Assembly (NCBI GenBank): GCA_018656005.1
Contig: JABHZW010000059.1
Coordinates: 1 to 40,122, forward strand
Direction: 5' to 3'
Origin: Candidatus Pseudelusimicrobium marinum
GTDB lineage: Bacteria; Elusimicrobiota; Elusimicrobia; Elusimicrobiales; Elusimicrobiaceae
Length of the DNA stretch: 40,122 nt
Program-made: the position numbers and the translations under genes
Shown: in pieces, positions 1-40,122 of the stretch
Numbering within the stretch: position 1 is the stretch's first letter
Layout: each line of letters begins with the position of its first letter
The notes under the pieces: generated by a model
What the model saw: only the letters and a program-made list of their open reading frames with translations
Databases searched by the model: none
What the model was told of the DNA's origin: nothing

Positions 1-915
1 GTAAGATTAGGCTTTATTCAGGACTGGCAGTCTAGATGGTTCGCTCCTAAGAACATGCCAGCTTTTATAATGGAAGATAGTCAAATTAGAGCTTTAATAA
101 ATAAAAGATTTAAAACAGCTGCTGTAAGTTCTGTAGGAATAGAACGAGCAGGTTCTTTTTTAAGAGTAAATATACACACAGCAAGACCTGGTGTAATTAT
201 TGGTAAAAAAGGCGTAGATATTGAAAAGCTAAGAAAAGATTTAGAAAAGTTTTCTGGTAATAAAACTTTCATCAATGTGATAGAAATTAAAAACCCAGAA
301 AGCGATGCAAATTTAGTAGCACAAGCAATTGCAATGCAAATAGAAAAAAGAGCACACTATGCAATGGTGATGAAGAAATCTATCGACAGAGCAATGGCAG
401 CAAGAGCGTTGGGTATAAAGATAATGGTATCTGGTCGTCTAGGCGGAGCAGAGATTGCTAGAAGCGAATGGAAAAAAGAAGGCAGAATACCACTTCATAC
501 ATTGTGTGCAGATATAGATTACGGTTTCTTTGAAGCAAATACAATAAGCGGTAAAATAGGTATAAAAGTTTGGATATATAAGAAGAAACATTTTGCTAAA
601 TCTCCAAAAGAAATTCTTAACAAGTTAAGAAAAGAAAGAGAAATGGTAGGAAGTTTATCTGGTAAACCAGCTGAAAGTAAAAAACCTGTAGAACCGACAG
701 TTTCTGTAAAAGAATCCGTTGTTGTAACAGAAAAAAAAGCGGAAGCTAAAAAAGTAGTAAAAAAACCAGCAACAAAAAAAGTAGCAGAAAAGAAAGCATC
801 GGCTGTTAAAAAAGCTGTTGTCAAAAAAGCAGAACCTAAAGCTGAAAAGAAAGCACCTGCTAAAAAAACTGCTGTAAAAAAAACAGTTGCAAAAAAGGAT
901 ACAAAAGATAAATAA
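1..915 (+). CDS. rpsC: 30S ribosomal protein S3 (5' end cut by window)
   Basis: The frame is open from base 1, and the first 18 codons (VRLGFIQDWQSRWFAPKN) match the S3 N-terminus, so the gene starts a few codons upstream of the window; the ATG at 55 is internal. S3 binds 16S rRNA in the small-subunit head near the mRNA entry channel. The KH motif GVIIGKKG is at about residues 64-71 of the visible frame, and the S3 C-domain ends near KEILNKLRKERE. A tail of about 86 residues follows, built from Lys, Ala, Val and Pro (AKK/KKA/AEKK units), much longer than usual for S3. First gene of the S10/spc part seen here; rplP follows after a repeat-bearing gap. Confidence 0.97.
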   Translation, partial: VRLGFIQDWQSRWFAPKNMPAFIMEDSQIRALINKRFKTAAVSSVGIERAGSFLRVNIHTARPGVIIGKKGVDIEKLRKDLEKFSGNKTFINVIEIKNPESDANLVAQAIAMQIEKRAHYAMVMKKSIDRAMAARALGIKIMVSGRLGGAEIARSEWKKEGRIPLHTLCADIDYGFFEANTISGKIGIKVWIYKKKHFAKSPKEILNKLRKEREMVGSLSGKPAESKKPVEPTVSVKESVVVTEKKAEAKKVVKKPATKKVAEKKASAVKKAVVKKAEPKAEKKAPAKKTAVKKTVAKKDTKDK

Positions 916-930
916 ATTTTAAATAGGACT

Positions 931-992
931 ACGGTGGCAGTAGAGTAGAAGCGAAACTAGTGTGATGTAGTCACGAAAATAAGGATAAAAAT
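931..992 (+). repeat. Intercistronic hairpin repeat, copy 1
   Basis: Copy before rplP. The outer stem is GTGGC (934-938) with GTCAC (970-974), kept by a G-U pair where other copies have GCCAC. The core AAACTAGTG is shared with copies 5 and 7. The 3' end supplies the AAGGA ribosome site of rplP. Confidence 0.75.
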
Positions 993-1403
993 ATGTTAAT
1001 GCCAAAGAGAGTAAAATATAGAAAACCGCATTCAGCTCCAAGAATAAAAGGGCCGACAACAAGAGGCGCAACAGTTGCCTTTGGTGAGTTTGGTTTAAAA
1101 GCATTAGAACCTAAATGGATAACAGCCAGACAAATTGAAGCATCAAGGATTGTGCTTTCAAGATTTGTAAGAAAGAAAGGTAAAATGTGGATAAGAATTT
1201 TCCCAGATAAAGCAATTACCAAACAACCTGCAGAAACAAGACAAGGTAAAGGTAAAGGTGCACCAGATCATTGGGTAGCAGTAGTAAAACCAGGAAGAAT
1301 ATTGTTTGAAGTAGAAGGAACAGATTTTGAATCTACAAAAAGAGCATTTAGACTTGCATCAGACAAACTTCCAATAAAAACAAAAATAGTGGTACGCAAG
1401 TAA
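993..1403 (+). CDS. rplP: 50S ribosomal protein L16
   Basis: L16 lies at the base of the central protuberance and helps form the A-site region of the large subunit. The N-terminus [11 protein letters not shown] and the 136-residue length are the family standard. The internal motif [17 protein letters not shown] is the conserved L16 loop near the tRNA site. The start is supported by AAGGA about 8 bases upstream, which belongs to the 3' end of an intercistronic repeat. Located between rpsC and rpmC as in most bacterial S10 operons. Nothing unusual in the protein. Confidence 0.98.
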
Positions 1404-1410
1404 GAATTTG

Positions 1411-1472
1411 GGTGGCAATAAAGCAATAACAGAACAAGTGTTATATAGCCACAAAAACAAAGGAAAAAAGAA
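1411..1472 (+). repeat. Intercistronic hairpin repeat, copy 2
   Basis: Copy before rpmC. The outer stem GTGGC (1412-1416) pairs perfectly with GCCAC (1448-1452). An inner stem ATAACA/TGTTAT can also form. It ends in the AAAGGAAAAAAGAA leader of rpmC. Confidence 0.75.
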
Positions 1473-1679
1473 ATGAAAGTAACAGCGAAAGAAACATTAA
1501 AAAAGAAAAGTTTAGAAGATTTAAAAAAACTTTTAAAAGATAAACAAGAAAAGATGTTTAATCTTAAGTTCAAACACAACGCAACTCCTATCGGCAACCC
1601 GTTAGAGATAAAAGCATTAAGAAGGGAAATTGCATTGTTAAATACTTTAATATCGCAGAAACAGGGCGAAGGTAAATAA
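1473..1679 (+). CDS. rpmC: 50S ribosomal protein L29
   Basis: A small two-helix protein next to the peptide exit tunnel, where it helps dock trigger factor and SRP (known for the family). At 68 residues it has normal length, with the pattern LEDLKKLLKDKQEKMFNLKFKHNATPIGN followed by a basic C-terminal helix. The start has AAAGGA 8-9 bases upstream. rpsQ begins two bases after the stop, so the two are probably translationally coupled. Confidence 0.95.
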   Translation: MKVTAKETLKKKSLEDLKKLLKDKQEKMFNLKFKHNATPIGNPLEIKALRREIALLNTLISQKQGEGK

Positions 1680-1681
1680 AA

Positions 1682-1954
1682 ATGGAAAAAGAACAAGATA
1701 AAAGAGGATCAAGAAAAGCGCTTGTTGGCATTGTAGTATCAGATAAACAAAGCACAACAAGGGTAATAAAAGTAGAAAGACTTATGAGACATGCTTTCTA
1801 CGGAAAAATTGTAAAAAGAGCAAAGAAGTATCATGCTCACGACAAAGACAACGCAAGCAAAATGGGCGACAAAGTAGAAATAATGAGCGTAAAGCCAGTT
1901 TCTAAACTTAAAAAATGGCTTGTAACTAAAGTAATAGAAAAAGCACAAGGCTAA
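1682..1954 (+). CDS. rpsQ: 30S ribosomal protein S17
   Basis: S17 is an OB-fold primary 16S rRNA binder needed early in small-subunit assembly. The 90-residue protein has the family core GIVVSDKQSTTRVIKVERLMRH and the basic segment YGKIVKRAKKYHAHD. Its ribosome site (AAGG) lies inside the end of rpmC, two bases before this start, which fits coupled translation. Standard operon position before rplN. Confidence 0.96.
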   Translation: MEKEQDKRGSRKALVGIVVSDKQSTTRVIKVERLMRHAFYGKIVKRAKKYHAHDKDNASKMGDKVEIMSVKPVSKLKKWLVTKVIEKAQG

Positions 1955-1981
1955 TTTGTAATTTAATACGGAGTTAAAGAT

Positions 1982-2350
1982 ATGATTCAGTTAAGAAGTA
2001 TAGTGACAGTGGCTGACAATTCTGGAGCAAAGAAAGTTCAATGTTTCAAAGTGAAGGGTGGAAGTCATAGAAAATTTGCCGGTCTAGGTGATATAGTTGT
2101 GTGTTCTGTAAGGGATACATTACCAAAATCTCCAATAAAGAAAGGTGATGTTATAAAAGCAGTAGTAGTAAGAGTCAAGAAAGAAGAAAGAAGAAAAGAC
2201 GGCTCTTATATAAGATTTGACGAAAATGCAGTTTGCATAATTGGTGATGCTAATGAACCAAAAGGCACTCGTGTTTTTGGTCCGATAGCAAGAGAATTAA
2301 GAGAAAGAAATTTCCTTAAAATAATCTCACTTGCGCCAGAGGTAGTATAG
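1982..2350 (+). CDS. rplN: 50S ribosomal protein L14
   Basis: L14 sits on the large-subunit interface, contributing to bridge B8 and to GTPase-factor contact. At 122 residues it is full length, beginning [19 protein letters not shown] and containing [10 protein letters not shown] and the C-terminal [14 protein letters not shown] signature. GGAG lies about 8 bases upstream of the ATG. rplX starts two bases after the stop. Confidence 0.98.
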
Positions 2351-2352
2351 TT

Positions 2353-2658
2353 ATGAAAATAAAAAAGAATGATAAAGTAATAGTATTATCTGGCAAAGAT
2401 AAAGGCAAACAAGGCGAAGTGAGAAGTGTTTTGTCTGGTAAAGGCAAGGTAGTAGTAAGCGGTATCAATATGATATCCAAATGTGTAAAGCCAACCCAAG
2501 ACAAAAAGGGCGGAATAGAGAAGATGGAAGCAGCTTTAGATGCATCTAATGTAGCAATAGTATGTGCAACATGTAAGAAAGGTGTAAAAATATCTTCGAA
2601 AGCTCTTGAAAATGGCGACAAAATAAGAATTTGCAGAACATGCAAAAAGCAAATATAG
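2353..2658 (+). CDS. rplX: 50S ribosomal protein L24, zinc-ribbon form
   Basis: L24 starts 23S rRNA assembly by binding its 5' domain near the exit tunnel. The N-terminal KOW motif is clear (KKNDKVIVLSGKDKGKQGEV). The C-terminal half carries two CxxC pairs, C71/C74 and C94/C97, a zinc ribbon present in many but not all bacterial L24 proteins. 101 residues, normal length. Two bases after rplN, so coupling is likely. Confidence 0.96.
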   Translation: MKIKKNDKVIVLSGKDKGKQGEVRSVLSGKGKVVVSGINMISKCVKPTQDKKGGIEKMEAALDASNVAIVCATCKKGVKISSKALENGDKIRICRTCKKQI

Positions 2659-2677
2659 TTTTTAGGTAGTATAAAAA

Positions 2678-3268
2678 ATGACAGAAAAAAAAGAAACTAA
2701 AAAAACAGCAAAATATGAACCAAGATTAAAAAGTTTGTATAAAAGCAAAGTAATAGAAAGCTTAAAGAAAGATTTAGGCGTTAAAAATGTTATGTCTGTA
2801 CCAAAGGTAGAAAAAGTAATAATCAGTATGAGCGTAAACGAAGCAAAAGAAAATGTTGCTTTATTAGATATCGCTAAAAAAGATTTAACTTCAATATCTG
2901 GACAAGCAGCACAAACAAGAAAAGCAAAAAAATCTATATCTAACTTTAAAGTAAGAGAAGGTATGCCACTTGGTGTAATAGTTACATTAAGAGGTAATAG
3001 AATGTACGAATTTTTGGACAGATTTATATCAATCGCATGTCCTAGAATAAGAGACTTTCAGGGTTTCAACAACAAAAGTTTTGATGGAAGAGGAAACTTG
3101 AATTTAGGGATAAAAGATCATTACATATTCCCAGAAGTGAATGTGGATAAATCGCCCAAATCTAGGGGACTAAACATAACATTTGTAACAACAACAACCG
3201 AAGATGATGCATCAAGAAAGTTGTTAACTTATATGGGTATCCCATTTAGAAAGAAAGGAGCAAAGTAA
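2678..3268 (+). CDS. rplE: 50S ribosomal protein L5
   Basis: L5 binds 5S rRNA in the central protuberance. The body is typical ([66 protein letters not shown]). At 196 residues it is slightly longer than the usual 180 because of a Lys/Thr-rich N-terminal extension ([12 protein letters not shown]). The ATG of rpsN overlaps the stop by one base (TAATG). Confidence 0.97.
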
Positions 3269-3453
3269 TGGCTACAGAAGCATGGATAGCAAAGATGCGC
3301 AAAGCTCAGAAGTATGCTGTAAGATATCGAAATAGATGTCAGGTATGCGGACGACCGAGAGGTTATTATAGAGACTTTGGTCTTTGTAGAATTTGTTTTA
3401 GGAAGATGGCACATCAAGGCTTAATTCCTGGAGTGAGAAAATCAAGTTGGTAG
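3268..3453 (+). CDS. rpsN: 30S ribosomal protein S14, zinc type
   Basis: S14 is a late assembly protein of the small-subunit head. This is the short 61-residue C+ (type Z) form with four zinc cysteines, C24, C27, C40 and C43, in CQVCGRPRG and GLCRICF, ending in the usual GVRKSSW. The start overlaps the rplE stop by one base. It is followed by the longest gap of the cluster (236 bases to rpsH). Confidence 0.97.
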
Positions 3454-3540
3454 AATTTTTAAGAAACTAACTCTACTATAAAGCTTTCACATTAAAAAAA
3501 GCTGGGTAGAAAGTAGTTTTGAGATTGAAAAATAAAAAAA

Positions 3541-3614
3541 AGTGTTGCATAACATACGGTGGCAATAAAGTAGAAACAGCAAAGTGTAATATAGCCACAA
3601 AAACAAAGAAAGAG
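3541..3614 (+). repeat. Intercistronic hairpin repeat, copy 3a
   Basis: First of two tandem copies between rpsN and rpsH. It has the longer 5' form starting GTTGCATAACATACGG, shared with copy 6. GTGGC (3559-3563) pairs with GCCAC (3594-3598), and the flanking AATA pairs with TATA except for one mismatch. Unlike other copies it ends in an SD-like AGAGG followed by GTG but no gene. Confidence 0.75.
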
Positions 3615-3628
3615 GTGCCCTTGGCACA

Positions 3629-3689
3629 GGTGGCAAAGAAGCATTAGCAAAACAAGTGTTATGTGGATACGGAAACAAGGAAGAAAAAA
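3629..3689 (+). repeat. Intercistronic hairpin repeat, copy 3b
   Basis: Second tandem copy, directly before rpsH, preceded by the small hairpin GTGCC-CTT-GGCAC at 3615-3627. The core GCATTAGCAAAACAAGTGTT is identical to copy 4. The outer stem is degraded. The 3' end gives AAGGA for rpsH. Confidence 0.72.
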
Positions 3690-4082
3690 ATGGATCAGAT
3701 AGCAGATTTATTGACAAGAATAAGAAATGTCAATGCAAAGAAAAAAGAAAAAACTGATATCCCTTTTTCAAAATTGAAAGAAGAGATATTAAGAGTACTA
3801 AAAGACGAAGGTTTTATATTAAACTATAAAGCTTTTCATAACGATAATAAGGGCGGAATTATAAGAGTATTTTTAAAATATTCTGCGAAAAACGAACCCG
3901 TAATACAAGGTCTCAAAAGAGTATCCAAACCTGGGAACAGAGTATATAGCGCACATGATAGCATTCCTAAGGTAAGAGGTAGTTATGGGATATCAATATT
4001 ATCAACATCAGAAGGTGTTATGACAAGCTCCAAAGCCAAGAAGAAGAAAGTTGGCGGCGAAGTATTGTGTCAAGTTTGGTAA
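3690..4082 (+). CDS. rpsH: 30S ribosomal protein S8
   Basis: S8 is a primary 16S rRNA binder in the central domain; in well-studied bacteria it also represses its own operon by binding spc mRNA. I chose the ATG at 3690 (MDQIADLLTRIRN), which matches the family N-terminus and has AAGGA about 7 bases upstream. The in-frame GTG at 3663 would add nine residues inside the repeat. 130 residues. The C-terminal signature is slightly changed: GISILSTSEGVMTS and GGEVLCQVW. Confidence 0.96.
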   Translation: MDQIADLLTRIRNVNAKKKEKTDIPFSKLKEEILRVLKDEGFILNYKAFHNDNKGGIIRVFLKYSAKNEPVIQGLKRVSKPGNRVYSAHDSIPKVRGSYGISILSTSEGVMTSSKAKKKKVGGEVLCQVW

Positions 4083-4100
4083 TTTTAAAGGATTATAAAA

Positions 4101-4649
4101 ATGAGTAGAGTAGGAAAACAACCAATTTTAATACCAGACAATGTCAAAGTAGACATTAAGGGCAGTGTAGTATCAGCAAGCGGACCATTAGGTAATTTAA
4201 GTTTTACTTTAATGGAAGGTATAACTGTTGCTATTGAAGAAAAAAACTTAGTTGTGACAGCAACAAACTTACATAAAGGTAAACAAGCAATGTTTGGTAC
4301 AACAAGAGCAAGATTAAGCAACTTAGTAGAAGGTGTATCCACAGGTTTTGTAAAAACTTTAGAAATACATGGCTTAGGGTACAGATCTAATGTAGCAGGA
4401 AACAAAATCAATTTAGATTTAGGTTTCTCACACCCAGTATCATTTGATTTACCAGTTGGTGTATCAGCAGAAGCAGATGCAAAAGCAAACACATTGACAA
4501 TAAAAGGTAATGATAAAGCTGTAGTTGGCGATATTGCTGCACAAATTAGAAAATTAAGACCACCAGAACCATACAAAGGTTCTGGAATAAGATATAAAGG
4601 CGAACGAGTACAAAGAAAAGCTGGTAAGGCAGCAAGTACTGGTAAGTAA
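4101..4649 (+). CDS. rplF: 50S ribosomal protein L6
   Basis: L6 binds 23S rRNA near the sarcin-ricin loop and factor site. It is full length (182 residues), begins MSRVGKQPILIPDNVKVDI, has the conserved ASGPLGNLS, and ends with the RKLRPPEPYKGSGIRYKGE signature. AAAGGA lies about 9 bases upstream of the ATG. Standard position between rpsH and rplR. Confidence 0.98.
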   Translation: MSRVGKQPILIPDNVKVDIKGSVVSASGPLGNLSFTLMEGITVAIEEKNLVVTATNLHKGKQAMFGTTRARLSNLVEGVSTGFVKTLEIHGLGYRSNVAGNKINLDLGFSHPVSFDLPVGVSAEADAKANTLTIKGNDKAVVGDIAAQIRKLRPPEPYKGSGIRYKGERVQRKAGKAASTGK

Positions 4650-4669
4650 TATTACGGGAAAAAAGAAAA

Positions 4670-5035
4670 ATGAAGAGTAAAAACGAAAGATACGAATTTA
4701 GAAAAAGTAGAGTACGAACAAAGCTTTTTAAAAATGGAATAAACAGACCAAGACTTTGTGTATATAAAAGTTTGAAATACTTGTATGCTCAAGTAATAGA
4801 CGATAATACAGGCAATGTGTTGGTGAGCGCAACAACTCTATCAAAAGAGTTAGATGGGCAGTATAAAACTTCAGGCAAAAGCATAGAAGCGGCAAAAGCA
4901 TTAGGTGCATTGATAGCAAAAAAATCAACAGCTGCAAAAATAACAGAAGTATGTTTTGACAGAGGTGGAAGTTTGTACCATGGAAGGCTTAAAGCATTAG
5001 CAGACTCAGCACGAGAAGCTGGGCTTAAATTCTAA
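4670..5035 (+). CDS. rplR: 50S ribosomal protein L18
   Basis: L18 carries 5S rRNA into the large subunit together with L5. 121 residues; the family pattern RPRLCVYKSLKYLYAQVIDD and the C-terminal CFDRGGSLYHGRLKALADSAREAGL are present. The leader GGGAAAAAAGAAAA resembles the repeat-derived leaders of rpmC and rplO, but the rest of the repeat is absent here. Confidence 0.97.
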   Translation: MKSKNERYEFRKSRVRTKLFKNGINRPRLCVYKSLKYLYAQVIDDNTGNVLVSATTLSKELDGQYKTSGKSIEAAKALGALIAKKSTAAKITEVCFDRGGSLYHGRLKALADSAREAGLKF

Positions 5036-5049
5036 GTAAGGAAAATATA

Positions 5050-5610
5050 ATGTCAGATAAACCATTAAATAAAAAAATAGAGAAAAAAGGTTCTGAAGAA
5101 ATTTTAGTTGCAGGTAGAAATAAAACCGAAGTACAAAATGTTGTAAACATCGCAAGAACAACAAAAGTTGTTAAAGGTGGTAAAAGGTTTGGTTTCAGAG
5201 CGCTAGTAGTTGTAGGAAACGGACATGGTAAAGTTGGAGCTGCAATAGGTAAAGCAAACCAAGTACAGTTAGCAATACAAAAAGCAGTATCTAAAGCAAG
5301 AAAATGCACAATAGAATTTCCTATTACAGAAAAGGGTTCAATACCGCACGAAATCATAGGCGATTTTGGTGCAAGCAAAGTTTGGATGAAACCAGCTTCT
5401 GAAGGTACTGGTGTTATAGCTGGTGCAGGTTCAAGAGCAGTTTTAGAAGCAGGTGGGATAACAAATATTTTATCTAAAAATTTAGGTAGCACAAACGCTT
5501 GTAATATGGTTTATGCAACTGTTGAAGCATTAAAACAATTAAAAAGCAAACAACAAACTTTGGAACTTCGAGGTAAATTTGAAGAATCCAAAAAAGAAGA
5601 AACCAAGTAG
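5050..5610 (+). CDS. rpsE: 30S ribosomal protein S5
   Basis: S5 lies at the mRNA entry channel and contributes to decoding accuracy. The double-stranded RNA-binding domain (VNIARTTKVVKGGKRFGFRALVVVGNGHGKVG) and the ribosomal S5 C-domain (VIAGAGSRAVLEAGGITNIL) are complete; 186 residues. Most bacteria have rpmD (L30) directly after it. Here only 74 bases follow and they hold a repeat copy. Confidence 0.97.
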   Translation: MSDKPLNKKIEKKGSEEILVAGRNKTEVQNVVNIARTTKVVKGGKRFGFRALVVVGNGHGKVGAAIGKANQVQLAIQKAVSKARKCTIEFPITEKGSIPHEIIGDFGASKVWMKPASEGTGVIAGAGSRAVLEAGGITNILSKNLGSTNACNMVYATVEALKQLKSKQQTLELRGKFEESKKEETK

Positions 5611-5620
5611 GGGCTTTAGT

Positions 5621-5684
5621 AAGGTGGCTATAAAGCATTAGCAAAACAAGTGTTATATAGAAACTTTAAACAAGGAAAAAAGAA
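5621..5684 (+). repeat. Intercistronic hairpin repeat, copy 4
   Basis: Copy in the rpsE-rplO gap, where rpmD would normally lie. The core GCATTAGCAAAACAAGTGTT matches copy 3b. In the alignment register of copy 5 the inner stem keeps 7 of 8 pairs, using G-U pairs. CTATA/TATAG gives part of the outer stem. It ends in AAGGAAAAAAGAA before rplO. Confidence 0.72.
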
Positions 5685-6176
5685 ATGATTAAATTAAATG
5701 AATTATCTCCTAAAGCAGGAAGCAAGAAAAAAAGAACAAGACTAGGCATGGGACTTGGCTCTGGTAAAGGTAAAACCTGCGGAAGAGGCACAAAAGGTCA
5801 AATGAGTAGAAGTGGTAACACACGAAAAGAAGCAAAAGAAGGTGGACAAACAACCTTAATAAGAAGAATCCCAAAAAGTGGATTTTCTAATGCAAGATTT
5901 TCTAAAAAAGTAGAAAGTGTAAATGTAAGTAGATTAGCAAAAGAATTTAAAGCAGACACAAACATTACGCTAGAACTTTTAAAAGAAAAAAATATTGTTG
6001 CTACTATTAAAAGAGTAAAAGTTTTAGGTCATGGAAAAATAGAACATGCATTAACAGTTAATGCACATTCATTTTCTAGTGGTGCAAAAAAGGCAATCGA
6101 AACAGCTGGCGGAAAAGCAGTTGTTATAGAAATTAAACAAACACCAAATATGAAATTGCCAAAAAAGAAAAAATAG
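5685..6176 (+). CDS. rplO: 50S ribosomal protein L15
   Basis: L15 organises 23S rRNA late in large-subunit assembly. 163 residues, slightly long. The N-terminal basic glycine-rich extension LGMGLGSGKGKTCGRGTKGQ and GGQTTLIRRIPKSGF are diagnostic. The C-terminus has a lysine-rich end (KLPKKKK). Directly followed by secY ten bases later, the usual arrangement. Confidence 0.97.
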   Translation: MIKLNELSPKAGSKKKRTRLGMGLGSGKGKTCGRGTKGQMSRSGNTRKEAKEGGQTTLIRRIPKSGFSNARFSKKVESVNVSRLAKEFKADTNITLELLKEKNIVATIKRVKVLGHGKIEHALTVNAHSFSSGAKKAIETAGGKAVVIEIKQTPNMKLPKKKK

Positions 6177-6186
6177 GAAAAAAGAA

Positions 6187-7521
6187 ATGGACCAAAACAA
6201 TGCATTGAATATGTTCAAATCATCGGATCTTAAAAAAAGATTGCTATTTGTGTTAATCGCATTAGCTATTTTTAGATTAGGTGCGGCTATACCAATTCCA
6301 GGTATAAATGCAGATGCTCTAAAAGCAATATTTGAAGCAAACAAAGGCGGAATACTTGGCATTTTAGATATGTTTTCTGGTGGTGCTTTAGGTAAATTCT
6401 CTATACTTGCACTTGGTATTATGCCATACATTAATGCAAGTATTATTATGAGTTTATTAAAAGGTGCTCATGTATTACCTATATTGGATAGTCTATCTAA
6501 AGAAGGTGAAGCTGGAAGACGAAAAATAAATCAAATAACAAGAGTGTTCGCATTAGTATTATCCGTATTACAAAGTTTTGGTTTAACATTCGCTTTAGCA
6601 AAAATGTCGGCACCGGGTGGAGTATCAGCGGTTATTAATCCATCACCAATATTTTATATTACAACTATTATTACTTTAGCAACCGGAACAATGTTTATCA
6701 TATGGCTTGGTGAACAAATCACAGAAAGAGGCATAGGTAACGGAATAAGTTTGATAATTTTTGCAGGTATAGTAGAAAGATTACCTGCAGCGGTAAAAGG
6801 TGTAATTAGTTTAGTACTAGCAGAAGAACTTACATTAGTATTTGCAATCATATTAACAGCAGCAGTATTTTTGATAATGGGCTTTGTTGTATGGGTGGAA
6901 ACAGGTCAGAGGCAGATACCAGTTCAGTATGCAAAGAGAATGGTAGGCAGACAAATGTACGGCGGACAAACAACATATTTACCAATAAAAGTAGATCAAA
7001 GTGGTGTTATAGCAGTTATCTTTGCAATGGCGCTTATGAGTTTACCTTTAACACTTGCACAATTTAATCCAGAAGCAATATGGGCACAAAAAATAGTAGA
7101 TGCTATGCAAAGTGCAAATGCAATTTACTTAGCAGTGCTTGGTGGTTTGATAATGTTCTTCTGTTATTTTTATAACTCAATTACATTTAATCCAAAAGAA
7201 TTTGCAGACAATTTAAAAAAATGGGGTGGTTTCATCCCAGGTATAAGACCAGGTGAACCTACAAGACAATATATTGAATGGGTACTTAACAGAATAACAT
7301 TCTTTGGTGCATTATTTATTGTGGCAATAGCAATAATGCCTTCAATAGCACAAGCACAGTTTAATGTGCCGTTCTATTTTGGTGGCACAGCGATACTTAT
7401 CGTAGTTGGTGTTGCATTAGATACCGTAGGACAAATTCAAGCTCACGCGATGAGCAGAAATTATGAACCATTAATGAAAGGCAAAAAGATTAAAGGCCGA
7501 TGGTTCAACGTGGGTAGTTAA
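6187..7521 (+). CDS. secY: Protein translocase channel subunit SecY
   Basis: SecY forms the inner-membrane protein-conducting channel with SecE and SecG. At 444 residues it has the standard length, with ten predicted membrane segments. The plug and second-helix region reads GGILGILDMFSGGALGKFSILALGIMPYINASIIM. Conserved loops include GEAGRRKINQITR, ERGIGNGISLIIFAGI and the cytoplasmic loop GFIPGIRPGEPTRQYI, which is important for SecA and ribosome contact. adk starts one base after the stop. Confidence 0.98.
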   Translation: MDQNNALNMFKSSDLKKRLLFVLIALAIFRLGAAIPIPGINADALKAIFEANKGGILGILDMFSGGALGKFSILALGIMPYINASIIMSLLKGAHVLPILDSLSKEGEAGRRKINQITRVFALVLSVLQSFGLTFALAKMSAPGGVSAVINPSPIFYITTIITLATGTMFIIWLGEQITERGIGNGISLIIFAGIVERLPAAVKGVISLVLAEELTLVFAIILTAAVFLIMGFVVWVETGQRQIPVQYAKRMVGRQMYGGQTTYLPIKVDQSGVIAVIFAMALMSLPLTLAQFNPEAIWAQKIVDAMQSANAIYLAVLGGLIMFFCYFYNSITFNPKEFADNLKKWGGFIPGIRPGEPTRQYIEWVLNRITFFGALFIVAIAIMPSIAQAQFNVPFYFGGTAILIVVGVALDTVGQIQAHAMSRNYEPLMKGKKIKGRWFNVGS

Positions 7522-7522
7522 T

Positions 7523-8158
7523 ATGAATTTAATTTTATTAGGAAGCCCAGGCAGTGGAAAAGGTACACAAGCAAAATATTTGAAAGAGAAATATAATTTA
7601 AGTCATATTTCTACAGGCGACATTTTTAGAGAAGAGATAAAAAAAGAAACAGAATTTGGACAAAAAGTTTCAAAAATCATAAAAAGCGGGGAACTTGTAC
7701 CCGACCAGCTAGTTATAGAAGCATTAGCTTCTAATATAAAAGGTAAAGAACAAGGATTGATCTTTGACGGATTTCCAAGAACCGTAGAACAAGCAAAAGC
7801 TTTAAACAATTTACTTGAAGCAGAAGGCAGAACACTAGATGCAGTTATTTTTATAGATGTAGACGAAGAGCTAGTTATAAAAAGAATAATATCTAGAAAA
7901 GTATGCAAAAGTTGTGGCGAAGTTTATGGAATAAACTTTCCAGCTGGTGAAGGCGATAAATGTAAAAAATGTGGCGGACAAGCTGTAACAAGAGCAGATG
8001 ATAATGAAGAATCTATAAAAAATAGATTATCAGTATATCAAAAGCAGACAGCTCCATTGATAGCATTTTACGAAGCAGTTGGTAAATTAATAAAAGTAGA
8101 TGGTGCAAAATCTATAGAAGATACCACCGAAGATATCGCAGTAGCTTTAGATAAATAG
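7523..8158 (+). CDS. adk: Adenylate kinase, zinc-lid form
   Basis: Interconverts ATP + AMP and 2 ADP in the cytoplasm. The P-loop GSPGSGKGT is at residues 7-15 and the AMP-site segment FDGFPRT at 81-87. The LID has four cysteines, C128, C131, C147 and C150, a structural zinc site common in Gram-positives and many other phyla but absent from enteric proteobacterial enzymes. 211 residues. Lies between secY and map as in the classical spc operon. Confidence 0.98.
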   Translation: MNLILLGSPGSGKGTQAKYLKEKYNLSHISTGDIFREEIKKETEFGQKVSKIIKSGELVPDQLVIEALASNIKGKEQGLIFDGFPRTVEQAKALNNLLEAEGRTLDAVIFIDVDEELVIKRIISRKVCKSCGEVYGINFPAGEGDKCKKCGGQAVTRADDNEESIKNRLSVYQKQTAPLIAFYEAVGKLIKVDGAKSIEDTTEDIAVALDK

Positions 8159-8162
8159 TTTT

Positions 8163-8912
8163 ATGATAGTAATTAAAACGGAAGCTGAAATAGAAAGAAT
8201 GAAAGTGGCTGGTAAAGTAGTGGCTCAAGTCTTAGAAATTTTGCGAGAAGCAATTAAGCCGGGTGTGTCAACTAAACAGTTAGACACCATAGCTTATAAC
8301 AAAATAAAAGAACTTGGAGCAGAGCCTGCATTTTTGAATTATCATGGTTTCCCAGCAAGTATATGTGCAAGTATAAATGAAGAATTAGTTCACGGTATCC
8401 CAAGCGAGCAAAGAATTTTGAAGCAAGGCGATATTATTAGTATTGACACGGGTGCAAAAATTGGTGGTTTTTACGGCGATGCAGCTATAACAGTTGCGGT
8501 TGGTAAAATAAGTCACGAAGCACAAAGGTTAATGGATGTTACCAAACAATGTTTGAAATTAGCAATAAAAGAAGCTAAACCAGGTAATTATTTGGGCGAT
8601 ATTGGATATGCAGTTCAAAAGCATGCAGAAGCAAATGGTATGAGCGTGGTAAGAGATTTTGTTGGACATGGCATAGGTCGTGCTTTACACGAAGAGCCAC
8701 AAATACCAAACTTTGGCAACAAAGGCACAGGTGTTTTACTAGAAGAAGGTATGGTATTTGCTTTAGAACCAATGGTAAATTTGGGAAATTTTGATGTCAA
8801 AGTAAGTGACGATAATTGGAAAGTAGTATCAAAAGACGGAAAAATAAATGCACATTTTGAGCATACAATAGCGATAACAAAAAACGGTGCAAAGATTTTA
8901 ACGGAGTTATAA
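8163..8912 (+). CDS. map: Methionine aminopeptidase type I
   Basis: Removes the initiator methionine from nascent proteins. All five metal ligands are visible: D95, D106, H169, E202 and E233, plus H77 of the substrate pocket (LVHGIPS). 249 residues is typical for the single-domain type Ia enzyme. infA begins immediately after the stop codon (TAAATG), so coupling is likely. Confidence 0.98.
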   Translation: MIVIKTEAEIERMKVAGKVVAQVLEILREAIKPGVSTKQLDTIAYNKIKELGAEPAFLNYHGFPASICASINEELVHGIPSEQRILKQGDIISIDTGAKIGGFYGDAAITVAVGKISHEAQRLMDVTKQCLKLAIKEAKPGNYLGDIGYAVQKHAEANGMSVVRDFVGHGIGRALHEEPQIPNFGNKGTGVLLEEGMVFALEPMVNLGNFDVKVSDDNWKVVSKDGKINAHFEHTIAITKNGAKILTEL

Positions 8913-9128
8913 ATGAGCAAAGATAAGATAGAAGTTGAAGGAAAAATTTTAGAATCCTTACCAAATGCAATGTTCAAAGTAGAAATTGAAGGCGGTAAGG
9001 TAATATTAGGGCATATATCTGGTAAGATGAGAGTTCATCATATAAGGATATTGCCTGGTGATAAAGTGAAATTGGAGTTATCTCCATACGATTTAACACG
9101 CGGCAGAATAATCTACAGGGAGAAATAA
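8913..9128 (+). CDS. infA: Translation initiation factor IF-1
   Basis: IF-1 is a 71-residue OB-fold (S1-like) protein that blocks the A site during initiation. The sequence follows the family closely: [38 protein letters not shown], and the C-terminal [13 protein letters not shown]. The start codon directly abuts the stop codon of map. A repeat-bearing gap separates it from rpmJ. Confidence 0.98.
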
Positions 9129-9140
9129 TTCTTTTTGTAA

Positions 9141-9221
9141 GGTGGCGAAAAAACACTAGCAAAACTAGTGTTATGCGCGGGGCGAGGCTCTCGCCTAGAA
9201 GATTAAACAAGGACAAAAAAG
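9141..9221 (+). repeat. Intercistronic hairpin repeat, copy 5
   Basis: Copy before rpmJ with the clearest inner stem: AACACTAG (9152-9159), loop CAAAA, CTAGTGTT (9165-9172). The right outer arm is replaced by a GC-rich triloop hairpin, GGCGAG-GCT-CTCGCC (9181-9195), whose TCGCC could also pair with GGCGA at 9144-9148. It ends AACAAGGACAAAAAAG before the ATG. Confidence 0.75.
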
Positions 9222-9335
9222 ATGAAAGTACGAGCGAGTGTAAAAAAGATATGTAATAAATGTCAAATAGTAAAACGCAAAGGTGTTTTACGAGTAGTTT
9301 GTGAAGTCAAGAAACACAAGCAAAGACAAGGATAA
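9222..9335 (+). CDS. rpmJ: 50S ribosomal protein L36, zinc form
   Basis: Only 37 residues: begins [14 protein letters not shown] and ends VKKHKQRQG. It carries the complete zinc site C11, C14, C27 and H32 of C+ L36, the smallest protein of the large subunit. AAGGA lies about 8 bases before the ATG, within the repeat-derived leader. Position between infA and rpsM is the classical one. Confidence 0.97.
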
Positions 9336-9357
9336 TTTTAAGGAGAGAATGTAAAAT

Positions 9358-9741
9358 ATGGCAAGGATATCAGGTATAGATTTACCAAAAAATAAAAGAA
9401 TAGATGTAGCACTATGTTATATATATGGAATAGGTCCAAAGACCGCAAAAGATATATTGGCTAGTGTAGAAGGCAAAATAGAACCTTCAACTCGTGTGAA
9501 AGATTTAACAGAAGCACAAGCAGGTTTATTGAACACAGTAATACAAAAAAATCACAAAGCTGAAGGTGAATTAAGAAGGGAAGTATCTCAAAATATACAT
9601 AGATATATAGAGATAGGTTCTTATAGAGGATTGCGACACAGAAGAAGTCTTCCAGCAAGAGGACAGCGAACAAAAACAAATGCAAGAACTGGCAGAGGAC
9701 GAAGAAGAACTGTGGGTGCTGGCAAGGTAGCAAAAAAATAA
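9358..9741 (+). CDS. rpsM: 30S ribosomal protein S13
   Basis: S13 sits in the small-subunit head and contacts P-site tRNA and L5. The N-terminal [26 protein letters not shown], the central helix-two-turn-helix, and the basic tail [22 protein letters not shown] are typical. 127 residues. GGAG lies about 13 bases upstream. A repeat copy separates it from rpsK. Confidence 0.98.
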
Positions 9742-9750
9742 ATTTAAAAG

Positions 9751-9838
9751 TATTACATAACATACGGTGGCTATAAAGTAGGAACGAAACAAGTGTTATG
9801 TGGTCACGGAAACAAAGGAAAGAAAAAGGAAAAAAGAA
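9751..9838 (+). repeat. Intercistronic hairpin repeat, copy 6
   Basis: Longest form, before rpsK. The stem GTGGCTATA (9769-9777) pairs with TGTGGTCAC using several G-U pairs. A second possible helix joins ACATAACA (9755-9762) with TGTTATGT (9794-9801), so two folds are mutually exclusive. The 3' end supplies the AAGGA of rpsK. Confidence 0.75.
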
Positions 9839-10243
9839 ATGGTAGAAGAAAAAAAACAATCTAAAAAACCCGTTGGTAAGAAGAAAGCTAAAAAAGCTGG
9901 ACCAATTGGTATAGTACATATAAAATGTTCTTTTAACAATACGATAGTAACAGTGACAGATGAGAAGGGTAATTCAGTATCCTGGTCTTCATCTGGTGCA
10001 AACAATTTTAAAGGAACAAAAAAAGGCACTCCATTCGCAGCACAAATAACATGTAGCAAAGCTGTACAAAAAGCTTACGATATGGGTGTAAGACAAGTGT
10101 CTGTAAAAGTTTCTGGTCCTGGTCCGGGCAGAGAAACAGCAATAAGAGCGATATCATCTATTGGTGTGACAGTGACATCTATAAAAGATGTAACAACAAT
10201 ACCACATAATGGTTGCAGACCACCAAAAGCAAGAAGAGTATAA
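9839..10243 (+). CDS. rpsK: 30S ribosomal protein S11
   Basis: S11 lines the platform near the mRNA exit. The ATG at 9839 gives 134 residues starting MVEEKKQSKKPVGKKK; AAGGA lies 8 bases upstream. The in-frame GTG at 9800 falls inside the repeat and is rejected. The core is typical: IVHIKCSFNNTIVTVTD, SSGANNFKGTKKGTPFAAQ, and the C-terminal TTIPHNGCRPPKARRV. The lysine-rich N-terminal extension echoes those of L5 and S3 in this genome. Confidence 0.97.
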   Translation: MVEEKKQSKKPVGKKKAKKAGPIGIVHIKCSFNNTIVTVTDEKGNSVSWSSSGANNFKGTKKGTPFAAQITCSKAVQKAYDMGVRQVSVKVSGPGPGRETAIRAISSIGVTVTSIKDVTTIPHNGCRPPKARRV

Positions 10244-10261
10244 TAGGAGAGTATAAGATTT

Positions 10262-10903
10262 ATGGCAAGATATACAGGATCAAGTTGTAAAAAATGCAGA
10301 AGATTAGAAACAAAACTATTTTTAAAAGGTTCAAAATGTTTCAATAACTGTGTTTTAACAAAAAGAGAAGGAGCAACCGCTGGTAGAAGAGGCGGAGCAG
10401 GTAAAAAGCGAAGAGGCAAATTATCTGAATATGCAATTCATTTAAATGAAAAGCAAAAAGCAAGATTTTCAACCGGAATGGGTGAAAGACAATTTAGCAA
10501 TTTGTTTAAAAAAGCAACAAAAACCACAGGACAAACAGGTGAAAACTTCTTGGGTATGTTGGAAACAAGATTAGACAATATGGTAAGAAGAGCAGGGTTT
10601 GCAATGTCGTTAAGAACAGCAAGACAAATCGTATTTCACGGACATGTTTTTGTAAATGGCAAAAAAATGGATATACCATCTTACCCAGTAAAAGAAGGTC
10701 AAAAAATTACGATATCAACAGAAATGGCTAACAGTCCAATTGTAAAACTAGCATTAGAAGAAGCAGAAAAAAGACAGTTAAGACCAAGTTTCATTGAATA
10801 TCAAGCAGACAAACATACAGCAGTTTTAACTAGAAAGCCAACAAGAGAAGAAATGTCTCAAGCTGTTAACGAACAGTTAATTATTGAGTATTACTCTAAG
10901 TAG
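10262..10903 (+). CDS. rpsD: 30S ribosomal protein S4, zinc type
   Basis: S4 starts small-subunit assembly on 16S rRNA and in many bacteria represses the alpha operon. N-terminal cysteines C9, C12, C26 and C30 form the zinc site found in many non-enteric S4 proteins. The S4 RNA-binding domain is at about residues 103-165 (RLDNMVRRAGFAMSLRTARQIVFHGHVFVNGKKMDIPSYPVK region). 213 residues. It precedes rpoA, as in the alpha operon. Confidence 0.97.
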   Translation: MARYTGSSCKKCRRLETKLFLKGSKCFNNCVLTKREGATAGRRGGAGKKRRGKLSEYAIHLNEKQKARFSTGMGERQFSNLFKKATKTTGQTGENFLGMLETRLDNMVRRAGFAMSLRTARQIVFHGHVFVNGKKMDIPSYPVKEGQKITISTEMANSPIVKLALEEAEKRQLRPSFIEYQADKHTAVLTRKPTREEMSQAVNEQLIIEYYSK

Positions 10904-10929
10904 TAATTAGATTTTTGGAGGATAAATAT

Positions 10930-11913
10930 ATGGAATTTGCAAGTTTAGTATTACCAACAAAGGTTATATTAGATTCAAAAACAGCTACAAATTCTTACGG
11001 GAAATTTATAGCAGAACCGTACCAAAGTGGTTACGGACATACTGTAGGAAACAGTTTAAGAAGAATTGCATTATCAAGTTTGGAAGGCAGTACAATAACT
11101 GCAGTAAAAATAAAAGGTGTTATTCACGAATACAGTACACTACCAAATGTTAAAGAAGATGTAATTAACATTTTGTTAAACCTAAAAAGATTAAGAACTA
11201 AACTTGAAGGTAAAGACAAAGATTACATAATGTTATCAGTAAAAAAACAAGGTGTAGTAACCGGTAAAGATATATCGGAAAGTGCAAATACAAAAATCAT
11301 CAATAAAGATTTAGTATTAGCAAACCTTGAAGCTGGTGGTAGTTTGGAAATAGAAATTGAAGTATCCAAAGGTAAAGGATATGTAGCTGAAGAAGAAATA
11401 GCAAAAGTACAAAGACCAGAAGGTTTTATACCAATGGATGCAGTATTTTCGCCGATAGTAAAAATACAATATAATGTTGAACCTGCTCGTGTTGGTCAAA
11501 AAACCGACTATGACAGACTTGTATTTGAAATAACAACAGACGGCAGTATTGAACCAAAAATTGCATTATCTGAAGCAGCAAAACTTTTAAAACAAAGCTT
11601 AAATATTTTTACAATCGAAGCAGACGAAGCAGACGAAACTGAAGAAGTAATACCTGCTCCTGTAGAACAAAAGGAAGTAAAAGCAGAAGGTAATGATGAT
11701 TTAGATCAAAGTATAGAATTTATTGAACTTTCTTCAAGATCTGTAAATTGTTTAAAATCTGAAAACATACATACTGTTAGAGATTTATTATCTAAAACAG
11801 AAAGTGAACTTAAAATAATCAAAAATTTCGGAAGCAAATGTTTGGTAGAAATAGCAGACAGGCTAAAAGAAATGGATTTAAGTTTAGCAGACGAAGTTAA
11901 AAAAAAGAAATAG
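10930..11913 (+). CDS. rpoA: RNA polymerase alpha subunit
   Basis: The alpha dimer scaffolds RNA polymerase assembly. I chose the ATG at 10930 because GGAGG (10917-10921) lies 8 bases upstream and would be inside the gene if the in-frame TTG at 10915 were used. The N-domain has GYGHTVGNSLRRIALSSLEGS. An acidic linker (DEADETEEVIPAPVEQKEVKAEGNDD) precedes a C-domain with NCLKSENIHTVRDLLSKTESEL, the helix-hairpin region that contacts UP elements and activators. About 327 residues, normal length. Confidence 0.98.
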   Translation: MEFASLVLPTKVILDSKTATNSYGKFIAEPYQSGYGHTVGNSLRRIALSSLEGSTITAVKIKGVIHEYSTLPNVKEDVINILLNLKRLRTKLEGKDKDYIMLSVKKQGVVTGKDISESANTKIINKDLVLANLEAGGSLEIEIEVSKGKGYVAEEEIAKVQRPEGFIPMDAVFSPIVKIQYNVEPARVGQKTDYDRLVFEITTDGSIEPKIALSEAAKLLKQSLNIFTIEADEADETEEVIPAPVEQKEVKAEGNDDLDQSIEFIELSSRSVNCLKSENIHTVRDLLSKTESELKIIKNFGSKCLVEIADRLKEMDLSLADEVKKKK

Positions 11914-11957
11914 TCGGCAGTGCCGACGGACTTTGTGTCTTCGGCTTACGAATTGTT
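11913..11957 (+). promoter_or_regulatory. Two competing hairpins after rpoA
   Basis: GTCGGC-AGT-GCCGAC (11913-11927) starts at the last base of the rpoA stop codon. The same GCCGA can instead pair with TCGGC further downstream, around an inner GAC-TTTGT-GTC. The two folds exclude each other. There is no T-run after either, so neither is a classical terminator. Confidence 0.45.
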
Positions 11958-11971
11958 TAAAATATTAGCGA

Positions 11972-12039
11972 GCATACGGTGGCAATAAAGTAGAAACAAA
12001 ACTAGTGTAATGTAGCCACAGAAACGAGGATAAAAAAGA
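11972..12039 (+). repeat. Intercistronic hairpin repeat, copy 7
   Basis: Copy before rplQ. GTGGC (11979-11983) pairs perfectly with GCCAC (12015-12019), and the flanking ATA pairs with TGT/TAT-type bases through a G-U pair. The core is AAACTAGTG. It ends GAGGATAAAAAAGA, the ribosome site of rplQ. Confidence 0.75.
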
Positions 12040-12384
12040 ATGATTAAGAATTTAGGATATAGAAAATTATCTAAGACAAGCAGTCATAGAAAAGCGATGT
12101 TAACAAACATGGCGACTAGCATAATACTTCACGAGCAAATTGAAACAACGGTTCCAAAAGCAAAAGAAGTAAGAAGAGTAGTAGAAAAAGTTATAACAGA
12201 AGCAAAAAAAGGGCAACATTTAAAAGTGAGAAACACAATAAAAGACAAAGTTGCTTTCAATAAATTGTTTGAAGTTTTAGCAAAAAGATACGAAACTCGC
12301 CCAGGCGGATATACTAAGATAATGAAATCTGGTATACGGCGTGGTGACAATGTTGAAACAGCATTAGTGAAATTAGTTGATTAA
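12040..12384 (+). CDS. rplQ: 50S ribosomal protein L17
   Basis: L17 lies near the exit tunnel. 114 residues, with the diagnostic N-terminus YRKLSKTSSHRKAMLTNMATSII and the C-terminal motif RPGGYTKIMKSGIRRGDNVETALVKLVD. GAGGA, from the end of the repeat, is about 10 bases before the ATG. Last gene of the ribosomal cluster; mreB follows 20 bases later, so the shape genes may be co-transcribed. Confidence 0.97.
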   Translation: MIKNLGYRKLSKTSSHRKAMLTNMATSIILHEQIETTVPKAKEVRRVVEKVITEAKKGQHLKVRNTIKDKVAFNKLFEVLAKRYETRPGGYTKIMKSGIRRGDNVETALVKLVD

Positions 12385-12404
12385 TTTGGTAGAATAAAAA
12401 AGAT

Positions 12405-13445
12405 ATGGTTATAGATTTTTTAGGGGGATTATTTTCTAACGATATGGGAATGGATCTGGGAACAGCAAATTCCTTAATATACGTTAAAGATAAAGGCATC
12501 GTACTTAGAGAGCCTTCTGTTGTTGCTATGGACAGAGACACTGGCGAAATAAAAGCAGTAGGCAGTAAAGCTAAGCAGATGCTAGGAAGAACTCCCGCAA
12601 ATATAATAGCTGTGAGACCTTTAAGAAATGGCGTTATCGCAGACTTTGAAGTCACACATGAGATGATTAAGTATTTCATCAAAAAGGTACACAGCCACAA
12701 GACACTTTTGCGACCTAGAATAGTAATCGGAATACCATCGGATATTACTGGTGTAGAACGACGAGCTGTAATAGATGCTGCAAGACAAGCAGGCGCAAGA
12801 GAAGTGGATTTATTAGAAGAACCTATGGCAGCAGCCATGGGGGCAGATTTACCTATAGCAGAACCAAATGCAAGTATGGTTGTAGATATCGGTGGAGGCA
12901 CAACAGAAGTAGCGGTAATATCGCTTGGCGGAATGGTTGTGGCAAAATCGATAGATGTTGCAGGCGATGAACTTACAGATTGCATAATTCAATATTTCAG
13001 AAAGAAGTATAATCTTGTAATTGGGGAAAGTACAGCAGAAAATGTGAAAATGAGCATTGGCTCTGTATATCCTTTAAAAGAAGAAATGAAATTGGAAGTA
13101 AAAGGGCGAGATCAAACTCAGGGTCTTCCAAGAACATTAAATGTAACTTCTGAAGAAATAAGACATGCATTGCTTGAACCATTCAAACTTATAGTGGATG
13201 TTGTAAAAAATACACTAGAAGAAACACCACCAGAACTTGCTGCAGATTTGGTTGATAGAGGATTAGTGCTCGCAGGAGGCGGTTCGCTTTTACGAGGAAT
13301 AACAGACTTGTTAAGAGTAGAAACCAAACTACCTGTACACAGAGCAGCAGATCCTTTAAGCTGTGTAGCAGTAGGCACTGGGAAGAGACTTGAAGACTTG
13401 GCAGAACAAGGTAGCAATATATCTTCTTGGTGGCAAAAGAAGTAA
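12405..13445 (+). CDS. mreB: Rod-shape actin homologue MreB
   Basis: MreB forms membrane-bound filaments that guide lateral wall synthesis. The actin-fold motifs are in order: phosphate-1 [31 protein letters not shown], phosphate-2 [15 protein letters not shown], and adenosine-site [11 protein letters not shown]. 346 residues, standard length. The N-terminal [15 protein letters not shown] is amphipathic and could bind the membrane. A long two-tier hairpin follows before mreC. Confidence 0.98.
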
Positions 13446-13489
13446 GGTAAATTTTAATTTATATTTAGCGGTAAAACGATTTATTTTTA

Positions 13490-13538
13490 AATAAAGCGGG
13501 AATTCTTCAGAAATTAATTGAAGTGTTCCCGCTTTATT
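13490..13538 (+). terminator. Two-tier hairpin between mreB and mreC
   Basis: A 13-bp perfect outer stem (AATAAAGCGGGAA with TTCCCGCTTTATT) encloses an inner stem CTTCA/TGAAG. Only a weak T-run (GCTTTTAG) follows. It could be an inefficient terminator that lowers mreCD transcription relative to mreB, or an mRNA 3'-end protector. Confidence 0.6.
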
Positions 13539-13558
13539 GCTTTTAGAGGAAAAAAATA

Positions 13559-14374
13559 GTGAACAATAATAGACTTTTAAATATATCGGCAAGTTTTTTT
13601 ATCATACTAAGTATGATACTTATGCTTTTGCCTTTAGATGGGTCTGTAGGAAGTTTTAGAAACTTATTGTCTTATGTATTTATCCCACAAATAAAAGGTT
13701 CTAACTATACATACGATTATAGTTCTGGTGTTGCAGTAAGAGTTAAACAACTTATCAATGCGCATCAGGAAAACGAAAAACTAAAAGAAGAAATGAAAAG
13801 TTTAATGCTAAACAAAAGTCAAACAGACGACATTCAAAAAGAAAATCAAAGACTTGCTAGTATTTTAGGTATAAAAAATAAACAAAATTTAAATGGCGTT
13901 TGGGCAAGAGCAACATATAAAGAACCGTCCCGATGGAACACTGTTATTATAGATAAAGGTGAAAAAGATGGGCTTTTAAAAAATTCTGCAGTTATTGGTA
14001 TCAATAATACACAAGTTGGGCTTGTTGGTAAAATTATCGAGGTTAATAAAGATAATTCCAAAGTATTATTAATAACTGATAAAGAATTTTCTGTTGCATG
14101 TTCCGTTGGTAAAGGCAACTGGCATGGTTTGTTAGAAGGCAGTGGCGATACAGATTTAGAAATTAAATATGTGCCTATAAATGCGGGCATAATAAAAGGC
14201 GAAGATGTTTTTACATCTAATTTAAGTGCAGTTTTTAGAGAAGGAATAAAAATAGGAACAATATCTGAAGTGGAAAGTGGAGGAGGAGAATTTAAAACAT
14301 TTCTTCACCTAAAATCTAATCCACTTGTAAATATTGGTTCTTTAAAAGAGGTTTTTGTTCTAACAGGAAAATAA
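13559..14374 (+). CDS. mreC: Rod-shape protein MreC
   Basis: Periplasmic partner of MreB, PBP2 and RodA in the elongasome. GTG start with AGAGGA 8 bases upstream. One N-terminal membrane segment (about residues 8-25), a coiled coil (about 60-100: QENEKLKEEMKSLMLNKSQTDDIQKENQRL), then the beta-barrel core with WARATYKEPSRWNTVIIDKGEKDGLLKNSAVI, characteristic of MreC. 271 residues. It lies between mreB and mreD as usual. Confidence 0.95.
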   Translation: MNNNRLLNISASFFIILSMILMLLPLDGSVGSFRNLLSYVFIPQIKGSNYTYDYSSGVAVRVKQLINAHQENEKLKEEMKSLMLNKSQTDDIQKENQRLASILGIKNKQNLNGVWARATYKEPSRWNTVIIDKGEKDGLLKNSAVIGINNTQVGLVGKIIEVNKDNSKVLLITDKEFSVACSVGKGNWHGLLEGSGDTDLEIKYVPINAGIIKGEDVFTSNLSAVFREGIKIGTISEVESGGGEFKTFLHLKSNPLVNIGSLKEVFVLTGK

Positions 14375-14376
14375 AA

Positions 14377-14434
14377 GGTTCTCAACTAAACACTAGCAAA
14401 ACTGGTGTTATGTAGAGAGTTTAAAAAAAGAGGA
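14377..14434 (+). repeat. Intercistronic hairpin repeat, copy 8
   Basis: Copy before mreD with a changed outer stem: TTCTC (14379-14383) pairs with GAGAG (14415-14419), replacing GTGGC/GCCAC of other copies. The inner stem AACACTAG (14389-14396) pairs with CTGGTGTT (14402-14409) through one U-G pair. The ribosome site AGGAG of mreD lies at 14431-14435. Confidence 0.72.
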
Positions 14435-14447
14435 GTGGGTTTCCCAC
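14435..14447 (+). promoter_or_regulatory. Triloop hairpin between mreD ribosome site and start
   Basis: GTGGG-TTT-CCCAC lies exactly between AGGAG (14431-14435) and the ATG at 14448. Unfolded, the SD-to-start distance is a long 12 bases; folded, the hairpin would shorten the effective distance or block initiation. Confidence 0.5.
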
Positions 14448-14918
14448 ATGGTACACTTAGTTAAAATTTTTATTTTATTTGTTTTGATGAGCATCCTACA
14501 TTGGGTGGGAGTATCCTTTATGGGTATTTTTAGACCAGATGTGATGTTTATTTTTGCGATGGCACTTGCAGTTTGTGCTTTGCCATTGGAAGGGTACTTA
14601 TTTATATTTTTAAGTGGGTTATTTTTAGATTTTTGGGGAAGCAGTTTGTTCGGCGGATATGCTTTAACTTTTTGTTTAATAGCATATATAGTTTACTTTT
14701 TAAGAGATAGAATGAATTTCGAAAATATTATATCGCAAGTAGTTTTAATTTTTGTACTTTCATTACTTGCGGGTTTGGTGTACGGTTTAATAAGTTATAT
14801 ATTCTCTGGGATTTATATAGCAGACAGTTTTGTGGATATGCTTAGAAAAGCATTGTTTGATGCTATATTTGCACCAATAATATTTTTTATCGTTTTTAGA
14901 GTTATAAAACTTAGATAG
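14448..14918 (+). CDS. mreD: Rod-shape protein MreD
   Basis: Small integral membrane protein of the elongasome. 156 residues with about five hydrophobic segments and the family-like stretch FLSGLFLDFWGSSLFGGYALTFCLIAYIVYFL. Sequence conservation of MreD is low; the call rests on topology plus position between mreC and mrdA. The start is preceded by AGGAG and the small hairpin at 14435-14447. Confidence 0.9.
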   Translation: MVHLVKIFILFVLMSILHWVGVSFMGIFRPDVMFIFAMALAVCALPLEGYLFIFLSGLFLDFWGSSLFGGYALTFCLIAYIVYFLRDRMNFENIISQVVLIFVLSLLAGLVYGLISYIFSGIYIADSFVDMLRKALFDAIFAPIIFFIVFRVIKLR

Positions 14919-14960
14919 CAATAAGTTTTTTAACCACAAATTTAGAACAAGGACAAAAAA

Positions 14961-16724
14961 ATGTCACTTGAAAAAAAATACCTTTTTGGTAAATTAAAAT
15001 TTTTATGGGTTTTAGCTGTAATTTTCAGCTTTGTAGTATTTGTTAGATTGTTTCATATCCAAATAATCAATCATAAACATTATTTAGAAGAAGCTGAAAG
15101 TAATAGAACTCATGTAATCTACAAAGTAGCACCACGAGGCAGAATATTTACAGAAGATAATGTAATAATAGCGTCTAATGGTCCTACATTTAGCTTGTAT
15201 TATCTGCCAAATGCTAGAAAAAATATTAAATATTTAAACGAGCTGGCAGAAGACATTTCTAAAAAAATCAACAAAAACAAAGACGAAATTTTTGCAAGCC
15301 TAAAAAAAGCTAATGATACTAAAAGAGCTGTTTTGCTTGGCGATAATTTATCCCCAAAATCTATATATACATATGCGGAACTAAAAGACGCTATTCCTAA
15401 TATAGAATTTATAGAAAATACTAAAAGGTTTTATCCATTTGATAATATGGCATCGCATTTAATAGGTTTTATCGGGGTTATAGACAAAAAAGATTGGCAA
15501 GACCAATATATAAAAAGCAATTATCGTTATGATAATAAAATTGGTCAAAGTGGAATAGAAAAACGATTTGAAAAATATTTAAAAGGTAGAGATGGTGGAG
15601 TATTTTTAGAAATAGATTCTAAAGGCAGAGTAAAAAATATAATGCAAAGCAGAAGTTGGCGACCCGGTGCCGATGTTCATTTAACATTGAACCATAAACT
15701 TCAGCAAGTGGCGGAAGAAGGGCTAAAAAAATCCATCAGTGGTTTGGGTGCAGTTGTCGTTATGAACCCGCAAAACGGAAAAATTTTAGCAATAGCATCA
15801 GCTCCAAGTTATGATTTAAATAAGTTCGTAAGTTATTATGACGAAAACCCGTCTGGCTATGTTAATACGGGGATAATGGAATATAATTTAGCTGTTAAGG
15901 GTTTGTATCCACCGGCAAGTGTTTTTAAAATTTTAGTATCAATAGCAGCACTTGAAAACAATATAATAAATAAAGAAGATGAGGTTTTATGTAAAGGTTC
16001 TTTATGGCTTGGGAATAGAGAATTTGGTTGTTGGAAAACTCATGGTAAAACAAATTTTTGGGACGCATTAAAACATTCTTGTGATGTTTATTTTTACACA
16101 TTAGCACAAAAAATGGGCGCTTTTTTGATAGAAAAATATCAAAATAAATTTCATTTAAGCGAGCCTACCTATATTGATATGGAAGGCGAAAAAGCAAGTT
16201 ATACATTTGGACCAAAAGAAAGATTTGATAGAAAAGGATACTGGTATGCAGGCGATAATTTGAATATGTGTATAGGTCAGGGCGAGCTTTTAATAACACC
16301 AATAAAAATGGCACAGTTCATAAGTGCTGTGGCAAATGGTGGTAAACTTTGGAAACCATATTATGTAGATAAAATTGTTTCACAAAACGGTAAAACATTA
16401 TTTGCAGAAAAAGAAAAACTTCTTGGCGATGCAAAAATAAAACCAGAAACAAAACAGATTATGGATAAAGCTTTAAAAAATGTAGTAGATGCCGGCACAG
16501 GTTGGGCAGTAAATATGAGAGGGGTGGATGTTATGGGTAAAACTGGTACAGCTCAAAATCCACACGGCGAAGATCATGGTTGGTTTGTAGCTTATGCTAA
16601 TTTACCAGACGAAGAACCAGAAATTGTTGTGGTAGTATTTGTTCAACATGGCAAAAGCGGAAGTAGCGGTGCAGGACCAGTAGCAAGAAAAATTTTGAAT
16701 GAATATTTTAAGGACAGAGTATGA
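14961..16724 (+). CDS. mrdA: Penicillin-binding protein 2 (elongasome transpeptidase)
   Basis: Cross-links peptidoglycan during rod elongation. One N-terminal membrane anchor (about residues 12-30), a pedestal domain with RGRIFTEDN, and the transpeptidase domain. Catalytic motifs: SVFK with Ser320/Lys323, SCD at 373-375, and KTGT at 527-530. 587 residues, slightly shorter than E. coli PBP2. The leader AACAAGGACAAAAAA is the same as that of rpmJ, a possible remnant of the intercistronic repeat. rodA overlaps the stop by four bases (ATGA). Confidence 0.97.
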   Translation: MSLEKKYLFGKLKFLWVLAVIFSFVVFVRLFHIQIINHKHYLEEAESNRTHVIYKVAPRGRIFTEDNVIIASNGPTFSLYYLPNARKNIKYLNELAEDISKKINKNKDEIFASLKKANDTKRAVLLGDNLSPKSIYTYAELKDAIPNIEFIENTKRFYPFDNMASHLIGFIGVIDKKDWQDQYIKSNYRYDNKIGQSGIEKRFEKYLKGRDGGVFLEIDSKGRVKNIMQSRSWRPGADVHLTLNHKLQQVAEEGLKKSISGLGAVVVMNPQNGKILAIASAPSYDLNKFVSYYDENPSGYVNTGIMEYNLAVKGLYPPASVFKILVSIAALENNIINKEDEVLCKGSLWLGNREFGCWKTHGKTNFWDALKHSCDVYFYTLAQKMGAFLIEKYQNKFHLSEPTYIDMEGEKASYTFGPKERFDRKGYWYAGDNLNMCIGQGELLITPIKMAQFISAVANGGKLWKPYYVDKIVSQNGKTLFAEKEKLLGDAKIKPETKQIMDKALKNVVDAGTGWAVNMRGVDVMGKTGTAQNPHGEDHGWFVAYANLPDEEPEIVVVVFVQHGKSGSSGAGPVARKILNEYFKDRV

Positions 16725-18058
16725 AACCACTAAACCTAGGAATAAAAAGAACAACATTAGACATCACACTTTTAGCGGTGTTTGTATCTTTAGTATTAAT
16801 AGGTACAATGGCGATAATGTCTGCAGTTAGTGGTACAAGTTTTGCAGAACAAATATTAAGAACCCATTTTGTAGCAATCATACTTGCGGTTGTTGTGTTT
16901 ATATTAAGCTGGTCGCTTAACTATCAAGTATTTTCAGATCAGTGGAAAGTTTTATACGGCATAATGATACTCACTCTTATTGCAGTTTTGATTATAGGAG
17001 TTTCAGACAGAGGATCTCGTAGTTGGTTTAGGTTACCATTTTTCTCTATACAACCATCGGAACTTTGTAGGGTTGGTTTAATAATGGTTATGGCATCTTT
17101 CTTACATTTTAATTATAGAAGAATAGCAGACCCGCAGGTAATAATAAAAGTTTGCGCACTAATTTTACCAATGTTCGCACTTGTTATGATGCAACCAGAT
17201 TTTTCGTGGGTGGTAATAACCTTTCCAACAATTTTTGCAATGTTATATGCAAGCGGTGTTAATATGTTTTATTTAATCATTATCTGCGGGTATGCTGGTA
17301 TTAGTGGTTTATTCCCGATAATGTGGACTTTGTTCGACCTAAAACCAGACCTTTTAGATTACAGAGTATTTTCATTTTTAGATGGGCTTTCAAATTTCGG
17401 TTGGAATACATTCATCTTTTGTGGTGCAGCGATAGTGCTTGGTTATTTGGTTTGGTATTCGCTTCGTCAGCTTAGAATAATGGCACCAACATTTTATGTA
17501 TTACTTGCAGTTACGGTTTTACTTGCTGGGTTTTTTAGTGGTGTGTTTATAGATAAACAAATAAAAAACTATCAGCGAAAAAGAGTAGAAGCGTTTTTAG
17601 AACCAACTTCAGACCCTAAGGGTGCTGGGTATAATGTTATCCAGTCCAAAATAGCGATAGGTAGTGGCGGTTTTGTTGGTAAGGGATTATTTTCTGGCAC
17701 TCAAGCTCGTTTAGGGTTTGTGCCAGAACGACATACAGATTTTATATTAGCCGTAGTCGGCGAAGAAATGGGTTTTATGGGTATGTTAGCGGTGTTGCTA
17801 CTATATCTCATTATGCTGTACCGTGTGTATAGTGTGGCGCTTGTTTCTAGCGATATGTTTGGCTTTTTAGTATGTTGTGGCGTATTTAGTATGTTTTTGG
17901 TTTATCTGGTGGTAAACTTTGGTATGATAGTAGGATTATTGCCGGTAGCAGGGATACCTCTGCCGTTAATATCTTATGGCGGATCCAACTTAGTATCTAG
18001 TGTTTGGGCACTTGGGCTGGTAGAATCTATATACGCAAGAAGAATTACAGTAGTTTAG
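16721..18058 (+). CDS. rodA: Peptidoglycan glycosyltransferase RodA (SEDS family)
   Basis: Polymerises lipid II glycan strands as the partner of PBP2. 445 residues, longer than the usual 370-410. Multiple membrane segments; SEDS signatures RGSRSWFRLPFFSIQPSELCRVG, the large periplasmic loop with RHTDFILAVVGEEMGF, and the C-terminal GIPLPLISYGGSNLVSSVWALG. The ATG overlaps the mrdA stop (ATGA), indicating coupled production of the two enzymes. Confidence 0.97.
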   Translation: MKPLNLGIKRTTLDITLLAVFVSLVLIGTMAIMSAVSGTSFAEQILRTHFVAIILAVVVFILSWSLNYQVFSDQWKVLYGIMILTLIAVLIIGVSDRGSRSWFRLPFFSIQPSELCRVGLIMVMASFLHFNYRRIADPQVIIKVCALILPMFALVMMQPDFSWVVITFPTIFAMLYASGVNMFYLIIICGYAGISGLFPIMWTLFDLKPDLLDYRVFSFLDGLSNFGWNTFIFCGAAIVLGYLVWYSLRQLRIMAPTFYVLLAVTVLLAGFFSGVFIDKQIKNYQRKRVEAFLEPTSDPKGAGYNVIQSKIAIGSGGFVGKGLFSGTQARLGFVPERHTDFILAVVGEEMGFMGMLAVLLLYLIMLYRVYSVALVSSDMFGFLVCCGVFSMFLVYLVVNFGMIVGLLPVAGIPLPLISYGGSNLVSSVWALGLVESIYARRITVV

Positions 18059-18066
18059 AGGAAATT

Positions 18067-18711
18067 GTGGATAATAAAGTTTATAAGTTTAGAATAAGAT
18101 ACGAAAAAAAAGGTGATTTAACAAAATTAAATCATCTTGAAACTATAAGCTTGTTTAGAAAAGTGATATTAGAAACTGGTTGGCAATTTTATTCAGCAAA
18201 ACGGGCTGAAAATCAACCAAGAATGTCGTTTGGCAGTGCATTGAGTGCAGAATATGAGAGCGAATGCGAATATGTAGATATTTTTCTAATACAAAAAGTT
18301 TTGGAAAAAGAATTATTTAGTAGTTTTAAAAAACATAATATAATTGTTTTAGATGTTAAAAAGATACCGTTTAATTTTCCTTCAATAGAAAGTTTAACAT
18401 CCGTGGTGGAATATGAGGTATCTGGCAAATTTGAAACAGATGAAAAAAGTTTAAATAAATTTCTAAATAAAAAAGAGATACAAATAAAAAGAGAGAAAGA
18501 AGATAAAACTATTGAATTTGATGCAAAAGAGCAAATAATTTCAATGGTTTTAAAAGGGAACAAAATTTTAATAAGGTTAAAATTAGTTGCAACAGTTAAT
18601 GTTAAAGTAGAAGAACTATTTTTTAGCTGGCTGGGTGAAAATAAAGAACTAAAAATTGTCAAAAAAAATATATATTGGCAAAATAGCAATGGCGAGCTAA
18701 GAATTTTATAG
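18067..18711 (+). CDS. DUF2344 / radical-SAM-linked domain protein
   Basis: Matches the family often fused to or encoded beside a B12-binding radical SAM enzyme: YKFRIRYEKKGDLTKLNHLETISLFRKVILETGW, then PRMSFGSALSAEYESECEYVDIFL. GTG start at 18067 with AGAGG five bases upstream; the open frame runs further back into rodA but the family homology starts here. 214 residues; the second half is divergent and lysine-rich. In many bacteria the pair precedes RNase E/G, and rng does follow here, but the radical SAM partner is not next to it. Function unknown; a role in RNA or ribosome maturation is only inferred from context. Confidence 0.8.
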   Translation: MDNKVYKFRIRYEKKGDLTKLNHLETISLFRKVILETGWQFYSAKRAENQPRMSFGSALSAEYESECEYVDIFLIQKVLEKELFSSFKKHNIIVLDVKKIPFNFPSIESLTSVVEYEVSGKFETDEKSLNKFLNKKEIQIKREKEDKTIEFDAKEQIISMVLKGNKILIRLKLVATVNVKVEELFFSWLGENKELKIVKKNIYWQNSNGELRIL

Positions 18712-18738
18712 AATTTAGTAATAACGAGGAGATTTAAA

Positions 18739-20190
18739 ATGAATCAAGAAGAGAAAAGACCAAAAATAGAAGTGCTGGTAAATAAAAGTTTCGAGGAAAC
18801 ACGGGCTGCTATTTTAGAAGATAACCGTCTTGTAGAACTTATCTGGGAAAGACGAGGAGATATGAATATTGTAGGCAATATCTATAAAGCTACAGTGGAA
18901 AATGTCTTGCCTGGTATATCCAGTGCATTTGTAAATATAGGTTATGAAAAAAATGCATACCTATATATATCCGATGTGCTTAATCCACATAAAAAACCGA
19001 TAGATACTATCTTGAAAAAAGGACAAAAAGCAATAGTACAAGTTGTAAAAGATGCAATTGGTACAAAAGGTATGAAGATAACTATGGATATCGCAATGCC
19101 TGGTAGATTTTTAGTTTTAACGCCGTATCAAAAGTTTATCGGTGTATCTAAAAATATAGAAGATTATGAAATAAGACAAGCTTTAAACGAAACCGTTACA
19201 GAACTTGCAGAAAAATATTTAGACGGTATGGGTTGTATAGTCAGAACAGAAGCAGAAGAAGCTGGTAAAGACGAATTAGAAAAAGAAGTTAAATATTTGG
19301 CAAGACAATGGAAAAATATAATGACAAAGTTTGAAAAATCAAAATCGCCAAGTTTGCTTCATGAAGATATGAAGGCTACTATGCAAATTTCTAGGGATAT
19401 ATTATCCGAAGATGTAAAAGTCTATTTGCTAGACGATAAAGACGACCATGAAAAAGTGATGGACTTTGTTTCAAGAGTATCGCCAGAGCTTAAAGATAAA
19501 ATTAAATTTTACAAAAGCAAAACACCAATTTTTGAAGCATTCGGTGTAGAAGAAGAAATAGATAATCTTAGAAAAACTACACTTCCGCTTCCAAGTGGTG
19601 GTAGTATTGTTATACAAGAGGCAGAAAGTTTATGTGCTATTGATGTTAACACCGGTAAATTTACAGGCACTAAATCTCAGGAAGATACTGTAACTTTAAC
19701 AAACCTAGAAGCAGCGGAAGAAGTTGCGCATCAGTTAAGACTTAGAAATATTGGTGGTATTATTGTTATAGACTTTATCGATATGAAAAAAGCATTCAAC
19801 AGACATAAAGTGGTAGATGCTTTAAATAATGCTGTAAGAAATGATAGAGCAAAAATAAGAATTTTACCAATCACACGACTTGGGCTTGTTGAAATGACAA
19901 GAGAAAGAAAAAGAGAAAGCACAAGTAGTTTGCTCACACAAGAATGTGAACAGTGTGGAGGTTCAGGAAGATTATTATCCTCTGAAAGTATAAGAATAAA
20001 AATACAAAGAGAAGTTTCCAACCTAACACAAGGTAAAGATGGTGGAAGTTTAAGAATAGTTTTACACCCTGTATTATGCGAACTTTTAAAAAGAAAACAA
20101 CAGTTAATAGAAAATAATATTAACAGAAAGTTGAAAATACAGGCAGATGCTCAAATATCTTGGGAAGATTATAAAATAATTTTGGAATAA
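18739..20190 (+). CDS. rng: Ribonuclease E/G family endoribonuclease
   Basis: Single-strand endoribonuclease for rRNA/tRNA processing and mRNA decay. The S1 domain is at about residues 40-120 (GNIYKATVENVLPGISSAFVNIG), catalytic aspartates are D302 in AIDVNTGKF and D345 in VIDFIDMK, and the zinc-link CEQC has C403 and C406. At 483 residues it is RNase G-sized and lacks the long degradosome scaffold of RNase E. The leader carries GAGGAG. It follows the DUF2344 gene, a known pairing. Confidence 0.95.
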   Translation: MNQEEKRPKIEVLVNKSFEETRAAILEDNRLVELIWERRGDMNIVGNIYKATVENVLPGISSAFVNIGYEKNAYLYISDVLNPHKKPIDTILKKGQKAIVQVVKDAIGTKGMKITMDIAMPGRFLVLTPYQKFIGVSKNIEDYEIRQALNETVTELAEKYLDGMGCIVRTEAEEAGKDELEKEVKYLARQWKNIMTKFEKSKSPSLLHEDMKATMQISRDILSEDVKVYLLDDKDDHEKVMDFVSRVSPELKDKIKFYKSKTPIFEAFGVEEEIDNLRKTTLPLPSGGSIVIQEAESLCAIDVNTGKFTGTKSQEDTVTLTNLEAAEEVAHQLRLRNIGGIIVIDFIDMKKAFNRHKVVDALNNAVRNDRAKIRILPITRLGLVEMTRERKRESTSSLLTQECEQCGGSGRLLSSESIRIKIQREVSNLTQGKDGGSLRIVLHPVLCELLKRKQQLIENNINRKLKIQADAQISWEDYKIILE

Positions 20191-20195
20191 TTAAT

Positions 20196-21956
20196 ATGAA
20201 CCAAATATTTAAAAAATTATCTGTTATATTAATGCTGTTTTTGCTAATTTTAGGATTAGCAAAAACAGCTATATGCCAGGACATACAAAAAAGCATAGAC
20301 ATATCCCATAACGGCAAAAACAAAGGAGCTATCGACGGTGTTTTGCGAAATGGCGAACTTTTTGTTAATGCTAAAGATATGTTTAAAGAGCTTAATTGTA
20401 GTGTAAGGTGGTATGGCGAAACTGGGAAAATGAAAATAAATTCCAAAGCTATAAATGCAATGTGGGCCGTTAACGATACTAGTGTATCTATAAATAAAAA
20501 CCATATAAATTTAAATAAAAGAGCATTTTTAAAAAAGGGTATTATGTATGTGCCATTTAGCTTTTTTGAAAATTATCAAATACAAAATTATTTTAAAAAA
20601 GAAATGCAATATAAAAACGGTAAAATCAATCTACAAAAATATTATGATATCAACATAAAATATGCTTCTGGTGGTAAAAAAGAAAACACAACTTCTTTTG
20701 AAATAGAACTTAGGAAAGATATTTCATATAAAGCACAAATTAAAAACAGAAGATCTGCAGAAATAGTTTTTTATAATGCAGATATAAAAAATAAACAAAA
20801 TTTAAGGGTTAATGATAAGAATATTTATACAGTATATTTTAGTCAGCAAAATAAAAATGCGTTTTTGAAAGTTATTTTAAAAAATAATACAAAAGGTTGG
20901 AATATTTATCAAAGTGGCGATAAACTTATAGTTAAATTTACTGGTACAGGTCAAAATTTAAAGAGATCGTTTTCTGGCATTGCTTTACATTCTTCTAATG
21001 AAAGATATGCAAGTGTAAGTTCGGTAGCGAAAAAAGAATACATTGCAAAACCTAAAGAAACCACCTCTTTTGATGCTGTACAAGAAGAAGCAGAAGAACT
21101 TGATGCAGATGCATTCTTCGACGAAAAAGCATCCACAATAAAGGAAACTAAAACATCAAAAGAGGTTGTAGCTCCAAAACCAGTTGCATCTACAGAACCT
21201 GTGCCTACAAAAACGAAAATTACAGATATTATAGATACTTCTGTGGACACTAATGGCAGAAAAATGCGTATTGTTATAGACCCTGGGCATGGCGGTAAAG
21301 ACCCCGGTGCAACAAGACGAAGAAGTAAACAGGAAAAAGATATCAACTTAAGAATATCAAGATATTTGGCGGACAAACTTCGCAAAAATAAAAAATTTGA
21401 TGTTAAATTAACCCGTTCGTCAGATAAATTCATACCACTTTCCAAACGGGCAGAAATTTCTAACAAATATAAGGCAGATTTGTTTGTATCCATACATACA
21501 AATGCTGCCAAAAGAAAAGGTGCTAATGGTTTTGAGGTTTATATACTTTCCACCAAAGCAACAGATAAACTTGCTCAAGAAGTTGAAGAGTTGGAAAATA
21601 AAGCAATAGAATTTGAAGAAGATAAAACTCATTATGAATTTGCAGATGTTTTACTAGCTTCTCTTGCTAGAAACGAATTTTTGAATGCAAGTAGTGATGC
21701 TTCAAGTAGAGTAAGAAACAGAGTAAGAAAACATACTAGCTACACGAGGATAAATGTTGACATTAACAATAGTATAAAACAAGCAAACTTTTATGTTTTG
21801 CGAGGGGTAAAAAGTCCAGGAATGTTAGTGGAACTTGGTTATCTATCTAACTCCAAAGATAGAAAACAATTAAACAATATTAATGTAAGAAGACGGCTAA
21901 CACAAGGTATATACGAAGGTATTGTAGACTATGCCAAAGCAAATGGATTTATGTAA
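20196..21956 (+). CDS. N-acetylmuramoyl-L-alanine amidase with AMIN-like region
   Basis: Zinc amidase that cuts the peptide from muramic acid in periplasmic peptidoglycan. A signal peptide is at about residues 1-28. Next come a copper-amine-oxidase-N-like stretch (RNGELFVNAKDMFKELNC), an AMIN-like beta region, an acidic/threonine linker, and amidase_3 from about 355. Zinc ligands H365 (DPGHGG), E380 and H434 (SIHTNA); catalytic E546 (LVELGYLSNS). 586 residues, AmiC-like. It starts five bases after rng and its stop abuts the next ATG. Confidence 0.93.
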   Translation: MNQIFKKLSVILMLFLLILGLAKTAICQDIQKSIDISHNGKNKGAIDGVLRNGELFVNAKDMFKELNCSVRWYGETGKMKINSKAINAMWAVNDTSVSINKNHINLNKRAFLKKGIMYVPFSFFENYQIQNYFKKEMQYKNGKINLQKYYDINIKYASGGKKENTTSFEIELRKDISYKAQIKNRRSAEIVFYNADIKNKQNLRVNDKNIYTVYFSQQNKNAFLKVILKNNTKGWNIYQSGDKLIVKFTGTGQNLKRSFSGIALHSSNERYASVSSVAKKEYIAKPKETTSFDAVQEEAEELDADAFFDEKASTIKETKTSKEVVAPKPVASTEPVPTKTKITDIIDTSVDTNGRKMRIVIDPGHGGKDPGATRRRSKQEKDINLRISRYLADKLRKNKKFDVKLTRSSDKFIPLSKRAEISNKYKADLFVSIHTNAAKRKGANGFEVYILSTKATDKLAQEVEELENKAIEFEEDKTHYEFADVLLASLARNEFLNASSDASSRVRNRVRKHTSYTRINVDINNSIKQANFYVLRGVKSPGMLVELGYLSNSKDRKQLNNINVRRRLTQGIYEGIVDYAKANGFM

Positions 21957-22673
21957 ATGAAAGGCTATTTAATTAACACTAAACCTTTAACCGTGCATCA
22001 ACATATGGCGGTAGACGAAATTTTGAAAGACGAAGTTTATAATAATAAAGAAAGACAAATTATACTTCGCTTTTTTAATTGGCAACCTAAAGATAGTGTC
22101 ACATTTGGGTATGCTCAGTTTTTTAAAGAGGTTTTGGAAAAAGTTTCGGCAAAAAATATTCCTTATGAAAACATTGTAAGAAGACCAACCGGCGGGGGAA
22201 TAGTTTTCCATTTAGACGATATAACATTTTCTTTAATTTTTCCCCACGAAAATGCAGTTGAGAAACCACAGGACATTTACGATAAACTGCATAATAAAAT
22301 AAAACTGCATTTTCGTGGGGAAAACTTCAACACACAAGGTGAAGTTAGTAAAGAAAACTATGCACCTAGCTTAAAAAACCAAGCTGGTCAGTGTTTTGAG
22401 AATCCAGTATCTAACGATATTTTAGATGCAGACGGCAAGAAGGTTTTAGGTGGTGCTATAAGACGGTTTGATAATATTATTTTGTATCAAGGTTCGTTTC
22501 AAACATCCAATGCTCGCACAAATAAGCAAATAAAACAAAATATTATTAAAGGTGTAGAGGATTTTTTTGGTATAGTATTAAAGAGTAAGGATATTGAGCC
22601 AGCCACATTAGAACAGGCAAAACAATTATCGCAAACAAAGTACGAAACAGAGGGCTGGATAAAGAAATTTTAA
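21957..22673 (+). CDS. Lipoate/octanoate-protein ligase family protein (LplA-like)
   Basis: Belongs to the biotin/lipoate A/B protein ligase family: RRPTGGG at 75-81 binds the acyl-adenylate, and the catalytic-type lysine K162 sits in GKKVLGGAIRR. 238 residues, without the C-terminal accessory domain of E. coli LplA, so it might use free lipoate with a partner, or act as an octanoyl or lipoyl transferase. GcvH, encoded near the right end of this window, is a plausible acceptor. The start codon directly follows the amidase stop. Confidence 0.85.
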   Translation: MKGYLINTKPLTVHQHMAVDEILKDEVYNNKERQIILRFFNWQPKDSVTFGYAQFFKEVLEKVSAKNIPYENIVRRPTGGGIVFHLDDITFSLIFPHENAVEKPQDIYDKLHNKIKLHFRGENFNTQGEVSKENYAPSLKNQAGQCFENPVSNDILDADGKKVLGGAIRRFDNIILYQGSFQTSNARTNKQIKQNIIKGVEDFFGIVLKSKDIEPATLEQAKQLSQTKYETEGWIKKF

Positions 22674-22691
22674 TAAGAGGGTTAGATAATA

Positions 22692-23375
22692 ATGATAAAA
22701 CTTATAATATCTATATTGCTTATCCCATTTATCTTCTTTGTATGTCTTGAAACGGGGAAAATATTAACACCGATATTGCTAAACTTTGCAATTAGCAAAT
22801 TTTTAGTTTTGGGTGCAGGTTTTTATTTATTAATACACTTTTTGTTATTTGATTTTTCTAGACTTTACATTTTCGCACACGAACTTATGCATGCACTTGC
22901 AGGCTGGGCTTCTGGTGGTAATGTAAAAAATATATCAATAAATAGAAACAGCGGTTATGTAACATTAGATAAAATTAATTCTTTCGTAATGTTAACCCCA
23001 TATGTAGTACCTGTATATGCAATTTTAGTTGCATTGGTATATTTTATATTCTCGATAAAAGCAGATATTTCGTACTTTAAGCCTTACTTTTTTGGGTTCA
23101 TAGGTTTCTTTTTAGCATTTCATATAGTGCATACACTTAAAACACTATTTGAAACAAAACAAAGCGACTTGGCAAAAGCCGGTGGCACAATGTTCTCGTT
23201 TGTTATGATAATAATTTTTAATTGTTTCTTTCTGATTTTAGTTATGAAACTAATAACTCCAGAAAGTGTAAAAATAATAGCATCAATAAAAAGTACATGG
23301 ATAGTTTCTTATGCTTTTTATGTTGATGCCTATCAGTTCACTAAAGAATTTATAATAAAGGTTTGGAATAGATAA
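22692..23375 (+). CDS. M50-like membrane metalloprotease
   Basis: Integral membrane protein of 227 residues with about six hydrophobic segments. HELMH (H63, E64, H67) within FAHELMHALAGWASGG is a zinc HExxH motif placed as in M50/M50B site-2-type proteases. The usual PDZ domain is absent and I do not see a convincing second motif (NxxPxxxLDG), so activity is uncertain. It is encoded between the ligase and a large envelope protein, with three bases to the next gene. Confidence 0.7.
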   Translation: MIKLIISILLIPFIFFVCLETGKILTPILLNFAISKFLVLGAGFYLLIHFLLFDFSRLYIFAHELMHALAGWASGGNVKNISINRNSGYVTLDKINSFVMLTPYVVPVYAILVALVYFIFSIKADISYFKPYFFGFIGFFLAFHIVHTLKTLFETKQSDLAKAGGTMFSFVMIIIFNCFFLILVMKLITPESVKIIASIKSTWIVSYAFYVDAYQFTKEFIIKVWNR

Positions 23376-23378
23376 TAA

Positions 23379-25637
23379 ATGAAAAAGCATAGATCAAAAA
23401 TAGTCTTAATAATTAGAATTTGTATGACAATTGCTCTAGTATCCGTAATACTTGCGAGTATAGGGTACTTTTCGCTTTTAAAATATTTAAATAATAAAAA
23501 CTTAACCGCTAACTTTGCAAATTTTTTGCAAGAAAAGTTTGATAAACCTGTTGTAGTAAGCTCGCTTGAATTTCATTTTCCTAATGAAATTTTAGTTCAC
23601 GATGTACAAATTATAGATTACGGGCCAGATCATTACGACCAGCTACTTGCAGTTGATAATTTGATGGTTCGTTATAATATGTTTAAGCTTATAGGCAAAA
23701 AATTTGTTATAAAAAGTATGTATTTTAACAAACCAAAAATTAAAGTTATAAGAGATAAAGATGGCAATTTAAACATACCAACACTTTCAATTAAACAACG
23801 AGAAAGCATAGCTGACGAAGCCGATAAACAGGAATTTAAGTTTGATATTTCTGTAGATAATATTGGTATTAACGACGGGCAACTTGTTTATAAAGATTTA
23901 AAAAATAATATTTCCCACGCAATTTATAGTGTTAATACAAGTTTTAATAATTTAGATTTTATAGAAGATACTGAAGTTTCTTTTGGTTTTATATCTCGAA
24001 ACAAATGGGGCGAAAAAATAATAGAAAGCCAAATTTTAGGTGATGGTAAAATAAATTTTGCTAATCTCGACTGGGAAAAAGCCAAAATTAAAGATACCAG
24101 CATAATAATTAAATTTTTTAAAGAGCCAATTACAGCGCTTGTTAATGTGGAAAATTTGCGAAATCCAAGAATATCTTTCCAAGGTAATATACCGGCTGTA
24201 AATTATACAGATGTTTCCATATTTTTTGATAGTCCGTTTGATTTTGCCTTCCCACCAGCAGAAATTTATTTTGATGCTACTTTAAAACAAGAAAAATATC
24301 TCGCACTAAAAGATATGGTAGTTAATATGGAAGATGTAAGTTTTGGTATGTATGCAGAATATAATATGTCAGAAAAATTGTTAGATATGCAGTTTGAAAC
24401 AAACAAGTTTAATTTTGCAAATAAAAATAATTGGTTCCCAGGGCTTAAAGGGTTGGAACTTGAGGGTGTCGGCGATATAAATGGTACTTTAAAAATAAGT
24501 GAAACCAAAAAAATAGAAGAAGCTGTTAATATAAAACTTAAAGATATTAAAGGTAAGTTGCGAGGTTTCACAATTAGCAAGTTTAGTGGAATTGTGGATA
24601 TTATGGACGGTTTTAAAAAAGTAACCGCCCAACTTAAAGATTTAAATTTTGATATTGGCGGACAAAGTTTTACAAAACTTCATGGTCAGTTTGAACTTGG
24701 TCATAATAAAATGTTTGTAAATTTACCTAGTGGATTATTTAATGGAAAAGATATGAAACTATCCTTTTATGCCACAAACCTTAACGATTTAGATAAAAGA
24801 CATGTAAATATGGCAGCAGATTTTGAAACTTTTGAACTTTTAGAAATTTTTGATACCGTCGGCGATTTTGGTAAAGGTGTAAACCCAAAATATCCAAATA
24901 TTCCAAAAAAACCAATGCCACATGAAGGCAAATTGAGTTGGTTAAGAAATTTTCGTGCAAAGTTGCCAAAATTTATACCAAATATAAAAGGTGTAGTTTC
25001 TGCAAGACAATTTATAACACCATCTATCTCGGGTGAAGATTTTAATTTGGAAGTTGATTTTCAAAATCTTAAACCGGGAATGGATAAGCTTTCCGGTACA
25101 TTTGATGCACAAATATCTAATGGGATAATTTATAAATTAGAAGAATTCGCCGCGAATGATTCTGCCTACAATGTCGCTTTCGCACCATTTATTATGATGC
25201 ACAAGCTAGAAAAAATGGGTAGTTTTGAGGTCGGCACAATACTAAAAAATGTACCATATGATAGAATAGTATTAAGTACAAACTTTAATAATGGTGCAAT
25301 GCGAATTAATAATTTTTTAATTGAAAGCATAAAAATACCATCAACCGTTTCTGGCTGGGTGGATTGGTATGGCGAAAATATAGATGTTAATGTTTGGACA
25401 AGGTTTACATCAAGTTCCAGCGCGGGTGCGATAGCAGAAAGTTTAACAGATGAAACTGGCAAACCTGCAATTGCATTTAGATCTAAAGGTAATATGTATA
25501 AGGGTATAAGAACAGAACTTGTTAGTTCAAAAAGTGTAAGAACTCAGATAGATAAAGCCACAGAAAAAGGAATAAGAACAGACTTTTCTACCTCTGAAAA
25601 GTTTAAGAAAGGAGGCTATAATGTCAAAAAAAAATAA
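23379..25637 (+). CDS. AsmA-like envelope protein
   Basis: 752 residues: one N-terminal membrane anchor (about residues 10-30), then a long beta-rich periplasmic part. The pattern after the anchor (FANFLQEKFDKPVVVSSLEFHFPNEILVHDVQIID) and the C-terminal ISNGIIYKLEEFA plus SGWVDWYGENIDVNVWTRF resemble AsmA/YhdP/TamB-like proteins, which in Gram-negatives carry phospholipid to the outer membrane. This supports a two-membrane cell. The last 17 bases overlap pyrE. Confidence 0.75.
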   Translation: MKKHRSKIVLIIRICMTIALVSVILASIGYFSLLKYLNNKNLTANFANFLQEKFDKPVVVSSLEFHFPNEILVHDVQIIDYGPDHYDQLLAVDNLMVRYNMFKLIGKKFVIKSMYFNKPKIKVIRDKDGNLNIPTLSIKQRESIADEADKQEFKFDISVDNIGINDGQLVYKDLKNNISHAIYSVNTSFNNLDFIEDTEVSFGFISRNKWGEKIIESQILGDGKINFANLDWEKAKIKDTSIIIKFFKEPITALVNVENLRNPRISFQGNIPAVNYTDVSIFFDSPFDFAFPPAEIYFDATLKQEKYLALKDMVVNMEDVSFGMYAEYNMSEKLLDMQFETNKFNFANKNNWFPGLKGLELEGVGDINGTLKISETKKIEEAVNIKLKDIKGKLRGFTISKFSGIVDIMDGFKKVTAQLKDLNFDIGGQSFTKLHGQFELGHNKMFVNLPSGLFNGKDMKLSFYATNLNDLDKRHVNMAADFETFELLEIFDTVGDFGKGVNPKYPNIPKKPMPHEGKLSWLRNFRAKLPKFIPNIKGVVSARQFITPSISGEDFNLEVDFQNLKPGMDKLSGTFDAQISNGIIYKLEEFAANDSAYNVAFAPFIMMHKLEKMGSFEVGTILKNVPYDRIVLSTNFNNGAMRINNFLIESIKIPSTVSGWVDWYGENIDVNVWTRFTSSSSAGAIAESLTDETGKPAIAFRSKGNMYKGIRTELVSSKSVRTQIDKATEKGIRTDFSTSEKFKKGGYNVKKK

Positions 25638-26199
25638 TTTCAATATAATAAGCATTTTGCAGGAGCATGGTGCGATTTTAAAGGGTCATTTCCAACTGCC
25701 AAACGGACTTCATTCGGAAAATTATATACAAACTTTTTTAGTGACTCAATATCCACATTTATTAACAAAAATATCGCAAGAAATGTCGGATTTATTTAAG
25801 AAAAGTACAGCAACTGTAATTTTAGCACCGACACCAAAAATTTCTGTGTTGGCACAAGAAATTGCACGCTTAAGAAAAGCAAGAGCAGTGTTTGCAGAAA
25901 AATATAAAGGCGATTCTATGAAAATAAAAAAAGCACTTGCCCCCAAAAAAGGCGATAAGGTTTTAATAGTAGACGATGTTACAACAACAGGTAAATTAAT
26001 ATCAGCGGCGATAGCACTTTGTAAAAGTTCAGGTGCAGAAATTATAGGTGTTGCCAGTGTGGCAGATAGAAGTGTGGGAGATTTAGGTTTACAAGTACCA
26101 ATAAGAGCTTTGATGAGTTTTCCACTTGAAACTTATACTGAGGAAAAATGTCCACTTTGCAAGAAAAGAATACCCCTGCAGTTATACACCAAGTTTTAA
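25621..26199 (+). CDS. pyrE: Orotate phosphoribosyltransferase, Thermus-type
   Basis: Makes orotidine 5'-phosphate from orotate and PRPP in pyrimidine synthesis. The PRPP loop VLIVDDVTTTGK is at 114-125. Substrate-side features are GHFQLPNGLHSENYIQ and APTPKISVLAQEIARL. The C-terminal CPLCKKRIPL (C177, C180) is typical of the Thermus-type subfamily (TIGR01367). 192 residues. A near-perfect ribosome site AAAGGAGG lies six bases upstream inside the preceding gene, which it overlaps by 17 bases. Confidence 0.88.
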   Translation: MSKKNNFNIISILQEHGAILKGHFQLPNGLHSENYIQTFLVTQYPHLLTKISQEMSDLFKKSTATVILAPTPKISVLAQEIARLRKARAVFAEKYKGDSMKIKKALAPKKGDKVLIVDDVTTTGKLISAAIALCKSSGAEIIGVASVADRSVGDLGLQVPIRALMSFPLETYTEEKCPLCKKRIPLQLYTKF

Positions 26200-26216
26200 A
26201 TAAAAGGTGATAAAAA

Positions 26217-27914
26217 ATGAAAATAATTATTATATTTATTGTGATTTTAATAGCTGTTAGCTTATATGTTAAGTTCAGTTTAAATGGAAAGAAAATATCT
26301 GGAAACTTGGTAGATTTACATAATGAAAAAATTTATCCTGCAACTATATCAATAAAAAATAACAAGATAGTGAAAATCGAAAGGAATAATAAAAAATATG
26401 ATAACTTTATAGTTCCAGGATTAATAGATTCACATATCCACATAGAAAGTTCAATGATGACCCCATCAAATTTTGGAAAAATAGCAGTAACACATGGTAC
26501 TGTTGCAACGGTTTCAGACTCACATGAAATTGCAAATGTATTGGGATTGGAGGGTGTGAATTGGATGATAGAAGATGGCAAGAAAGTGCTGTTTAAATTT
26601 AATTTTGGAGCTTCGCCGTGTGTGCCTGCAACCAGTTTTGAAACTTCGGGAGCAGTTTTAGGAGCTAAAGAAATAGAAGAACTTATGAAAAGAGATGACA
26701 TTAAATATATGGCAGAGATGATGAATTATCCAGGGGTAATTTTTGGCGATAAAGATGTATGGAAAAAAATTGCAGTAGCAAAAAAATATAATAAACCTAT
26801 TGACGGACATGCTCCTTATGTTCAGGGTGCTGATTTGGAAGAATATGTAAAAGCTGGAATAAGTACAGATCACGAAACAACAAATTTGGCAGAAGCGAAA
26901 GAAAAGATAGGTTTAGGTATGAAAATTCAAATAAGAGAAGGGTCTGCTGCGAAAGATTTTGAAAATTTAAAAACTTTAATTCAAACCAATCCTGATATGG
27001 TAATGTTTTGTAGCGATGATAAACACCCTGACGATTTAGTAAAATCACATATAAACGAGTTAGTAAAAAGAGCATTGAATTTGGGTTATGATAAATTTGA
27101 TGTGTTAAAAGTGGCATCGCTAAACCCAGTAAAGCATTATAATCTTGATGTGGGTCTTTTGCGAGAAGGAGATTTTGCTGATTTTATTGTCGTAGATAAT
27201 TTTGAGGATTTTAATATTTTAAAAACATATATAGACGGCAAACTTGTAGCAGAGAATGGTAAAAGTTTGATAAAAACATCAAAAGCAGATACTCCGAATA
27301 ATTTTAATACCTCGAAAAAAAGTTTGGAGGATATTCAATTAAAAGCTGATGGCAAAAAAATAAATGTAATAAATGCAATTGATGGGCAGTTAATTACAAT
27401 GAGTTCCGTGGAAAAAACCAAAATCGAGAATGGGTATGTAGTATCAGATGTTGAAAACGATATTCTAAAAATAGTAGTTGTTAATAGATACGAAAACGCA
27501 CCAGTTAGTATAGGTTTTATAAAAAATATTGGTTTAAAAAAAGGAGCAATAGCAACAAGTGTAGCCCACGACTCGCATAATGTAATAGCTGTTGGGGTGA
27601 GTGATAAAGATATTTTAAAAGCATTAAATTTGGTTATAGAAAATAGGGGTGGAATGTCTTTGGCTTACGAGGATAAAGAAGAATTTTTAGCATTACCGAT
27701 AGCAGGATTGATGTCCGATAAAAATATAGATTATGTGGCAAATAAATATTCAGATTTAACACAAATATCAAAGCAAGAAATGGGGAGTACATTAAGAGCA
27801 CCTTATATGACACTTTCATTTATGGCATTATTAGTTATACCAGAAATAAAACTTGGCGATAAAGGATTGTTTGATGCTAAAGCATTCAAATTTATGGATA
27901 TTTTCGAAAAATAA
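26217..27914 (+). CDS. ade: Adenine deaminase with N-terminal membrane segment
   Basis: Converts adenine to hypoxanthine and ammonia. Metal motifs: H73 and H75 in DSHIHIESSMM, H103 in SDSHE, GHAPYVQG, STDHET, and CSDDKHPDDL. The C-domain has the adenine-deaminase-specific VAHDSHNVIAVGVSD and RGGMSLAYEDKEEFLALPIAGLMS. 565 residues. Unusually, the first 17-18 residues (MKIIIIFIVILIAVSLY) form a hydrophobic anchor or signal. The start is supported by AAGGTGAT, a near-perfect SD, and no ATG follows before the conserved SGNLVDLHNEKIYP. The stop lies one base from the convergent oadB stop. Confidence 0.93.
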   Translation: MKIIIIFIVILIAVSLYVKFSLNGKKISGNLVDLHNEKIYPATISIKNNKIVKIERNNKKYDNFIVPGLIDSHIHIESSMMTPSNFGKIAVTHGTVATVSDSHEIANVLGLEGVNWMIEDGKKVLFKFNFGASPCVPATSFETSGAVLGAKEIEELMKRDDIKYMAEMMNYPGVIFGDKDVWKKIAVAKKYNKPIDGHAPYVQGADLEEYVKAGISTDHETTNLAEAKEKIGLGMKIQIREGSAAKDFENLKTLIQTNPDMVMFCSDDKHPDDLVKSHINELVKRALNLGYDKFDVLKVASLNPVKHYNLDVGLLREGDFADFIVVDNFEDFNILKTYIDGKLVAENGKSLIKTSKADTPNNFNTSKKSLEDIQLKADGKKINVINAIDGQLITMSSVEKTKIENGYVVSDVENDILKIVVVNRYENAPVSIGFIKNIGLKKGAIATSVAHDSHNVIAVGVSDKDILKALNLVIENRGGMSLAYEDKEEFLALPIAGLMSDKNIDYVANKYSDLTQISKQEMGSTLRAPYMTLSFMALLVIPEIKLGDKGLFDAKAFKFMDIFEK

Positions 27915-27915
27915 T

Positions 27916-29046
27916 TTATCCAAGTAGTGCTAAAAGTATACCCGCGGCGACCGCTGATCCGATAACTCCTGCTACATTTGGTCCCATAGCATGCATTAAT
28001 AAATGATTATGAGGATTTGCTTCTTGTCCTACCTTAGAAACCACTCTAGCGCTCATTGGCACAGCACTAACTCCACTTGCACCAATTAATGGGTTAATTT
28101 TTTCTTTACTCATTCTGTTCATAAGTTTTGCAAGTAATACACCTGCTGCTGTACCTATGCAGAACGCAAATAAACCAAGTGCTATAATACCAAGCGTTTC
28201 TTTCTGTAAAAATACACCTGCAGAAAGTTTTGAACCTACCGCTAAACCAAGTAAAATTGTCACAATATTTATAAATTCGTTTTGTGCTGTTTTACTTAGT
28301 CTATCCACCACGGCACATTCCTTTAAAATATTACCAAACATTAACATACCGATAAGCGGAGAAGCATCTGGTAAAAATAAAATACACAAAATTAAAACTG
28401 CAAATGGGAACAATATTTTTTCTCTTTTACTTACCACTCGAAGTTGTTTCATAACAATTTGTTGTTCTTTTTTTGTAGTTAAAGCACGCATAATTGGTGG
28501 CTGAATTATAGGCACAAGTGCCATATAAGAATATGCTGCCACGGCAATTGGTCCGAGCAGTTTTGGAGATAATTTGCTTGCTAAAAATATAGCAGTTGGA
28601 CCATCAGCTCCGCCGATAATACCAATAGCACCAGCATCTTGCAAGGTAAAGTTGAAACCATATTTTGCGAGTATCAAAGCACCAATTAATGTGGTGAAAA
28701 TACCAAATTGTGCCGCTGCACCAAGTAGTGCTGTCTTAGGATTTGCAATTAACGGACCAAAATCTGTCATCGCACCGATACCTAAAAATATGAAGAGGGG
28801 GAATAAGCCATTTGAAATACCAAAATTATAAACTATCCCTAAAAATCCAGTACCTGCAATATCTGCTACAGGAATATTTGCAAGTATACCACCAAAACCT
28901 ATGGGGATAAGCAAAAGCGGTTCAAACTTTTTGACAATCCCAAGCCAAATTAATAATAAACCAACAAGTATCATTATTATTTGACCGAATTCAAAATTAT
29001 ATAGCCCTGTTGAGTGCCATAGATCTGAAAAATTTATTGATTCCAT
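27916..29046 (-). CDS. oadB: Na+-translocating decarboxylase beta subunit
   Basis: Membrane subunit that decarboxylates carboxybiotin and pumps Na+ outward. 376 residues, about nine to eleven membrane segments. The conserved ion-site motif [10 protein letters not shown] is present, as are [12 protein letters not shown] near the N-terminus and [18 protein letters not shown] at the C-terminus. Last gene of birA-oadG-oadA-oadB; AGAGGTGAAT serves as ribosome site. OadB, GcdB and MmdB are close homologues, so the substrate is set by the alpha subunit. Confidence 0.94.
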
Positions 29047-29059
29047 AAATATTCACCTC

Positions 29060-30868
29060 TTATTTGATTATTGCAAGGTCATCGCCCGCTTGGATTTGTT
29101 GTCCGACGCTAACAGAAACTTTTACAATACCACTTTTTGTTGCTTTAATTTCTGTTTCCATTTTCATAGCTTCCATAATTAAAACAGTATCGCCTTCTTC
29201 AATTTTATCACCATTTTGTGCGATGATTTTAAAAATAGTTCCCGGCATTGGCGCTTTTATTGGATGTCCTTTACCTTTAGCATTATCGCCGACAGTTTCC
29301 TTTTGAGTTTCTGGTGTGCCACCTTCTGCGATATCAAAACCAAAGTCTGTACCATTAACGGTTGCTTTGTCGCCATTTACAGAAACTACATATGTTTCGC
29401 CTTCAAGGTTTACTGTGTAAGTTTCACTTTTGCCCACTTTTTTCTTTGGTGTCTCTGCACTTATTTTTCTAATATTTTCTTTAGCTTCACCTTTCAAAAA
29501 GCTCACACCTTTATCGCCACAGGTGGAAGTGATGAAAATATTTTCGTCAGTAATTTCTAACTTATTATCTTCTAAAATTTTCTTAGCATATGCTATACCT
29601 TTAGTTTCGTCGGCATCATTAATTTCTAAAGGAGTTTTTGTTGTAGGTTCTAGCTTCAATTGTTCTGATGCTATTTTTACAATTTCTTTATCCGGTGCAA
29701 TTGGTGTTTTACCAAAATAGCCAAGTACCATTTTGCCATAACCTGGTGCTATTTTTTTCCAAGGACCAAGCATCACATTATTGAATGCTTGTTGAAAATA
29801 AAATTGTGAAACTGGTGTCACACTTGTTCCAAAACCGCCTCGTCTTACAGTTTTGCCCATAGCTTCAAAAACTTCTTGGTAGCGATGCATAATTTTATTG
29901 TCTCTCATCATCTGAGTATTAGCTGTTAACGCGCCACCTGGCATTGGTGCAAATGGAATAAGTGGTTCTACGGCGATTGCTTCTGGTGGAAGAAAATAAT
30001 CTTTCATACAATCTTTAAAAACATTTTCTGCTTCTACAATTTTGTTTATATCTACATCTAAAGTATATTTTGACCCTCTTAATGCATGCCACATTGTTAT
30101 AATATCTGGCTGACAAGTGCCACCAGAAACTGGTGCCATAGATAAATCTATCCTATCAACACCTGCTTCTATTGCAGCCATATAGCACGAAACACCTGTG
30201 CCTGCAGTTTCGTGTGTATGGAAAGAAATTTCTGTATCGGCTGGTAAAGTTTTTCTTGCTAAAGCAATTGTTTCTGCCACAATTTTTGGACTTGCTGTAC
30301 CAGATGCATCTTTAAAACATACGCTATCAAAACCTATGCCTGCTTTTAAAATTTGTTTTAAGGTGTTATTGTAAAATTCTGGTGTATGTGTTCTGCCACT
30401 TTTGTCCCAACCTGGAGCGAGCGACATTAATGTTACACAAACTTCGTGTTTTAAGCCTGCATCTTTAATACATTTACCACTATATATAAGATTGTTTACA
30501 TCGTTTAAAGCATCGAAATTTCTTATAGTTGTTATGCCGTGTTTTTTGAAAAGTTTTGCGTGTAAATTGATAATATCACTACTTTGACTTTCCAAACCAA
30601 CAACATTTGTACCTCTTGCTAGGGTTTGAAGATTAGCATCTGGACCGGCTGCCTTACGGAACTGATCCATCATACTAAAAGCATCTTCATTACAATAAAA
30701 ATATAAGCTTTGGAATCTTGCTCCGCCACCTGCTTCAAAATGGTTAATACCAGCATTTTTGGCAGCTTCTACTGCTGGTAGGAAATCTTTGGTTAGTACT
30801 CTTGCCCCGTAGGCAGATTGGAAACCGTCTCTGAAACCGGTCATCATAAATTTAATTTTCTTAGTCAT
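29060..30868 (-). CDS. oadA: Oxaloacetate decarboxylase alpha subunit (carboxyltransferase + biotin domain)
   Basis: Transfers CO2 from oxaloacetate to biotin. N-terminal TIM barrel with TGFRDGFQS (the family usually has LRDAHQS), lysine in CFKDASGT, and metal histidines in SFHTHE. Then the conserved carboxyltransferase domain PLIPFAPMPGGALTANTQM, and a C-terminal biotinyl domain with EAMKMETE, biotin lysine K569. 602 residues. The variant first motif places it in a divergent pyruvate/oxaloacetate carboxyltransferase branch. The presence of oadB and oadG argues for oxaloacetate as substrate. Confidence 0.9.
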   Translation of the reverse strand: MTKKIKFMMTGFRDGFQSAYGARVLTKDFLPAVEAAKNAGINHFEAGGGARFQSLYFYCNEDAFSMMDQFRKAAGPDANLQTLARGTNVVGLESQSSDIINLHAKLFKKHGITTIRNFDALNDVNNLIYSGKCIKDAGLKHEVCVTLMSLAPGWDKSGRTHTPEFYNNTLKQILKAGIGFDSVCFKDASGTASPKIVAETIALARKTLPADTEISFHTHETAGTGVSCYMAAIEAGVDRIDLSMAPVSGGTCQPDIITMWHALRGSKYTLDVDINKIVEAENVFKDCMKDYFLPPEAIAVEPLIPFAPMPGGALTANTQMMRDNKIMHRYQEVFEAMGKTVRRGGFGTSVTPVSQFYFQQAFNNVMLGPWKKIAPGYGKMVLGYFGKTPIAPDKEIVKIASEQLKLEPTTKTPLEINDADETKGIAYAKKILEDNKLEITDENIFITSTCGDKGVSFLKGEAKENIRKISAETPKKKVGKSETYTVNLEGETYVVSVNGDKATVNGTDFGFDIAEGGTPETQKETVGDNAKGKGHPIKAPMPGTIFKIIAQNGDKIEEGDTVLIMEAMKMETEIKATKSGIVKVSVSVGQQIQAGDDLAIIK

Positions 30869-30878
30869 ATTTTTTCCT

Positions 30879-31100
30879 TTATTTTTTGTTGAAATGATGT
30901 GCCAAAGCTATCGATGTAGCTTTAAAAATATTTTTGCTTTTTGCTTTTGATTTTGTCTTTACGGCTACTGGTTGTGGAAAATATTTGTCCAAAATTATGA
31001 CAAATTTTTCCAAACATAGCATTAGTAAAACCAAAATGCTAAGTAATGCAAATACTGTGCTCATTCCTATTAGTGTAATTGTTATTCCTTGTGATATCAT
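30879..31100 (-). CDS. oadG: Oxaloacetate decarboxylase gamma subunit
   Basis: 73 residues: a single membrane segment (about 7-29, ITLIGMSTVFALLSILVLLMLCL) followed by a short basic tail ending ALAHHFNKK. OadG subunits anchor alpha to beta and have a metal-binding C-terminus; the histidine pair may serve this. Its start overlaps the birA stop by four bases, and oadA starts ten bases after its stop. Confidence 0.85.
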   Translation of the reverse strand: MISQGITITLIGMSTVFALLSILVLLMLCLEKFVIILDKYFPQPVAVKTKSKAKSKNIFKATSIALAHHFNKK

Positions 31101-31804
31101 AAAATGTCCCCTATGTGTAGATGGTTAATATTGCCAAGTTCGTCTTCTAAAATTATTGCACCGTGCTTATCTACACCTTTAACTTTTGCTTCGTAAATTT
31201 TGTCTATATGTTGAAGTTTTATTTCTTTACCTATATATGCGAAATATTTATTGTAATCTTTTTGTATCGCTTCAAACCCTTTTGATAGAGTTTTTGGATA
31301 TAATCTAAAAAATTCTTTTAAAATTTGTGCTAAAAATTTTTCTTTATCTATATTTAAACCTAAAGTTTTTAGACTTATTGCTGGTTTTTCTATTTTATTT
31401 AGATTCTTTTGTTCTATGTTTATGCCTACACCTAAAATTATGGCTTTAAGTTTATTATTTTCAAACACTGTTTCAGATAATATGCCACATGCTTTTTTAT
31501 TATTCACCAAAATATCATTAGGCCACTTTATTTGCGGTTTTATGCTGTATTTTTCAATTGCCTTACATATAGCCACACTTATTGATTGTGTTAAATTGGG
31601 TATGTTTTTCCTCGAAAAAACCTTTGGTTTAAGTACAATTGAAAAATACAGCCCACCTTTATTAGAAACCCAAGTTCTTTGGTATCTGCCTCGTCCTTTG
31701 GTTTGAGTTTCTGCTATAATGACATCTTTATGTTTCAAAGAACTGTGATTTTCTTTTGAATAGGTGTTTGTAGAATCTAATTTTTTGAAAAAAATAATTC
31801 CCAT
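31097..31804 (-). CDS. birA: Biotin-protein ligase (class I, no DNA-binding domain)
   Basis: Attaches biotin to carrier domains such as that of OadA. GRGR at 37-40 in ETQTKGRGRYQRTW, catalytic lysine K93 in IKWPNDILVNNKKACGIL, and GVGINIE are all present. 235 residues: it starts directly in the catalytic domain, so it lacks the N-terminal winged helix of repressor-type BirA. First gene of the oad operon, overlapping oadG by four bases. No SD is visible; a -10-like TAAAAT lies 8 bases before the ATG. Confidence 0.94.
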   Translation of the reverse strand: MGIIFFKKLDSTNTYSKENHSSLKHKDVIIAETQTKGRGRYQRTWVSNKGGLYFSIVLKPKVFSRKNIPNLTQSISVAICKAIEKYSIKPQIKWPNDILVNNKKACGILSETVFENNKLKAIILGVGINIEQKNLNKIEKPAISLKTLGLNIDKEKFLAQILKEFFRLYPKTLSKGFEAIQKDYNKYFAYIGKEIKLQHIDKIYEAKVKGVDKHGAIILEDELGNINHLHIGDIL

Positions 31805-31812
31805 TTAACTAC

Positions 31813-31842
31813 ATTTTAGCAAATTTTGAATTAGCTAGCTAA
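31813..31842 (-). promoter_or_regulatory. birA-oad promoter with palindrome
   Basis: -10-like TAAAAT (plus-strand ATTTTA, 31813-31818). The position where a -35 would fall overlaps the perfect 12-bp palindrome TTAGCTAGCTAA (31831-31842), which may be a repressor site. Predicted start falls within a few bases of the birA ATG. Confidence 0.5.
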
Positions 31843-31846
31843 AAGC

Positions 31847-31877
31847 AAAAAACCCAGCTAAGTTAACTGGGTTTTTT
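31847..31877 (-). terminator. Terminator of the xre gene
   Basis: AAAAAACCCAG/CTGGGTTTTTT, an 11-bp stem including the T/A runs with a 9-base loop. It lies downstream of xre on the - strand and upstream of birA, so it separates the two transcripts. It would also work on the + strand. Confidence 0.85.
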
Positions 31878-31909
31878 ATTAGGTCTTTTTAGTGAAAATG
31901 TGGCAAGTT

Positions 31910-32149
31910 TTATTCTGTCTCTTCTAAAATTTTCGCCAAAGGCATTTTTAGTCCAGATGCTATCTGTTGTAAATTTAAAAACGATACATTTCGCTCTCCA
32001 CGCTCTATACCACCGATGTAATTTCGGTGTAAATCAACCTCAAATGCAAAGCTTTCTTGAGAATGTCCAGCCTCTTTTCTAAGAGTTCTTATCCTTTTTC
32101 CTAGCTTTTTTAATTTTACTTGATGCTTCGTTTCGTAATATATCGTCAT
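31910..32149 (-). CDS. XRE-family helix-turn-helix regulator
   Basis: 79-residue one-domain DNA-binding protein: LGKRIRTLRKEAGHSQESFAFEVDLHRNYIGGIERGERNVSFLNLQQIASGLKMPLAKI fits the Cro/C1 HTH across its whole length. It resembles small controller proteins of phages and restriction-modification systems, but no such genes are adjacent. The ATG lies 6 bases after a -10 TAAAAT with no SD, so the mRNA is probably leaderless. A perfect inverted repeat in its promoter suggests autoregulation. It is alone, bounded by its own terminator. Confidence 0.88.
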   Translation of the reverse strand: MTIYYETKHQVKLKKLGKRIRTLRKEAGHSQESFAFEVDLHRNYIGGIERGERNVSFLNLQQIASGLKMPLAKILEETE

Positions 32150-32155
32150 ACAAAA

Positions 32156-32161
32156 ATTTTA
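32156..32161 (-). promoter_or_regulatory. -10 element of xre promoter
   Basis: TAAAAT on the - strand, six bases before the xre ATG; no recognisable -35 (TAGAAC at the expected place). The left arm of the inverted repeat fills the spacer. Confidence 0.6.
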
Positions 32162-32166
32162 TTAAC

Positions 32167-32201
32167 ATCACACTTATAGTTCTACACACGATAAGTGTGA
32201 T
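32167..32201. promoter_or_regulatory. Operator-like 11-bp inverted repeat
   Basis: ATCACACTTAT (32167-32177) and ATAAGTGTGAT (32191-32201) are exact inverted repeats 13 bases apart. Left arm ends 5 bases from the xre -10; right arm ends 6 bases from the divergent TATAAT. The likely binder is the XRE protein (inference). Confidence 0.75.
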
Positions 32202-32204
32202 ATG

Positions 32205-32213
32205 TGTTATAAT
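32205..32213 (+). promoter_or_regulatory. Extended -10 promoter, divergent from xre
   Basis: TGT-TATAAT on the + strand, the best -10 match in the region, with the TGn extension and a weak -35 (CACACG). Predicted start near 32220, at the first helix of the structured sequence. Confidence 0.6.
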
Positions 32214-32216
32214 AAA

Positions 32217-32332
32217 ACGAAGCTTTATTGATACTAGGGCAAGTGTCATACCCCCCATTTGCCTAAAACTATGCAAATAGTTTGCCCCTAACTTTTTTAG
32301 TTGGAGTGGAAGGAAAATTAATAAAGTTTCGT
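32217..32332 (+). ncRNA. Candidate structured RNA beside xre
   Basis: No protein reading frame is present. The sequence can fold as P1, 13 bp (32217-32229 with 32320-32332, one G-U). P2 is 6 bp (32237-32242 with 32259-32264, one G-U). P3 is 7 bp closed by a GCAA tetraloop (32266-32283), and P4 is 6 bp (32288-32293 with 32299-32304, one U-G). The G-U pairs and the GNRA loop exist only on the + strand, which also has the promoter. No known RNA family recognised. Alternative: a small element with 13-bp terminal inverted repeats. Confidence 0.45.
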
Positions 32333-32368
32333 AAAAAGCCCCGCAAAGTGCTTAGCATTTTGCGGGGC
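32333..32368 (-). terminator. Second terminator of the alcohol dehydrogenase gene
   Basis: GCCCCGCAAA pairs with TTTGCGGGGC, with an inner TGC/GCA. On the - strand the stem is followed by TTTTT (32337-32333). Its T-run abuts the right arm of the candidate RNA. Confidence 0.85.
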
Positions 32369-32381
32369 AATAAAATAAAAA

Positions 32382-32406
32382 TACTGCAATGCATATCAAT
32401 GCAGTA
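32382..32406 (-). terminator. First terminator of the alcohol dehydrogenase gene
   Basis: TACTGCA/TGCAGTA stem followed on the - strand by TTTTTATTTTA, 19 bases after the gene end. With the next hairpin it forms a tandem terminator. Confidence 0.7.
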
Positions 32407-32424
32407 ACACCCCCAAAATATTTT

Positions 32425-33573
32425 CTACAAACTGGCTTGGTATATTTTCTTAATATCCTGTTCAGTATAGTCATCAATATCTTTTAGTTCTAATAAGTCG
32501 TATGCTTGTTTTGCCATTGCATTTATATCTGGATTTTCTATACCAGCTTGTTTAAATGTTGTTGGTGTTTTAATTTCTTTATACCAAAGTTCTAAATTTT
32601 TAATGGCGGTTTCGGAATCTGGTTCACCATTAAAAATATTTTTTGAAAACACCTTTAACTTTTCAGAAAATTTTTCTTTATTAAATCTGAGCCATGCCGG
32701 TGTTATTATCGAAAGACCTGCACCGTGAGCAATGTCATAAATTCCACTAAGCGGATGTTCAATGCTATGACAATAAAGCCCTGCACCTTTCAGACCAATC
32801 ACACTAAGCCAATTCCACGCCATAGATGCACACCACATAAATGATGCACGAGCTTCATAATTTTTTGGATTTTTCTGTATAGCTTTCACACTTTCTATAA
32901 GCGCTTTTATAAGTCCTTCTATATAATTATATTGAACGGGTGCAAAAGTTTCTTGCGATGTAAAATAAATTTCTAATAAATGCGACATTATATCGCTACT
33001 AGCATAAGCCAATTGATTTTCGGTTAAGGTGTAAGTATATTCTGGATCCATAAAAGAAACTTTTGGCGATAAATATGGCGATGCATAGCCAGTTTTATAA
33101 TTATTTTCATCATTAGTTATTACAGTTCCAAAATTTGTTTCAGACCCAGCTGCCGGTATAGTTAAAACCGTTATTATAGGTAAAGCTTTTGTTATTTTTT
33201 GATTATTTAAGAAAGCTTCCCAAATATCAAAGTTTGCAAGTGTGCCACCTGCTATGGCTTTGCTTTCGTCGATAACACTACCACCACCTACTGCTAAAAT
33301 TAAATCTACACTGTTTTCTTTCGCTTTTTTTATGCCTTGTCGCACATGCGATAGTTTTGGGTTTGGCGAAACGCCCTCGTGTTCTATAATTTCTATGTTT
33401 TGTTGTTGAAGTTGATCTAAAACCTGTTGATATATACCATTTTTTTTGATGGAATTTTTGCCGTAGACAAGTAAAACTTTTTTGCCGTAGTTTTTTACTT
33501 CTACACCCAAATTTTTTACAACTCCTTTACCAAAAACTATTTTTGTTGGTAAGCTATAAGTAAAATTTTGCAT
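32425..33573 (-). CDS. Iron-containing alcohol dehydrogenase (YqhD/butanol dehydrogenase type)
   Basis: NAD(P)H-dependent reduction of aldehydes to alcohols, a fermentation or detoxification step. NAD(P) motif GGGS at 96-99 (AVGGGSVIDESK). Metal ligands D194 and H198 (SSDIMSH), H273 (SIEHPLSG), and H283 (IAHGAG) follow the YqhD pattern. 382 residues, starting MQNFTYSLPTKIVFGKG. GGAGG lies 9 bases upstream, with an out-of-frame ATG between them. Monocistronic, ended by two terminators. Confidence 0.93.
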   Translation of the reverse strand: MQNFTYSLPTKIVFGKGVVKNLGVEVKNYGKKVLLVYGKNSIKKNGIYQQVLDQLQQQNIEIIEHEGVSPNPKLSHVRQGIKKAKENSVDLILAVGGGSVIDESKAIAGGTLANFDIWEAFLNNQKITKALPIITVLTIPAAGSETNFGTVITNDENNYKTGYASPYLSPKVSFMDPEYTYTLTENQLAYASSDIMSHLLEIYFTSQETFAPVQYNYIEGLIKALIESVKAIQKNPKNYEARASFMWCASMAWNWLSVIGLKGAGLYCHSIEHPLSGIYDIAHGAGLSIITPAWLRFNKEKFSEKLKVFSKNIFNGEPDSETAIKNLELWYKEIKTPTTFKQAGIENPDINAMAKQAYDLLELKDIDDYTEQDIKKIYQASL

Positions 33574-33644
33574 AACATTATTCCTCCCTATTAAATTGTA
33601 TTAAAAATTGTAAAAAATTTGGGTAAATTTGTTATATTTAATGT

Positions 33645-34274
33645 ATGAGTAATGAAAAAGAAGAAATAGAATTTAAGTGGGAAGCAAAATCTGTCACAGA
33701 TTTTGATGTGTTTTTTGACTCTCTGAAAAAATACAGTAAAAAATTTACTGCACCTTTGAGTATGATTCAAAACGATTATTATATTGATACAACAAATTTT
33801 GATTTTTTAAATAAAAAAGTTGCTTTAAGAATAAGACAAGTAAATCAAAAATTTTGTTTAGATTTTAAATACGGTCAAATATTAGAAAAAGGTTTTGTGA
33901 AAAGAACAGAAGGTAGAATAAAACTTAATAGTGAAACTTTAACAGATTGTTTAGAAGAAATAGAAAATATGGAAAATATTTTAAATGTTCAACCAAATAA
34001 TTTACAAATTCTTTTCGAGATAAAAAACAATAGAACCATAAGAGAATTTTTTATAGATGAAGGACATTGTTTTGAGGTATGTTTCGACGATTTTACAGTA
34101 TCTTCCCCAGACCACAAAACTGAAAGTAAAAAAGAAATAGAATTAGAAATTAAAACAAGTGATGAAACTTATTTTAATAATCTTGTAGAAAAAATAACCA
34201 AAACTTCTAATTTAAAACCAGCGACTTCTTCTAAATTTAAAACAGGTTTAAAATTAATAGGAAAAGAAATATAA
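33645..34274 (+). CDS. CYTH-domain protein
   Basis: The N-terminal EIEFKW corresponds to the ExExK signature of CYTH (CyaB-thiamine triphosphatase) proteins. Alternating charged beta strands follow: YYIDTTNFDFLNKKVALRIRQ, KFCLDFKYGQ, FEVCFDDFTVS, KKEIELEIK. Members act on triphosphates (thiamine triphosphate, inorganic triphosphate) or make cAMP; the substrate here is unknown. 209 residues. No SD, and a -10-like TATATT ends 6 bases before the ATG. Overlaps the next gene by one base. Confidence 0.82.
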   Translation: MSNEKEEIEFKWEAKSVTDFDVFFDSLKKYSKKFTAPLSMIQNDYYIDTTNFDFLNKKVALRIRQVNQKFCLDFKYGQILEKGFVKRTEGRIKLNSETLTDCLEEIENMENILNVQPNNLQILFEIKNNRTIREFFIDEGHCFEVCFDDFTVSSPDHKTESKKEIELEIKTSDETYFNNLVEKITKTSNLKPATSSKFKTGLKLIGKEI

Positions 34275-34699
34275 TGCAAACAATAAATATTTTAATAGCT
34301 TTTTTATTTTCTTTAATTTGTCCGGGTGCTGGACAAATGTTTTATGGCGGGTTTTTAAAAGCAACAATATTTTCTTTTATATTTATTTTTGGCAAAATTG
34401 TTTTACTTCCACTTCTTGTTAGAATTTTTAAAATTAAAACTACACAAAAAATTTTAAAACTTACTTACAGCTTTAACATTTTTTATGTTTGTGTGATAAT
34501 TTTATCTATATTGGATAGCGTATTTTTTGCATCAAAATTACAAGTTGGCTTAAGTGTGCAAAAAATTATATTTATTTCCATTTATTGCGTGGCAATTCTT
34601 ACAATTTACTTTAATTTAAAGAAAAGACAGGCATTATTTACATATCTTTTCTCGTCGAATAAAGAGCTTTTTAGTATTTTAAATCCAAAAAAAAGGTAA
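34274..34699 (+). CDS. Small membrane protein with PGxGQ motif
   Basis: 141 residues with about four hydrophobic segments. The N-terminal CPGAGQMFYGGFLKA resembles the PGxGQxYxG motif of TM2-like and other small bacterial membrane proteins, function unknown. Overlaps the CYTH gene by one base (TAATG) and is followed by the TSUP permease after four bases, so the three probably form an operon. Confidence 0.75.
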   Translation: MQTINILIAFLFSLICPGAGQMFYGGFLKATIFSFIFIFGKIVLLPLLVRIFKIKTTQKILKLTYSFNIFYVCVIILSILDSVFFASKLQVGLSVQKIIFISIYCVAILTIYFNLKKRQALFTYLFSSNKELFSILNPKKR

Positions 34700-34703
34700 T
34701 TTT

Positions 34704-35465
34704 ATGGAATATGAAGTTTTCAACCTAGTAATGCTAGCAATTTCTGTGTTTGTAGCAGGTTTTGTAGATAGTTTAGCAGGCGGTGGTGGACTAATAACAA
34801 TACCTGCCTATTTAGCTTTTGGTTTAGACCCATTACTTATTTTAGGTACAAATAAAATGAGTTCTAGTATGGGTACATTTTTATCCGCATTAAAGTTTAG
34901 GGACAAAATAAAAATAGAAAAACCAATACTTTTTAAGATGTTATTTTTAGCATTAATATTTTCAGCAGTAGGTGCATGGTTTGCAACTTTAATAAATCCA
35001 GAAAAATTAAAGTTTTTAATTTTAATTTTTATTCCACTTGTTGCAATTTTTGTAATTAAGAATAAAAATTTTGGTTCAATTTCTTCTTGGCATTTAATGT
35101 GTAAAGTTAAAAGAAAAAAGGTGGCTTATTTAATTTCAAGTTCTGTTTCTTGTTATGATGGTTTCTTTGGTCCGGGTACTGGCACAATGTTTGCAGTGTT
35201 CTTAACAAAATATGCAAAAATGGATTTGGTACAAGCAACAGCTGTTGCCAAAAGTTTAAATTTCTCGTCGAATATCTTCTCTTTATTGTTGTTTGCTTAT
35301 TTTGCTCGTGTAGATTTTTATTTGGGTATAACCGTAGGTCTTTTTAGTGTTTTAGGAAATAGTTTTGGTGTGTTTATTGGAAAAAGAAAAGGTCAAAAAA
35401 TTATAAGACCGATGTTAATTTTAGTTTCTGTTTTAATAATTTTAAAACTTATTTTTATCTTTTAA
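34704..35465 (+). CDS. TSUP-family (TauE/SafE) membrane permease
   Basis: 253 residues, about eight membrane segments. The first repeat has VAGFVDSLAGGGGLITIPAYLAFGLDPLLILGTNKMSS and the second YDGFFGPGTGTMFAVFL, the duplicated glycine-rich motifs of TauE/SafE (YfcA-like) exporters. Members move sulfite, sulfoacetate or other organosulfur anions; the substrate cannot be read here. Last gene of the CYTH cluster; no terminator is evident before the next promoter. Confidence 0.88.
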   Translation: MEYEVFNLVMLAISVFVAGFVDSLAGGGGLITIPAYLAFGLDPLLILGTNKMSSSMGTFLSALKFRDKIKIEKPILFKMLFLALIFSAVGAWFATLINPEKLKFLILIFIPLVAIFVIKNKNFGSISSWHLMCKVKRKKVAYLISSSVSCYDGFFGPGTGTMFAVFLTKYAKMDLVQATAVAKSLNFSSNIFSLLLFAYFARVDFYLGITVGLFSVLGNSFGVFIGKRKGQKIIRPMLILVSVLIILKLIFIF

Positions 35466-35485
35466 AAAAAACGCAAAAAAAGTGT

Positions 35486-35514
35486 TGCAATTTTAAAATT
35501 TTTGTGGTATATTT
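35486..35514 (+). promoter_or_regulatory. Promoter of the lysine-rich protein gene
   Basis: TTGCAA (35486-35491), 17-base spacer, TATATT (35509-35514): a near-consensus sigma-70-type promoter. Predicted start about 35521, AAAGGAG just before the ATG. Confidence 0.8.
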
Positions 35515-35551
35515 AACTTGAGGCGAGAAATATTTTTTAAAGGAGAATAAA

Positions 35552-35944
35552 ATGCCTGTAAAAAAGAAAACAAAAAAATGCGCAACTAAAAAATGCGCAA
35601 AAAGAAAAGTAGCTAAAAAGAGAAAAGTAGTAAAGAAAAAAGTAAAAAAAGCTGCAGCAAAGAGAAAAGTAGCTAAAAAGAAAAAACCAGCTAAAAAGAA
35701 AAAGGTGGCTAAGAAAAAACCAGCTAAAAAGAAAAAAGTAGCTAAAAAGAAAAAGCCAGCCAAAAAAAAGAAAGTAGCTAAAAAAAGAAAACCAGCTAAA
35801 AAGAAAAAAGTAGCTAAAAAGAAGCCAGCTAAAAGAAAAGTAGCTAAAAAGAAAGTAACTAAGAAAAAACCAGCAAAGAAAAAAGCAAAAAAAGCTACAA
35901 AAAAGAAGCCGGCAAAAAGAAGAACAGCTAAAAAAAGAAAATAA
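35552..35944 (+). CDS. Histone H1-like lysine-rich protein
   Basis: 130 residues consisting almost only of Lys, Ala, Pro, Val and Arg, in about ten imperfect KKPAKKKKVAK units. It is like chlamydial Hc1/Hc2 and other bacterial H1-like DNA-compacting proteins. Two cysteines occur near the start (KKCATKKCAK). AAAGGAG lies 8 bases upstream, with a strong promoter and terminator, so it is an independent and probably well-expressed gene. Low complexity makes homology searches unreliable; DNA binding is inferred from composition. Confidence 0.85.
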   Translation: MPVKKKTKKCATKKCAKRKVAKKRKVVKKKVKKAAAKRKVAKKKKPAKKKKVAKKKPAKKKKVAKKKKPAKKKKVAKKRKPAKKKKVAKKKPAKRKVAKKKVTKKKPAKKKAKKATKKKPAKRRTAKKRK

Positions 35945-35971
35945 CATCTTGTTCAACTTCTTATAATTGTT

Positions 35972-35999
35972 AAATGCGTCCCTTCGGGGACGCATTTTT
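35972..35999 (+). terminator. Terminator of the lysine-rich protein gene
   Basis: AAATGCGTCCC-TTCG-GGGACGCATTTTT, 11-bp stem with a stable TTCG loop and T-run. Confidence 0.95.
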
Positions 36000-36019
36000 A
36001 GTCAAAAACTCTCAAAAAC

Positions 36020-36042
36020 CCTATATATAAGGTATATATAGG
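36020..36042. promoter_or_regulatory. TA-rich perfect palindrome upstream of greA
   Basis: CCTATATATA-AGG-TATATATAGG, 10-bp arms, 40 bases before the greA -35. It could be an operator or an unstable hairpin; no T-run. Confidence 0.4.
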
Positions 36043-36081
36043 TAATATATAAGCAAAAAATTCCCTCTAGACAAGGGGGGC

Positions 36082-36110
36082 TTGTAAATAGTACAAATAA
36101 GTGTTAAACT
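36082..36110 (+). promoter_or_regulatory. greA promoter
   Basis: TTGTAA (36082-36087), 17-base spacer, TAAACT (36105-36110). Predicted start near 36117, five bases before the leader terminator stem. Confidence 0.65.
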
Positions 36111-36121
36111 AAAAGAGTAAA

Positions 36122-36151
36122 CATAGCGGGCTACCTGCTATGATTTTTTTT
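36122..36151 (+). terminator. Intrinsic terminator in the greA leader
   Basis: CATAGCGGG-CTA-CCTGCTATG, 9-bp stem (one G-U), one A, then eight T (36144-36151). It lies between the greA promoter and ribosome site, so most transcripts may end as RNAs of about 35 nt. Confidence 0.75.
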
Positions 36152-36175
36152 ACTGAAACAAAGGATGTGATTACT

Positions 36176-36652
36176 ATGGAAGATACATTTTATCTTAAAA
36201 GGGAAAGTTACGAAAAGCTTTTAGAAGAACTTAAGCAACTTAAAGATCAAAAGCAGATAACCGCAAAAGAAATTGGGGAAGCGGCTGCTCAGGGTGATTT
36301 GAAGGAAAATGCAGAATATATGGCTGCAAAAGAAAAACAATCTGAATTATTAATTAAAATAGATAGCTTGGAAGCAAAACTCAGAAAAACACAAATTATA
36401 GACGATTTGGATGTAGATAAATCTGAAGCTCGTATAGGTGCAACTGTAACTATTGTAGATTTAGAAACAGGAAATGAAAATACCTATTTACTGGTTGGTT
36501 CTATGGAATCAGACCCAGATGAAGGTAAATTATCGGTAAAATCGCCAATAGCTGTGCAGATACTTGGCAAAAAAGCCGGTGACGAGTTTGAGGTGGACCT
36601 TCCAAAAGGCATCAGAAAGTTTAAATTAGTGAAAATGGAATACTCATAAAAA
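36176..36652 (+). CDS. greA: Transcription elongation factor GreA
   Basis: Rescues backtracked RNA polymerase by stimulating transcript cleavage. I chose the ATG at 36176 (MEDTFYLKRESYEKLLEEL), giving the standard length of about 158; AAGGA lies 10 bases upstream. The in-frame ATG at 36140 is inside the leader terminator. The N-terminal coiled coil has the tip GDLKENAEYMAAKEKQ with the acidic residues that enter the secondary channel. The C-domain ends PKGIRKFKLVKMEY. The last coordinate includes a few bases of uncertainty at the stop (TAA near 36647-36649). Confidence 0.95.
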
Positions 36653-36691
36653 TCCGCATATTTTAGCTTTAGTGACTAATTTTTTTACACC

Positions 36692-36719
36692 CCCCAGCCT
36701 TATGGCTGGGGTTTTTTTT
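36692..36719 (+). terminator. Terminator of greA
   Basis: CCCCAGCC-TTAT-GGCTGGGG followed by eight T; a textbook intrinsic terminator. Confidence 0.96.
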
Positions 36720-36738
36720 ATTTATATATAGTGCTAAA

Positions 36739-36783
36739 GTACTAGTCGCGACTAATGGTTTAATACTAGTCGAAACTAGTACC
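36739..36783. promoter_or_regulatory. Triple ACTAGT palindromes upstream of the LRR gene
   Basis: ACTAGT occurs at 36741, 36765 and 36775. TAGTCGCGACTA (36743-36754) is a perfect palindrome, and TACTAGT-CGAA-ACTAGTA (36764-36781) a perfect hairpin. TACTAGTCG occurs twice, 24 bases apart. All lie just upstream of a -35, as an operator or activator site would. Confidence 0.5.
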
Positions 36784-36791
36784 AAAGTACC

Positions 36792-36820
36792 TTGTGCGAA
36801 AATGGTTCAACAGGTAGAAT
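36792..36820 (+). promoter_or_regulatory. Promoter of the LRR protein gene
   Basis: TTGTGC (36792-36797), 17-base spacer, TAGAAT (36815-36820); predicted start near 36827. Confidence 0.6.
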
Positions 36821-36879
36821 ATAAGTAGATAAGATAATTAAAAACAGGGCAATAAACTAAAAATATTAGGAGAAATAAT

Positions 36880-37473
36880 ATGATAAAGAAAATAGTAATA
36901 ATACCTGCAATTTTGAGCTTTTTTATTATAAGTTGTAATTTATTTGCAGAAGCTAATATTGAAAACAAAATTACAAGTATGATTGAACAAAACTCTACTA
37001 CTTGTGAAAAATATTATGGTAGTAAGTATTTTGCAAATAAAGAAGGTACTAAATGGACACCTATGCTATATACGGATAATAAATGTACAACAGAGTTTAC
37101 GGGTGAAAATCTTTTCTTAAATAATAGCAAGATAATTAATTTAACACCAATATCTGAGTTGAAGAATTTATTGCATCTTTATTTGGGTAATAATCAGTTG
37201 AAAAACATAGAACTATTATCTAATTTGACGAACTTAGAGGTTCTCGATGTGAGTTATAATTACTTAACAAGTATAAAGCCAGTATCTGGTTTTGAGAAAT
37301 TAAAATTTCTCAAGGCGGATCATAACCGATTGACAAATATAAGTTCAATATCTGATTTAGAGGATTTAGAGTATGTTGATGTGAGTTATAACCAAATACT
37401 AAGGATGGAACCAATGCCTAATCTAAATAAATTAAGGGAATTTATTTTGGTAGGTAATCCAATAATGAAGTAA
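36880..37473 (+). CDS. Secreted leucine-rich-repeat protein (internalin-like repeats)
   Basis: 197 residues. The N-terminal hydrophobic signal has a possible lipobox (FIISC, Cys19) or a signal-peptidase site near FAEA. From about residue 88 there are five tandem 22-residue repeats of internalin type (LTPISELKNLLHLYLGNNQL, LSNLTNLEVLDVSYNYLTS, and so on), ending GNPIMK. Cysteines near 42 and 69 may pair. Likely a surface protein for binding other proteins; partner unknown. AGGAG lies before the start and the gene has its own promoter, so it is a single-gene unit. Confidence 0.85.
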   Translation: MIKKIVIIPAILSFFIISCNLFAEANIENKITSMIEQNSTTCEKYYGSKYFANKEGTKWTPMLYTDNKCTTEFTGENLFLNNSKIINLTPISELKNLLHLYLGNNQLKNIELLSNLTNLEVLDVSYNYLTSIKPVSGFEKLKFLKADHNRLTNISSISDLEDLEYVDVSYNQILRMEPMPNLNKLREFILVGNPIMK

Positions 37474-37482
37474 TCTTACTAA

Positions 37483-37522
37483 TTTTGAATCCCCAAATCC
37501 TAATGGATTTGGGGATTCAAAA
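37483..37522. terminator. 18-bp perfect palindrome between convergent genes
   Basis: Arms of 18 bp (TTTTGAATCCCCAAATCC and its complement) around TAAT. It probably ends transcripts from both sides, although the T/A run is inside the stem and no long T-run follows it. Confidence 0.7.
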
Positions 37523-37568
37523 TAAATTTATCACTTTACTCGCAAAAATTTGTTGTATTTTATTTTGA

Positions 37569-37583
37569 GGGGAATCTTTCCCC
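37569..37583. repeat. Triloop hairpin at the YgjP stop
   Basis: GGGGAA-TCT-TTCCCC, same design as the triloop hairpins at 3615, 9181, 11913 and 14435; touches the stop codon of the metallopeptidase gene. Confidence 0.4.
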
Positions 37584-38377
37584 TAAATTTCAACTATTCC
37601 TTCAATATCCTTTACAGTATCATCATCGTCTAAAATATTATCCATTTCGGGTATAGTTTCTGTTATTTCTTCTGGCAAAGAATCTGCAATAGAGGTTGGT
37701 GCTTGCTCTTGAGCGGGTTTAACTTCCTTAGCTACTTCTTCTTTTGGCGGATTAAGATAAGGATCTTTTTCTTTTACATATTTAAGTTTTGCATTATCGA
37801 AAAGTGAAACTTTATTATTGTTTAACCATTTTCTAAATCTCTTATGATCTGGGCAATACTTTTCTACAATATCCCAATAATCAGAGCTATGATTTAAATG
37901 TACTAGATGTGCAAGTTCGTGCAGAACCAAATAATCTATCACATTTTCTGGCATTTTTATTAAACGATAAGATAAATTTATATTAGATTTTTCAGAACAG
38001 CTACCCCAAACAGTTTTTTGATCTTTAATTACTAAGCGATTATACTCTAGTTCCATTTTTTGTGCGAATACATCTATTTTTTGTTTTAAAATTTCGTTTG
38101 CTTTTTCCCGAAGCCAGGTTTCTACAATTTTTGACGGATTTTGAGTATTATCTTTTAAATTTATGTGAAAGATATCATCAATAAATTCGCAAGATGTATT
38201 TTTTTCTGGGTTAGCAGAAATTTTGACATCATACACATCGCCCATATACAAAACTTTATTTCTTGTAGATGGGGTTTTGGAATTTGAGTTTTTCTTTTCA
38301 AAAACTTCTGGCATATCGCTATGCAAGTTTTCTATAAAAAGTTTAATATCGCTAATAGTTGTTTTAATTTCTGCCAT
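37583..38377 (-). CDS. YgjP/SprT-like zinc metallopeptidase (DUF45, M48-like)
   Basis: The conserved WGSCSEKSNINLSYRL is followed by HELAH (H153, E154, H157) and NHSSDYWDIVEKYCPDHK, the DUF45 signature. 264 residues with an added acidic, Pro/Glu-rich tail of about 50 residues. Biological role of the family is unclear; some members neighbour DNA-repair or restriction genes. TTGAAC-17-TAAAAT (38412-38384, - strand) places the start at or next to the ATG, with no SD, so the mRNA looks leaderless. Confidence 0.85.
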   Translation of the reverse strand: MAEIKTTISDIKLFIENLHSDMPEVFEKKNSNSKTPSTRNKVLYMGDVYDVKISANPEKNTSCEFIDDIFHINLKDNTQNPSKIVETWLREKANEILKQKIDVFAQKMELEYNRLVIKDQKTVWGSCSEKSNINLSYRLIKMPENVIDYLVLHELAHLVHLNHSSDYWDIVEKYCPDHKRFRKWLNNNKVSLFDNAKLKYVKEKDPYLNPPKEEVAKEVKPAQEQAPTSIADSLPEEITETIPEMDNILDDDDTVKDIEGIVEI

Positions 38378-38383
38378 AATGTT

Positions 38384-38412
38384 ATTTTATTATTTCTATT
38401 ACAAAAGTTCAA
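38384..38412 (-). promoter_or_regulatory. Promoter of the YgjP-like gene
   Basis: TTGAAC, 17-base spacer, TAAAAT on the - strand; -10 ends six bases before the ATG at 38377. Confidence 0.65.
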
Positions 38413-38414
38413 AT

Positions 38415-38432
38415 GGTATAATTTAGTATACC
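38415..38432 (+). promoter_or_regulatory. gcv promoter -10 inside a palindrome
   Basis: TGG-TATAAT (extended -10, TATAAT at 38417-38422) lies in the inverted repeat GGTATA-ATTTAG-TATACC. A repressor bound here would block the -10. No glycine riboswitch is visible in the short leader. Confidence 0.5.
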
Positions 38433-38452
38433 CTACTTGGAGGATTTAAACA

Positions 38453-39526
38453 ATGCAAAACCTGAATAAAACCGCTCTATATAATGAAATGGAAAAAGTT
38501 GGCGGTAAAATGGTAGATTTTTTCGGCTGGGCATTACCAATTCATTTTGGAAGCATACTTGCCGAACATAAAATAGTGAGAGAGCATTGCGGTATTTTTG
38601 ATGTATCACATATGGGACAAATTTTTGTCGAAGGTAAAGATGCCTATAAATTTATTCAATTAATAAATACAAATAATGTCAAAAATGAAGCTGGACGAGG
38701 TGCATATTCACATATTCCTAATGATAATGGCGGAATTATTGACGATGTTATAAATTTTTGTCTATCTGAAGAAAAATTTTTGATAATAGTAAATGCATCT
38801 ACTCAAGAGAAAGATTTTGAATGGTTTAATAAAAAAGCAACTGGTTTAGATGTAAAAATCACTAATGAGAGCAAAAATTTTTCTATGTTAGCAGTTCAAG
38901 GGCCAGAAGCTATGCAGATAATAGAAAAATTAGAACCAAAAGCACTAGAAATTAAAAGGTTTGGCATTTTAGCTTGCCAGATTTTTGGGCAAGATAGTTT
39001 TATCACAAGAACAGGTTATACAGGCGAAGACGGGGTGGAAGTGATTATTCCCCATTCCACAGCCCCAAAAATCTGGCAATTCTTCTTAGAAAACGGCTCA
39101 AAACCATGCGGACTAGGTGCAAGAGACATTTTACGGCTTGAAGCTGGCTATTTATTATACGGTGCAGATATTGACGATACTCATAGTCCAATAGAAGCAG
39201 GATATGGCTGGGTAGTTAAGCTGAAAAACGACAGAGAATATCCAAGCAAAGAAATCTTTGCTAAACAAAAAGCTGAAGGGGTAAAAACAAAATTGACAGG
39301 TTTTGTTGTTAGTGGTGGTGTACCTCGTTCTGGTTGCGAAATTTTATATAATGGTAATGTAGTGGGCAAACTTACTAGTGGAGTATTTTCGCCACTATTT
39401 AAAGGTATTGGTGTTGGATATATTCCAACAGATTTGCCAGAAGATGCGGAATTTGAAATTAATTTTGGAAATAGAATGGGTAAAGCTCAAAAAACTAAGA
39501 TCCCATTTTATAACAACAAAGTTTAA
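38453..39526 (+). CDS. gcvT: Glycine cleavage system T protein (aminomethyltransferase)
   Basis: Releases ammonia from aminomethyl-lipoyl-H protein and makes methylene-THF. 357 residues; typical blocks KVGGKMVDFFGWALPIHFG, HCGIFDVSHMGQI, FSMLAVQGPEA, TRTGYTGEDGVEVI, and GLGARDILRLEAGYLLYG, with the C-terminal YPSKEIF. GGAGG lies 9 bases upstream. First gene of gcvT-gcvH-gcvPA. Confidence 0.96.
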   Translation: MQNLNKTALYNEMEKVGGKMVDFFGWALPIHFGSILAEHKIVREHCGIFDVSHMGQIFVEGKDAYKFIQLINTNNVKNEAGRGAYSHIPNDNGGIIDDVINFCLSEEKFLIIVNASTQEKDFEWFNKKATGLDVKITNESKNFSMLAVQGPEAMQIIEKLEPKALEIKRFGILACQIFGQDSFITRTGYTGEDGVEVIIPHSTAPKIWQFFLENGSKPCGLGARDILRLEAGYLLYGADIDDTHSPIEAGYGWVVKLKNDREYPSKEIFAKQKAEGVKTKLTGFVVSGGVPRSGCEILYNGNVVGKLTSGVFSPLFKGIGVGYIPTDLPEDAEFEINFGNRMGKAQKTKIPFYNNKV

Positions 39527-39544
39527 TAAATTTCTTTTCTTATC

Positions 39545-39583
39545 TCCTCTCCCCCACGAGGGAGAGGATTAAGGTGAGGGGGA
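39545..39583 (+). repeat. REP-like palindrome between gcvT and gcvH
   Basis: CCTCTCCC (39546-39553) pairs with GGGAGAGG (39560-39567), followed by ATTAAGGTGAGGGGG. The stem plus the trailing GGTGAGGGGG match a GC-rich extragenic palindrome known from many Gram-negative genomes. It is strongly purine/pyrimidine-biased and richer in GC than its surroundings. Confidence 0.6.
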
Positions 39584-39621
39584 TGTTTCTTAAAATTTAA
39601 TAAATATCAGGAGAACAGATT

Positions 39622-39996
39622 ATGTACAAAGCAGAAGAATGTAAATATGCTAAATCTCACGAGTGGGTGCATGTAGACGGAGATATTGCAACAGTAGGAA
39701 TTTCAGATCATGCACAAAAAGAAATTAGCGATATCGTTTTTGTAGAACTGCCAGAAATAGGAAAACAAGTAGAAGCTGGCAAACAAGCAGCGGTAGTGGA
39801 AAGTGTTAAAAGTGCGTCAGACTTTTATGCTCCAGTATCAGGCGAAGTTGTAGAAGTTAATGAAGCTGTTAAAAGCGAACCTTCCTTAACTAACCAAGAA
39901 GCTCATGGAAAAGGGTTCTTTTTTAAGATAAAACTATCAAAACCAGAGGAATTAGACAATCTTTTAAGCTTTGACGACTATAAAGCTTCATTATAA
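39622..39996 (+). CDS. gcvH: Glycine cleavage system H protein
   Basis: Lipoyl carrier shuttling the aminomethyl group between P, T and L proteins. 124 residues; ESVKSASD with lipoyl lysine K63, N-terminal CKYAKSHEWVHVDGDIATVGISDHAQKEI, and C-terminal LLSFDDYKASL. AGGAGA is upstream of the ATG. Its lipoylation may depend on the LplA-like protein at 21957. Confidence 0.97.
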   Translation: MYKAEECKYAKSHEWVHVDGDIATVGISDHAQKEISDIVFVELPEIGKQVEAGKQAAVVESVKSASDFYAPVSGEVVEVNEAVKSEPSLTNQEAHGKGFFFKIKLSKPEELDNLLSFDDYKASL

Positions 39997-40002
39997 AAAA
40001 AT

Positions 40003-40122
40003 ATGTTCATATCAAATACTGAGAAAGATAAAAAAGAAATGCTCAAAACTATCGGTGTAGATAGTTTTGAGTGTTTATTGCAAGATATCCCAAAAAAATT
40101 ACTAAACACAAAAATGAATTTA
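40003..40122 (+). CDS. gcvPA: Glycine dehydrogenase (decarboxylating) subunit 1, 5' part
   Basis: Forty codons to the window edge: begins MFISNTEKDKKEMLKTIGVD and continues with a stretch like the GcvPA N-terminus (FEDIPxxxxx pattern, here LLQDIPKKLL). The P protein is therefore probably the split PA/PB type. The start is 6 bases after the gcvH stop; its SD would lie within the end of gcvH and is weak. Confidence 0.85.
   Translation, partial: MFISNTEKDKKEMLKTIGVDSFECLLQDIPKKLLNTKMNL

Follow-up and report, generated by a model that had tools for sequence, protein, structure and literature searches.

A candidate structured RNA divergent from a solitary C-protein-like regulator in Candidatus Pseudelusimicrobium marinum

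The window analyzed is a 40,122-nucleotide stretch of the Candidatus Pseudelusimicrobium marinum genome (assembly GCA_018656005.1, contig JABHZW010000059.1). According to our own gene list, 6.7% of the window is non-coding, and its second longest gap is a 275-base interval that separates a regulator gene (31910–32149, − strand) from an iron-containing alcohol dehydrogenase gene (32425–33573, − strand). The gap contains, in order, a two-box operator (32167–32201), an extended −10 element on the + strand, a 116-base structured element (32217–32332, + strand) and a GC-rich hairpin (32338–32368). A terminator-like hairpin located by the terminator scan behind the regulator gene (31846–31878, − strand; 15 pairs with a T-run) separates it from a biotin ligase gene. 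The genes adjoining the element are those for the regulator, the biotin ligase and the alcohol dehydrogenase, and the candidate RNA lies clear of every annotated ORF in the window. Elsewhere, the window encodes a lysine/alanine-rich repeat protein of 130 residues with a histone H1-like composition (35552–35944) and a leucine-rich-repeat protein (36880–37473) with partial similarity, far below cut-offs, to internalin-type repeat models.

Folding confirmed the structured element. The + strand folds at −38.9 kcal/mol with a z score of −6.2 against 200 dinucleotide shuffles, and the minimum free energy (MFE) and centroid structures are identical. A 16-pair closing helix, P1 (32217–32232/32317–32332), which has 13 pairs if the RNA starts near 32220, encloses three hairpins: P2 (32237–32245/32256–32264; 9 pairs), P3 (32266–32272/32277–32283; 7 pairs and a GCAA loop) and P4 (32285–32293/32299–32309; 9 pairs and two bulges). 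Pair probabilities are at least 0.72 for every pair of P1–P4 and mostly exceed 0.95. Longer transcripts beginning at 32220 retain P1–P4 and gain the intact downstream hairpin, with z scores of −6.6 and −7.2. The − strand of the element folds at −30.4 kcal/mol with a z score of −3.0. The two wobble pairs in P1, two in P2 and one in P4 are all G-U on the + strand and A-C on the − strand, and a sixth, in the hairpin at 32338–32368, is likewise G-U on the + strand. The wobble orientation leans only slightly toward a + strand RNA, since the element had been picked for its + fold. The architecture described in the earlier note, a 13-pair closing helix with three hairpins of which one has a GCAA loop, was thus recovered, and its assignment to the + strand agrees with both the wobbles and the z scores.

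In block-wise shuffles of the 40 kb, structures that combine three or more hairpins, ΔG ≤ −30 and a closing helix of 13 or more uninterrupted pairs arose on average 0.17 times per strand; at ΔG ≤ −38, with the helix and hairpin criteria unchanged, the mean was 0.08 per 40-kb strand. The real window contains two more folds of the looser kind (ΔG ≤ −30), both inside genes. These + strand folds, at 31544–31652 in the biotin ligase gene and 38974–39079 in a gcvT-like gene, have closing helices of 16–17 uninterrupted pairs and three hairpins, and they are a warning about evidence that consists of a fold only. A coarse z scan, slightly incomplete at 1791 of 2000 windows, located six unrelated places with equal or lower z. 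The fold at 32217–32332 is therefore unusual, but alone it is not decisive because comparable folds occur in genes of the window. Its position in a 275-base gap of a gene-dense window, aligned with a promoter, strengthens the case for it.

The regulator is a 79-residue protein that matches the HTH_3 (9.8e-13) and PADLOC Control_protein (9.4e-21) profiles and, among solved structures, C.AhdI (7.5e-14) and C.BclI (1.3e-11). Short length, an XRE/HTH fold class and a C-protein profile match place it in the controller (C) protein family. No restriction endonuclease or methylase gene was recognized beside it among the window ORFs, and the genome's two PF01555 methylases lie on other contigs without a two-arm operator. 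Judged by sequence, the regulator is a solitary, C.AhdI-like relative of the C proteins and not part of a restriction-modification system. The earlier note had called it an XRE regulator sharing an operator with the RNA; the shared operator stands, and the profile and structure matches refine the family assignment.

The operator is an inverted repeat (32167–32180/32188–32201, 93% complementary) that reads ATCACACTTATCGTGTGTAG-AA-CTATAAGTGTGAT in the orientation of the regulator gene. The distal box, ATCACACTTATCGTGTGTAG (32182–32201, − strand), overlaps the −35 region of the candidate RNA promoter, and the second box, CTATAAGTGTGAT (32167–32179, − strand), adjoins the regulator's own promoter. 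Paired boxes of the type expected for a C protein are thus present at 32167–32201 as a putative binding site. The two-arm operator occurs once in the genome, and the stretches around two other XRE genes (C46, C25) have no two-arm operator in common with the regulator locus. At least five other phyla have the motif TCACACTTATCGTGTGTAG before homologues of the regulator. Written as TCACACT(T/C/G)AT(A/C)GTGTGTA it precedes C-like homologues in Cyanobacteria, Planctomycetes, Acidobacteria, Alphaproteobacteria, a Nitrospirae genome and Candidatus Fraserbacteria, the last of which encodes the closest homologue found (64% identity), also with the motif before its gene. The planctomycete sites, like the window, keep the second box as well (ATAAGTGTGATGT). 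The C-like genes that follow the motif (window, 32182–32201; loci L060–L118) look solitary, with restriction-gene linkage examined for a few neighbors.

The extended −10 element, TGTTATAAT, is an exact match at 32205–32213 on the + strand; TGnTATAAT occurs five times in the window. It predicts a start near 32220 on the 5′ side of P1, where the earlier note had put it, and its TATAAT stands 20 nt from the operator box. The same gene-operator pair occurs in another genus of the same family, in which all 13 C-like loci (L029–L033, L173–L180) have a divergent perfect TATAAT. The spacing from the start of the nearer box is 20–22 nt in 12 of these loci and 31 nt in one, and 11 have the extended TGnTATAAT. 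The loci are related to one another, so they are not 13 independent observations. As far as comparative geometry goes, the candidate RNA has a promoter of its own, as a bacterial small regulatory RNA should. From the divergent promoter kept in relatives, the operator and the C-like regulator, we infer with good reason that the + strand would be transcribed from about 32220 under C-like control.

The output of this promoter in the relatives, judged from their sequences, is a protein and not an RNA. At all 13 loci the divergent promoter is followed by a Shine-Dalgarno sequence, an ATG and a protein gene, which in 11 is clearly prepilin-like (GFTLIELLVVVLIIG); the single prepilin-like product tested matched Pfam N_methyl at 6.5e-07. 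Locus L032 has a prepilin-like start, yet its longest ORF begins further in, and the product at L176 resembles a lipoprotein. The arrangement in most of the 13 is a solitary C-like gene, a C-box and a divergent TATAAT before a prepilin-like gene, and the sister-genus loci apparently use a C protein, outside any restriction-modification setting, to switch a pilin-like gene. In the window, no credible ORF was found behind the divergent promoter. A 41-codon ORF beginning with TTG crosses the 3′ half of the element (32282–32407) and was rejected, with no Shine-Dalgarno sequence visible ahead of its TTG. At the proper distance downstream of the purine-rich stretch at 32308–32314, only ATA or ATT occurs; for these two reasons a peptide from this region is unlikely. 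Across the family the biotin ligase gene retains the same downstream partner, and upstream of the ligase gene the relatives have other genes, often prepilin-like or what we take, from reading the sequence, to be pdxA-like. Because of these other genes, the regulator-RNA unit at the biotin ligase site is specific to the lineage of the window.

Searches for relatives of the RNA gave no match. Rfam returned nothing at the gathering score, and the best permissive matches were far below cut-offs, as the earlier note had anticipated in recognizing no known family. A structure model was built from the single sequence and searched with strict filters over the window, 72 loci, the family and the phylum; it found no homologue in 90 family and 341 phylum genomes and none beside C-like homologues, although distant relatives could be missed with such filters and a single-sequence model. 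No DNA similarity to the element was found in phages, plasmids or relatives, and the RNA was absent from IMG/VR searched by protein and DNA. In the collection, the genus is represented by this genome alone. The idea of a conserved RNA ahead of the cyanobacterial C-like genes was rejected, the region upstream of their operator aligning only among close relatives. Support for the RNA itself does not extend beyond one genome.

The main structural objection to a small RNA is the missing + strand U-tract. Neither inspection of the sequence nor the terminator scan found a + strand hairpin with a U-tract behind the element, so the intrinsic terminator that would define the 3′ end of a typical small regulatory RNA is missing; Rho-dependent termination or processing could set that end instead. 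The GC-rich inverted repeat at 32338–32368 forms 14 pairs on the + strand (one G-U), precedes TTTTT on the − strand, has no U-tract on the + strand and is not listed by the terminator scan. On the − strand it may serve as the terminator of the alcohol dehydrogenase gene, and on the + strand it could, in the fold model, add a fifth helix to the RNA. A duplex between the RNA and the regulator's mRNA, the sole target tried, was predicted at −23 kcal/mol (p 0.06–0.08).

The explanation we prefer, tentatively and with some doubt, is a small regulatory RNA gene that is specific to this lineage and controlled by a solitary C-protein-like regulator, its function being a guess. In this mechanism, RNA polymerase would start near 32220 on the + strand, and the first part of the transcript would be the compact P1 helix, which closes a four-way junction. 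By occupying the distal box, the C-like protein would cover the −35 region of the RNA promoter and should therefore block it, and the second box would sit by the regulator's own start. In this autoregulated switch, the simplest circuit, a low regulator level would allow the RNA to be made and a rising level would turn it off; less simply, the regulator may activate rather than repress the RNA promoter. We guess that the stable RNA might act in trans by base pairing and that the likeliest contact would be the C-rich P2 loop UCAUACCCCC (32246–32255). The strength of the fold, its strand bias and well-defined pairs, the C-like regulator, the conserved operator and the promoter geometry favor a small RNA; against it stand the lack of a homologue and of a U-tract terminator, the protein output of the promoter in relatives and the similar folds in genes. 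The promoter, operator and fold partly support the small regulatory RNA system that the earlier note proposed, in one genome and with the function guessed.

The main rival, less probable than the small RNA gene but a serious contender, is a leftover promoter. A former divergent protein gene would have been lost, and the promoter would read degenerate intergenic DNA into a non-functional transcript whose fold is partly chance. The protein gene at the promoter of 13 of 13 relatives, an RNA with neither relative nor terminator and the comparable folds arising by chance in the window all fit this account. A strong, clean, strand-biased fold that starts at the promoter exceeds what decay should leave, however, and the 116 bases showed no trace of a prepilin gene. 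It is improbable that the element is a MITE-like or other mobile inverted-repeat element inserted between two genes with P1 as its terminal inverted repeat. P1 does amount to a 16-bp imperfect terminal repeat around a short non-coding core, but the further copies that the earlier note had called for are missing: the element is single copy in a 93% complete genome. Setting the element itself aside, the terminal repeat (≤2 mismatches) is no commoner than a reversed control pattern, and the only candidate target-site duplication, AAA in an A-rich context, is not convincing. There is even less to recommend a role on the − strand or as DNA, in which the element would form a structured leader on the mRNA of the regulator, or a cruciform. 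The element does precede the regulator gene on that gene's strand and has a − fold z of −3.0, but the operator and likely promoter stand between the two, so that the element would not be in that mRNA, and the wobbles favor the + strand. Restriction-modification systems are where C proteins are usually found, and EcoRI and Eco29kI do employ antisense RNAs (PMC3874152), but the unit has no toxin, nuclease, methylase or target gene and the two-arm operator stands apart from the PF01555 methylases, which makes a toxin-antitoxin or restriction-linked RNA, including the antitoxin-like RNA once suggested, the least plausible reading of all. Neither this nor the MITE reading has support. The RNA of a type III toxin-antitoxin system was also rejected, the element having no tandem repeats and the adjacent genes no ToxN-like nuclease.

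Returning to the small RNA gene, its parts can be compared with known systems. C proteins bind paired boxes, first activating and then repressing their own gene (PMC12707154). The regulator shares with the C proteins of type II systems (C.AhdI, C.BclI, C.Esp1396I) its sequence family, its size, a two-box operator by its own promoter and a divergent promoter under the same operator. It differs in having no restriction or methylase gene alongside and in its output, a candidate RNA here and a prepilin-like gene in relatives. BswR, an XRE regulator of Pseudomonas aeruginosa which the authors of the study compared with C proteins in structure, activates the small RNA gene rsmZ by binding ahead of it (PMC3985676), a case of an XRE regulator controlling a structured small RNA. 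BswR differs in that its activating site is distant (−226 to −208) and apparently in that its gene and rsmZ are not a divergent pair around a common operator. No relationship of the element to rsmZ was found, the element having no Rfam match. The antisense RNAs that control EcoRI and Eco29kI (PMC3874152) likewise add an RNA layer to a restriction-type circuit, but they are antisense to restriction or modification genes, unlike the candidate RNA, which runs across no annotated ORF. With these precedents, a C-like regulator over an RNA would, by analogy, be a known type of control with an unusual partner.

As the switch of the relatives drives a prepilin-like gene, the RNA would take over the output position behind a divergent promoter that already existed. 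A more specific proposal, which we consider unlikely, is that a four-way-junction RNA took the place of the divergent protein gene in a solitary C-protein switch, creating a regulator/RNA toggle with a captured restriction-type controller. To our knowledge, a toggle with a restriction-type controller over a non-coding RNA has not been described. If the RNA is non-functional, what was found about the operator and promoter remains valid, and the RNA is reduced to a curiosity. If the proposal is true, solitary C proteins would be used outside restriction-modification and would swap outputs behind one operator and promoter, a prepilin-like protein in one genus and a structured RNA in another, and with so conserved an operator the circuit lends itself readily to testing.
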